NCBI GenBank assembly: GCA_015272515.1
Contig: JACYLN010000080.1
Coordinates: 1 to 47,228 of the forward strand
Source: Leptolyngbyaceae cyanobacterium C42_A2020_001
GTDB lineage: Bacteria; Cyanobacteriota; Cyanobacteriia; Leptolyngbyales; Leptolyngbyaceae
DNA length: 47,228 bases
Reading direction: 5' to 3'
The translations under genes and the position numbers were made by a program. Positions 1-47,228 of this stretch are shown here, one piece after another. The number at the start of each line of letters is the position of its first letter. Within the stretch, counting starts at the first letter, position 1. Below the pieces are notes generated by a model, which was given only the letters and a program-made list of their open reading frames with translations, made no database searches and was not told the origin of the DNA.

Positions 1-281
1 GCGATCGCATCATCCAACCACACGGTATAAGCTTCAATCGTTTGGCGGGTGAACTTGTGCCCATGAAAATTTTTGTCCAGGTTGTAAGGCGGGTCGAGAA
101 TCAGCAGATCGACAAATTTATGAGGCAATAGAGTAGCCCACGCCAGACAATCCCCACACAGCGTCCCCTGAAAGCTATCCAGTTCACCTGAATGCGAGAA
201 ATGCCGAATGCGATCGCCCAATCGAGTGCGATCGTTCTCACTGAGTTCAAGCGTTCGGTTGTGAGGAGCACGAGAGGGCAT
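1..281 (-). CDS. DNA methyltransferase, N-terminal part (cut by window start)
   Basis: The reverse strand reads from an ATG at 281-279 through 93 codons and runs off the window. It was translated by hand because the frame is open at the edge. Around residues 58-63 it carries LDPPYN, motif IV (DPPY) of amino-methyltransferases that modify adenine N6 or cytosine N4. A conserved-looking lead (FQGTLCGDC) stands upstream, which suits a beta-type order with the catalytic motif near the N-terminus. Cyanobacteria carry several solitary methyltransferases of this kind, so a housekeeping role without a restriction partner is likely, but the target site cannot be told from this fragment. Its start lies directly beside the G-rich repeat at 282-423, so its promoter must lie in or beyond that repeat. 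Confidence 0.85.
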   Translation of the reverse strand, partial: MPSRAPHNRTLELSENDRTRLGDRIRHFSHSGELDSFQGTLCGDCLAWATLLPHKFVDLLILDPPYNLDKNFHGHKFTRQTIEAYTVWLDDAI

Positions 282-423
282 TGGGGATTGGGATTGGGAG
301 AAGGGGTAATAGGGGATAGGGAGGGTGGGGAAGAGGAGGAAGATGGGATAGGAGAGCGTTGAAGTGACAGTATCATAGTTTCTTCTACTCCTCACCTCCC
401 TCATCTCCTTCACCACCTATTTC
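282..423. repeat. Intergenic purine-rich/pyrimidine-rich fold-back repeat
   Basis: The left half is nearly all G and A, with GGGGATTGGGATTGGG-like runs, and the right half is mostly C and T, so the two halves can fold back on each other imperfectly. The left edge resembles the (CCCCAAT)n short tandem repeats known from filamentous cyanobacteria. The same type of sequence occurs three times inside the 5-oxoprolinase gene (3124-3297, 3611-3745, 5071-5247). It fills the whole gap between the methyltransferase start and the stop of the 3D-domain gene. Confidence 0.6.
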
Positions 424-1266
424 CTACCTCGATCGATGCAAGGCATACAGTGCTCCGGAGATATCGGGATCTTGAATGAGATATGCCTGGAAGGTGCCGC
501 TAGATCGACTGGTAATAAAGAGAAAGGGATTCTGGGAACTGATGCCGAGAAATACATCAATGTGATTGCCCTGAATGCCACTGCCCACATCGGCGGCGTA
601 GAAGAAGCCATCATGATAAACGCGATCGCCGGAAGGAAGAGTAATTAACTGTCCACGGGCGGCGGGGATGTAGAGCACGGAACCGAGGGGAATTTGGCTG
701 CGATCAACGGCGATCGTCCGGTAGGGAACAAGTTTATACTTGCGGGTGCCTTCGCCATACAGGGTAGGGCTAACGGTGAACCGTGCCCGGTTGACTTTGT
801 TGAGAACATCGGGTGCAAGGCTGGTGAAGTAGGCAGCGCAGTTTGTTTGGGGAGAGTCTCCGCGTCCAGAGAAGGTGTACACGGTTTCACCACGGGCATG
901 GGAGACTCGCACGGTACCCTGAATCGCCGCTCGACACCAATCTTCGTGGGACAACATCGGTCCTAAACGCTGTCCATGTTTGTCGAGCAGGGGTTCTCCG
1001 CTGGAGGCTGTCTGAGCATGATGAATGTGATAATACGTTGCCCAGAGGTTCAGCGGCGTGGCGCGGGTCGCGTTGCCAAAACTATTCACCTGGAGCCAGA
1101 GTTCGCGCTGCGACAAATTGAAGAATTGAAAGGTAGCGGCACTTCTGCCTAAGCGGGTTCTAGAGAGGTGGGTGGTGGTGGCAACTGCTGCGATCGCCCA
1201 GATCAAAGCACTGGTTGAACCAATCAGCAGGGACGCAATAACTTGCCGTCGGCGCGTAAACCGCAT
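424..1266 (-). CDS. 3D-domain protein (MltA-like double-psi beta-barrel), exported
   Basis: The 280-residue protein starts with a basic stretch and a hydrophobic segment (about residues 10-29), a signal peptide or membrane anchor. Its C-terminal third has the 3D domain: DRSQIPLGS, then HDGFFYAADVGSGI and HIDVFLG. The Asp residues of these motifs are those that give the domain its name and that act in MltA-type lytic transglycosylases. It probably cuts or binds peptidoglycan outside the cytoplasmic membrane. The middle (residues 50-160) was not recognised. It is divergent from the Uma2 remnant, with about 108 bases between them. Confidence 0.8.
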   Translation of the reverse strand: MRFTRRRQVIASLLIGSTSALIWAIAAVATTTHLSRTRLGRSAATFQFFNLSQRELWLQVNSFGNATRATPLNLWATYYHIHHAQTASSGEPLLDKHGQRLGPMLSHEDWCRAAIQGTVRVSHARGETVYTFSGRGDSPQTNCAAYFTSLAPDVLNKVNRARFTVSPTLYGEGTRKYKLVPYRTIAVDRSQIPLGSVLYIPAARGQLITLPSGDRVYHDGFFYAADVGSGIQGNHIDVFLGISSQNPFLFITSRSSGTFQAYLIQDPDISGALYALHRSR

Positions 1267-1374
1267 AAGCCCTATTGAAACAGGTCATGTGCATTATCCA
1301 CGCCAATCGCTGAAATGAAACAGTTTTTCTGACTGCAACTCTATAATCAAGACAGAAAAAGCGGTGAAACTATT

Positions 1375-1944
1375 ATGATTCCTGGCATTCAACGCATCAC
1401 TCTTGAAGCCTTTTTGCAGCAGAAGGATGAGCGCGATCGCAGGGTTGAATTTGTGGATGGAGATGTGATTGAAATGCCGCCAGAAAGTTCGTTGACCGTG
1501 CTGATTTCTCTATTTTTACTGGTGCAGTTTTTGCAAGTTGTGCCGATTCAATAAATTCGCCATAAAGATACGGAAATCATTGTGGGAGCGAGGGTTCGCG
1601 TTCCTGATTTGCTCGTTTTGGGCGAAGAACTGGCGACCATTCTGCAACCTGCTCAACGCAGCACCATTACCCCCGAAATGCCTGCTCCTCTGCTGGTGGT
1701 AGAAGTCGTTTCACCCGGTAAGTCCAACGAAGATCGAGACTACCGCTACAAACGCTCAGAGTATGCAGCGCGAGGAATTCTCGAATATTGGATTGTTGAT
1801 CCAGTTAGCAGCAAAGTGACTGTTTTGTCGTTGATTGATGGCTTATACGAAGAAGCAATCTTTCGAGAAGAAGCGGCGATCTCGTCTGCTGTTCTCCCCA
1901 GTTTGCATCTCACTGCAACGCAAATTTTAACGGCAGGGCAATAA
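1375..1944 (+). pseudogene. Uma2-family PD-(D/E)XK nuclease, interrupted by one stop codon
   Basis: An ATG at 1375 opens a Uma2-like N-terminus (FVDGDVIEMPPESS). The frame hits TAA at 1552-1554, codon 60, and continues without any shift into the rest of the family sequence: RVPDLLVL, then VVEVVSPGKS, then YKRSEYAARGILEYWIVDP. The PD...VEV core of the nuclease fold lies after the stop. Uma2 proteins are abundant, poorly understood cyanobacterial proteins of about 190 residues, and the full length here (189 codons) fits. A restart from the GTG near 1582 would lack the first strands. Its stop codon abuts that of the 5-oxoprolinase gene on the other strand. Confidence 0.8.
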
Positions 1945-4900
1945 CTAATTAGATGCGCCAAAGCCACCGCCGCCAGGCGTTTCAATCACAAACATATCTC
2001 CGGGTTGCATCGTAACTTCCGCCTTACTGCCCAACTCCTCCACTGTGCCATCGCTCCGTTCTACCCAATTGCGTCCCGTCGCGCCTGCGTTGCCTCCCCG
2101 CAAACCGAATGGTGCAACCCGACGATGATTCGATAAAATCGCTGCCGTCATCGCTTCTTGAAACTGGATGCGACGAATCACCCCATTGCCACCCCAATGT
2201 TTGCCAGTTCCGCCACTGTTGGGGCGAATCGAGAATTCCTGTAACCGCACTGGAAAGCGCCATTCCAGCACCTCCGGATCAGTAAGACGAGAGTTAGTCA
2301 TGTGGGTGTGAACCGCATCGGTGCCATTAAAGCTTTCGCCTGCCCCAGAACCGCCACAAATCGTTTCGTAGTACTGATAACGCTGGTTGCCAAAGGTGAA
2401 ATTGTTAATCGTGCCCTGGGAGGCTGCCAGTACGCCCAACGCTCCATAAAGGGCATCAGTCACCGCTTGAGAGGTTTCCACATTGCCTGCCACCACTGCC
2501 GCTGGATAGCGAGGATTGAGCATACACCCTTCCGGCACGATAATTTCCAACGGCTTCAAGCACCCAGCATTGAGGGGAATGTCATCATCTACCAGGGTAC
2601 GAAAGACGTAGAGAACTGCTGCCTTACACACCGCTAGCGGCGCATTGAAATTCGTTTCCTGCTGTGGGGAGGTGCCCGTAAAATCGATTTTGGCAGTGCG
2701 ATTGGCGCGATCGCAGCTCACCGTTACCTGAATCTGGCATCCATCATCCATCTCGTAGGTAAAGCCGCCATCTTGTAAGCGTTCAATTACCTGCCGCACT
2801 GAGGCTTCCGCATTGTCTTGCACGTGCTGCATATACGCCTGCACCATTTCCAACCCAAAGTGCTGCACCATCTTTTGCAGTTCTTGAACGCCTTTGGCAT
2901 TCGCCGCCACCTGCGCCTTCAGATCTGCCAGATTTTGAGTTGGATTGCGAACTGGATAGGCACCCGTCGTCAATAATTCCAATAGTTCCGCTTCACGAAA
3001 TTGCCCCCGTTCCACCAGTTGAAAGTTGTTAATTAAAACACCCTCCTGGTCGATGTTGGTACTGTTCGGCGGCATGGAACCGGGGGTAATTCCGCCAATG
3101 TCGGCATGGTGCCCACGGGAAGCAACGAAGAAGAGGGGAGGGGAGGAAGAAGAAAAGGGGGTAGCAGTGTGATGGAGTTTGGGTATCGTGTTTTCTGCTG
3201 TTTCTTGATTCTCTAGCTCCTTGACTCCCTTATCTTCATCTTCCCTATCTCCCTCTCCTTCCCCACCTTCCCCACCTCCTGACTTCCGCCCTTCTGCAAA
3301 TACCGGCGTAATTACCGTGATGTCTGGCAGGTGAGTGCCGCCGTTGTAGGGATTGTTGAGGACGTAAACATCCCCCGGTTGAAAGGAATGGTGGCGATCG
3401 CGGATTAAGCTCTGCACAGTTTCGCCCATCGACCCCAGGTGCACGGGAATGTGAGGCGCATTCGCCACCAGTTGACCATATTGATCAAAAATGGCACAGG
3501 AGAAATCTAAGCGCTCTTTGATGTTGACGGAGTAACTCGTATTTTGCAGCGTCAAGCCCATTTGCTCCGCGATCGCCATGAACAGGTGGTTAAAAATTTC
3601 GAGCAGAACGGGATCGGGGGAAGAGGGATGGGAGGATGGGGGAGAGAGGGTAGATAGGGAAGATGGGGGAGTTAAATCTCCTTCACCTTCCCTACCTTCC
3701 TTACCTTCTTCTTCTGACTCTTGACTCCTATCTCCTGTCTTTTTCAGGATCAAATGTCCGCGATCGCTCAAGGTTGCTTGCCATCCGGGTTCAATCACGT
3801 TTGTCCCTGTGGCTTCTAAAATGATGGCGGGACCGGGAATGCGATCGCCAGGGAAGAGGGCATCGCGCTGGTACAGAGGCACGGTTTGCCAGGAACCAGA
3901 CCCGTACATGGAGCGAGTTGCCACGGGAGTTAATGGTTCATGGCGATAAGCGGTGTTAACAGGCTCGTTCAGGTGAGCAGATTCGCTGACGACTTCCACA
4001 GAAACAGCTTCGACGATGAGAGGCTTGTTGCTGGCAATAAAGCCGTAGCGCTGAAAGTGAGCGCGTTCAAAGCGGCTCGTCATTTCAGGGATGGTGCCAA
4101 ATTCCACAATCAGGGCAGAATCGGTGCCTTCGTAGCGCAGATGCACTTGTGGAAGTGTTTGGATTTGCGCCGCGCTATCAATCTGCTGCGAGAGTTCAAT
4201 TTTGCCGTCAGTTTCTAGTTCTGCCACGACACGAGCTAATTCAGGCATGGCAGTTTCGCTGAGCTGGATTTCCACAGCCCGTTCTCGCATTACGCTCTGG
4301 TTGGCTAAGCCCATACCATAGGCTGAAAGCACTCCCGCGTAGGGATGAATCAAGACTTGCTGCATGCCGAGGGAATTAGCGATCGCGCAGGCGTGTTGTC
4401 CCCCTGCCCCACCAAAGCAACACAGCGTGTATTCCGTCACGTCGTAGCCCCGCTGAACGGAGATTTTTTTGATCGCGTTTGCCATTTTCTCTATCGCGAT
4501 CGCTAGAAAGCCCTCCGCCACCTGTTCCGGTGTGCGAGAATCACCTGTTTGCGTTTGAATTTCAGCAGCAAGTTCAGCAAATTTGGTTTGTACAATGGCG
4601 CGATCCAGTGGCAAATTACCATTCGCACCAAACACAGATGGAAAAAAGTCTGGCTGAATTTTGCCCAACATCACATTGCAGTCAGTCACAGTCAACGGTC
4701 CACCCCGCCGATAACACGCAGGACCAGGATTCGCCCCAGCCGACTCCGGCCCCACACGATAGCGCGCCCCATCAAAAAACAGAATAGAACCACCCCCCGC
4801 TGCCACCGTATGAATCGACATCATCGGTGCCCGCAACCGCACCCCCGCCACTTCCGTTTCAAAGGTGCGTTCATATTCGCCCGCATAATGTGCCACATCG

Positions 4901-5961
4901 GTAGAAGTGCCACCCATATCAAAGGTGATGATCGTGTTAAATCCTGCTATTTTGCTGGTTTGCACTGCACCCACAATGCCACCCGCCGGACCGGACAAAA
5001 TGCTGTCTTTCCCCTGAAACGAGCGGGCATCTGTTAGTCCGCCATTGGATTGCATGAACATGAGACGAGGTTGGTGGGGTGGGGGAGAGGGGGAAGAAGA
5101 AAAGGGGGTAGCAGCGTGATGGAGTTCGGGTATCGTGTTTTCTTCTGCTTCTGGATTCTTTAGCTCCTCGATTCCCCTATCTTCATCTTCCCTATCTCCC
5201 TCCCCTTCCTCTCCTACATTCCCCTTTCTGCCTTCTCCTCCCAACTCTCCCGAAACTTGCTCGACGTAGCGCCGCAAGATAGGCGAAAGATAGGCATCGA
5301 CAACGGTGGTATCGCCACGACTGACGAGTTTCATCAGGGGGCTGACCCGGTGAGACACGGAGATTTGCGAGAAACCGATCGCGTGGGCAATGGCAGCAAT
5401 CTGTGTTTCATGATTGGGATAGCGGTAGCCGTGCAGAAAGGCGATCGCGCAGGAACGAATGCCACTGTCATAAGCAGATTGCAGAACTGTAGCAATTCGA
5501 CCTTCTTCATCAGGTGTAATCGCAACCAGTTCTTCGCCGTGAGCGCTGTAACGTTCGTTGATTTCAATCACTTGCTCGTACAGCATTTCCGGCAGAACAA
5601 TCTGTCGGGCAAAAATGTTGGGGCGATTTTGGTAGCCAATACGCAACACATCCCGGAAGCCTTTAGTGGTAATAAAAACGGTGCGATCGCCCTTGCGTTC
5701 CAGCAGGGCATTGGTGGCAACGGTAGTGCCCATTTTCACAGCGGCAATTTGTTCAGCCGGAAGTGGTGCATCTGCTGAAACCCCCAACAGTTCCCGAATG
5801 CCTTGAATGGCCGCATCCCGGTATCGTTCGGGATTTTCTGACAGCAACTTGTGAATCTTTAAAGTGCCATCCGGCTGACGCGCCACGATGTCTGTGAAGG
5901 TGCCACCCCGATCAATCCAGAATTGCCAGCGCTGGTCTGAGTTTGCTTCACTGCTCGTCAT
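1945..5961 (-). CDS. 5-oxoprolinase / hydantoinase A-B fusion with in-frame low-complexity inserts
   Basis: This is a 1338-residue ATP-dependent amidohydrolase. The HyuA half begins with DRGGTFTD (residues 17-24) and GTTVATNAL (78-86), followed by [10 protein letters not shown]. The HyuB half begins near [13 protein letters not shown] and contains [10 protein letters not shown] and [11 protein letters not shown]. The family opens 5-oxo-L-proline to glutamate or hydrolyses hydantoins; the single fused chain favours 5-oxoprolinase. The protein is longer than the usual 1200-1290 residues because of three E/G/K-rich to S/P-rich inserts of about 59, 45 and 58 residues. They lie before MFMQSNGG, at the A/B junction, and before the HADIGG motif. 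I chose the ATG at 5961 because a GGAGAAGG box precedes it by 8 bases and the domain starts at once; longer starts only add non-conserved sequence. Confidence 0.92.
3124..3297. repeat. In-frame fold-back repeat inside the 5-oxoprolinase gene (copy in HyuB half)
   Basis: On the + strand a purine-rich arm (GAAGAAGAAAAGGGGG) leads into a centre reading GATGGAGTTTGGGTATCG and then a long CT-rich arm. The copy at 5071-5247 matches it over more than 100 bases with few differences, including the centre. In the gene's frame it encodes an acidic Gly/Glu stretch, then [18 protein letters not shown]. It splits conserved HyuB sequence between TPVFAEG and [11 protein letters not shown]. Edges are estimated from where family-like protein sequence resumes. 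Confidence 0.7.
3611..3745. repeat. In-frame fold-back repeat at the HyuA/HyuB junction
   Basis: This is a shorter member of the same family. A G/A-rich arm (GGGATGGGAGGATGGGG-like) is followed by a C/T-rich arm, without the shared centre of the other two intragenic copies. It looks closer to the intergenic copy at 282-423. It encodes an E/G/K-rich stretch followed by a Pro/Ser-rich one, at the joint between the HyuA and HyuB halves, where an extra linker should be tolerated. Confidence 0.6.
5071..5247. repeat. In-frame fold-back repeat inside the 5-oxoprolinase gene (copy in HyuA half)
   Basis: It is closely related to the copy at 3124-3297 and lies in the same orientation. Both share the purine arm, the GATGGAGTT[T/C]GGGTATCG centre and the CT-rich arm. 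It encodes [14 protein letters not shown] and [17 protein letters not shown], placed between YVEQVSGEL and [10 protein letters not shown], which would normally be close together. Confidence 0.7.
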
Positions 5962-5969
5962 AGTTACAG

Positions 5970-5977
5970 CCTTCTCC
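5970..5977 (-). promoter_or_regulatory. Ribosome binding site deciding the 5-oxoprolinase start
   Basis: The reverse strand reads GGAGAAGG here, 8 bases before the ATG at 5961. It overlaps the alternative upstream ATG at 5979, which has no such box of its own. Confidence 0.6.
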
Positions 5978-6228
5978 ATTTTCGTTATAAGTAACCGTTC
6001 AGTTGACCAAATACACGCAGCCGAAGCAGACACACTCTTGGATCTTAAGTTTGGTAGCAGCGAGGGTAGGACTGGCAATTTTGCCAAGTAACGTGCTCAA
6101 TTTGCAACGGCCAGGGGTAATTTATCAAGCCATTCAGGGAGTTGACTTGGCACGCTCCATTTCAGTGTTATAGCGACAAGACAACACACTACCCGTACTA
6201 CATCAGTTTTTAGCACTTGTTCAATCAA

Positions 6229-6894
6229 TTAAGGATGATGTACAACCCGAAACGTTAAGTTAATTCGTGTTCCCACAGGCTTTGTGGTTTTGGGCACTTG
6301 ATGTAGCCAGTGGTGTTGAGTAGACCCTTGCATTAGCAGTAAACTACCGTGAGTCAGGTCTAGATGAACTGGTTTTTCGCCTTTTCGATGTTTGGGTTTG
6401 AAGCTAAACCGACGAGTTGCACCAAAACTCACCGACGCAATCACCGGATTGTGTCCTAACGTAGGTTCTGCATCACTATGCCAACCAACACTATCACTGC
6501 CATTTCGGTACAGATTCAGCAACACGCTATTGAACTGAACGTTTGCCACGGTTTCAACCGCAGATTTGATTGCCAAAAGTGGCTCTGTCCAGGGGTTGGG
6601 CTGCATCTCAATTCCAGAGTAGGTGTAAGATTTACCCGCATCTCCATACCAGGCGGTGAGACGTGGCAACGGGATGGACTGATTAAACAGATGTGCCGTT
6701 TCCTGTTGCCAGTTGATTTGAGTCAGCAGCAGGGTAAAGCAGCGATCGCTGTCTTCCGTATTAAAAAACGCCCGATACAATCTTACGTCTGCATTTAGCA
6801 ACGGCAGCACATCAGGGTTTGTGCCACTGCCTGTTTCAATGTTTGATTCAAAGTAATCCCATAGCGCCAGTTGATTCAGCTTCTCAGTCTGCAT
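6229..6894 (-). CDS. alkB: AlkB-type alpha-ketoglutarate-dependent dioxygenase
   Basis: The 221-residue protein carries NLYRNGSDSVGWHSD, with the iron ligands His139 and Asp141. The third ligand is His198 in WLHQVP, and the 2-oxoglutarate-binding arginines are in RINLTFR (Arg210, Arg216). These motifs resemble the ALKBH2/ALKBH3 branch, which removes alkyl groups from N1-methyladenine and N3-methylcytosine in nucleic acid by oxidation. Length and motif spacing are normal. It stands alone, with about 270 bases up to the 5-oxoprolinase start and 228 bases to the divergent histidine kinase. The upstream gap holds only two 17-codon ORFs that I do not call as genes. Confidence 0.9.
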   Translation of the reverse strand: MQTEKLNQLALWDYFESNIETGSGTNPDVLPLLNADVRLYRAFFNTEDSDRCFTLLLTQINWQQETAHLFNQSIPLPRLTAWYGDAGKSYTYSGIEMQPNPWTEPLLAIKSAVETVANVQFNSVLLNLYRNGSDSVGWHSDAEPTLGHNPVIASVSFGATRRFSFKPKHRKGEKPVHLDLTHGSLLLMQGSTQHHWLHQVPKTTKPVGTRINLTFRVVHHP

Positions 6895-7122
6895 ACCCTA
6901 ACTTTTTACTCAACAAACCCTAACCATGAACCGTGCCTTATCATTCCTAGCCACTGCTACCCTTGCTATCCTAGATTAATTGCAAAATCAGTCAGCCAAG
7001 CATTGAAAGGAAAGTCATGAAACGTTCTTTCACTTGTAGAGAAAGATTAATTTTTATGTTATCCCCCTAAAGAGGGTGGGAATACTGAAGGCTAACTTAT
7101 AAAAATTACATGGAGCTATCCA

Positions 7123-10100
7123 ATGCAGCCCCCCTCCCCTGCTGAGTTGAATCCTTTTTCTTCAGCATCCCGACTCAGTGAGGATCAAATGCGTGGATTC
7201 ATCGCATCGATACCAGTTGCGATCGCTCTCCTAAACCGAGAACTGCACTATCTCGCGATGAGCCAGCAATGGCGAGAACTGTTTGGGTTAGACAATTCCA
7301 ATCCAGAGTCTCACGCTGCTTGCAGTCCCTTATTTCAACCAACTGATCAACTTAGAAATGCCATTCATCAATGTTTGAACAATGCCCAGGAAGTAAGATG
7401 GGAAGAAACAGTTGTTGACTCAAAAAAACAATCAACCTGGTTTGCATGGAAAGTATCTCCCTGGCATCCAGAAATGGAAACGATTGGAGGCGTTATTGTA
7501 GTTGTTGAAGATATTAGTCAATACAAACAAAAAGAACAAAACTTAAATCAATCGAATATCATCTACAAATCTTTGCTAGAGCATTCTTCAGATTATATTT
7601 TTCATCTTAGTTTGGATGGGAAATATCAATATATTAATCAGAGTGGAATTTATCTGAACAAGTTAGATGATGCTAGCCAGATTTATGGTCAAGATTTTAT
7701 TTCTACTGTTCCATTTGAATATCGTTCTTTGCTCCAAGAAGCGTTGCAAGCTGCACAGCAAGGGCAATCGACTCAAGTAAAATATCCCACAATCAACTTC
7801 AAAGGCGAAGAGATTCTCTGGCAAGGGATTATTGATGCAATTAAGGACGATGATGGAAATGTAATGGGTTTATTAGGTGCATTCAAAGATGTCAATGAAC
7901 AAGAAAACTTAGAAAGCCAACTAAGACAACTCGATCATCTCCTGGAAAAACAAATTGAAGAGCGAACAGCAGAGTTACAGCAAATTGTGACCAGTTTACA
8001 ACAAGAAATTTGCGATCGCAAAGTGCTAGAACAAAAGCTGCGATCGTCAGAAGATTACTTATTTGCTAGAGAGAAACAGTACCAACAAATTCTTAATTCC
8101 ATTACTGATATTGTTGTAGTAAAAGGTTCTAAATCGCGAATTATTTGGGCAAATCGCGCTTTTTATCATCACTATGGCATTTCAGAAGAGGACTTTAAAA
8201 ATGAAGTAAATTTACCAGCGTGCTATCTTGAGCAAACTAAACGACATCTTAGAGAAGATGCATTTGTTTTTAACACAGGTAAAACTCTAAGATTTGAAGA
8301 ATCAATCGCACGTTATGACGGAAAAGTTCGTCTTTTTAGCACAATTAAATCAGCAATTCGAGACAAAAACAATCGAGTTATCATGACTGTTGCCGTGTCT
8401 CGTGATATTACAGAGCAAGTGGCAGCGCAACATCAGCAAAAGCAAGTAAAAGCCGCCTTTGAGCAATCTCAAAAACGTCTTGAACTTCTGGTTGAACAAA
8501 TGCCGATCGCACTAATGGAGTGGAATAAAGATCGCCAGATTGTTCAATGGAACCCCGCCGCAGAGCGAATATTTGGATATCGCTCAGAAGAGATTTTGGG
8601 ACAATCAATAGATCTCTTGATTCCTGAAGACGCTCGCTCTGAAGTTGGAGAAGTGATCAAAAATTTGCTTAATCAAAAAGAGGGGATTAGCAGCAGTAAT
8701 GCAAATATAACAAAGGATGGTAGAGCTATTATTTGTGAGTGGTACGACACACCACTTGTTAATTCAGAAGGTGAATTGATTGGAGTTGCCGCAATGGCGA
8801 TCGATATTACAAATCGTCAGCAAATCGAGGCAACATTGAGACAAACACGCAACTTCCTAGAATCTGTACTGAACCATCTACCTGTTTCAGTCATTGCGAA
8901 AGAGGCAGAAGACTTACGCTTTGCCCTATGGAATCCAGCAGCTCAAGAAGTACTAGGATACTCTGCTGACGCTGTACTGGGCAGAACTGATTATGATCTG
9001 TTTCCTCAAGAGCAAGCCGATCGCGTGATTGCAGATGATCGAGCAGTATTACATCAACGTAAATCAGTTGAAATTCCCGAAGAAATTATCCGCAATGCAG
9101 AGGGCTGCGATCGCGTTTTACGAACTATCAAAACTCCCATTTTAGGAATGGATGGAACTCCTCAATATCTACTTGCCATTACTGAAGACATCACCGAGCG
9201 TAAAGCTGTTGAAATTCAACTTCGAGAAAACGAGCAATTTCTTCGTAGTATTTTTGATGGAGTTGATTGCGCTATTTTTGTTATTGATGTTACTGAAGAT
9301 AATAATTTTCTGTACAACAGCTATAACCATATTGCAACAGCGTGGACGGGGTTAACCACCGCTCAAATTGTAGGCAGAACTCCAGAAGAAATGTTTGGAG
9401 CAGTAGAAGGCAAAGTTGTTCGTGAAGCCTTCAACCGTTGCCTTGAACGAGGTGCATCACTTACCGAAGAAGAACACTTAACTTTTAAGGGACGCGAGGT
9501 TTGGTTAATGACCACTTTCAATCCCTTACGAAATCTTGAAGGCAGAATTCATCGGATTGTTGGAACTGGTTTTGATATTACTGATCTTAAAAATACTCAA
9601 ATGCAAATGCGGCAAAAAGCCAAGCAACTTGAACAGGCTCTTTTGAAATTACAGCGAACCCAATCTCAACTGGTTCAAAATGAAAAAATGTTAAGTTTAG
9701 GGCAATTAGTTGCTGGAGTTGCTCACGAAATTAACAACCCTGTAAATTTTATTTACGGTAATCTAAGCCATGCAAATTCTTATACTCAAAACCTGCTGAG
9801 TCTAGTAACTCTGTATCAACAACACTACCCTAAACCTGTTCCTGAAATTCAAGAAAAAGCAGAGGAAATTGATGTTGAATTTTTAGTTGAAGACTTGCCA
9901 AAACTGTTGAACTCTATGAGAGTTGGAGCTGATCGCATTCAAAAAATAGTTGCCTCACTGCGAACATTTTCTCGTATGGATGAAGCCGAAGTAAAATCCG
10001 TAAATATCCATGATGGAATTGATAGCACTCTGATGATTCTGCAAAACCGCCTCAAAGCAAAAGAACATCGGGTAGCGATTCAAGTTGTGAAGGAGTACGG

Positions 10101-10539
10101 AAACTTGCCGATGGTTGAGTGTTATGCCGGGCAACTAAATCAGGTATTTATGAATATTTTAAGTAACGCGATCGATGCAGTAGAAGATTATTTGTTGAAT
10201 GTTTATCACCCCTCTGCCGCGGATGCGGATGACTACACTCCAACAATCTCTATTCGCACAGAATATTCCAATTCTAATGTAGTCATCCGCATCGCAGATA
10301 ATGGAATTGGTATTTCTCAGCCAGTTCAGCAGCGCTTGTTTGATCCATTCTTTACAACCAAACCTGTTGGCAAAGGAACAGGCATGGGGCTATCGATTAG
10401 CTATCAAATTGTGGCAGAAAAACATGGTGGGACGCTTCGCTGCGTCTCTGAAGTTGGGCAAGGCACCGAATTTATTGTCCAAATTCCGTTGTATCAGCCT
10501 CAAGCAAAGCGTTTTATCAATCAAGAAGATCCGTCCTAA
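7123..10539 (+). CDS. Soluble multi-PAS sensor histidine kinase
   Basis: The 1138-residue protein has no evident membrane segment. I count about six PAS units, near residues 25-140, 148-270, 320-435, 450-570, 572-700 and 702-825. Between the second and third is a coiled coil (LEKQIEERTAELQQ). The kinase core follows: the phosphoacceptor box VAGVAHEINNP with His868, an N-box (NQVFMNILSNAIDAVED), ADNGIGI, and KGTGMGLS. No receiver domain follows, so it must signal to a regulator encoded elsewhere. PAS4 and PAS5 contain the standard WNPAAE/WNPAAQ motif; ligands cannot be read from sequence. A GGAG lies a few bases before the ATG. The base composition is more AT-rich than the neighbours. The 6-bp inverted repeat CTGGTT/AACCAG at 10555-10567 may end the transcript. 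Confidence 0.93.
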   Translation: MQPPSPAELNPFSSASRLSEDQMRGFIASIPVAIALLNRELHYLAMSQQWRELFGLDNSNPESHAACSPLFQPTDQLRNAIHQCLNNAQEVRWEETVVDSKKQSTWFAWKVSPWHPEMETIGGVIVVVEDISQYKQKEQNLNQSNIIYKSLLEHSSDYIFHLSLDGKYQYINQSGIYLNKLDDASQIYGQDFISTVPFEYRSLLQEALQAAQQGQSTQVKYPTINFKGEEILWQGIIDAIKDDDGNVMGLLGAFKDVNEQENLESQLRQLDHLLEKQIEERTAELQQIVTSLQQEICDRKVLEQKLRSSEDYLFAREKQYQQILNSITDIVVVKGSKSRIIWANRAFYHHYGISEEDFKNEVNLPACYLEQTKRHLREDAFVFNTGKTLRFEESIARYDGKVRLFSTIKSAIRDKNNRVIMTVAVSRDITEQVAAQHQQKQVKAAFEQSQKRLELLVEQMPIALMEWNKDRQIVQWNPAAERIFGYRSEEILGQSIDLLIPEDARSEVGEVIKNLLNQKEGISSSNANITKDGRAIICEWYDTPLVNSEGELIGVAAMAIDITNRQQIEATLRQTRNFLESVLNHLPVSVIAKEAEDLRFALWNPAAQEVLGYSADAVLGRTDYDLFPQEQADRVIADDRAVLHQRKSVEIPEEIIRNAEGCDRVLRTIKTPILGMDGTPQYLLAITEDITERKAVEIQLRENEQFLRSIFDGVDCAIFVIDVTEDNNFLYNSYNHIATAWTGLTTAQIVGRTPEEMFGAVEGKVVREAFNRCLERGASLTEEEHLTFKGREVWLMTTFNPLRNLEGRIHRIVGTGFDITDLKNTQMQMRQKAKQLEQALLKLQRTQSQLVQNEKMLSLGQLVAGVAHEINNPVNFIYGNLSHANSYTQNLLSLVTLYQQHYPKPVPEIQEKAEEIDVEFLVEDLPKLLNSMRVGADRIQKIVASLRTFSRMDEAEVKSVNIHDGIDSTLMILQNRLKAKEHRVAIQVVKEYGNLPMVECYAGQLNQVFMNILSNAIDAVEDYLLNVYHPSAADADDYTPTISIRTEYSNSNVVIRIADNGIGISQPVQQRLFDPFFTTKPVGKGTGMGLSISYQIVAEKHGGTLRCVSEVGQGTEFIVQIPLYQPQAKRFINQEDPS

Positions 10540-10598
10540 AAACTGTCATAGCAACTGGTTTAACCAGGCTTTCTATTTCTAGAGTGAGCGTGTAGAGT

Positions 10599-11540
10599 GT
10601 GGAAAGAATTTCTGTGTTAGATGTGAAGACGGCGACCCCAGATGTAATTTTGTACGCTCAACACGGATGGGCTGATGACCATCGAGCGATCGCGTCGCTT
10701 GCCGCCAGTTTAGCAACACCTAACACGATAGCAATCACTCCTAATCTGGGATACCTCAAAACTTGGCTCCGCATCGAACCGTTGATTCAAGCGGTAGAGG
10801 TTTCCGTACTAGAAAATATGCAGCGATACCCCACCTCGGTGATTCGTATCGTTGGACATTCAATGGGTGGGTTGATCTGGTTAGAAGTGTTAGCCCGCCA
10901 TCCAGAATTGTGGGCAAACGTGGAATCGCTGGTTTTGGTGGGGTCGCCTGTGGGCGGAGCCGATTTAGCCCGTGCGTTAGATCCTTTAGGGGTGGGTGTT
11001 GGAATCGCACGTGATTTAGGCATAAATCGGCGAGAAATTGCTGAAGCGATCGCCGCTAAAATTCCCACACTGGTCATCGCTGGCGATATCGATAACGGCA
11101 GTGATGGAACTGTTACTGTGCAATGCACTAAGATTTTTGGCGCTGAATTTGTGCGGCTATTGGGCATTCACCATGCAGCCCTGAAAAATCATCCGGCTGT
11201 AGCAGAAGCAATCCGACAATTTTGGGCGATCGCTGCACCTCCATCTCTGCCCGATGAATCCTCCCCCGATTTCAGCCGCACTCTGATTCGCCGTCTGCAA
11301 TCTGTACCTGGCATGACGGATGCCCACGAACGTGATTTTGCGAAAGCCGAAATTGTGCTCGTCTACGACAACGGTGTCACCATCCGCACCTGGAAAAATT
11401 TAATGGGAATTGATCATGTCTTCGTTGCTTGTCCGCATGGACAGTGTTTGTATAGCGGCTTCGTTGGCTGGCTCCATGCTGAGAACCTGCGCCAAACCTT
11501 AGATCAACTTCAGCAAGAACAAGTGATCTCATTGGTTTAG
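10599..11540 (+). CDS. Alpha/beta hydrolase
   Basis: The 313-residue protein has the nucleophile elbow IVGHSMGG with Ser88, AQHGWADD as the likely oxyanion-hole region (HG), and GIHHAALKNHP as a candidate for the catalytic His. Asp in VIAGDIDNGSDG is the likely acid. The last 90 residues (after about 225) form an extra domain that was not recognised. The start is a GTG at 10599; no in-frame ATG lies near. The substrate is unknown; lipase or esterase families share these motifs. It ends 15 bases before the convergent amylase gene and lies 59 bases after the histidine kinase, so co-transcription with the kinase is possible. Confidence 0.8.
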   Translation: MERISVLDVKTATPDVILYAQHGWADDHRAIASLAASLATPNTIAITPNLGYLKTWLRIEPLIQAVEVSVLENMQRYPTSVIRIVGHSMGGLIWLEVLARHPELWANVESLVLVGSPVGGADLARALDPLGVGVGIARDLGINRREIAEAIAAKIPTLVIAGDIDNGSDGTVTVQCTKIFGAEFVRLLGIHHAALKNHPAVAEAIRQFWAIAAPPSLPDESSPDFSRTLIRRLQSVPGMTDAHERDFAKAEIVLVYDNGVTIRTWKNLMGIDHVFVACPHGQCLYSGFVGWLHAENLRQTLDQLQQEQVISLV

Positions 11541-11555
11541 AAGAAGCTCATGCTT

Positions 11556-13049
11556 CTAAGCCTCCACCCACACAGAAACGGAGCCACCACTGCAAGAGAA
11601 ATCGCCCCAGCCAAACTCATTGGTAATCACAGGGCTTTTAACATGACGGGTCAGGTCATGGAAGGTGGTGTTGGGTCTGCCAACCTCCATCCATTTGCTA
11701 CCTGGAGGACCGTCACTCATCATTACTGCCATTGCTTTAGGAAATTCAGGTGTTCCAAGCCGTGTCCAGCCGATGCATTCGGGATGGTCAAAATAATCGT
11801 ATTGCTCACCGTGGGCGTAGTGTTTGCGGGCGTAGAGAAACTGATCAATGAGCCAGCGATGCGAGTCGAGCCAAACTTCATAGGTCTTACCGTCGCGCCC
11901 TGTTCCCCAGTAGTGGCCCCCATAGTAATCACCATAGAACACGCAGGGATACCCTTCACGACGGAGCAAAATCAAAGCATAAGCTAACGGTTTGAACCAG
12001 GGTTCCACTACTGATTCGAGTTGTTGTAAGGGTTGGGAGTCGTGGTTTTCCACAAAGGTAACGGCAAGGGCGGGCTGTTCTCGCATGAGGGTGCCAAACA
12101 AGAGCCGCCGCATATCAAAATGCCCACCAGCGCGGCTGGCACGATGAAAGTTGTAGTGGAGCGGCACGTCAAACAGCGACAACTGCCCACCTGTGCGGCT
12201 GATGAACCCATGCAGGGATTCAACATCGTCTGCCCAATAATCCCCCACTGCAAATAATTTGTTCTTAGCATGCCGCCGAACATGGGCGAGCCATTCGTTG
12301 AAGAAGGTAGGGCGGGCGTGTTTAACGGCATCCAGGCGAAAACCATCGATTTTGGTTGTGTCGAGTATCCACTCGCCCCAATGCTTGAGTTCTGCCTGCA
12401 CTTCTGGGTTGTTTGTATCTACGTCACAGGCGAATTGAAAGGATTCATCCCAGTAGCGGGGGTCTACTTCAGTTTCAAATAGTTTGTCCTGCAAATGGTA
12501 AAAGTTTTTACTGTGTGAGTTTCGCAAGTTGTGGTTGACGGCATCAAAGTGGTGTTGATGCCATTGGAAATTGGAGTGTTTACTGTTTCTCCCCGAAAAG
12601 GTGAAGCAGGTTTTAGCCTGGATGACTTCAATCTCGGATGAGGGATGATTGCGGGTGTCGGGCGCGATCGCGATCGCTTTACACTCCTCCACCTCGTCAC
12701 CACCATGTCGATGAGTTAGTACTGCATCTGCATAGACCTGTAATCCTGTCTGCTGTAAAGTTTGAACCGCTGCAAGATACTCTTCACGTGTGCCGTATTT
12801 TGTCCGAATGCTGCCCTTTTGAAAAAACTCGCCCAAGTCATACAAATCGTAAGCAGCGTAGCCTACGTCGTCTTTACCTGCGGCACCTTTGTAAGCAGGT
12901 GGCAACCAAATCGCTGTAAATCCGGCATCTGCAAGTGTTTGTGCCTGGGTTTGAAGCGTATGCCAGTGGGTACCATCTGCTGGGAGGTACCACTGGAAAT
13001 ACTGCATCATGACACCGTTAAGTTCGGTTGTGGGCTTTCCTATCGTCAT
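11556..13049 (-). CDS. Cytoplasmic alpha-amylase, GH13, with Asp at the general-acid site
   Basis: The 497-residue protein has no signal peptide and resembles the liquefying, B. licheniformis-like GH13_5 group. Seen in order: MQYFQWYLP, DAVLTHRHGG (region I), GFRLDAVKH (region II, nucleophile Asp240), VGDYW (region III) and FVENHDSQP (region IV, Asp337). In the B. licheniformis enzyme the catalytic set is D231, E261 and D328. The spacing of 30 and 67 residues is exactly repeated here, so Asp270 takes the place of the general-acid Glu; the codon is GAT. Region I also has Thr where the family mostly has Asn. It should act on alpha-1,4-glucan such as glycogen breakdown products, if active. Confidence 0.88.
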   Translation of the reverse strand: MTIGKPTTELNGVMMQYFQWYLPADGTHWHTLQTQAQTLADAGFTAIWLPPAYKGAAGKDDVGYAAYDLYDLGEFFQKGSIRTKYGTREEYLAAVQTLQQTGLQVYADAVLTHRHGGDEVEECKAIAIAPDTRNHPSSEIEVIQAKTCFTFSGRNSKHSNFQWHQHHFDAVNHNLRNSHSKNFYHLQDKLFETEVDPRYWDESFQFACDVDTNNPEVQAELKHWGEWILDTTKIDGFRLDAVKHARPTFFNEWLAHVRRHAKNKLFAVGDYWADDVESLHGFISRTGGQLSLFDVPLHYNFHRASRAGGHFDMRRLLFGTLMREQPALAVTFVENHDSQPLQQLESVVEPWFKPLAYALILLRREGYPCVFYGDYYGGHYWGTGRDGKTYEVWLDSHRWLIDQFLYARKHYAHGEQYDYFDHPECIGWTRLGTPEFPKAMAVMMSDGPPGSKWMEVGRPNTTFHDLTRHVKSPVITNEFGWGDFSCSGGSVSVWVEA

Positions 13050-13157
13050 GTGGTAATCGTACCTGATGGCTTTCCCACCGTAACTTAATTTTTGACAGGA
13101 CTGAGGGCGATCGCGGTCTCTCAGTTCTCAACCAGATCCTGACAGTAGAGAAATTGT

Positions 13158-14021
13158 TTAATTCTTTAAAGGCGCAGAAGACAATGCCTCAAGTTGGATA
13201 TCGCTCAGCAAATCCTGCCAGGTTGATTGCAGGGTTGCATCTTTAGGATTGGAGTATTTTAGAGCAGCCAATCCGGCGGAGGCATCGTACCAAATTCCTG
13301 CTTTGGCATACTGCTTGACCGTTTCTAGTGTGGCGATCGCTCCAGGCTTTGAAGACACAGCGGTTGATTGTACCCGTCGCACCATACCATGAACCAATGG
13401 GTCTTCTGGAGCAGGAATATTGGCTTGGCAGGCAAAGGCAACTCTCCATGAGTACTCTTTGTCCACTTCCAATGCAGGAGCAGTATTGGGTAAACTAATC
13501 CGAACTACCCCTGGAGAGGATGGGACTGGTAAATTCATCTGGAAGTTCACTTCACCTTTATCATCTTCCAGGGTGAATTCCATCGCTTTCGCTGAAGTTT
13601 TGGGAACGTACAACAAAAAAGTAGGACGTTCTGATACGGTCAATCCCCAGCGATTCGTTGGCAATAGGGGAGTTGCTCGTTCTCCCAGGGTTTTAGGCTT
13701 GCGTTCAATCGGGGTCTGAATTTTGGGATACTTGGGTCTATCTTTGGGGCATAGTTCATCGGTTCTTCGTCCACCCCCTCTAGACGTACCGGGCGCATCC
13801 TGCCCTGTGGGAGGTTCAAACAGCCGTCGCCCTCCGCCCCGGGAATTTTTGGGTGCGGGAATTAGTGGCTCAAACGCGATCGCCGTTCCTGCAACACTCT
13901 GGGCAGGTGCCATTGCAGGTTTAGCCTGAGCGTGTGTTGAGGGTGAATCAACAAGCACCAGCGGAGCAAACAAGACGGACAAAATAAGTGCAAAGGGTTG
14001 GGAAAAGGTGGGTTGAGTCAC
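13158..14021 (-). CDS. DUF928 protein, secreted
   Basis: This 287-residue protein has an N-terminal hydrophobic segment ending near SPSTHAQA, which fits a signal peptide. It then carries two copies of a SRGGGRR motif (around residues 59-65 and 80-86) and the family-typical block WGLTVSERPTFLLYVP, followed by a beta-rich middle (YSWRVAFAC). DUF928 proteins are cyanobacterial, of unknown function, and often sit beside CHAT-domain genes, as here. The start is GTG, with an AGGAGA about 11 bases upstream. It follows the CHAT gene on the same strand after 133 bases. I do not know its function. Confidence 0.8.
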   Translation of the reverse strand: MTQPTFSQPFALILSVLFAPLVLVDSPSTHAQAKPAMAPAQSVAGTAIAFEPLIPAPKNSRGGGRRLFEPPTGQDAPGTSRGGGRRTDELCPKDRPKYPKIQTPIERKPKTLGERATPLLPTNRWGLTVSERPTFLLYVPKTSAKAMEFTLEDDKGEVNFQMNLPVPSSPGVVRISLPNTAPALEVDKEYSWRVAFACQANIPAPEDPLVHGMVRRVQSTAVSSKPGAIATLETVKQYAKAGIWYDASAGLAALKYSNPKDATLQSTWQDLLSDIQLEALSSAPLKN

Positions 14022-14154
14022 GATGACAAACTTCTCCTGAGAGCGGACAGTCTAGGACGATTATCGGCGATGGGCAAACGCGATCGTGTGATCAAATAGT
14101 AAAGCCAGTGTGATTTGACGATGAGGGCGAAGAATTCCCCCTTATTGTTCACAC

Positions 14155-16797
14155 TTACAACCAATTACCGATCAATACAAACGGTGCCCAATAAAAGGGA
14201 TGACGAAATTGGCGAGTTTGCAACAGCTTGATCTGAGATTGTCGCAGTGCTTCGGCTTTAGTTGTGCCGGAGCGTGCCAACTCCTGGTAGAACTGCACCA
14301 TCAGTTGGGAGGTTGATTGATCATCCACCGCCCACAATGTTGCTAATGTACTCCGTGCTCCTGAACGGACTGCCACGCCTGCTAATCCTAAGGCGGCTCG
14401 TTTGTCTCCCTCGGCGGTTTGGCAGGCGCTGAGAACCAACAATTCAATGGGTATGCGAGCTTCTTGCTCACGGGCTTGCAACAGTTCGCCCAGTTGCTTC
14501 ACGTCGATGCGGCGATCCCACGTCAGGATGAAGGTTTCATCGGCATTGGAACTGAACTGCCCATGGGTGGCTAAATGCACAACCCGATACGGAGTAGCGC
14601 TGACTTGCTGCTGAAAGGTAGAGGTTGTAAAGGTTTGATTGAATAATACCTGGGATGGAACTTCTGTTTTAATCTGCTGGATCTCTGTTTCCACGCCTGG
14701 CAGCGCAGAAAATCCTTGTCGCTCTTCGCTCAAGGCACCCACAAGTACTTTAAGCTGTTGCTGCTGAAGCGGACGGGGATCAATCAATTGCAATCCTGGA
14801 GTTAAGGCAATGCTATATTTCTCCAGCAGATATTTTCTGCCATCGTGTAAAGCGGCCATCGGCAGATTTTTGAGCGATCCATCCAATACAAACGCCAGAG
14901 TTTGAATGTTGTTGCTGGTTAGTTCGGCTTCGGCGGGGCGAATCAGTAGGCTGTAGAGTTTCTGGGCAACCTCTAGTCGTTCTTTTGAGGTGGAGGTTCG
15001 TCTGAGCGATCGCCGCATTTGATCAGCTAATTGCTCTAAGTCGCGCTGGGAGATGGCACTGGCATGGTGGCTTAGAGGTTGGTTGGGAATCGACACGACC
15101 ACTTCTAAGCGATTTGGGAGAATGATGGGGTAGATGACAGCGCTAGTGTTTTGTGGATCGACTTTATCGAGCGGAGTAGGGTTGCTGGTTAAACACGCTT
15201 CCTTAAAGAAGTTATCTAGCTCTGCCAACTGCAACGACTCAATCACCTCGCGTGCCTCTCGCAAATTTGCCTGACTCGCTTCCTGCCCGTTGCTTGGTTC
15301 TAGCAATAAGGCAACAAATTCTCGATAGACTGGCTCCACACTTTCGCGGAAGGAGAATTGAATATCCGGACTGCTGGCAACTAATTCATTGCGAATAGAT
15401 TGCAGCGTTTTGACGGCTTGCCTGTAGGCGGCAACTGCCGATTCTAGCTGGCCTTGCGATCGCAAAATACGTCCAAGCTGCCATTGCCAGCGGTACGAAA
15501 TTTCAGGAGCATTCCCCAGTTGGGAGAGCAGTAATGCTTTGTCGGTAAGGGTTTTTGCTTCGGTTAGTTGTTGATTGCGTTCGTACAATTCACCCAAATA
15601 ACCCAATGCATAAGACTCTGCCCGTTGGTCACCGCTCTCTTTTGCCAGTTGCGCTCCCCCTGCCAAAAGTTGAGCCAGTTGAGTTGATGAAATGGCGGAA
15701 TCTAGCCGCATCACGCTTTGAGTAAAGTTAACACGGGCATAGACGGCAATTCGGCTAGGAGGCAGTGTTTCAAGCTGAGAGCGAATCGTTGGAACAAGAG
15801 ACTGGGCTGCTTGCAATTGCTGCGTTTCGATCAGCAACCGCAGTTGGTTGAGTTGAGCTTGAACGACATTAGCAGGAGTATCAGCAACTGCGATCGCCTG
15901 TTGATAGTAAGCTAATGCCGTTGTGGGCGATTGTTGAGCGCGGGCAGTGTTGCCCAAACTCAGCAGTGCCAGGGTGATATCTGGGGGAGACTGAAGCCGC
16001 TGCGCGATCGCCAAACTTTGCTGCAACACCTTCTCCGATTCATCCAATTCTCCAACTAGCCGTAGCGCATCTCCGTAATTGACTAATCCTGCCGCTTTTA
16101 ACTGTGAATCTGGCTGTTGCTGAAGCACCTGGTTCACTTCTGCCAGGGTGGATTTTGCTCTGGGATACAGACCCAACGCCCGATAGGCTTGTGTTTGGTT
16201 GATCAAACTGCGAGTTACACCAGCCGCCTCTTCTATCTGTTGATACGTCTTCGTTGCCGCTTGCCAGGTTGTCAATGCCTGTTCGGTCTGCCCTTGCGCT
16301 AACTGCAAACCTCCCTGAATATTGAGGGTTTGTGCCAACAGTTTTTGCGTTTCTTGCTTCTGACTTCCGAGTTCTGAATCCTGACTTCTAAGAATTTTCA
16401 AACTGTCTGCAATCGCCGCATTCGCCTCCGCCCATTGCCCCAGTTGTTGATACGCCAGCGCCAGATTGCTAAGCACAGCCGCCTGATTTAAGCGATCGCC
16501 GCGCCTGGAGAACTCTTGAGTCGCCTGCTGCCACATCCGCACTGCTGACGCAAACTGCCCCGCCTGAAAGCGTGCCTTACCAGACTGAGTAAGCTGAACC
16601 GGATCAGTTGTTGCTTGAGCGATCGGCACGTTAGCATTGCTAGCTTCTAGGTCAGTAGCGATCGTGGATAACGCTTTCTGACCTGGAGCAAAACTGAGAG
16701 TTATAGCCGCCAATGCAGCGCAAATGCTAAGGCAACAATATCTCAAAACCCGCTTGTCTAAGAATTTCCAACTTGGAACCATACTGGGCACATCCAT
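14155..16797 (-). CDS. TPR-CHAT protein (caspase-like peptidase domain)
   Basis: The 880-residue protein has a hydrophobic N-terminal segment (about residues 16-37), so it is exported or anchored. Many tetratricopeptide-type helices span residues 60-500. The C-terminal CHAT domain keeps the dyad of clan CD peptidases: His745 in HLATHGQF and Cys792 in VLSACQTAEG, followed by LGLAGVAVRSGA and ATLWAVDD. CHAT domains act as proteases in caspase-related systems, including Craspase. In cyanobacteria TPR-CHAT genes are numerous and mostly unstudied. The TPRs probably bind a partner that triggers cleavage. DUF928 directly downstream is its recurrent neighbour. No obvious target gene is adjacent. Confidence 0.9.
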   Translation of the reverse strand: MDVPSMVPSWKFLDKRVLRYCCLSICAALAAITLSFAPGQKALSTIATDLEASNANVPIAQATTDPVQLTQSGKARFQAGQFASAVRMWQQATQEFSRRGDRLNQAAVLSNLALAYQQLGQWAEANAAIADSLKILRSQDSELGSQKQETQKLLAQTLNIQGGLQLAQGQTEQALTTWQAATKTYQQIEEAAGVTRSLINQTQAYRALGLYPRAKSTLAEVNQVLQQQPDSQLKAAGLVNYGDALRLVGELDESEKVLQQSLAIAQRLQSPPDITLALLSLGNTARAQQSPTTALAYYQQAIAVADTPANVVQAQLNQLRLLIETQQLQAAQSLVPTIRSQLETLPPSRIAVYARVNFTQSVMRLDSAISSTQLAQLLAGGAQLAKESGDQRAESYALGYLGELYERNQQLTEAKTLTDKALLLSQLGNAPEISYRWQWQLGRILRSQGQLESAVAAYRQAVKTLQSIRNELVASSPDIQFSFRESVEPVYREFVALLLEPSNGQEASQANLREAREVIESLQLAELDNFFKEACLTSNPTPLDKVDPQNTSAVIYPIILPNRLEVVVSIPNQPLSHHASAISQRDLEQLADQMRRSLRRTSTSKERLEVAQKLYSLLIRPAEAELTSNNIQTLAFVLDGSLKNLPMAALHDGRKYLLEKYSIALTPGLQLIDPRPLQQQQLKVLVGALSEERQGFSALPGVETEIQQIKTEVPSQVLFNQTFTTSTFQQQVSATPYRVVHLATHGQFSSNADETFILTWDRRIDVKQLGELLQAREQEARIPIELLVLSACQTAEGDKRAALGLAGVAVRSGARSTLATLWAVDDQSTSQLMVQFYQELARSGTTKAEALRQSQIKLLQTRQFRHPFYWAPFVLIGNWL

Positions 16798-16938
16798 AAC
16801 TTCACTCAGCTTTCAGAAGTGAAGCTTCTTCTGCATTATGCCCTTGTTTTTTGTGCTCGTCGATAATTATGAAAACTTGACCTTGAATGCCCTCTTCGAG
16901 AAAGCGGCAAACCATGTCAGATGGGCCCTACCCCCTCC

Positions 16939-17367
16939 TTAAAGTTCACGATAAAACCGTTCTTCAAGCCATCGATCAATATCCTGCTCAGACTCCAAAT
17001 AGGTAGTTTGTCCAGTCAGTGGATCATAGGCATACCAAAAATTTCCCTCGCTGCCAGTTACTCTGTGAATTCTGGGTTCAGAATACCTGGAGTGATATTT
17101 TGCGTAGAGAGATTGAAGCAGAATGCTCCAAATGACTCTTAAAACATCGGCACTTGCAGGTTTATCAGCCTCAAACTCACTTTTAGACCAACAACGCTCT
17201 AGATAGTCGATCTGTTGTTTGGGCGCAAGACCCTCTGTAAATCGATCAACCAGTGACTGTAAGCTCTGGCTCATCCAGGTTGCAAAGGCTGAATTGCCCT
17301 TATTTGGCTCATGAACTGTATTTGGAATTAATTCTAGAGTTTGATATATCCGCCAATGTAGTTCCAT
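16939..17367 (-). CDS. Small conserved-looking protein of unknown function
   Basis: The 142-residue protein was not recognised. It has no signal peptide or membrane segment and is mixed alpha/beta, ending in a charged helix (ESEQDIDRWLEERF). A central FWYAYDPLTGQTTYLESE block looks like a small beta-hairpin. A GGAG lies 8 bases before the ATG, which supports translation. It precedes the CHAT gene on the same strand by about 140 bases; that gap contains a CTTCACT/AGTGAAG inverted repeat near 16800, so the two need not be one transcript. Confidence 0.65.
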   Translation of the reverse strand: MELHWRIYQTLELIPNTVHEPNKGNSAFATWMSQSLQSLVDRFTEGLAPKQQIDYLERCWSKSEFEADKPASADVLRVIWSILLQSLYAKYHSRYSEPRIHRVTGSEGNFWYAYDPLTGQTTYLESEQDIDRWLEERFYREL

Positions 17368-17591
17368 AAAAGACGCTCCATTACATTCAAAAAATGAAGC
17401 GCGTTCCTTCGGGTTAATTCCCTACTTCCGTCTCCTTAAAATGGATCAGGCAAACAATCCACTCTAGAGATGAACGATTATTTCTGTATTCAGTGTTACA
17501 GAATTCTCCTTGTTGTTGCAATATTTAGTTAGAAAATCTTGACATTTCGGTTGTAGTTGTACTACAGCATGAGTGATAGACGAACAACGTT

Positions 17592-18293
17592 TTAAGCGAG
17601 AAGTGTCACGGTTCCAGTATCCAGGTCGTATCGACCTCCAACAATCTGCAATTTGCCAGACTGCACCCGCTTCGCGAGGAGTTGCGATCGCTGCAACTGT
17701 TCAATCTGGTAAAGCACATTCTCCGCCACAGCATTATCCACCAGATCACCAGGCTGCTCCTGCACCCGTTTCACGGCAGGTAAAATGGCTGCTACAAACG
17801 TGCTAATGTCGCCTGGCAGAGGTTTATTTTGAACTGCTGCCGTGACAGCTCCACAGCGCTCATGCCCCAGCACCATCAACAGAGGAGTCTCTAGCAGTGA
17901 AACGGCGTACTCAATGCTACCGATCGCTTCAGGCGTGGCAATATTGCCTGCAATTCGGACATCAAAGATATCGCCAATGCCTTGATCAAAAACAATCTCC
18001 GCAGGAACCCGTGAATCGGCACAACTCAGAATAGTTGCAAATGGATGTTGGGCTTGAGCAACCTCCTTCAAGCGAGACTCTGATTGATCTGGATATTGGG
18101 GGTGATGCTGCACAAAACGCTGATTGCCTGCCATGAGTTTTTTCAGCGCTGCGTCTGGGCTGGGAGGCGCAGGCAATTCGGCAGCATACGCTTGTTGCTG
18201 CTCCAGTAAATGTCTGGCTGCTAAACCAAACGCTGCGATCGAGCCAAGCTTTAGCAAATCACGACGACTCAGAAAACCATTTTTGTAATTCAT
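17592..18293 (-). CDS. Beta-class carbonic anhydrase with Tat-type signal
   Basis: The 233-residue enzyme interconverts CO2 and bicarbonate. Zinc ligands and the Asp/Arg dyad are visible: Cys91, Asp93 and Arg95 in SCADSRVP, and His144 and Cys147 in GHERCGA. The N-terminus has SRRDLLKLG followed by a hydrophobic stretch ending at AYAAE, a twin-arginine signal, so the enzyme should work in the periplasm or thylakoid lumen like EcaB-type enzymes. I chose the ATG at 18293 over one 17 codons upstream because GGAGA lies 7 bases before it and the Tat signal follows. It is the last gene of the sbtA-sbtB run, 94 bases after sbtB, consistent with a role in inorganic-carbon uptake. Confidence 0.9.
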   Translation of the reverse strand: MNYKNGFLSRRDLLKLGSIAAFGLAARHLLEQQQAYAAELPAPPSPDAALKKLMAGNQRFVQHHPQYPDQSESRLKEVAQAQHPFATILSCADSRVPAEIVFDQGIGDIFDVRIAGNIATPEAIGSIEYAVSLLETPLLMVLGHERCGAVTAAVQNKPLPGDISTFVAAILPAVKRVQEQPGDLVDNAVAENVLYQIEQLQRSQLLAKRVQSGKLQIVGGRYDLDTGTVTLLA

Positions 18294-18387
18294 ACAAACT
18301 CTCCAAATAGTGTGGAGAATTAAAAATCTAAAATTAAAAATCAAACGCGGTATTTGCCTTTAACTTTAATTCTTAATTCTCTTCACA

Positions 18388-18699
18388 TCATAGGGATGCA
18401 ACACATTTAACCGAACGAATCTCCATCACATCTGAGATGTAACAAGTTCCACCAAACTTATTGAGTATCGGTCGAACATTTTCAATCACTGCTTTAATCT
18501 GCTCAGGCATACAAAAAGCAATGATATAAACATTATCCAGCATCGTCATATCTAAATCTTCGCTACCATCACGTAAGCCTTTACCCGCAACATTCCGAAT
18601 TACAGCATGTCCATGCACCCCTGATTTATCTAAACCATCTAAAATTTTGCCAAGTTCAAACGAATTTGCAATGATTTCTATTTTTTTAACAAGATGCAT
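18388..18699 (-). CDS. sbtB: SbtB-like PII-family regulator of bicarbonate uptake
   Basis: The 103-residue protein has the PII-like ferredoxin fold pattern (KKIEIIANSFELGKILDGL, then GVHGHAVIRNVAGKG, then GGTCYISDV). SbtB forms trimers that bind adenyl nucleotides, including cAMP, and regulate SbtA. The C-terminal CGPEGC redox loop of many SbtBs is absent; this one ends in KCVASL. The start lies 3 bases after the sbtA stop, and its GGAGG box is formed by the last sbtA codons (TGG AGG TAA), so the two genes are translationally coupled. Divergence from the Synechocystis type is clear, but genetic context makes the assignment firm. Confidence 0.85.
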   Translation of the reverse strand: MHLVKKIEIIANSFELGKILDGLDKSGVHGHAVIRNVAGKGLRDGSEDLDMTMLDNVYIIAFCMPEQIKAVIENVRPILNKFGGTCYISDVMEIRSVKCVASL

Positions 18700-18702
18700 A
18701 AG

Positions 18703-19671
18703 TTACCTCCACAACAGTTGAATTCCATACAGGTAAAGTGGAGTTCCCACGATGATGTTAAATGGGAACGTCACTGCTAGAGCCGTTGAAACGTACAGGC
18801 TAGGATTCGCTTCAGGCACCGTTAGCCGCATTGCTGCCGGAACAGCAATGTAGGAAGCACTGGCACACAAAACAGAAAACAAGAGTGCATTTCCTTGCGG
18901 CATATTAATGAATCGAGCAATTAGCAACCCGATGCCCGCGTTCAGTATAGGAATCAGTATGGCAAACGAGATTAGAAAAACGCCGGTTTTTTGTAAGTCT
19001 TTAATTCTTCTGGCAGCAACGAGTCCCATATCGAGCAAAAAGAAGGTTAGAACCCCATAAAACAACCCTTGCGTAAAGGGTTCTAACACCTGCCAACCGT
19101 GCTCTCCTGTCAATACACCAATGAAGAGACTGCCTACGAGTAGGAAAACGGAACTGTTGAGAAATGCTTCTTTCAGCACTTCAGACCAGACAAATTCTCG
19201 TGTCTCGTCTACGGTAAAGAGATTCACCAGGATTAGTCCCACGATGATGGCTGGAGACTCCATGAGTGCCAGAGCCGCGACCATGTAGCCATCAAAGTTA
19301 ATGCCCATTTCGGTGAGGAAGGCACTGGCTGTGATGAAAGTGACGGCGCTGATGGAGCCGTAGGTGGCAGCGATCGCGGCTGCATCATAAGTATCTAGTT
19401 TCAACCTCAGAATAAAAAAGGTGTACAGCGGAACAACGCACGCCATCAGCATTGCTGCAAAGAGCGTTAAAACCACTTCTTGAGTGACTCCGCTTTTGAT
19501 TAGCTCTACCCCTCCTTTAAACCCGATCGCAAACAGCAAATACAGCGAGAAGAGTTTTGGTACAGGTGCAGGAATTTCTAGATCAGATTTGACAAAAACA
19601 GCCGTCATCCCTAGAAAGAAAAATAGAATGGGTGGATTCAGGATGTTGGACATGATCAAGCTGCCATCCAT
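18703..19671 (-). CDS. sbtA: SbtA-type sodium-dependent bicarbonate transporter
   Basis: The protein has about ten membrane segments and two half-repeats with the pattern TYGSISAVTFITA and CASASYIAVPAAMRL, as in SbtA, which brings bicarbonate into the cell with sodium. At about 322 residues it is shorter than Synechocystis SbtA (374) because the cytoplasmic loop between the halves is short, so it belongs to a divergent SbtA branch. Several starts are possible: ATG at 19677, 19671 or 19653. I prefer 19671, since an AAGGGGG box stands 6 bases before it. It is followed at once by sbtB and then by a secreted carbonic anhydrase. Confidence 0.88.
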   Translation of the reverse strand: MDGSLIMSNILNPPILFFFLGMTAVFVKSDLEIPAPVPKLFSLYLLFAIGFKGGVELIKSGVTQEVVLTLFAAMLMACVVPLYTFFILRLKLDTYDAAAIAATYGSISAVTFITASAFLTEMGINFDGYMVAALALMESPAIIVGLILVNLFTVDETREFVWSEVLKEAFLNSSVFLLVGSLFIGVLTGEHGWQVLEPFTQGLFYGVLTFFLLDMGLVAARRIKDLQKTGVFLISFAILIPILNAGIGLLIARFINMPQGNALLFSVLCASASYIAVPAAMRLTVPEANPSLYVSTALAVTFPFNIIVGTPLYLYGIQLLWR

Positions 19672-19753
19672 GTCCATCCCCCTTGATGCAGACAAAGCCA
19701 AAAGTTTAAGAAACGTTGCATTGTAAAAAACCGAAACATCGATTGAACCATGA

Positions 19754-19781
19754 TGTATCGTGTTCTGTCACTTCATGTCAA
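19754..19781 (-). promoter_or_regulatory. Candidate sbtA promoter
   Basis: The reverse strand has a perfect TTGACA (19781-19776), a 16-base spacer and a weak -10, GATACA (19759-19754), about 80 bases before sbtA. I found no clear CcmR or CmpR operator match, although sbtA is low-CO2 induced in other cyanobacteria. Confidence 0.3.
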
Positions 19782-19853
19782 TAAATGCTGAGTGTATTAA
19801 GAATCGCCAGATTTGATCGCCAGATTTGGCGGCTTGGTTGGCGCAAACATGTA

Positions 19854-19953
19854 TAGCCGTAGCCATCTGTAACGTGGCTATGGCGAGTCAGAACGCCTAC
19901 CCAGCATTGGCTTTGCCACTTTTTCCTGTCCTAAGCGTTCTGACCAAAGCTAT
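19854..19953 (+). repeat. 100-nt structured intergenic element, copy A
   Basis: Two stems can form. Stem 1 pairs GCCGTAGCCA (19856-19865) with TGGCTATGGC (19875-19884), with one G-T wobble and a 9-base loop. Stem 2 pairs GTCAGAACGC (19887-19896) with GCGTTCTGAC (19935-19944), perfectly. The ends, ATAGC and GCTAT, are also complementary. A second copy of exactly the same length at 45905-46004 keeps both stems with different bases. It lies between the oxidoreductase stop and sbtA. Confidence 0.65.
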
Positions 19954-19981
19954 AATTTTATGTGTTTGCAGACGTTGCGAC

Positions 19982-21265
19982 TTACGAACCTAAAAGGTAC
20001 TCATTCACCACACTCCAGTCGCTGAGGTGGGCAACTTTGCGACGAGACACGATCGCGTCTGCCAGGTAAGCCGCATCGCGAGCAATCCCTGAAAATCTGC
20101 CGGAACCCCAGGTGTAGAGCCAGGGCAAGCCGAGGAAATAGAATCCTGGAACAGCGGTAATGCCGCGATCGTGACCGGGATAACCTTTACCATCAAACAC
20201 GGGCACATTAATCCAGCGGAAGTTGGTTTCGTAGCCAATACTCCAGATAACGGCACCAATATTGGCAGCTTCATAATTAAGTTTGAGTATTTCATTTTCT
20301 GGTTGCCAAACAGGTATGTAAGCAGGTTCAATTGGAGCCGAGATATGATTTTTGGCGATAAATTCATCAATGCTTTTCTTGATGCTTTCAGCAATTGCAT
20401 CTGCTTGATCAAGGTTCTGCTTTAAGTCGTTGTGAAATTCGAGGATGGTGCCACTGATTGTTTTTAATCTACCGTGTAAGTGCATTCCTTCCAGGGCAAA
20501 CTGTCGCAAATCAATTTCTTTCCCGCCATCGCGCCCGCTGACGTAGTGGTTGGCTTTGGTTTGCACTTTTTCTTTTTGGGGGTGTTGATCAATGGAGAGA
20601 TCGTAATAACCCATTTGCTCCAGCCACTCCACCACATCTTTACCCCGGTAAGTTCGGGGCGATCGCGGCGCACCTCCCACACACAAATGTACCGATTTAC
20701 CTGCCCGGTGTAGATCTTCCGCAATTTGGCAACCCGATTGTCCCGTTCCCACAACCAGCACTGCTTTGTTCGGCAAAGACTGAGGATTTTTGTAGTCTGA
20801 CGAATGAAGCTGCACGATGTATTCAGGTAAGCGTTCAGCAATTTTAGGAATTTTGGGTTGATGGTAGTTTCCAGCAGCAATCACCACTTGATCAGCCGTG
20901 TAGTGACCAATAGATGTTGTGAGTTCAAATCCACTCTGCGTTGTGCTTTGGCAAACTTGTAACACCTCCACACCTTCTCGAATGGGGGGCGCAAATGACG
21001 CGGCGTAGGCTTCGATGTATTGCACAATTTCATCTTTCTGCATGAAGCCAAACGGATCACTTCCCTGATACGGAAAACCCGGCAGTTTGCATTGCCAGTT
21101 GGGCGTGACTAAACAAAACGAATCCCAACGTTTGGCGCGCCAGGAATAACCAATTTGGTTCTTCTCAAAAATAATGTGGTCAACGCCTTTTTCTTTCAAG
21201 CAGTAGCTCATGGATAAGCCTGCTTGCCCCCCTCCAACAATGGCAACGGAGTAGTGTGTTTGCAT
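19982..21265 (-). CDS. MSMEG_0569-type flavin-dependent oxidoreductase
   Basis: The 427-residue protein has an FAD-binding GGGQAG near residues 11-16 and an NAD(P)H-binding GTGQSG near 173. Between them are the subfamily-like stretches SFCLVTPNWQCKLPGFPY and QLHSSDYKNP. I recognise it as the flavin oxidoreductase usually encoded in the Nit1-type nitrilase cluster (MSMEG_0569 family), related to flavin monooxygenases. None of the other cluster members (nitrilase, radical SAM protein, AIR-synthase-like protein, glycosyltransferase) is within this window. It lies downstream of a LuxR-type regulator on the same strand, 197 bases away, which suggests control by it. The substrate is unknown. Confidence 0.8.
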   Translation of the reverse strand: MQTHYSVAIVGGGQAGLSMSYCLKEKGVDHIIFEKNQIGYSWRAKRWDSFCLVTPNWQCKLPGFPYQGSDPFGFMQKDEIVQYIEAYAASFAPPIREGVEVLQVCQSTTQSGFELTTSIGHYTADQVVIAAGNYHQPKIPKIAERLPEYIVQLHSSDYKNPQSLPNKAVLVVGTGQSGCQIAEDLHRAGKSVHLCVGGAPRSPRTYRGKDVVEWLEQMGYYDLSIDQHPQKEKVQTKANHYVSGRDGGKEIDLRQFALEGMHLHGRLKTISGTILEFHNDLKQNLDQADAIAESIKKSIDEFIAKNHISAPIEPAYIPVWQPENEILKLNYEAANIGAVIWSIGYETNFRWINVPVFDGKGYPGHDRGITAVPGFYFLGLPWLYTWGSGRFSGIARDAAYLADAIVSRRKVAHLSDWSVVNEYLLGS

Positions 21266-21462
21266 GGGTGATTGCCTGCTTAACTGCCTGGATGTGATGT
21301 CAGATTAGGGGTTGATGCAGGCGAAGTTTTGTATCTTTAGCTACGGAGGGTTCAGGTCTAGCGGTAAGGCTAGTTGGATTAGAAATGGGCTGAGGTAAGC
21401 GATTGGAATTGCAGTTCAAGGATGATCAAACCCTGTTTAAAGCGATAGGATACTTTCTCTGA

Positions 21463-22914
21463 CTAAATCCAACCCTGTTTAATGGCTTGGTGCAGTGCCT
21501 GGAAGCGAGTGCGGGCTTTGAGCTTGGTTAAAACGTTGGTGAGGTGGAATTTGACGGTGCTTTCGCTAATGATTAAACGATTGGCAATGTCGCGATCGCG
21601 CAACCCTTCTGCCAGTAAGCCTAAAATCTCTCGCTCCCGGTCTGATAGGAGGGGAACTGTCGCAGAAGTTGTCAATCTCCAGATGTGGCCCTGGGCAACA
21701 GTCTCTACGGCTTCTCGTAATTGCGCTGGGGTGATGGAAAAATCAAGGCTGGCTTTTACGCCAGGGGGAATGGGTTTCGAGTCTTGCTGTATCCATAAAA
21801 TTCGTTCAGCCAGGTGGAGTTGAGTCACGTCATCGGTTAATAAGGGAGCATCGGTGGTGTCATCCTCGCATACTTGCAGATTGGCGGTGTAAGCAAGCTG
21901 GGTGAATGCAAGTTGCAAAAGGGGTTGACGGCAGCAGATTTGAAGCCGAGGACCTAACGGAGGAAGAGAGTGCGGCAAATACAACGAAATTTGTAGTACC
22001 TTTTGGCTGGCAACTATTTCACTTTGCAGGTGCCCACCCAAATATGTTGCAATGCAGGCAAACCGACCAAAGCGCGATCGCACCTCCTCCTGTTGCAGGT
22101 CGGGTGCGGTTTCAGCGGCAACGGCGATCGCTTCTAGAGTTACTCCACTGTTGTCGTAGATTAAGCGACAGTAGCGACAGCTTAATTGGCTTAACACCTC
22201 CGCCACCTGAAGGAATAGATAGGTGTGGGATAGGGGGAGCGGCTGCTCTGTGCCAATCAAAGTCAAGCGAACCGATCCTAAAAGGGTTGCGAGTTGGTCA
22301 GAGAGGGCAAGCTGTTTCCAGGTGACATAAGGGGACGCTAAAAGCTGACTGGGTTTTTCTCGTTGATGGTGCAGTGCAGTTTCTAGTGCAACCGCAACCA
22401 TTGTGCAAAGAGCTTGCAACACTTCAAGAAATTCAGGTGAGAGCGCAGTGTGGCTAAAAATTGCCAGGACTCCAATGACTTGTTCTGATTGGGCTTGGTC
22501 TTGGGAAGTGCCTGCACCCAGAGGAAAGCCTGCAAAGCCGCGAATATGATTTGCGATCGCCCATTCTCGGTCTTTTACCCAGGATTCTTCTGCCAGATTA
22601 TTGCTTAAAAATGAAACCCGGTTTTGGGCGATCTTCCCTACCTTATAAGCCCCCATCGGCACTTGGGCAAATGAACCATCGGTGCGAGTGTATAAACCCG
22701 ACGAGGCAACTAAACGCAGGGTTGTCAAACCTGGCTCCACCAACCAAATGCGAGCAAACGCACAGTTGAAACGCTCAACCAGCCCATCGGTGGTGTGTCG
22801 AGCAATCAAATTAGGGTCAAAACATCCTGAAAAGCATTGAACAACCTCGCTTGCCCGCTGTAAATCAAATAGGAGCCGCGTTGAGTCCAGAGAATGGGCA
22901 GTTAGCTCAGCCAC
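21463..22914 (-). CDS. GAF-domain LuxR-type transcriptional regulator
   Basis: The 483-residue protein has a GAF-like N-terminal domain (roughly residues 25-180; FARIWLVEPG, GFPLGAG, VIGVLAIFS). The middle was not recognised. The C-terminal LuxR helix-turn-helix (residues 420-480) reads LSDREREILGLLAEG, IANRLIISESTVKFHL and VLTKLKARTRFQA. The GAF domain likely senses a small molecule. The start is GTG. Its position just upstream of the oxidoreductase suggests that it regulates it. A 12-base direct repeat, AACCCTGTTTAA, occurs at the gene end (21471-21482) and again at 21429-21440. Confidence 0.85.
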   Translation of the reverse strand: MAELTAHSLDSTRLLFDLQRASEVVQCFSGCFDPNLIARHTTDGLVERFNCAFARIWLVEPGLTTLRLVASSGLYTRTDGSFAQVPMGAYKVGKIAQNRVSFLSNNLAEESWVKDREWAIANHIRGFAGFPLGAGTSQDQAQSEQVIGVLAIFSHTALSPEFLEVLQALCTMVAVALETALHHQREKPSQLLASPYVTWKQLALSDQLATLLGSVRLTLIGTEQPLPLSHTYLFLQVAEVLSQLSCRYCRLIYDNSGVTLEAIAVAAETAPDLQQEEVRSRFGRFACIATYLGGHLQSEIVASQKVLQISLYLPHSLPPLGPRLQICCRQPLLQLAFTQLAYTANLQVCEDDTTDAPLLTDDVTQLHLAERILWIQQDSKPIPPGVKASLDFSITPAQLREAVETVAQGHIWRLTTSATVPLLSDREREILGLLAEGLRDRDIANRLIISESTVKFHLTNVLTKLKARTRFQALHQAIKQGWI

Positions 22915-23047
22915 ACGGGTTACGTTAAGTCATACATCCTCAATTTAAGGCATTGATACCTCAAAATTTGGTATCACTAACCACAAAGCTTTTTAGTGCA
23001 AATCTAATAGCATTCGTTGAACTCAAGCCAACCTGCTACCTGATACT

Positions 23048-24502
23048 CTATTTTCTATTTTCATCTAAACTAACCGCTTCTAGCGATCGCCCCGTCGTTT
23101 CAACCCGAAAGAGATAGGTCAATCCGGCTGCCAGTACACAACAACCCACCAACCCCAGTAATAAGGTTGGTACTCCCCAGTTTGTTTGCAAAATGGGTAA
23201 GGCAAACGTCCCCAACACCGCTCCCGCTTTGGCAAAGGCAGCGGCAAATCCGGCTCCACTGGCACGAATAGACGTGGGAAAGACTTCACCAGAGAGTAGA
23301 AACGTTGTGGAATTGGGTCCAGCATTCATCATTAAGTTGAAGATGAAGAAGCCAATCAATACCCAGGTTAGTTGGGAATTATTGTCGGAGGCGAGGCGAT
23401 CGGACAGTGCCAAAATGACTAACCCCACTGCCATGCCTAAAAAACCTACCACCTGGAGGCGTACTCGTCCTGCTTTTTCTACCAACCACACGGCAACTAA
23501 AAATCCCGCAATCAAAAACAAATCGACTAGCGCAGCACTTTTTGCCGATACCATTTCTCGCGTGAGAAAGTCTGGTTCACTGGCAAAGGCGAGCGCTCCA
23601 ATGATGGCAGGAGTAAAAATGCCCATACCGTAAGTGGCGATGTCTTGCAGAAACCAGGGAATGGAAGCAAACAGAGTATTGCGACGAAATTGGGGTGAAA
23701 ATAATGCCGTATAGGTCAAATTGGGTTCGCGTTCGGGCGGGTCGGTTGTGGGAGTAATGGTAATTGGTTCTTCTAACAATAAGGAGGCGGCTTTGGAGGC
23801 GGCATCGTAATCTCCTTTGGCGATGTAATAGCGCGGACTTTCTAACAAAAAACTAGAGCGGATAATGCCAACGGCGATCGCCAATACCAACCCCACTCCT
23901 AACATCCAGCGCCAGGCATACTGGATCGCAGGCTGTGCCGAATCGGGATACAGCGTTTGAAACAAATGGATCACAATCAATCCAGTGAGCGCACCTAAAA
24001 GTGCTCCCACGGCCTGAAATGTAAAGGCTCCAATCACCATTCGTCCGCGCCAACGGGAGGGCACATTCTCAGTGATGTAAGCCACACTAATGGGGTAGTC
24101 TGCGCCAATGCCAACTCCAACCAGAAAGCGAAACCCAATCAGCGAAACGGCATCCCAGGCAAAGGCGGTTCCTGCTGTGGCAACAATAAAGAGAGCAACG
24201 TCAACCATCAGCATTCGTTGTCGCCCTACTTTGTCGGTAATAGGTCCCAACGTGAGAGAACCAACCAGTGACCCTACGACGGCTGCGACGGCGACGGCTC
24301 CAATTTCAGTGGAACCTAAACTAAAGTCGCGCTTGAGAAAGGGGAGGGCAACCCCAATAATGAAAAAATCAAAACCATCCAGGGCAATCAACCCGGCAGC
24401 AAGTAACCAGAGTAGCCACATGGCAGGGGTGATGGGGGATGCATCCAACCGTTGTTCAAACGACGTACGAGGCTCCGTTGCCACTGTGTCCGTGCTCGTC
24501 AT
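23048..24502 (-). CDS. MFS transporter, sugar/aromatic-acid porter type
   Basis: The 484-residue protein has twelve predicted membrane segments. It carries the MFS signature between helices 2 and 3 (GPITDKVGRQRMLM), RFLVGVGIGADYPISVAYITENVPSRWRGR, and the helix-10/11 motif EVFPTSIRASGAG. These resemble the 4-hydroxybenzoate and SV2-like porters. A soluble loop follows helix 6 (residues 215-260). AAGGAG lies 9 bases before the ATG. The substrate cannot be fixed by sequence; an organic acid or sugar symported with protons is likely. It stands alone, with a LuxR gene downstream and mreD upstream on the same strand. Confidence 0.88.
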   Translation of the reverse strand: MTSTDTVATEPRTSFEQRLDASPITPAMWLLWLLAAGLIALDGFDFFIIGVALPFLKRDFSLGSTEIGAVAVAAVVGSLVGSLTLGPITDKVGRQRMLMVDVALFIVATAGTAFAWDAVSLIGFRFLVGVGIGADYPISVAYITENVPSRWRGRMVIGAFTFQAVGALLGALTGLIVIHLFQTLYPDSAQPAIQYAWRWMLGVGLVLAIAVGIIRSSFLLESPRYYIAKGDYDAASKAASLLLEEPITITPTTDPPEREPNLTYTALFSPQFRRNTLFASIPWFLQDIATYGMGIFTPAIIGALAFASEPDFLTREMVSAKSAALVDLFLIAGFLVAVWLVEKAGRVRLQVVGFLGMAVGLVILALSDRLASDNNSQLTWVLIGFFIFNLMMNAGPNSTTFLLSGEVFPTSIRASGAGFAAAFAKAGAVLGTFALPILQTNWGVPTLLLGLVGCCVLAAGLTYLFRVETTGRSLEAVSLDENRK

Positions 24503-24617
24503 GGGGGATGGCTCCTTGCAATACAGTTGGTTGCGCGATCGCGCCTAGTGTAGACGTGATGAGTTGAATCAGGTTTTCAAGCGGATCGGGTGAAATTGTG
24601 TATTTAACCCCGTCATC

Positions 24618-25181
24618 CTATGACTGTTGCTCAATTGTTTGAATATGCTGCCACCAACGGTTGAGCGGATAGTACACAATCGGTGCCCAAAGACTGCTTA
24701 ATACGGCTGATCCCAACGCGATGAGTTGATGGTAAGTCCAGATTTCAACCAATGTGCGATCGCCCTGAAAACTATACTGAATAGCCGTCACAGTCTCAGC
24801 AATCACTGCCATGGCAAACACAATCAGCGCGATCGAAATAAAATCCTCCTTTAAGTACCGTTCCTTCCGAAGTCGAGCTGTCAATATACCAACTAACATC
24901 AAACTTAAAACATGGGTTGGAGAATAAGCAGTCATCCCATCCTGGATCAAACCCAAAATCAGCCCTGCTAATGCGCCTTGAAAAGCTGTACGCTTCACAC
25001 TCCACGAAACCACCCAAATCAGCAGCCAGTTCGGTCCAATCCCTGCCAGTTCCATCCCTGGCAAACGACTGGGAGAGATCAACAGGCATAGCAGAACAGA
25101 GCCTGCGGTGACAGCACAATTGGCAACAACACGGGTTAGCGGACGTTCTTGTAAAACAGCAGTCAACGATTCATTTTTCAT
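24618..25181 (-). CDS. mreD: Rod shape-determining protein MreD
   Basis: The 187-residue membrane protein has about five to six hydrophobic segments and the family-like motif GALAGLILGLIQDGM, with LSLMLVGILTARL following. MreD is the integral-membrane member of the elongasome that places new peptidoglycan in the lateral wall with MreB and MreC. It starts 17 bases after the mreC stop, so it is the last gene of the mreBCD operon. No strong ribosome binding site is visible, consistent with coupled translation. Confidence 0.9.
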   Translation of the reverse strand: MKNESLTAVLQERPLTRVVANCAVTAGSVLLCLLISPSRLPGMELAGIGPNWLLIWVVSWSVKRTAFQGALAGLILGLIQDGMTAYSPTHVLSLMLVGILTARLRKERYLKEDFISIALIVFAMAVIAETVTAIQYSFQGDRTLVEIWTYHQLIALGSAVLSSLWAPIVYYPLNRWWQHIQTIEQQS

Positions 25182-25198
25182 AGCTTGAGTGAAGACCG

Positions 25199-25963
25199 CT
25201 AATTCTTTGCCTCACCTGATTTTGGTTGAGTGTGAGGATAAATAATCGCCCATTCTAAAAAGCTCACAGGTGCCGTCAACTCAATCACCGCTTCTGGAGC
25301 AGGACTCTTGCTCATGTTGATCGATTCCACTCGCCCAACAGGTAAACCCGCCGGAAATAGCTGGCTTAGAGAAGATGTTGTAATTACATCTCCCTGCCGT
25401 ACATCTGGCACCTTGTCAAAAAACTCCATTACTGCTCGATTTGAGGATTGCCCCCGAATATAGCCCATAAAACGGCTACGACTCACGGTTACCCCCACTC
25501 GACTTGAAGGATCGCTCAATAGCAGCACACGGCTGGTACTGGGTGTGACGTTAATAACTCGCCCAACAACTCCCCCTGGAGCCATCACAACATATCCTTC
25601 TTGCACGCCATCCCGGCTGCCTCGTCCCATCAAAACATGCTGCCACCAGTGATCAGCGCTTCTTCCCACAATGGGAGCTGTAATTCCTGGTTTTTTCGTT
25701 TCTCCCATATATCCCAAGAGAGCCCGAAGCTGCTGATTTTGGCTCTCTAATTCTGTTAGCCTCTGTTGCAACTCTTGATTCTGGGCATTTGCCAGAACAG
25801 TTTTGCGCTCTAAGTTAGGTTGGAAAGGGCGAACCAGAATTTGATAGGCCTCGTAAAGAACAGCCCCTTCTGTCTGCCGCAGAAACAAGGCAGAACCAAC
25901 TGCCAGACCAATCAGAGTAGCCTGTAGTCGATGACGATCCCACCAGCGACGGAGCGTAAACAT
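25199..25963 (-). CDS. mreC: Rod shape-determining protein MreC
   Basis: The protein is 254 residues from the ATG at 25963. A TTG 12 codons upstream would only add non-conserved residues. It has a short cytoplasmic tail, one membrane segment (LIGLAVGSALFL), a coiled coil (residues 50-85, QNQELQQRLTELESQNQQL) and the periplasmic beta-domains typical of MreC: MGRGSRDGV, GYVVMAPGGVVGRV, LLLSDPSSRVGV, and DVITTSSLSQLFPAGLPVG. MreC links cytoplasmic MreB filaments to wall synthases. It is the middle gene of mreBCD, 82 bases after mreB. Confidence 0.92.
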   Translation of the reverse strand: MFTLRRWWDRHRLQATLIGLAVGSALFLRQTEGAVLYEAYQILVRPFQPNLERKTVLANAQNQELQQRLTELESQNQQLRALLGYMGETKKPGITAPIVGRSADHWWQHVLMGRGSRDGVQEGYVVMAPGGVVGRVINVTPSTSRVLLLSDPSSRVGVTVSRSRFMGYIRGQSSNRAVMEFFDKVPDVRQGDVITTSSLSQLFPAGLPVGRVESINMSKSPAPEAVIELTAPVSFLEWAIIYPHTQPKSGEAKN

Positions 25964-26045
25964 AGGAATGATGAAACTTGAACGAGCTTGGCGAGGCAAT
26001 ACTTGGGAGAAACGGTCACTTTAACAGAGCCAGCATAGTGCCAGA

Positions 26046-27083
26046 CTAGAAATTGCGAGAACGACCGCTAAACACCCGTTCAAGCTGCTTGAAGTTTTCT
26101 AGGACACGACCTGTACCCAAAACCACACAGCTTAAAGGATCGGCGGCGACGTGAACCACAATGCCTGTCTCGTGACTAATCAGAGTATCGAGTCCCTTCA
26201 GCAATGCACCCCCACCCGCCAGCATAATTCCACGGTCAATAATGTCTGCTGCAAGTTCAGGAGGGGTGCGTTCCAGGGTGCGTTTAACTGCATCTACAAT
26301 GACCGCTAGGGGTTCTGCCATGCTTTCGCGGATTTCGGCACTCTTAACTTTCACGGTACGGGGTAAGCCAGATAGCAGGTGTAAACCGCGTACTTCCATC
26401 TCAGCATCATCGTCGATGGGATAAGCCGAGCCGATGGTGATTTTAATTTCTTCAGACGTGCGTTCACCAATCACCAGGTTGTGAACTTTCTTCATGTATT
26501 GAGAAATTGAATCACTGAGTTCATCGCCCGCAACGCGCACTGACTCGCTTAATACCGTTCCTTGCAAACTGAGAACAGCAACTTCTGTTGTGCCGCCGCC
26601 AATGTCGATAATCATGTTTCCAGTTGGCTCAGCAACAGGCAAACCAGCCCCGATCGCTGCTGCAACAGGTTCATCAATCAAGTACACATCCCGTGCACCC
26701 GCCTGAGAGGCGGCATCCATCACTGCCCGACGTTCAACGCCTGTAACGCCACTAGGAATTCCAATGACGATGCGAGGTGCGACCAGCGTCTTCCCTTCAT
26801 TTACGCGGGTAATGAAGTGCTTCAGCATCAGTTCAGCAGTATCAAAATCTGCAATCACACCATCGCGTAAGGGGCGGAGCGCAACCACGTTGCCGGGAGT
26901 CCGTCCCAACATTCGTTTTGCATCTTCTCCAACTGCTAAAGGAACCTTCTCATCCTGATCGATCGCAACGACAGAAGGCTCCTGAAGCACAATTCCTTTA
27001 CCGGACACATATACCAGGGTATTTGCTGTACCCAGGTCAATGCCCATATCCCGTGAGAGAGAAAAACGACTAAAAAGACCCAC
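26046..27083 (-). CDS. mreB: Actin-like cell-shape protein MreB
   Basis: The 345-residue protein shows the actin-fold nucleotide motifs: DLGTANTLVYV (phosphate 1), IDIGGGTTEVAVLS (phosphate 2), and MLAGGGALLKGLD (adenosine). It polymerises under the membrane and guides lateral wall growth. The start is GTG, preceded by GAGG a few bases upstream, and the N-terminus (GLFSRFSLSRDMGID) is the usual cyanobacterial one with an amphipathic lead. It is the first gene of mreBCD and is divergent from ssb across a 445-base gap. Confidence 0.97.
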   Translation of the reverse strand: MGLFSRFSLSRDMGIDLGTANTLVYVSGKGIVLQEPSVVAIDQDEKVPLAVGEDAKRMLGRTPGNVVALRPLRDGVIADFDTAELMLKHFITRVNEGKTLVAPRIVIGIPSGVTGVERRAVMDAASQAGARDVYLIDEPVAAAIGAGLPVAEPTGNMIIDIGGGTTEVAVLSLQGTVLSESVRVAGDELSDSISQYMKKVHNLVIGERTSEEIKITIGSAYPIDDDAEMEVRGLHLLSGLPRTVKVKSAEIRESMAEPLAVIVDAVKRTLERTPPELAADIIDRGIMLAGGGALLKGLDTLISHETGIVVHVAADPLSCVVLGTGRVLENFKQLERVFSGRSRNF

Positions 27084-27528
27084 TAGCCTCTATGCCTCTA
27101 AACGACTAACGCGTAACAAATCGAAATCAAGACTGGATTCTATTACGTTTTTAATCACGAGTCTAGTGACAAATCTAGAGCATCGTGATAGTCAGGCTTC
27201 TAGCAATTTGACGATTTCTTGGGCGTAGAAATCCACTAAAAGAACGTTGCCCAAACTCCAAGCTCGCTTGATCCTAAAGATCAGGTAGATGACCTTAAGG
27301 CTTCAACTTTACATCAAAATTTGTTCATTGCATCAACATTTCATCGCGATGCAATGAGAAGCGAGGCTGATGATAAGATCATTTGTATTAAGTAGCTTTC
27401 ACGTCCAAACCTGTAGTTTCTTTTAGAGAAAATTCGAGGTTTCTAGCTGGACGCGGTTTAGTTCATTTCTCGCATTGGTGCGTAGAATAGGTTCACTCTT
27501 GGTTCACCCATATTGATCATAGATACTT
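27084..27528. other. Divergent intergenic region between mreB and ssb
   Basis: This 445-base gap must hold the promoters for mreB (leftward) and ssb (rightward). I see no complete -35/-10 pair with confidence; TAGAAT at 27483-27488 is a possible -10 for ssb. The notable content is the inverted repeat at 27325-27357. No gene-sized reading frame with a sensible product is present. Confidence 0.5.
27325..27357. repeat. 10-bp inverted repeat in the mreB/ssb intergenic region
   Basis: TCATTGCATC (27325-27334) and GATGCAATGA (27348-27357) are perfect reverse complements with a 13-base spacer. The spacer and right arm also contain a self-complementary CATCGCGATG. There is no T-run on either side, so an operator or 5' UTR hairpin fits better than a terminator. 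Confidence 0.5.
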
Positions 27529-27894
27529 ATGACCCTTAATGTTGTGACTTTGGTTGGTCGGGTTGGGGGCGATCCCGACGTTAAATATTTTGAATCTGGT
27601 AGTGTGGTTTGCAACATGACCCTGGCTGTTAAGCGCCAATCCCGAAACAACGACCAACCCGATTGGTTTAATCTGGAACTGTGGGGGCAGACGGCGGAAG
27701 TGGCGGCAAACTACGTGCGAAAAGGTAGCCTGATTGGTGTAACCGGGTCTCTGAAGCTGGATACTTGGAAAGACCGCAGCACCGGCGTAAGTCGGTCGAA
27801 GCCCGTAATTCGGGTAGAACGGATGGAACTGTTAGGCTCGAAGCGGGAGAACGAAGCCGAAATGTCCGGTGGCGGATATAACGATGAGTTTTAG
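27529..27894 (+). CDS. ssb: Single-stranded DNA-binding protein
   Basis: The 121-residue protein is a single OB-fold domain: LNVVTLVGRVGGDPDVKYF, TLAVKRQSRNN, DWFNLELWGQTAEVAANYVRKGSLIGVTGSL. It coats single-stranded DNA in replication and repair. The C-terminus ends in NDEF, short of the acidic DDDIPF-type tip of enterobacterial SSB; this compact form is usual for this cyanobacterial SSB type. No clear Shine-Dalgarno is seen. An 11-base sequence, GCTTTCACGTC, occurs both before (27395-27405) and just after (27898-27908) the gene. Confidence 0.93.
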   Translation: MTLNVVTLVGRVGGDPDVKYFESGSVVCNMTLAVKRQSRNNDQPDWFNLELWGQTAEVAANYVRKGSLIGVTGSLKLDTWKDRSTGVSRSKPVIRVERMELLGSKRENEAEMSGGGYNDEF

Positions 27895-27982
27895 ACTGCT
27901 TTCACGTCTAGATCGGGTGGGTCTGTTGATGACCCAATCTCCCACTTGAATGCAGATTAACGTGAATTCGATACTGTCCTCG

Positions 27983-28092
27983 CAGACCTCTCCCTAAATC
28001 CCTCTCCTCGTAGGAGAGGGACTTGAAATGCCGATTTTCTCGCTGCTCCTCCCTTTCCGCGGCGGAGAGGGAGACTGGGAGGGAGAGGTCTG
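27983..28092. repeat. Nested palindromic element (MITE-like or bidirectional terminator)
   Basis: The outer arms CAGACCTCTCCCT (27983-27995) and AGGGAGAGGTCTG (28080-28092) are perfect inverted repeats of 13 bp. Inside are two hairpins: CCTCTCCT/AGGAGAGG (28001-28019), and CTCCCTTTCCGC/GCGGAGAGGGAG near 28049-28073 with one mismatch. The whole folds as a three-way junction. It lies between the convergent ssb and SIMPL genes. Elements with the same CTCTCCCTAAATCCCTCTCC flavour are, to my recollection, dispersed in many cyanobacterial genomes. Confidence 0.7.
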
Positions 28093-28108
28093 TCGAACTC
28101 AAGCTAGA

Positions 28109-28831
28109 TTAGTAGCTGATTTGTAGGGTGACGGTGGCTTCCACTTCTTGTTCTCCGCCTACTACAGGAGACGGTAGTGCAGCCGCTTCGGCGGTGTCTG
28201 CCAGTTTGGCGTTGTTCATGTTGAAGGGGCGAGGTGGCGGCGTAAAGGCTCCATCAATGCGGATACTGACTACTTCTCGACGAGTTAACCCTAATACACT
28301 GAGAACCGCATCGGCTTGACCCTGAGCATCTTGGGTGGCTTCTCGCAGGGCAACTTTTTGAGCGCTGGCGATCGCGCTTTCGGTTGCCACAAAGCTGACT
28401 CCATCAATGCGGCTAGCTCCTGCTTTGACAGCATCATCCAGAATGTCTCCAGCTTTCTGGGTCTCAATCCGGAAACTAACAATATTGCTGCCGTTGTAGC
28501 CTGTCAGCGTTTGGTTGCCGTTATCATACCGATAGTTGGGACTCAGGTTGATTCCGGTTGTTTCTAATCGAGTGACGTTCCGCGATCGCAACAGCGCTAC
28601 CACCGAGTTTGAGCGACGGGCAACTTCTTGTTGAACTTCGTTGGCTGTTTTCCCCTGGGCTTCTACCCCCAACCGCACCTGAGTCAGGCTGGTTGGCACA
28701 AGCTCTTTCCCACGACCGCTCACCGTCAGGGTTCGCAGCGTTTTCTCCTGAGCGATCGCTGGCGCAACCAAACTAATTCCCAGCACACAGGCACCAACCG
28801 CGAGCGCACTCCACAATTTCCACGAATTCAT
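28109..28831 (-). CDS. SIMPL-domain (DUF541) secreted protein
   Basis: From the ATG at 28831 the protein is 240 residues, with a clean signal peptide ending at AIAQE. I prefer this start over one 15 codons upstream because the signal peptide begins there and AAGGAA lies about 9 bases before it. The domain reads LRTLTVSGRGKELVP, then LGVEAQGKTANEVQQEVARR, LETTGINLSPNY and VEATVTLQISY. SIMPL proteins are periplasmic or surface proteins of uncertain role, described in oxidative-stress protection and in assemblies. It stands alone, divergent from a second secreted protein. Confidence 0.85.
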   Translation of the reverse strand: MNSWKLWSALAVGACVLGISLVAPAIAQEKTLRTLTVSGRGKELVPTSLTQVRLGVEAQGKTANEVQQEVARRSNSVVALLRSRNVTRLETTGINLSPNYRYDNGNQTLTGYNGSNIVSFRIETQKAGDILDDAVKAGASRIDGVSFVATESAIASAQKVALREATQDAQGQADAVLSVLGLTRREVVSIRIDGAFTPPPRPFNMNNAKLADTAEAAALPSPVVGGEQEVEATVTLQISY

Positions 28832-28991
28832 ACTCTCAGATTTCCTTAACCAATGAAGATGTATCCAATCTGCCATTGAAAGGCAACGATAAATGCCAGG
28901 TTACGATTTTGGAAACTCAAGCTGCGTGAGTGATGAGCATCGGGAGAGGCGCGTTACCATAACCACATACCGCTGTTGCATTCACAGTTTG

Positions 28992-29675
28992 ATGAAGATT
29001 TACCCCCTTTTGAGTGCCAGTCTTGTTGTATTAAGCAGTGCCATTGCGATCGCCCCACCCACTCAACCGGGCATCGCCCAGTTGAACAACGCAAACCCCA
29101 ATGTTTTCTTCCGCACCCAACACTACGGAGTACAAATCGTTTGGCGGGGGCGCAGACCTTACATGACTGTTAGTAATAACGGGTGGCGCGTCATGGTCGA
29201 TGCACCTGCGAAGATCTTGCCGCCACGAGGGGTTGCGGATAGCTGGACGACCTACACGGCTGCATCTGGTGATTACCTGGCAGTGGTTCGCGTGGGTTCG
29301 GGAGGGGAAGGGGCGATCGCAGTGGCGCTGGCAGGCAAACGCATCACAGAGGAATACGCCAAACCCACCTCTCGGAAGAAAACCAGCACTGCCAAAATCC
29401 CCGAACAAAATGGCACCGTGCTGGAGTTTCAAACAGAAGACTATGCTGTGCGGGTGTATCGTCAGCAGGGCGAACTGTGGATGAATTTGTATAACCGCAA
29501 AACCGAGAAAATTGACTTGAAGCAGGCAGCAGTCACACTAACCAGTATCAGTGACGCAACGGTTTATCGGCATGATGGCAAAGCAACGGTGCAGGCGCGA
29601 GAAGATGTGCGGGGAATGCGATCGCTATTCATCATTCAGGATAATCAAGTGCTATATCGGGGTGAGGGATACTGA
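28992..29675 (+). CDS. Secreted protein of unknown function
   Basis: From the ATG at 28992 the 227-residue protein begins with a signal peptide (MKIYPLLSASLVVLSSAIAI...). A start 33 codons upstream would put unrelated residues before the signal, so it was not used. The mature part is predicted mostly beta (VQIVWRGRRPYMTVSN, YLAVVRVGSGGEGAIAV, VLEFQTEDYAVRVYRQ, LWMNLYNRKT), suggesting a small beta-barrel or lipocalin-like fold. I do not recognise the family. It is followed 51 bases later by the ABC exporter ATPase. Confidence 0.6.
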   Translation: MKIYPLLSASLVVLSSAIAIAPPTQPGIAQLNNANPNVFFRTQHYGVQIVWRGRRPYMTVSNNGWRVMVDAPAKILPPRGVADSWTTYTAASGDYLAVVRVGSGGEGAIAVALAGKRITEEYAKPTSRKKTSTAKIPEQNGTVLEFQTEDYAVRVYRQQGELWMNLYNRKTEKIDLKQAAVTLTSISDATVYRHDGKATVQAREDVRGMRSLFIIQDNQVLYRGEGY

Positions 29676-29726
29676 CAACGGCAAACAACTTGACTACTGC
29701 AAACCTCATCCGTATTTCAACCCGCT

Positions 29727-30710
29727 ATGTCTGCAATTTTGGCTGAAAACCTGAGCAAATTTTATCCTGTCGCTGTTAAGGAACCGGGGCTAAAAGGTAC
29801 TCTCCAACATTTTTTTCGCCGCACTTATCGCAATATCAAAGCGGTGCAAGCCATTTCGTTTCAAATTGAGCCAGGAGAGATTGTCGGCTTCTTGGGAGCC
29901 AACGGAGCTGGCAAAACTACAACTCTCAAGATGCTCACAGGGTTAATCCATCCATCCGAGGGCAAAGTCAATGTTGCCGGACACGTTCCATTTCAGCGCA
30001 AGTCTGCCTTTTTGAGAAAAATTACCCTGGTGATGGGGCAGAAACAACAACTCATTTGGGATTTGCCCGCCCTGGATTCGCTGCGGATCAACGCGGCAGT
30101 GTATGGGATTGGCGATCGCGATTTTCAGCGCCAGGTCGATGAGTTAACCGAAATGCTGTCTTTGGAAGGAAAACTGACGCAACCCGTTCGCAAACTTTCC
30201 CTGGGTGAACGGATGAAAGCCGAATTGCTGGCGGCTCTGGTACATCAACCCCAAGTGTTGTTTCTGGATGAACCGACGCTGGGACTGGACGTAAACGCCC
30301 AGGTGAGTGTGCGAGATTTTTTACGGGAATACAATCAGCGCTACCAGGCAACGGTTTTGCTCACCAGTCACTACATGGCAGACATCACAGCGCTCTGTCA
30401 ACGAGTTCTGGTGATTCACCAGGGGCAATTAATATACGACGGTAGTTTAGATGGATTGGTGGATCGATTTGCCCCGTGCCGGGAAGTTGAGGTGGAATTG
30501 GCAGTGCCTTACTCCCACGATCGCCTTTCACTCTATGGAGATTTAGAAGCGATCGATGGGCGCGTTGCCAAATTTTTAGTGCCACAGGAATCCCTCACCC
30601 GCACCGTTGCCAAAATCTTGTCAGATCTGGAAGTAGTCGATTTAGCAGTGACCGAACCACCCATAGAAGAGGTGATTGGGCGCGTATTGCAATCTGGGTC
30701 AGTAGTGTGA
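29727..30710 (+). CDS. ABC-2 exporter ATP-binding protein
   Basis: The 327-residue ATPase has Walker A GANGAGKTT (near residues 57-65), the Q-loop region, the signature LSLGERMKAEL, and Walker B VLFLDEPTLGLD, then the switch His in LLTSHYMADI. The C-terminal extension of about 90 residues after the core is typical of NatA-like exporters. It energises the ABC-2 permease directly downstream, whose GTG start overlaps its stop by 4 bases, so the two are coupled. The cargo is unknown. Confidence 0.93.
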   Translation: MSAILAENLSKFYPVAVKEPGLKGTLQHFFRRTYRNIKAVQAISFQIEPGEIVGFLGANGAGKTTTLKMLTGLIHPSEGKVNVAGHVPFQRKSAFLRKITLVMGQKQQLIWDLPALDSLRINAAVYGIGDRDFQRQVDELTEMLSLEGKLTQPVRKLSLGERMKAELLAALVHQPQVLFLDEPTLGLDVNAQVSVRDFLREYNQRYQATVLLTSHYMADITALCQRVLVIHQGQLIYDGSLDGLVDRFAPCREVEVELAVPYSHDRLSLYGDLEAIDGRVAKFLVPQESLTRTVAKILSDLEVVDLAVTEPPIEEVIGRVLQSGSVV

Positions 30711-31513
30711 ATCAACAAAACCCTTTGAAAAAGGCATGGCGCATTGCCTCTACCCTCCTCTCTGTTTACTACGCCTACATGCTGGAGTACCGGGCAGAGT
30801 TGTTATTTTGGGTGCTGTCTGGGTCTTTGCCCATTATCCTCATGGGCATCTGGATTCAAGCAGCGCGTACAGGCGACTTTACCTTAACTCCGGTTGAATT
30901 TGCCCGTTACTTCTTAGCGGTCTTTCTGGTGCGCCAGTTCACGGTGGTTTGGGTAATTTGGGAGTTTGAACGGGAGGTGGTGGAAGGCAAGTTATCATTT
31001 CGGCTGCTGCAACCCCTCAACCCCATCTGGCACCACTTTGCTTCCCACTTTGCCGAACGCTTTGCCCGTTTACCGTTTGCCTTTATCCTGGTGGCGCTGT
31101 TTTTCTGGCTATACCCGCAGGCCTTTTGGATTCCCGATATTGGTCAATTAATCCTGGCGCTGGTCGTCATTGTTCTCGCCTTTGCCTTGCGCTTCTTGAT
31201 TCAATACACCCTGTCGATGGCGGCATTTTGGACGGAACGCGCCAGTTCTCTGGAACAATTTGGCTTTTTGTTTTATCTATTTCTATCGGGAATTATTGCG
31301 CCGCTAGAGGTTTTTCCACCAGTCGTACGAGAAATTGCCCTGTGGACTCCCTATCCCTATTTGATTTACTTTCCAGCAAACTTATTGGTTGGGTTACCCG
31401 TAGATGTGGGGCGGGGTTTACTAGTGATGTTGGGCTGGAGTGTAGGACTATACGTGCTTTACCGCTGGCTTTGGCGCAAAGGGTTACGGCAATATTCTGG
31501 GATGGGGGCTTAG
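30707..31513 (+). CDS. ABC-2 family permease, first subunit
   Basis: The 268-residue protein has six hydrophobic segments and the pattern of the ABC-2 transporters formerly grouped as DUF990: an early YYAYMLEYRAELLFW segment, FEREVVEGKLSFRLLQPLNP, and PLEVFPPVVREIALWTPYPYL. The EGKLSFRLLQPLNP loop is the coupling region seen in both permeases of such pairs. The GTG start overlaps the ATPase stop. The stop overlaps the tail of the inverted ParA gene by 4 bases. Confidence 0.88.
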   Translation: MNQQNPLKKAWRIASTLLSVYYAYMLEYRAELLFWVLSGSLPIILMGIWIQAARTGDFTLTPVEFARYFLAVFLVRQFTVVWVIWEFEREVVEGKLSFRLLQPLNPIWHHFASHFAERFARLPFAFILVALFFWLYPQAFWIPDIGQLILALVVIVLAFALRFLIQYTLSMAAFWTERASSLEQFGFLFYLFLSGIIAPLEVFPPVVREIALWTPYPYLIYFPANLLVGLPVDVGRGLLVMLGWSVGLYVLYRWLWRKGLRQYSGMGA

Positions 31514-32640
31514 CTGGGAACAGGTTGCGTCTGCCGCTTAATGCCTTCGATGTTGGTATGGTCTTCCAGGTAATCCAGCAGTTTGAGGAAATCGGTACGG
31601 GGCAGCGATCGCCCACCAATTTCGCGAAACGCTAACTGCGGCTTGCCATTTTCAACAATGTGGTAGCCCCAGTAGAGCAACTGCTTGCTGTAGCGAATCG
31701 CGACCGCATCGGGATCAATATAGTGACAATGGGGATCGTCCGCCATCATCAGCTCAAACTCGGTCTTTAACAAGCTGTTAAGGATGTTGTTTCGACGGTC
31801 TTCATCACTGTGGTAGTTGTTAATCAGCACGAATAGTTCTGCCGTTTCGTTGAGTCGCCGGATTGCCGTGAAGGTACGCTTTATCACGTCGGCATTTTTG
31901 TTAATGCCCAATGGGTTCAACGTGGTTGGAATGATGCAGTAGTGGAACTTTCGCAAGAAGTCTTCTGGATTGGCATCATATTCCGGGCTACAGTCACAAA
32001 TCACGACACGCGCATCCGGATATTCTTCCTCATTCCACTCGCTGTAGTTTAAAACGGTGATGGTTGCGCCCAATTGCCCTTTGGGTCCCGGCAGATACAC
32101 CCCATCGCCCAACAGTTTTCGTAAGTTACTCTGGCGATCCAGGTCAATCAGCACAACATCGTAGCCGTTTAAGGCGAAGGCTCCTGCTAGATGGGCGCTG
32201 ATCGTAGTCTTACCCACTCCACCTTTGCAGGTAAATACGCCGATGTAGGTCAACTTGGGACGGGGTGGTGGGGTTGGTATTTCGCCATCTTCCCAAATAA
32301 TTTGGTTGTCTCGAAAACTGCCCAGAGCAATGTCAACCACTTCTTCCGTCCGCATGAAGGTGAATACAGACGGTGTGTAGCCCGATGCCGAGATCAAAAA
32401 ACCTCGGTTAAATCGGGCAGACATGGGCTGTTCTAAAAAGTCGATAAATTTCTCTAGTTGTCCTGCGTGGACTTTGGCTCGCTGGTTGCGAACTTGCACG
32501 GCCACACATTCACCGTCTCGCTCCAATTCAATGTCGTAACCTTGTGTTCCTGGTGGAGCCAGCATTGCAGTCCAGCCTTCTTGCTCAAACAGGCTGACGA
32601 GAACTTTCTCGAAGTCGGATGGATGCTCAAACTGTGACAT
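31510..32640 (-). CDS. Fusion of an Mrr-like nuclease domain to a ParA/MinD-type ATPase
   Basis: In the 376-residue protein, residues 1-110 look like an Mrr-type restriction-endonuclease fold: FEKVLVSLFEQEGWTA, GYDIELERDGECVAVQVRNQ (Asp36, then Q49-V-R51 where active Mrr proteins have QxK), and FISASGYT. After a proline-rich linker (residues 120-130) comes a ParA-type ATPase with the deviant Walker A CKGGVGKTT (138-146), LIDLDRQSN and a Walker B-like VVICDCSPEYD. ParA proteins form ATP-dependent dimers that bind DNA and position cargo. No ParB or parS partner is seen. The gene lies inverted inside an ABC exporter locus. DNA targeting, or a defence role through the nuclease domain, is inference. 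Confidence 0.8.
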   Translation of the reverse strand: MSQFEHPSDFEKVLVSLFEQEGWTAMLAPPGTQGYDIELERDGECVAVQVRNQRAKVHAGQLEKFIDFLEQPMSARFNRGFLISASGYTPSVFTFMRTEEVVDIALGSFRDNQIIWEDGEIPTPPPRPKLTYIGVFTCKGGVGKTTISAHLAGAFALNGYDVVLIDLDRQSNLRKLLGDGVYLPGPKGQLGATITVLNYSEWNEEEYPDARVVICDCSPEYDANPEDFLRKFHYCIIPTTLNPLGINKNADVIKRTFTAIRRLNETAELFVLINNYHSDEDRRNNILNSLLKTEFELMMADDPHCHYIDPDAVAIRYSKQLLYWGYHIVENGKPQLAFREIGGRSLPRTDFLKLLDYLEDHTNIEGIKRQTQPVPS

Positions 32641-32825
32641 GGGCTTTTGTAGACTGCCGTTAGCCAGAGGGTTAAAGGTCGCTTATAGAGATTATCTCAA
32701 ACCAGCCCAAAGGCAAAGTACAGTCTTCCGTACTTCGTGTTCTAACAGCACTTTGAAGAAGAGCGATCGCTCCTCGCATCACCTTCTACAATCTGAAATA
32801 GTCTCGCACCTGGCTTACTGCTTTC

Positions 32826-33608
32826 ATGGAACGCTACTGGCATGTCTTAAAACTCTTCTGGGCAACGGCCCTGGCTGCCGAATTGGAATATCGAGTGAAC
32901 TTTTTGATTGCCACACTCAGCAGTGTTGGAGGCTTGGCAGGTAGTTTGTTTGGGTTGTTTCTGTTTTACCGCACGGGCTACACCTTCCAAAACTGGAATT
33001 GGGAGCAAGCGTTGATTGTGCTGGGGATGTTTACGCTGCTGCAAGGCTTTTCAGCCACATTTCTTGCTCCAAACCTGAACCGAATTGTGCGGCATATTCA
33101 GCAGGGCACGCTGGATTTTGTTTTGCTCAAACCGATCAATTCTCAGTTTTGGTTGTCAACTCACACTGTCTCGCCGTGGGGAATGCCAGATTTGCTGTTT
33201 GGTGCTGTGATGATTGTGTATGCCGGAAATCGATTGGGGGTGGAGGCTCAGAATTACTTGCTGGGATTGCTGCCCATCGGCTTTGGATTTGTGATGCTCT
33301 ACAGCCTGTGGTTTATGCTGGGGGCAATGAGCATCTGGTTTGTCAAAATTTACAACGTGACAGAAGTGCTGAGGGGTTTGCTAGAGGCGGGACGGTTCCC
33401 AATGGTGGCTTACCCAATGGGTTATCGCATCTTTTTTACCTTTGTGGTTCCGGTGGCGTTTTTAACGACGATTCCGGCGGAGGTAATTTTGGGGCGAGGC
33501 AGTGTGGGATGGTTGGCGGGAGCGGCGGTTTTAGCAGGTTTTTTGCTCTGGGCATCGAGTGCGTTTTGGCAATTTGCGCTGCGGTTCTACACAAGTGCAT
33601 CCAGTTAG
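32826..33608 (+). CDS. ABC-2 family permease, second subunit
   Basis: The 260-residue protein is the second DUF990-type ABC-2 permease. It has six membrane segments and the matching loop RIVRHIQQGTLDFVLLKPIN, paralogous in position to the EGKLSFRLLQPLNP loop of the first permease. In related loci the ATPase and two permeases are contiguous; here the ParA fusion on the other strand separates them, with 185 bases before this ATG. It is expected to heterodimerise with the permease at 30707-31513. Confidence 0.88.
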   Translation: MERYWHVLKLFWATALAAELEYRVNFLIATLSSVGGLAGSLFGLFLFYRTGYTFQNWNWEQALIVLGMFTLLQGFSATFLAPNLNRIVRHIQQGTLDFVLLKPINSQFWLSTHTVSPWGMPDLLFGAVMIVYAGNRLGVEAQNYLLGLLPIGFGFVMLYSLWFMLGAMSIWFVKIYNVTEVLRGLLEAGRFPMVAYPMGYRIFFTFVVPVAFLTTIPAEVILGRGSVGWLAGAAVLAGFLLWASSAFWQFALRFYTSASS

Positions 33609-33620
33609 GGATATGGCCGA

Positions 33621-33645
33621 AGAGGCATTGCATTGCAATGCCTCT
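33621..33645. terminator. 25-bp palindrome, probable bidirectional terminator
   Basis: AGAGGCATTGCA, a central T, and TGCAATGCCTCT are perfect complements. It sits in the 46-base gap between the permease stop and the stop of a convergent gene. No long T-run follows, so a purely intrinsic terminator is not certain. Confidence 0.5.
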
Positions 33646-33654
33646 CTCAATGTT

Positions 33655-34056
33655 CTAGATGCCAGTTGTTTTGGGGCTTGGTTCTCGCAGGCGGCGAACT
33701 TCTTTAATTTCAGCGGCGGCACCAAAACCGGGTTGTCCCCTGAGGTTTTGATACACCTGCTGAGCCACGTTGGGATCAAGCAATAGGCACCAGACTTGAG
33801 GCTTGCCGAAGTACTGGCAGCGATCGCCAACTTTGGTGCGAGGGAAGTTTGCAGTTTGCAGATACTGCTGGAAGGCGCTGCGTTGGGTGGGGGAGAGTTG
33901 GGATTGATCCACCATCACCATTTTGAGGGTGCCATTGCCAGAGCGACTCCTGGTTTGAGCGTGGAGAGCGGTGGCTTCGGGTTGTATAAAGGTTGGAACG
34001 AAGGTACTGAGAGCGATCGCACCCAATGACAGAGTGTGTAGTAATTTAAGAGGCAT
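33655..34056 (-). CDS. Small secreted protein of unknown function
   Basis: The 133-residue protein has a signal peptide (hydrophobic residues 7-24, cleavage likely near ALHAQT). The mature part is short, with two cysteines (CQYFGKPQVWC) that could form a disulfide and a helix-rich middle. AAAGGAAC precedes the ATG at good spacing, supporting expression. I do not recognise the family. It is convergent with the ABC permease. Confidence 0.6.
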   Translation of the reverse strand: MPLKLLHTLSLGAIALSTFVPTFIQPEATALHAQTRSRSGNGTLKMVMVDQSQLSPTQRSAFQQYLQTANFPRTKVGDRCQYFGKPQVWCLLLDPNVAQQVYQNLRGQPGFGAAAEIKEVRRLREPSPKTTGI

Positions 34057-34359
34057 GGTTACTGTTCCTTTTGTTTGTCAGTGACAAAAAGCGCAATGGG
34101 GATCGCGCCTCACTTTTCTTTCGCAGTCCTGGATCATCCCTCCGAAGACATCACGCCCCTCGGAAGCTTGCAAGTGATGATTCAGAACCTCCTGAAAGGT
34201 TAGTACAAATAAACTACTTTTGACAACCAGTAAATATTTTGTTTCTGGAACTACCTGGTTTCAGGACAGCAAATGTAAACTATTGCTGCGATCGCTAGGT
34301 GAAGCGTCGCAACTCTTTAGAGAATGTCGGGTTAAGTATGAGATTAAGGAGAAAGTCAA
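34057..34359. other. Intergenic region upstream of psaK
   Basis: This roughly 300-base gap carries the 5' regions of psaK (rightward) and the secreted protein (leftward). A TTGACA stands at 34220-34225 but has no matching -10 at 16-18 bases. I looked for paired RpaB (HLR1) half-sites, expected for a photosystem I gene, and could not support one. One HIP1-like GCGATCGC lies near 34289. Confidence 0.4.
34346..34351 (+). promoter_or_regulatory. Ribosome binding site supporting the TTG start of psaK
   Basis: AAGGAG lies 8 bases before TTG at 34360. No ATG lies near in this frame that would keep the conserved N-terminus. Confidence 0.6.
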
Positions 34360-34608
34360 TTGCTTCATTCACTCGTATTAGCCGCCACTTACAGAGCAGC
34401 CGATTGGAGTCCTTCGGTTGCTGTTGTCATGATTTTGGCAAATGTGATTGCGATCGCAATTAGCAAATTTACCATTCAACGCCCTAACGTTGGACCGGAA
34501 GTTCCCGGTTTAGGATTGAGCGTTCCCGCTCTGATTGCTGCTGCGTCCTTTGGTCATATCCTCGGTGCAGGAGCCATCTTAGGTTTGACCAATACTGGAG
34601 CGCTCTAG
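34360..34608 (+). CDS. psaK: Photosystem I subunit PsaK
   Basis: The 82-residue protein has two membrane helices joined by a polar loop with the PsaK pattern AIAISKFTIQRPNVGPEVP, and a C-terminal helix with PALIAAASFGHILGAGAILGL. PsaK sits at the periphery of photosystem I, near where phycobilisome or IsiA antenna energy is delivered. The start is TTG, supported by the box at 34346. A strong terminator follows at 34642. Confidence 0.95.
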   Translation: MLHSLVLAATYRAADWSPSVAVVMILANVIAIAISKFTIQRPNVGPEVPGLGLSVPALIAAASFGHILGAGAILGLTNTGAL

Positions 34609-34641
34609 TTTTTAAGTTTCTTAAAATCGAATTGGTTAAAA

Positions 34642-34673
34642 AAGCCAGGAAATTACTCCTGGCTTCCTTTTTT
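34642..34673. terminator. Rho-independent terminator after psaK, bidirectional
   Basis: AAGCCAGGA (34642-34650), a 6-base loop and TCCTGGCTT (34657-34665) form a perfect 9-bp stem, followed by CC and a run of six T. An A-run on the left side gives a T-run on the other strand, so it can also end the convergent SLOG-like gene. Confidence 0.85.
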
Positions 34674-34694
34674 GGGTTGGTTTTATCAGCCTGA

Positions 34695-35102
34695 TTAGCT
34701 GACAAGTTGCGTCGTCAGATCAAATTCGAGAAGTTTTTTACCGTGTAATTTTGCTAGCCGGGCTTCTTCGTGAGACTGTTTTCCGCCACCGATGCGAATT
34801 AACCAATCAACGGAATTGATAAAGGTTTGGCTTTCGTCGCCCCACTCATCTCCTACAATAATTGTTTCATCTACAGGAAAACACTCATACTCAAACGCTT
34901 TAGCACAGGCAATGCCGACGGTTTTCCAACCACGCTTTACGGCTTCTTCATAGGCGATCGCCGGAATTCCCAACCGGGTTAAACCCGACACAATTTCAAT
35001 CGGTTGACGCTTGGGCAGTGCATCAAATGCTTGACGAACTAAAACTCGCCCCAGGTCGTGATCAAACCCTTGACCAGAATAACCGACGATGCCTACGCGC
35101 AT
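34695..35102 (-). CDS. SLOG-like Rossmann-fold protein
   Basis: From the ATG at 35102 the protein is 135 residues. GAGGG lies about 6 bases upstream, which favours this start over one six codons earlier. It begins with VGIVGYSGQGFD, has SGLTRLGIPAIAYEEAVKRGWKT in the middle and LIRIGGGKQSHEEARLA near the end. This glycine pattern matches SLOG/LOG-like nucleotide-binding folds, in which the GGGxxS/T loop holds a nucleotide ligand. The reaction is unknown. It is convergent with psaK and shares its terminator. Confidence 0.65.
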   Translation of the reverse strand: MRVGIVGYSGQGFDHDLGRVLVRQAFDALPKRQPIEIVSGLTRLGIPAIAYEEAVKRGWKTVGIACAKAFEYECFPVDETIIVGDEWGDESQTFINSVDWLIRIGGGKQSHEEARLAKLHGKKLLEFDLTTQLVS

Positions 35103-35387
35103 ATCTACCCTCGTTTGCAATCACTGCTCTCTGTCTTTACGTTAGGAAACAGAGAAACTATGCAGAAACTTCTTAAAACTTACTGTACAAAGCGTGAGAC
35201 TACTAACTCACGATAAATTGCCCCACTGATTACTACCCAACTTAGTGGCAGAGATAGCACGGGGGAAACCGAGCAATTGCGTAGAAACAGCATTTGTTCC
35301 AAGATCTGCCGCAGGTGGTTAGGCAAAACAGGCTTGACTCATTAAGTTGAGAGGGTAATGGTGTTTTAATTCGAGTCGGAACTGTTC

Positions 35388-36650
35388 GTGAATGATTACA
35401 TTTTAAGTCTGGCGGTTATTGGCTTTCTGCTGTTATTTGTGACATTGGGATCGGGATGGATTGCCAGATTGCCGCTCTCCTACGCGTTGATCTATCTGGG
35501 ATGCGGCATTCTTCTGAGTCCCTATGGGTTTGGCTTAATTGATGTGCGCCCCGATGCCGAGTTTTTAGAGCGGTTGACAGAATTTGTTGTGATCATTTCG
35601 CTCTTTAGCTGTGGCTTAAAGATGAGCCGTCCGCTGCAAATGTGGGCTTGGAACTCAACGGTGCGATTGATTGGTGGGTTGATGCCAATTACCATCTTTG
35701 CGATCGCGGCCGTTGCTCACTGGGTATTAGGGTTTGGTTGGGGCCCAGCAATTTTGTTAGGAGCGATCCTCGCTCCCACTGATCCGGTTCTGGCCTCGGA
35801 AGTGCAACTTTCCCATCCCGATGATCGCGACGAGTTGCGGTTTGGCTTAACCTCCGAAGGTGGACTCAATGATGCGCTGGCGTTTCCCTTTGTCTACTTT
35901 GGGCTGTCTTGGCTGAAAGACGATCGCTGGCAAAACTGGCTAATTCAGTGGGTAGCGGTGGATGTAATCTGGGCGATCGCCACCGGGATCGGCATGGGCA
36001 TTCTCGTCTCTAGAGCTGTGGTCTGGGTTGATAAGCGAGTTCAGCGCCTCCGCCCCGCTGATGCGTTGATGGAAGATTTTGTAGCGCTGAGTATTGTACT
36101 GCTGACGTATTCGTTGACAGAGTTGGTAAACGGCTACGGCTTTTTAGCGGTGTTTGTGGCGGGTATGGTGGCTCAATTTAGCTATCGCAATCCAGACAAA
36201 AAATCAGCTCAATTGGAATTTACGGAAACCATTGAGAAGTTGATGGAGGTGGGCACAATTTTGCTGCTTGGCTCCCTGCTGCGAATCGAGCCAATCCTCA
36301 AATATTTACCTCAAGCCTTACTAATTGCGGCTCTGCTGTTTTTTGTGATTCGTCCGGTGGGAGCGTGGGTCTGCACGATGGGAGAGCAATACACCCCCAT
36401 TCGACGCATTTTGTTTGGCTGGTTTGGGATTCGGGGAGTAGGGTCGCTCTACTACCTGTTTTATGCGCTGGGATCGGGCTTAAAGGGAGACCAGGGGGAA
36501 CAAATTGCCTGGATTACGTTTATCACGATCGCGTTTTCAGTGGTGTTGCACGGTTCAACCGCAACCCCGTTGATGAAGTGGTACGAACACTACAGCGATC
36601 GCCAACGTCAACAATCTCGCTCATCAGAGGTTATTGAAACGCGGCGATAA
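35388..36650 (+). CDS. CPA1-type cation/proton antiporter
   Basis: The 420-residue membrane protein has about twelve segments and the NhaP/CPA1 motifs LGAILAPTDPVLASEVQ and RFGLTSEGGLNDALAFP, where the paired acidic residues bind the cation and proton. A further motif, FGWFGIRGVGSLYYL, follows near residue 345. It exchanges Na+ or K+ for H+ across the membrane. The start is a GTG at 35388. It stands alone, with a 285-base gap upstream. Confidence 0.9.
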   Translation: MNDYILSLAVIGFLLLFVTLGSGWIARLPLSYALIYLGCGILLSPYGFGLIDVRPDAEFLERLTEFVVIISLFSCGLKMSRPLQMWAWNSTVRLIGGLMPITIFAIAAVAHWVLGFGWGPAILLGAILAPTDPVLASEVQLSHPDDRDELRFGLTSEGGLNDALAFPFVYFGLSWLKDDRWQNWLIQWVAVDVIWAIATGIGMGILVSRAVVWVDKRVQRLRPADALMEDFVALSIVLLTYSLTELVNGYGFLAVFVAGMVAQFSYRNPDKKSAQLEFTETIEKLMEVGTILLLGSLLRIEPILKYLPQALLIAALLFFVIRPVGAWVCTMGEQYTPIRRILFGWFGIRGVGSLYYLFYALGSGLKGDQGEQIAWITFITIAFSVVLHGSTATPLMKWYEHYSDRQRQQSRSSEVIETRR

Positions 36651-36701
36651 CAGCGAATGCTTGTACAGTCAAACTGTCGTTTGCCACCGCTGATTAACCC
36701 T

Positions 36702-37124
36702 CTATTCCTGATTGAACAATGCCAGCGCTTGCTGCAAAAACACTTTTAACCTGTCTGCAACTTCTTCGGCGGGAGTGGTTTCTCCTTCAAACGTCCACTC
36801 ATGAACCGTGGAGAGCCACCACTGTTTGCCGCGATGGTTGAAGCCTGCCACTTCTGCACCAATCGCACGGCGATCGCCGCTTAAAGCATCTTCATGAAAC
36901 CGAATTTGGAGCAAAATGCTGCGGCTTTGAAACAGGCGGGAAAATCCAGGCAAATGAAACCCAATATCAATCGAATCGGGATCAACCAATTCTCGCGTGT
37001 CTGGATCGTTTGCCCAGGGTTTTAGGTCTGCCCTGGCATCTGGAAACTCAGACTTGAACAGATTAACAACAGATGCAATTTTGCTGGCGGCTTCCAGGCT
37101 TTTTGCCTGCTCGGCTGCATTCAC
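36702..37124 (-). CDS. Small protein of unknown function
   Basis: The 140-residue soluble protein was not recognised. It has an N-terminal helix, a central segment (GFHLPGFSRLFQSRSILLQIRF) and WWLSTVHEWTFEGETTPAEEVADRL near the end. AAGGAG lies about 10 bases before the ATG, which supports expression. It is convergent with the antiporter and divergent from the DnaJ-WD40 gene. Confidence 0.65.
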   Translation of the reverse strand: MNAAEQAKSLEAASKIASVVNLFKSEFPDARADLKPWANDPDTRELVDPDSIDIGFHLPGFSRLFQSRSILLQIRFHEDALSGDRRAIGAEVAGFNHRGKQWWLSTVHEWTFEGETTPAEEVADRLKVFLQQALALFNQE

Positions 37125-37310
37125 TCGCGACTCCTTTTAGGCGTTCAGGGGAGGATTTGATTAACGCGGGGTTAATGAGTGACAGATGAATTAACGATAA
37201 TTTACACCACTTGAACAAATTCGGCAGCATTCCCTTTTGCCGAATTTGAGGTAACCCTGATTGTAGAGCTAGCTTAGAAGTAGTTGAGCCAGTCACTCTC
37301 ACGCCAATCA

Positions 37311-38834
37311 ATGAATTCCATGCAGCGGTATTACGAAATCCTGGGATTGCAGCCCGGAGCGTCTCCAGCCGAAGTGAAACAAGCTTACCGATCCTTGGCA
37401 AAAACCTGGCACCCCGACCGATTTAGCCATGATCCCACCCTAAAGCGACAGGCAGAAGAAAAACTCAAAGACATCAATGAAGCTTATCGTCAGTTAAAAG
37501 ATTACCACCCCGCCGCAAAGCCACCAGAACCTGCTCCGGCTGCGGCTTCTCAGGCTGCAACTCGTACCACCGTGTCTGCCAAACCCACGAATGCAGAGTT
37601 TTGGTACAACCGGGGAGCAGAAAACGCCCAGCAGGGACGCTATAAGGACGCTCTGGACGATTTCAGTATGGCAATTCGGCTAAATCCAACCTATGTGGAA
37701 GCTTACCGCTACAGGGGGTTTGCCTATTCCATGCTGGGGTTTGAGCTGGGTGCGGAGTCGGATTTGAACAAGGCAAAGGTGTTGGAACGAGAACGGCAAC
37801 AAGCAGCGGAAACGGTACGTTCTAAGGGCGATCGCCCCGCTGCCAATCCTGCTCCAAAAAACGGTTGGAACTGGAGCTGGGGCAAATCTGCCCGTAAACC
37901 CTCCCCCCAAACGCCACCACCCCCGTCCACGGTCTGGAGTTATGACCAGACGTTTCAGGATCATCACGATGGCATCACCGCGATCGCGATCAGTCGGGAT
38001 GGCAAGTTTTTGGTCAGCGGTAGCCGAGATGCCACGGTCAAATTTTGGAATTTGCGAACGGGGGCGGTGTTTCATACCCTGGCAAAGCACGACCTGCCAA
38101 TTACGGCGATCGCTCTGAGCCTGGATGGGCAATTGCTGGCAACGGGCAGCGAAGATTACACCATTAAACTTTGGGATTTGAAACAGGGAAGCCTGCTGCG
38201 CGCTCTGACAGGGCATTCCAGATCTATCAGTGCGCTGGCATTCAGCCCTAATCATCGCATCCTGATCAGCGGTGGGCAAGATGGACAGGTTGGTTTCTGG
38301 AATTTGACAACCAGCCGCATTACACCGACCTTTCAACGGCAAGGCTCGCCGATTTTGGCAGTAGCGCTAACTCCAGATGGGCAAATTGCGATGAGTGGTA
38401 GCCAAAACCACATCTTGACTTTGTACCAGGCAAGGACGGGCGAATTGCTGCGATCGTTGCTGGGTCATGCGACTGAAATTAACAGTATTGCGATCAGCCC
38501 CGATGGGCACTTATTTGCCACAGGTGGAGCGGATGGCACAATTCAAGTTTGGGCAGAGTCGGCAATTGTCACCGATAAACCAGCGCGATCGCTGGCGGGG
38601 CATTCTGGTGCAGTAAAGTCGCTTGCTTTTAGCCCAGATGGTCGAATCTTAGCCAGTGCTGGCAGCGATCGCACAATTCAACTATGGAATCCAATCAATG
38701 GCGATCAACTCTCCATCCTGACTGGACACACAAATAGCGTTAACTCCATTGTCTTCAACCCCGATGGTCATATCCTATTCAGCGGTAGCACCGACAAAAC
38801 CATCAAGCGTTGGCGCTCTTTACCAATGCCTTAG
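37311..38834 (+). CDS. DnaJ-TPR-WD40 fusion protein
   Basis: From the ATG at 37311 the protein is 507 residues. A J-domain comes first (YYEILGLQPGASPAEVKQAYRS, with the HPD motif in WHPDRF), which stimulates Hsp70 ATPase. A TPR pair follows (FWYNRGAENAQQGRYKDALDDFS), then a proline-rich linker and about seven WD40 blades with repeated GHxxxI-SGSxDxTIKLW patterns. It likely brings an Hsp70 to a client bound by the propeller. A TTG nine codons earlier is possible but has no support. The next genes, HicB and a WD40 kinase, follow within 25-30 bases, so all three may be one operon. Confidence 0.9.
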   Translation: MNSMQRYYEILGLQPGASPAEVKQAYRSLAKTWHPDRFSHDPTLKRQAEEKLKDINEAYRQLKDYHPAAKPPEPAPAAASQAATRTTVSAKPTNAEFWYNRGAENAQQGRYKDALDDFSMAIRLNPTYVEAYRYRGFAYSMLGFELGAESDLNKAKVLERERQQAAETVRSKGDRPAANPAPKNGWNWSWGKSARKPSPQTPPPPSTVWSYDQTFQDHHDGITAIAISRDGKFLVSGSRDATVKFWNLRTGAVFHTLAKHDLPITAIALSLDGQLLATGSEDYTIKLWDLKQGSLLRALTGHSRSISALAFSPNHRILISGGQDGQVGFWNLTTSRITPTFQRQGSPILAVALTPDGQIAMSGSQNHILTLYQARTGELLRSLLGHATEINSIAISPDGHLFATGGADGTIQVWAESAIVTDKPARSLAGHSGAVKSLAFSPDGRILASAGSDRTIQLWNPINGDQLSILTGHTNSVNSIVFNPDGHILFSGSTDKTIKRWRSLPMP

Positions 38835-38859
38835 AATGAGGTTTGGGAGGAAAACAACG

Positions 38860-39060
38860 ATGCCGCAGCAACTTTCTAACCATTTGACAATTGAAGTAGA
38901 GCAGGAAGAAGACGGTCGCTGGATTGCCGAGGTGCTAGAGTTATCGGGCGTTTTGGTCTACGGTCCCTCTAAAGAAGAGGCGATAAAAAATGTTCAGGCT
39001 TTAGCTCTGCGCGTTATTGCTGACAAAATAGAGCATGGCAAGATGCTGCGGCTATTATAG
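38860..39060 (+). CDS. HicB-type antitoxin-like protein, no HicA partner beside it
   Basis: The 66-residue protein matches the short HicB fold: LTIEVEQEEDGRWIAEVLEL, then SGVLVYGPSKEEAIKNVQALALRVI. GGGAGG lies 9 bases before the ATG. Classical HicB antitoxins bind and neutralise the HicA ribonuclease and repress their own operon. Here no hicA-sized frame lies on either side: upstream is the DnaJ-WD40 gene (25 bases away) and downstream, after 24 bases, the WD40 kinase. It may be a solitary HicB, common in cyanobacteria. Confidence 0.8.
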   Translation: MPQQLSNHLTIEVEQEEDGRWIAEVLELSGVLVYGPSKEEAIKNVQALALRVIADKIEHGKMLRLL

Positions 39061-39084
39061 GTTTCACCTGGCGCATCTTCGGCT

Positions 39085-41421
39085 ATGACCTATTGCCTTA
39101 ATCCTGATTGCCCCAAGCCGCGCAATCCTGACAGCGCAAAAACCTGTCGCAGTTGTGGGGCAAAGTTGATCCTGAAAGATCGGTATCGGGCGATCGCCAC
39201 GATTGGGCAGGGTGGATTTGGCAGAACCTTTTTGGCAGTGGATGAAGATAAGCCTTCCAAGCCCCGGTGCGTTATCAAGCAATTTCTTCCAGTTGCTCAA
39301 AATCCCCGGAACCTCAAAAAAGCCCTGACTCTATTTGAGCAAGAAGCGGTACGGTTGGAAGAATTGGGGCACCATCCCCAAATTCCGGAATTGATGGCGT
39401 ATTTCAACCAGGAAGGTAATCAATACCTGATTCAAGAATTCATCCACGGCAAAAACCTGGCAGATGCCCTGGTAGAACAGGGAGTGTTTGGAGAAGCACA
39501 GGTGCGAGAAGTGCTGGCAAAGCTGCTGCCAGTGCTGGATTTTGTCCATTCCCACAAGGTGATACATCGCGATATTAAACCCGGCAATATCATCATTACG
39601 GGCAGTCAATTGGGCATAAGTCTGCCGCGATCGGGGCAACTAGACTGGACGCTTTTGCAGCAGGCATTATCGATTGAGTCTAATCAAGGCTTTCGGAACT
39701 TCGTCAGTCCGTCTTACCGCTTTCATGAATTGTTGGGATTCAGCCTTGCCCAACCGTCTAAAGATTTGCCGCCCGCTCTCTACACCCGCTGTCAACAATT
39801 GGCACTGCAATTTGCTCGCTATCCAGGGTTGTCCCTCGCCCAACGGCAGTACTTAGCTGCCGATGCCAGCCGTGTTTTGTACGAAATCCAGCAGGCAAAC
39901 GAAGCTCGCAGCGGAGCGCTCTCCATTGGGCGACTGGTGTTGGTGGATTTTGGGGCCGCAAAATCGCTCAAAGGACTGGAACCCATGCAAACGGGAACAA
40001 CGATTGGCAGTCCGGAGTATGTTGCACCAGAGCAGGCACGGGGAAAAGCAGTATTTTCCAGCGATCTCTATAGTTTGGGAGTGACGGGTGTGTACCTGTT
40101 AACAAAGGTTTCGCCCTACGACTTGTTTGATCCGGCAACGGATACCTGGATCTGGCGGAAGTATTTAACTGCTCCAATTAGTGAGAAGTTGGGCTATATC
40201 CTGGATCGCTTGTTGGAACGGGCGATCGCGCGCCGGTATCAATCAGCCGCAGAAGTCTTGCAAGATCTAGAGGGTTCCTCGATCGCGCCCATTCCACAGT
40301 CCATTCCAACTCCACCCCTGCCGCTGCAACCTGCGAAACCATTACAACCTCCTAATCAGTTAGCATTGCAGTTTCCGGGGATGCCTTCTCAGCCTCCCAT
40401 CAGTCCATCTCTCCAACCTTCGTTTCGGATTGCCCGTCGTCCCAGAGTGGGAATTCCTGCCGTGCAAAAGGTACCAACCATTCAACTAGAGGAGCCAGAG
40501 GCAGAAGTGAAGTCACGGCGGCGATCGCAACCAAGTTGGCACTGTGTTCAAACGTTTGAGAGTCTTGCACGAATTTATGCGCTAGCACTCAGCCCCACGG
40601 AACCGATCCTCGCTAGTACGAGCGGCAACACAATCAGGCTGTGGGATATTGAACAACTCAAACCCATTCGCACCCTCACCGGGCATCTGGATATTATCCC
40701 CGCGATCACCATCACTCCCGATGGGCAACACTTGATTAGTGGTAGCGCCGACAAAACGATTGGAGTGTGGGAATTAAACACTGGACGGCAGCTTGCAAAG
40801 TTGGCTTTGCATTCCGATACAGTATTGGCACTGGCAATATCTCCTAACGGGCAATTTCTCGCTAGTAGTAGCTTTTATGACCCCATTACACTTTGGGATT
40901 TGCAAGATGGCTATAAGCGGCACGGCTTGATGGGGCACTCCGCCCGAATTGATGCCCTCGCTTTCAATCCCGCGTTGGAGACGGAACCAGCAGGTAACAT
41001 TCTTGCCAGTGGCAGCGGCGACCTGACGATCAAACTTTGGAACGTCAATAGTGGCGAGGAACTCCGCACACTAGAGGGACATACCCACCAAATTTCAGCC
41101 CTTGCGTTTAACCCAGATGGTACAACCCTTGCTAGCGCCAGTTGGGATGGAACGGTGAAGCTCTGGAACCTCAAAACGCGCCGTCACCGCACACTAGAAG
41201 TAGAGTCGGGACGGATCAACGGAATTGCTTTTAGCTCAGACGGAAAAAAGTTGGCGATCGCGAGTGATACCTTACAACTCTGGACAGTACCTTCGGGAAA
41301 AAAAATCACGTTGGCACCGGGACACACTGATCCGGTTTGTGCTGTCCTGTTTGGTCAAACGGATCACCAAATTATCAGCGCTAGCTTCGATCGCACGATT
41401 AGACTCTGGCAGTGGGAATAA
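39085..41421 (+). CDS. Ser/Thr protein kinase with zinc ribbon, kinase-core insertion and WD40 propeller
   Basis: In the 778-residue protein, residues 1-25 hold a four-Cys zinc ribbon (CLNPDC...CRSCG). The kinase domain shows the glycine loop GQGGFG (41-46), the ATP lysine K65 in CVIK, and HRDIKPGN (161-168). DFG appears only at 288-290. The usual gap from the Asn to DFG Asp is about 13 residues; here it is 120, so about 107 extra residues interrupt the core (DNA 39598-39928). The catalytic residues are all kept. After a proline-rich linker, about six WD40 blades fill residues 490-778. Such kinases phosphorylate targets held by the propeller. The gene follows HicB by 24 bases. Confidence 0.9.
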   Translation: MTYCLNPDCPKPRNPDSAKTCRSCGAKLILKDRYRAIATIGQGGFGRTFLAVDEDKPSKPRCVIKQFLPVAQNPRNLKKALTLFEQEAVRLEELGHHPQIPELMAYFNQEGNQYLIQEFIHGKNLADALVEQGVFGEAQVREVLAKLLPVLDFVHSHKVIHRDIKPGNIIITGSQLGISLPRSGQLDWTLLQQALSIESNQGFRNFVSPSYRFHELLGFSLAQPSKDLPPALYTRCQQLALQFARYPGLSLAQRQYLAADASRVLYEIQQANEARSGALSIGRLVLVDFGAAKSLKGLEPMQTGTTIGSPEYVAPEQARGKAVFSSDLYSLGVTGVYLLTKVSPYDLFDPATDTWIWRKYLTAPISEKLGYILDRLLERAIARRYQSAAEVLQDLEGSSIAPIPQSIPTPPLPLQPAKPLQPPNQLALQFPGMPSQPPISPSLQPSFRIARRPRVGIPAVQKVPTIQLEEPEAEVKSRRRSQPSWHCVQTFESLARIYALALSPTEPILASTSGNTIRLWDIEQLKPIRTLTGHLDIIPAITITPDGQHLISGSADKTIGVWELNTGRQLAKLALHSDTVLALAISPNGQFLASSSFYDPITLWDLQDGYKRHGLMGHSARIDALAFNPALETEPAGNILASGSGDLTIKLWNVNSGEELRTLEGHTHQISALAFNPDGTTLASASWDGTVKLWNLKTRRHRTLEVESGRINGIAFSSDGKKLAIASDTLQLWTVPSGKKITLAPGHTDPVCAVLFGQTDHQIISASFDRTIRLWQWE

Positions 41422-41568
41422 ATTATTCTGTAGTGTCACGGTATTTTAAGCGAAGCTTCATAAATTTTTTATAAAGTTTTTACGATAGTATTTTAGGTTT
41501 TTGTTTAGCCAGTAAGAATACGGTCAATTACTTGCCTAAAGTCCCCCTTGACTCAGGTGGAGATTTTT

Positions 41569-42864
41569 ATGAAATCACTGATTGACCGAAGACACAAAGC
41601 ATCGTCTAGCAGTCACCAAGTTCGTAAGCGAGATTTGCTGGTTCCAATTGTGATTCTTACCCTTTCTCTTGGGTTAATGCTGGCGACGGGGCTATTGGGA
41701 GTGGGGCGACAGGGCGGATTTGCAGCAAGTAATGCCGATGTTATCTATTTCTACATGTCTGCGAAAGCCTGGTTAAGTGGCTTGAATCCCTATGATTACG
41801 AGACTTTTCAAAAACTGGCTCAACCGTTGGAGCGCAGCGATGTTGTTCCTTTTGCCTATCCGCCTCACAGTTTTGTATTAGGAGGATTTTTGTCCATTTT
41901 CCCCTACTCAGTTGCAAAGGTGCTGATGGCAGTCCTGAATCTGGTGTGCGTGGTTGTGATCGCCGTTCTGGGAGTGCGCCTGGTACAGATGCGTGAAGAT
42001 GCAGCAGGGGTTGTGCGATCGCGGAGTGCTGGGTGGGTGATTCCAACCATTGTGTTTGCTAACCCGTTCACGTCTCATGTGCTTTGGACGGGACAGACAG
42101 CTTTGCTCGTGGGTGTAGCTGCGATCGCAGGCTGGATATTAGTCAACCGGGGTTTATGGCTAGTCGGAGGAATTTTGATTGGATTCGCCACATTCAAACC
42201 TCAACTCACGGTATTGATAGTGCTTTGGCTGGTGTTTGAACGTCGCTGGCGCGTGTTAACGGTTGTTGGTTTGAGTGCGCTGCTGTTTTCTCTCGTTCCC
42301 CTTGTATCAACTGGTGTAGCAGATACGCTTTCTGGTTGGCTGCGGGCGATGTCGGATTATAAGGGAACGCCCGGTATGACTCCTGGCACAGGCTACATTA
42401 TTGGAATTAGTAGCGTGGTAAAAGCGCTGGGGATAGACACTTCCAAGCAGTTAACCATTGCTCTGACTGTGTTGGGGGCGTTTCCATTAACGTTTTATCT
42501 GTTTCGTCAGCGTAGATGGGCAGGTAAGAGCGACATCTTAGGATTGTTGCTGGCTTTGCCAATTCTTTTTGTTTATGCTCACGATTATGATTTAGCGATT
42601 TTAGTGCCTCTGGTAGCATCTTTTTGCTGGTATCTGCGATCGCGGCCTTTATCGCAACTCATCGCATTAGGCTTAATGATTGTGCTGTTTATTCCCTATC
42701 GCCTAATTTCTCGACTCGATCCACCCGTGCTGTTTTTGCATTGGCGCACTTTTGTTCTAGGCGCGATCGTCACCTGGCTATTTCTGTTAGTAGTTCGTAA
42801 TAGAAACCAAGCGGACTCTTTAACCCATCAAAATCATCCCGTTGCTGGGGTTTCTCTGAAGTAA
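41569..42864 (+). CDS. GT87-like (DUF2029) polyprenyl-phosphate-sugar glycosyltransferase
   Basis: The 431-residue protein has about ten to twelve membrane segments. Near the start of the first large extracytoplasmic loop is NADVIYFYMSAKAWLSG followed by NPYD, and then FAYPPHSFV, matching the GT-C fold family GT87/DUF2029, which transfers mannose or other sugars from a polyprenyl carrier. The Asp in NADVI is the likely catalytic position. I use the ATG at 41569, with GGTGGAG a few bases before it, rather than the TTG seven codons upstream. Substrate and pathway are unknown. Confidence 0.8.
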   Translation: MKSLIDRRHKASSSSHQVRKRDLLVPIVILTLSLGLMLATGLLGVGRQGGFAASNADVIYFYMSAKAWLSGLNPYDYETFQKLAQPLERSDVVPFAYPPHSFVLGGFLSIFPYSVAKVLMAVLNLVCVVVIAVLGVRLVQMREDAAGVVRSRSAGWVIPTIVFANPFTSHVLWTGQTALLVGVAAIAGWILVNRGLWLVGGILIGFATFKPQLTVLIVLWLVFERRWRVLTVVGLSALLFSLVPLVSTGVADTLSGWLRAMSDYKGTPGMTPGTGYIIGISSVVKALGIDTSKQLTIALTVLGAFPLTFYLFRQRRWAGKSDILGLLLALPILFVYAHDYDLAILVPLVASFCWYLRSRPLSQLIALGLMIVLFIPYRLISRLDPPVLFLHWRTFVLGAIVTWLFLLVVRNRNQADSLTHQNHPVAGVSLK

Positions 42865-42894
42865 ACGAACCAAGTATTTGTGCAGCTTTTGACT

Positions 42895-43422
42895 TTACCT
42901 TGCTTCTCTTCCGTCGGGCATACGTGCCCCTTTGAGGATAGCTCCTTCAATTTTGGCTCCTCGCATCTTTGCCTTTAGCAGGTTCGCTTTTTGCAAGTTA
43001 GCATTGGTTAAATCAGCTCCCCGCAGGTTGGCTCCTTCCAATATCGCGCCTTGCAGGTTGGCTCCTGACAGATTCGCGCCTTCTAGATCAGCCCCCAATA
43101 AATTTGCTCCAGCCAAGTTTGCTCCTTGCAAGTCTGCGAACTTCAGTTGAGTCAGTCCTAAATTTGCCTTTTCCAATACGCTGTTTGAGAGGTTGGCATA
43201 GTTCATCATGGAGCCTTGTAATACCGCAGAAACCAGGCTTGCGCCTTTCAGGTTTGCGCCTTCGAGGTCATAACTGTAGAGTGTCGCTCCATCCAGATTG
43301 CAGCCTTCGCACTGACGCTGATTAATTAATTGCTGAAGTGGGTTGGGGTTGGCCGCAAGGGGGTTGGCAAGCAGGGCCAACCCAATAGTGGTGACAGAAA
43401 GGACAGACAGGGAGAGGTTCAT
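42895..43422 (-). CDS. Secreted pentapeptide-repeat protein
   Basis: From the ATG at 43422, which has AAGGAG 9 bases upstream, the protein is 175 residues. Longer starts at 43440 and 43497 lack this support. A signal peptide (LSVLSVTTIGLALLANPLA) precedes about 25 tandem A(N/D)Lxx units, such as GANLAGANLLGADLEGANL, which fold as a right-handed square helix. Cyanobacteria have many such proteins, and their roles are mostly unknown. It follows the hydrolase gene by 37 bases on the same strand. Confidence 0.9.
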   Translation of the reverse strand: MNLSLSVLSVTTIGLALLANPLAANPNPLQQLINQRQCEGCNLDGATLYSYDLEGANLKGASLVSAVLQGSMMNYANLSNSVLEKANLGLTQLKFADLQGANLAGANLLGADLEGANLSGANLQGAILEGANLRGADLTNANLQKANLLKAKMRGAKIEGAILKGARMPDGREAR

Positions 43423-43459
43423 GAGCAAGAACTCCTTCATGGGTGTGCGGACGCGATCG

Positions 43460-44386
43460 CTAGGACAGGAATTTTTTGAGAAACGGCAGCACCCCATTCA
43501 TAAACTCGGTGGGATATTCTTCGTGCAGTCCGAGGGCACCAGGCATTCGATAAATTTGAACACTGGTGAAATGCACCACAAATTCCATTTCTTCACGGGA
43601 TTTGGGTGGGGTTTGTTCCCCAATCACGATCGCGGTTGGAATCGGCAAAGGCTGGAAATAATCCATAAATTCTTTGCGGCTACGAATTGGATCGAGTGCC
43701 CCCGTGACAAATGCAACCGACGCGAATCTGGCTCGTCGTTGTTGAGTGGTGCGCCGTTTCTGGCTAATTAATTGACGACTAATGTGTTTGCGATCGCCAA
43801 ATACATGCCGACCATACATCCAACGCAAAAACCAGGGCAGCGTGTTGAGCCAATAGAGGAATTGCCCCAAAATCGGTAGCCCCACGAGCTGACGAACCAG
43901 TTTGAAGAACCAGCGTCGTTCGCCCATCATGGTTGGTAAAGGACCCCGCCAAGTGGGAGCTGCTAAAGCTACATAGGTAAAAGCACTGGGCTGTTGCTGC
44001 ACCAGTTGCATTAGGTAAGTTGCCGTGTGTCCAGCGGCGATCGCCACAATTGGCTCTGAAAAAATAGATTGCAGAAAATCTCGCAGAAAGGCATGGTAAA
44101 GCGGCGGACGGTAGTCTAACGTGGGGCGATCAGACTGACCAAACCCTGGCAAATCTACGGCAAATACCTGGAATCGATCTGCTAGAAGTTCTGCAACTCC
44201 CTGCATTTCCATGCGGCTGGAAATGGAGCTGAGAGCAGGCAATAGCAGCACTGGAGTTCCCTCACCTAACACTTCATACGCCACATTAATCGGCGTTCCT
44301 TTCCAACTCCAACGAAATTCTCTAACTTCACCACCGATATTAGGGGTGATGGGCGATCGCGACGTGATGGATGGAGTGGCAGACAC
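43460..44386 (-). CDS. Alpha/beta-hydrolase fold protein with Thr at the nucleophile elbow
   Basis: The 308-residue protein has the fold marks VFAVDLPGFGQSDRP, the elbow IAAGHTATYL, SVAFVTGALDPI with the acid, and LGLHEEYP with the His. The elbow normally reads GHSxG; here it is Gly119-His120-Thr121-Ala122-Thr123, so the serine nucleophile is replaced by threonine (codon ACG). The fold is clear, but canonical serine hydrolysis is doubtful. The start is GTG; no early ATG exists in frame. It precedes the pentapeptide gene. Confidence 0.8.
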   Translation of the reverse strand: MSATPSITSRSPITPNIGGEVREFRWSWKGTPINVAYEVLGEGTPVLLLPALSSISSRMEMQGVAELLADRFQVFAVDLPGFGQSDRPTLDYRPPLYHAFLRDFLQSIFSEPIVAIAAGHTATYLMQLVQQQPSAFTYVALAAPTWRGPLPTMMGERRWFFKLVRQLVGLPILGQFLYWLNTLPWFLRWMYGRHVFGDRKHISRQLISQKRRTTQQRRARFASVAFVTGALDPIRSRKEFMDYFQPLPIPTAIVIGEQTPPKSREEMEFVVHFTSVQIYRMPGALGLHEEYPTEFMNGVLPFLKKFLS

Positions 44387-44445
44387 ACAACAACAACAAA
44401 CAACTGCGATACTAATCTACCGTTGTTACGACACGAAATACAGCC

Positions 44446-45852
44446 TTAAATCCACGACTCATCCTCATCTAGTTCTGGATCTGGCTCCGAGCGATCAACT
44501 TTGGGAGGGTTTATTGCAGATATAGAGTGAACTGCTGCCTCATCGCCACTGTCTGCAAATTCATTCTCTGCAAATTCATCATCCACAGGTTCATTCTCTG
44601 CAAATTCATCATCTACAGATTCATCGCTCACGGATTGCGGTGACTCTGCTCCAAGCTCAGGAGTAGTGGGAATCGGTGGTTCTGTAATATCCCAGGGATC
44701 GTCCTCTAGATCCCATTCATTTTCGTTATTAGGAGGGGTAAAAACGGTTTGCGGGTTCCAGCCTGCTTGTTTTAGAGTCAGGTCATCGTCGATAAACCAA
44801 ACATCTTCCTCTGACTCTTGGCTGACTTGGGGTGCGGTGTTTTGAGTAGCAGCGGGTTGCTGAACTGGCTTCGGTGGAACGGGTTGTTTGGTAGATGGGG
44901 GAGGATTGGGAGGATTGGAGGGTGGCGTTGCAGGGGAAACTGGCTGAGTTTCCTCATCATCATCAAATAGAAAGTCTATCTCATCCCAATCGAAATCGCG
45001 TTCATCCTCCTCGTTGTCTGAATCAAATACTTCCCGCGCCTGAACTGTCAGCGTTTGGGTGGTGTCTTGCACTCGCTCAACCAGCGTCTCACTGGTTTCC
45101 CGCGCTTTTTCTGCCAGAGTTTGAGCATTCTCTAGCAGTTGCTCGTTCAATTCTTGGGCTTTTTCTCGGGCTTGCTCTGCCAAAAGTTGAGCACGTTCTT
45201 TTGCCTGGTCTGCCAGTGTTTTAATTTGGAAGGTTGTTTGTTGAGTTGTTTCTTGGGCGCGTTTTGCTAGCGATCGCAACTCTTGCGTCACATCTTCGTA
45301 TTCATCTTTGAGAGCAGTCGTTGCTTTCGTCAGCTTTTCCTGAATTCCTTCTCGGTAGGCGGGAAGCTGATGAATTGAGGTCTCTGCTACCAGTACTCGC
45401 TCTCGCCCCAGACTGACAATTTTGCTGGGAGGTAGGCGATAAATGCTGCCCGTGAGTGAACTGAGCCGATCGCCCACTACGAGATAATCCGCGATCGCCC
45501 CGCTCCGCAAATTAAACAGGCAGTCAACAATCTTACCGAGTTTTTGCCCGGCGTTGCTCCAAACTTCGCACTGGATCAGCGACTCTAGCTGACTCACCCG
45601 TTCAGCATCGGTTTCATCCGGTTGGGAATGGGTCAAAACACCGTTCGCCCCAATCGCTTCCACCTGCGACAGCTTAAATGCCAGTTTCTTGCGTCCCAAA
45701 AAACCCGTCTTACATACAAAGCCCAACACCCGATGGGCGGGTGGATACATCCACAACACCTCAATCCGCCCTAATTCCTCCATCGTGCTACGGTTGAGGA
45801 CTAATTGGTTGAGTAATTCGTTTTGTCTGACAACGTCGGGAAGAGTCGCCAT
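44446..45852 (-). CDS. PRC-barrel protein with long coiled coil and acidic tail
   Basis: The 468-residue protein has two PRC-barrel domains (residues 10-90 and about 95-165; SNAGQKLGKIVDCLFN in the second), as in H subunits of reaction centres and RimM. A charged helical region follows (170-285; LAEQAREKAQELNEQLLENAQ), resembling LEA-like coiled coils, and then an acidic, proline-rich tail. The tail holds a tandem repeat (FAENEPVDDEFAENE). I chose the ATG at 45852 over the TTG 14 codons earlier. It may bind membrane-associated partners through the barrels; its function is unknown. Confidence 0.8.
   Translation of the reverse strand: MATLPDVVRQNELLNQLVLNRSTMEELGRIEVLWMYPPAHRVLGFVCKTGFLGRKKLAFKLSQVEAIGANGVLTHSQPDETDAERVSQLESLIQCEVWSNAGQKLGKIVDCLFNLRSGAIADYLVVGDRLSSLTGSIYRLPPSKIVSLGRERVLVAETSIHQLPAYREGIQEKLTKATTALKDEYEDVTQELRSLAKRAQETTQQTTFQIKTLADQAKERAQLLAEQAREKAQELNEQLLENAQTLAEKARETSETLVERVQDTTQTLTVQAREVFDSDNEEDERDFDWDEIDFLFDDDEETQPVSPATPPSNPPNPPPSTKQPVPPKPVQQPAATQNTAPQVSQESEEDVWFIDDDLTLKQAGWNPQTVFTPPNNENEWDLEDDPWDITEPPIPTTPELGAESPQSVSDESVDDEFAENEPVDDEFAENEFADSGDEAAVHSISAINPPKVDRSEPDPELDEDESWI
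44560..44619. repeat. Two tandem 30-bp units in the PRC-barrel gene
   Basis: Units 44560-44589 and 44590-44619 differ at two of 30 positions and encode a repeated acidic decapeptide (VDDEFAENE-like). They look like a recent in-frame duplication. Confidence 0.8.
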
Positions 45853-45904
45853 AGTTGACCGGGAATGAATAACAGACGTAGGTGCCACTAACAAAAACTA
45901 GCTG

Positions 45905-46004
45905 TAGCCGTTGTCATCTTTAATAGGACAATGGCTGTCAGTCAGCCTTCCTGGACTACGGTTTAGCAAACTAATCGTGTCCTAAGCTGACTGACCATCG
46001 CTAT
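45905..46004 (+). repeat. 100-nt structured intergenic element, copy B
   Basis: It has the same length and anchor sequences as copy A at 19854-19953: TAGCCGT at the left, TGTCCTAAGC near 80, CTGACCA near 90 and GCTAT at the end. Stem 1 pairs AGCCGTTGTC with GACAATGGCT, and stem 2 pairs GTCAGTCAGC with GCTGACTGAC. The stem bases differ from copy A but remain paired. It lies between the Spy-like gene and the PRC-barrel gene. Confidence 0.65.
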
Positions 46005-46081
46005 GGTTGGGTAGATGCTGAACCTATACCTAACCTACTCTATTATTCATCCCCACTTAATGAGTCGAGCGTTGATTGTGC

Positions 46082-46543
46082 TTATTGAGGCTGAACAGGT
46101 TGTGCCTGACGTTGCTGGCGAAACTGCTGGCGACGCTCCTTCATGCCTTGACGCTGTTGCTCAAGTAGGGCACGTTGCTCAGCGGTAAGGATTGACTGCA
46201 TCGATTGCTGAGCATTTTCGCGAATTTGGCGAATCTGCTGTTTTTGCGCCTCTGAAAGGTTCAAGGATTGCCACCCGCCGCGCATTTTCCCGCCGCTTTG
46301 TTTGAGCGATTGCAATTGAGCCTTTTGCTCAGCAGTGAGGATTTGTTCGATTTGCGCTTGGGTTTGCTCGCGCATCTGCTTCATTTGCGCTTTTTGGGCA
46401 TCTGTCAGGTTGAGTTTGTTCATGCCGCGCTGCTTTTGAACAGCAGGAGCAGTTTCAACTTGAGCAACTACTGGAGTAACAGGTAAGAAGGAGAGACTAA
46501 GCGCGATCGCGCCTGGTACTAGCAAAAGGGTCTTAATGTTCAT
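46082..46543 (-). CDS. Spy/CpxP-like periplasmic LTxxQ protein
   Basis: The 153-residue protein has a signal peptide ending near PVVAQ and then repeated LTxxQ-type motifs (LTDAQ, LTAEQ, LSEAQ, LTAEQ), each in a helix. This is the hallmark of Spy/CpxP-family periplasmic chaperones. It is rich in Gln and Arg, and the tail (RRQQFRQQRQ) is basic. It likely binds unfolded or membrane-bound proteins, or metals, in the periplasm. It stands alone, with copy B of the structured element downstream. Confidence 0.8.
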   Translation of the reverse strand: MNIKTLLLVPGAIALSLSFLPVTPVVAQVETAPAVQKQRGMNKLNLTDAQKAQMKQMREQTQAQIEQILTAEQKAQLQSLKQSGGKMRGGWQSLNLSEAQKQQIRQIRENAQQSMQSILTAEQRALLEQQRQGMKERRQQFRQQRQAQPVQPQ

Positions 46544-46629
46544 AGCTTGGAGTAAACCTGTCTAAAGTTGTTGACACTCAACTCAGGAATGAGTTGTATA
46601 CCGTTAGACAAATGACCCTCTAAAAAAGT

Positions 46630-47046
46630 TCAATTCTCCTGAATCGTTTCGTAGATCTGAAACTGATGGAATGCACCAATCGTTTCAACTCGGTAGGTTG
46701 GCAGAAAAGAAGCAACCGATAGGCGGGTTGTATACACGCTAAAGAAAAGAAAATCGCGCCGCTCCGTGCTATCTGCAACAAATTCTCGAATTTTCGAGCG
46801 GTTCGTTTTGAGCAAATTCTTACAATCGTTACGCAATCCAAAAGCTGTGGGAGCCTCCGCGCACACGTTGCGATCCAGCAGAGTGACGATTTTTTGAGTT
46901 GCATAAGTTTCGTAGGCGGCTTGGCTGGGGTTGGTAACTGCCATCACTATTCCTAAAGATGTAATAGAGGCAATTCCTAGCCCAATTACCATATTTCGGG
47001 GGGTAATTCCAACGCCGTGCTGCTCAGCCCAACTCGAATCCATCAT
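46630..47046 (-). CDS. DUF4359 membrane-anchored protein
   Basis: From the ATG at 47046 the protein is 138 residues. A GTG 14 codons upstream lacks support. One membrane segment (MVIGLGIASITSLGIVMAVTNP) is followed by the DUF4359 pattern: NPSQAAYETYA, two cysteines (VCAEAPTAFGLRNDCKN), TERRDFLFFSVYTT, and TYRVETIGAFHQFQIYE. The family is cyanobacterial and uncharacterised. It is divergent from the tRNA-His gene. Confidence 0.8.
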   Translation of the reverse strand: MMDSSWAEQHGVGITPRNMVIGLGIASITSLGIVMAVTNPSQAAYETYATQKIVTLLDRNVCAEAPTAFGLRNDCKNLLKTNRSKIREFVADSTERRDFLFFSVYTTRLSVASFLPTYRVETIGAFHQFQIYETIQEN

Positions 47047-47166
47047 TGTCTTTTGACCAACAGACACTCTTGAGGTAGATTTAAGCACGAAGTTTTACGG
47101 ATGAACCACATTTAGGAAATAATTCATAGAGAATTTTTTCGCTATTTTCTTCTTGTCAATAACTGC

Positions 47167-47172
47167 TATAAT
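47167..47172 (+). promoter_or_regulatory. Extended -10 box for tRNA-His
   Basis: A perfect TATAAT, preceded by TGC (extended -10), lies 12 bases before the tRNA. The nearby TTGTCA at 47153-47158 is too close (8 bases) to be its -35. Confidence 0.6.
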
Positions 47173-47184
47173 GAGAAACGCAAT

Positions 47185-47228
47185 GGCGAGCGTAGCCAAG
47201 TGGTTAAGGCAGCGGATTGTGGTTCCGC
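47185..47228 (+). tRNA. tRNA-His (GTG), 5' part, cut by window end
   Basis: An encoded G at position -1 (47185), typical of tRNA-His, precedes the acceptor arm GCGAGCG. TA, a D-stem GCC/GGC and an anticodon stem GCGGA/TCCGC follow. The loop TTGTGGT gives anticodon GTG at 47219-47221. The window ends exactly at the end of the anticodon stem, so the variable loop, T-arm and 3' acceptor are not visible. Confidence 0.92.

Follow-up and report, generated by a model that had tools for sequence, protein, structure and literature searches.

What keeps a fold intact while the sequence that forms it changes? The question is raised by two segments of equal length, here called copies A and B, in a 47,228-nt stretch of DNA from Leptolyngbyaceae cyanobacterium C42_A2020_001 (the window). 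The original prediction for this locus, made without database searches, described a two-copy element in which compensatory changes preserve two stems. It offered a structured RNA, a MITE with ATAGC/GCTAT inverted ends or a DNA cruciform site as explanations, with either selection or a copying mechanism maintaining the fold. It also proposed a covariance-model search, in which an absence of further copies, or further copies with stems that have lost their pairing, would speak against the proposal. As described below, it is highly probable that the element is a ~104-nt non-autonomous MITE of the IS630/Tc1-mariner type, with a two-hairpin architecture and stems that seem to be kept paired in part by re-copying.

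Copies A and B and their relatives

Both segments are present where they were predicted, and the covariance-model ends lie 2 bases further left and 1 base further right (Table 1). Their stems have different sequences in the same register and are still paired, wherein two 10-bp stems account for 20 of 20 possible pairs in copy A and 19 of 20 in copy B. No other position in the window exceeds 17 pairs in this register, and 16 or more are reached at 11 of 46,577 positions. The predicted RNA folds of copy A (-38.5 kcal/mol, z -5.0) and copy B (-42.4 kcal/mol, z -5.2) are equalled by none of 200 shuffles in either case, and the minus strands of both copies fold equally well (0/200 shuffles as good). 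A covariance model built from 25 copies, A and B included, recovers both copies in the window together with three weaker rows, which represent the opposite strand of copies A and B plus one 10.9-bit match.

Table 1. Positions of the element copies, stem arms and terminal repeats in the window.
Feature	Position	Strand	Basis
Copy A of the element	19852..19954	+	covariance-model ends, 103 nt
Copy A stem 1, 5' arm (overlaps left terminal repeat)	19856..19865	+	fold and register count
Copy A stem 1, 3' arm	19875..19884	+	fold and register count
Copy A stem 2, 5' (inner) arm	19887..19896	+	fold and register count
Copy A stem 2, 3' arm (within right terminal repeat)	19935..19944	+	fold and register count
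Copy A right terminal repeat, 28 bp (inward reading TATAGC..TTAGGACA)	19927..19954	-	
Copy B of the element, divergent subfamily	45903..46005	+	covariance-model ends, 103 nt
Copy B stem 1, 5' arm	45907..45916	+	register count
Copy B stem 1, 3' arm	45926..45935	+	register count
Copy B stem 2, 5' (inner) arm	45937..45946	+	register count
Copy B stem 2, 3' arm	45986..45995	+	register count
Copy B left terminal repeat, degenerate (TGTAGC..TAGGACA)	45903..45930	+	
Copy B right terminal repeat	45978..46005	-	

The compensatory pair changes between the two copies are real, although their original numbering is off by about one position and the change from C-G to T-A proposed for stem 1 is not cleanly two-sided. 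At this pair (19863-19877), most B-type rows among 25 aligned copies carry an unpaired C/A, and T-A is found only in copy B itself (L009) and in L010. A G-T wobble common to A and B had been taken to favor the + strand as the RNA form. This wobble is no family trait, as the pair is G-C, G-T or A-T depending on the copy: of the 11 B-type rows in the same alignment, six have G-C and two have G-T, and some A-type copies have A-T.

The element was also wrongly described as two-copy. When the proposed covariance-model search was carried out, further copies were found in the genome of origin and in others: the host genome holds at least 83 matches at E 0.001 or better, and the element thus accounts for at least 83 of its repeats. 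At least 233 copies are present in a set of 39 genomes, of which at least 11 are carriers. Under stricter filters, matches occur in at least 34 of 291 cyanobacterial genomes, from at least 20 of the 130 genera of the class; the model counts for both sets are lower bounds. A structure-blind BLAST search finds matches in 13 of 58 genomes. An exact right-end pattern, with this end alone scored, is present in 15 named stretches, which include Leptolyngbya, Nodosilinea, Nostoc, Scytonema and Stenomitos. A search of 58 genomes with the right-end pattern gives matches in 11, and a backward control gives 0. A search of a plasmid collection for the element gave no match.

A chance likeness of two unrelated hairpins can be set aside as vanishingly improbable. 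It is refuted by the copy number, namely the model matches above and the 42 BLAST matches to copy A in its own genome, and by the end-pattern control, in which the own genome yields 30 matches to the right-end pattern and none to its backward version. The 42 matches include 30 that are near full length with at least 94% identity; copy B gives 28, many of them partial or weak.

For comparison of copies we aligned 64 from the host genome, out of the at least 83 model matches, and 83 from other genomes (duplicate L231 removed), out of at least 150; one of the aligned copies, L043, comes from a genome outside the 39. A length of 101 to 106 nt is shared by 135 of 147 fetched copies. Within the host genome, 27 of the 64 fetched copies have no more than 4 mismatches to copy A, and the A subfamily looks recent. 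Several loci depart from the common arrangement. At L018 (G000:C31:28286-28545), two copies, one B-type and one A-type, share an orientation and are separated by 56 nt, and L187 (G000:C37) is a 130-nt copy with 27 bases added within hairpin 1. Relatives of 126 to 130 nt with an extended hairpin 1 are found at L329, L330, L333 and L316 (genomes G265, G157 and G289). Their extended hairpin includes a box resembling TTAGGACA together with a second end-like sequence, GGCTATAC, and they are possibly a separate subfamily.

Terminal repeats and insertion sites

The ends of the element form an imperfect 28-bp inverted repeat, TATAGCnnTnGnCA..TTAGGACA (TATAGC...TTAGGAC), of which A-type copies lack the inner half of the left repeat. 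The reading as a MITE with ATAGC/GCTAT inverted ends proves right, because these ends match the terminal repeats of IS630-family transposons. The element is likewise short, multicopy and too small for a transposase, as is expected of MITEs.

At 18 of 30 IS630-type loci, the pattern GTC[C/T]TAA-(13-16)-GCTATA directly follows the transposase (0 of 6000 shuffles), and a matching left end is also present at 9 of those 18; the remaining 12 loci are without the right-end pattern. When 17 hand-picked IS ends were compared with their best-partner element ends, 17 to 23 of 28 positions were identical, a range to be read with the bias towards a match that comes from picking IS ends by a TATAG start. 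Shuffled IS ends compared with the right end of copy A gave a mean of 7.2 and a maximum of 16 identities of 28. In a BLAST comparison of 133 distinct copies with the 30 IS630 loci, all five matches fall at IS ends (L103, L131).

The host genome itself contains a remnant of an IS630-type transposase (L068). The end repeat of this remnant in L068/L103 is identical to the right repeat of copy A at 23 of 28 positions, and a direct reading places the stop codon of the remnant inside the repeat. A search with 56 residues of the remnant finds relatives in 74 of 291 genomes. At another locus, L109, a transposase split across two frames carries HTH_Tnp_IS630 and DDE_3 domains. The 149 contigs of the host assembly yielded no intact cognate transposase: the remnant alone has a matching end, and the ends of the two remaining DDE_3 genes are unrelated. 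An intact transposase in the host is not needed for membership in the IS630 group, because the source may be lost or unassembled.

REPINs mobilized by RAYT (Y1 tyrosine) transposases are likewise short mobile DNAs with hairpins, and an assignment to this class would account for two hairpins in about 100 nt, an intergenic location and many copies. The host genome also has six Y1_Tnp matches, one of which has an element ~1.1 kb away. The other five loci are without the element in the flanking DNA examined, and the ends of the element match those of IS630. We therefore rejected a REPIN-like origin, which is very unlikely with the element in the flanks of one of six Y1 loci. Four of the Y1_Tnp matches (L337-L340; G000 C129, C17, C134 and C140) have identical scores and one in-frame TGA each.

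The positions of the copies agree with the MITE reading. Among the 27 copies nearly identical to A, all 27 start with TATA and 23 finish with TATA; these ends of young copies fit a TA-targeting element, and no longer direct repeat is visible by eye in the printed flanks. By crude ORF calls, none of the 64 own-genome copies and 2 of the 83 others lie inside an ORF of at least 100 amino acids, compared with 803 of 1280 random placements, and a further 4 own and 8 other copies overlap an ORF end. In the orthologous gap of the same-genus genome G002, copy B is missing and the gap measures ~65 nt rather than ~180, with a junction that is not exactly readable for a target duplication. A search for an empty site of copy A found its flanks on different contigs in G019, one flank in G028, and neither in G001 or G002.

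Two A copies (L002 and L176) and the IS630 remnant L068 have a common type of upstream flank, AATAAGGCTTTGC(C/T)A(C/T)TTT. This flank is apparently another dispersed repeat that serves as a landing site. Copy A also contains a similar string, GGCTTTGCCACTTTT.

Covariation and probable re-copying of the stems

We evaluated the fold with MAFFT alignments of 25 and 48 copies, hand-chosen for spread and for a length near 105 nt. These alignments are sequence-based, and many of their rows were found with the structure model, which leans to paired stems. The larger alignment took 23 of 60 distant loci and omitted longer or degenerate ones (e.g. L299, L307, L316, L318, L319, L329-L336) and further siblings. 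Paired cells make up 99.2% of stem 2 and 77.5% of stem 1 among the 25 copies, and 96.2% and 83.8%, respectively, among the 48. In the 48-copy alignment as a whole, 90.0% of cells are paired compared with 74.0% in shuffles, and two-sided changes occur at 14 of 20 pairs, a number reached by 11 of 500 shuffles. Its covariation score of 0.445 is reached by none of 500 shuffles (shuffled 0.154), and slid registers give at most 0.091. RNAalifold recovers both hairpins and leaves the middle of stem 1 unpaired.

The two stems differ in how strictly pairing is kept. Stem-2 arms as different as GTCAGAACGC, GTCAGTCAGC, GTCAGGCAGC, GTCAGCAAGC, GTCACTTAGC and GTCACTTGAC each retain their complement. In stem 1, only 47 of 133 distinct copies have a fully paired middle even with wobbles counted as pairs, and the share varies widely among genomes (31 of 50 copies in the host genome, compared with 3 of 18 for G001 and 5 of 23 for G002). 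Thus, the loss of pairing that would have spoken against the original prediction is found in part, in the middle of stem 1, but not in stem 2.

One alternative sees the copies as a family of structured small RNAs, or as a cis-acting RNA, that transposition disperses and whose covariation reflects selection on the + transcript. Both stems do covary strongly, which is not specific to RNA, and good folds form on both strands. Selection on an RNA from one strand is expected to favor G.T mismatches, whereas decay of DNA is not. Among the 133 distinct copies, the stem-1 cells comprise 907 Watson-Crick pairs, 141 G.T, 97 A.C, 173 other mismatches and 12 gaps, and the excess of G.T over A.C is largely due to one pair common to whole lineages. 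The 1330 cells of stem 2 comprise 1191 Watson-Crick pairs, 48 G.T, 48 A.C, 40 other mismatches and 3 gaps. Single-sided changes in seven groups, summed over both stems, give a G.T to A.C ratio of 90:64 with shared descent uncorrected. Stem-2 mismatches therefore fit decay, and stem 1 leans to G.T.

Other observations also argue against an RNA. The copies have no consistent orientation to neighboring genes (19/17/15/9 of 60 in the host genome and 25/17/15/12 of 69 elsewhere), and none has a credible Rfam match. Carriers have from 1 to at least 83 copies, and among the candidates scored there was no match for 28 genomes in the set of 39 and for 257 in the set of 291. We consider selection on a + transcript unlikely: the equal counts in stem 2 and the largely lineage-inherited excess in stem 1 give the structured-RNA proposal little support, and a preference for the + strand fares no better, given the same stem-2 counts and a wobble pair that is G-C or A-T in other copies. 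A structured RNA already known to Rfam was ruled out, as the only match in the window at gathering score is a glutamine riboswitch located elsewhere. This aptamer (RF01739, 54.9 bits) occupies 17398-17478 on the minus strand, upstream of an ORF at 16939-17367 (-).

The proposal that either selection or a copying mechanism maintains the fold was well judged, and a copying mechanism in stem 1 is indicated by rewritten arms and inverted loops among close siblings. In genome G001, L199 differs from L196 at 2 of 68 positions outside hairpin 1, and the 5' mid-stem triplet of L199 is TCT rather than GTC, the exact complement of the 3' arm AGA that the two copies share. A second pair from this genome, L097 and L197, differs at 1 of 68 positions outside hairpin 1 and shows the same triplet change together with an inverted loop; hairpin 1 of L097 is the reverse complement of that of L199 at 29 of 29 positions. 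In G019, L038 has ATA/TAT where L093, with 1 of 67 differences, has GTA/GAA. The direction of triplet change is deduced in these cases from the GTN common to most copies. Less close cases are L150 (TTC/GAA, 8 of 67 differences from L050) and, in the host genome, L185 and L182, for which the direction is less sure because the nearest siblings of these three are no closer than about 7-11%. Among eight siblings in G164 (L320-L327), one stem-1 pair is G-C in three, T-A in two, A-T in one and an unpaired G.A in two.

Loop inversion is associated with full pairing. The middle triplet is fully Watson-Crick in 5 of 5 loop-inverted copies, which are not all independent (L097 and L202), compared with 7 of 58 copies with the usual loop (Fisher p 1e-4), or 22 of those 58 when wobbles are counted; the loops of 70 of the 133 copies were not classed. 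The evidence for flipped loops comes from a loop-motif test and BLAST, and a general flipped-loop rule flagged none. Among stem-2 loops there are 0 minus-strand BLAST matches. Hairpin 1 alone shows loop inversion, so that for stem 2 template switching would be an extrapolation from stem 1.

A different possibility is that a DNA hairpin, as a cruciform or a single-stranded end, is needed for transposition or for tolerance by the host, and that selection for it outweighs template switching as the main cause of the covariation. We assign this somewhat less than an even chance. Support for it is found in stem 2, where many different sequences across the class keep their complementarity and where the symmetry of G.T and A.C fits selection on both DNA strands. 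The stem-2 arms are less variable than loop 2 in 7 of 7 groups, and they vary no more than the right end in 6 of 7, the exception being G040. The inner arm by itself also varies less than the loop in 7 of 7 groups and about as little as the arm within the repeat. Because this arm of low variation is not part of the terminal repeat, it hints at a requirement for the hairpin. Against such selection stand the mispaired middle of stem 1 in most G001 and G002 copies, the fact that the structure-model search favors paired stems, and one broken stem-2 pair that three A copies at different sites (L171, L172 and L177) have in common. Given these three copies, transposition may do without perfect pairing. 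Template switching is the better shown contributor, and the two causes are not exclusive.

These observations are consistent with a life cycle in which an IS630-type transposase would act in trans on the imperfect 28-bp inverted ends and insert the element at TA dinucleotides, presumably duplicated on insertion, in the intergenic DNA where copies are found. Each end would form its own hairpin by pairing between a section of the terminal repeat and an inverted copy of it further inside. Complementarity of the arms would be kept at the level of DNA: a changed arm may at times be re-copied from the opposite arm by template switching within the hairpin, an event that can invert the loop and introduce several 'compensatory' changes at once, as the footprints in stem 1 suggest and as may also apply to stem 2. 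We infer that the hairpins probably also aid transposition of the element, because lineages that bear the fold span many cyanobacterial genera, and a DNA-level need in transposition is likely behind the persistence of the fold.

More speculatively, the copies may constitute a class-wide, long-lived MITE family in which the fold and the ~105-nt length are conserved over sequence, arms are template-switched, and hairpins are needed for movement or tolerance. We regard this combination as plausible, with the odds slightly against it. If true, the family would be a natural multi-copy laboratory in which to distinguish whether 'compensatory' mutations stem from selection or from copying.

Relation to known elements

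Covariation is widely read as evidence of functional RNA, and template switching is described as creating and repairing the hairpins of RNA genes (PMC8794818). The cases described there resemble ours in that one event yields multi-base compensatory changes copied from the opposite arm, and ours differs in concerning a bacterial MITE with many sibling copies, in which loop inversion can mark the event. Here, mobile DNA shows strong covariation and footprints of copying without a clear G.U preference. The element thus calls for caution when bacterial RNAs are sought by covariation, and also offers a many-copy system to measure template switching.

The open-access literature searched gave no recognized description of this element family, and cyanobacterial MITEs as such are already known (PMC10969869, PMC3542288). 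One of these, Nezha, is proposed to be mobilized by ISNpu3-like elements (PMC3049150, PMC10969869). Like our element, it is a cyanobacterial MITE paired with an IS, and, compared by description, it may be the same family. REPIN/RAYT systems (PMC3116915) differ from our element in transposase class and ends.

An autonomous counterpart is found in ISY100 (ISTcSa) of Synechocystis, a 947-bp Tc1/mariner/IS630 element with 24-bp imperfect ends and a TA target (PMC2170065). By this description, it shares with our element a cyanobacterial host, the IS630 superfamily, imperfect ends and the TA target predicted for our element, and differs in being autonomous and 947 bp long rather than non-autonomous and ~104 nt. 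Mini-transposons of ISY100 with 30 bp of each end are reported to equal the full-length element in mobility, which makes the proposed MITE mechanistically plausible (PMC2170065).

Judged by description, the nearest element is the Repeat Unit of Pneumococcus (RUP), a MITE of 107 bp whose ends resemble those of IS630-Spn1. One genome has 110 copies of RUP, and movement of RUP in trans by an IS630 transposase has been proposed (PMC3049150). The likeness extends to size, IS630-type ends, the proposal of movement in trans and high copy number. RUP is described in this source as AT-rich, with terminal repeats that pair with each other. In contrast, each end of the cyanobacterial element forms a hairpin of its own, and its stems covary across genera.
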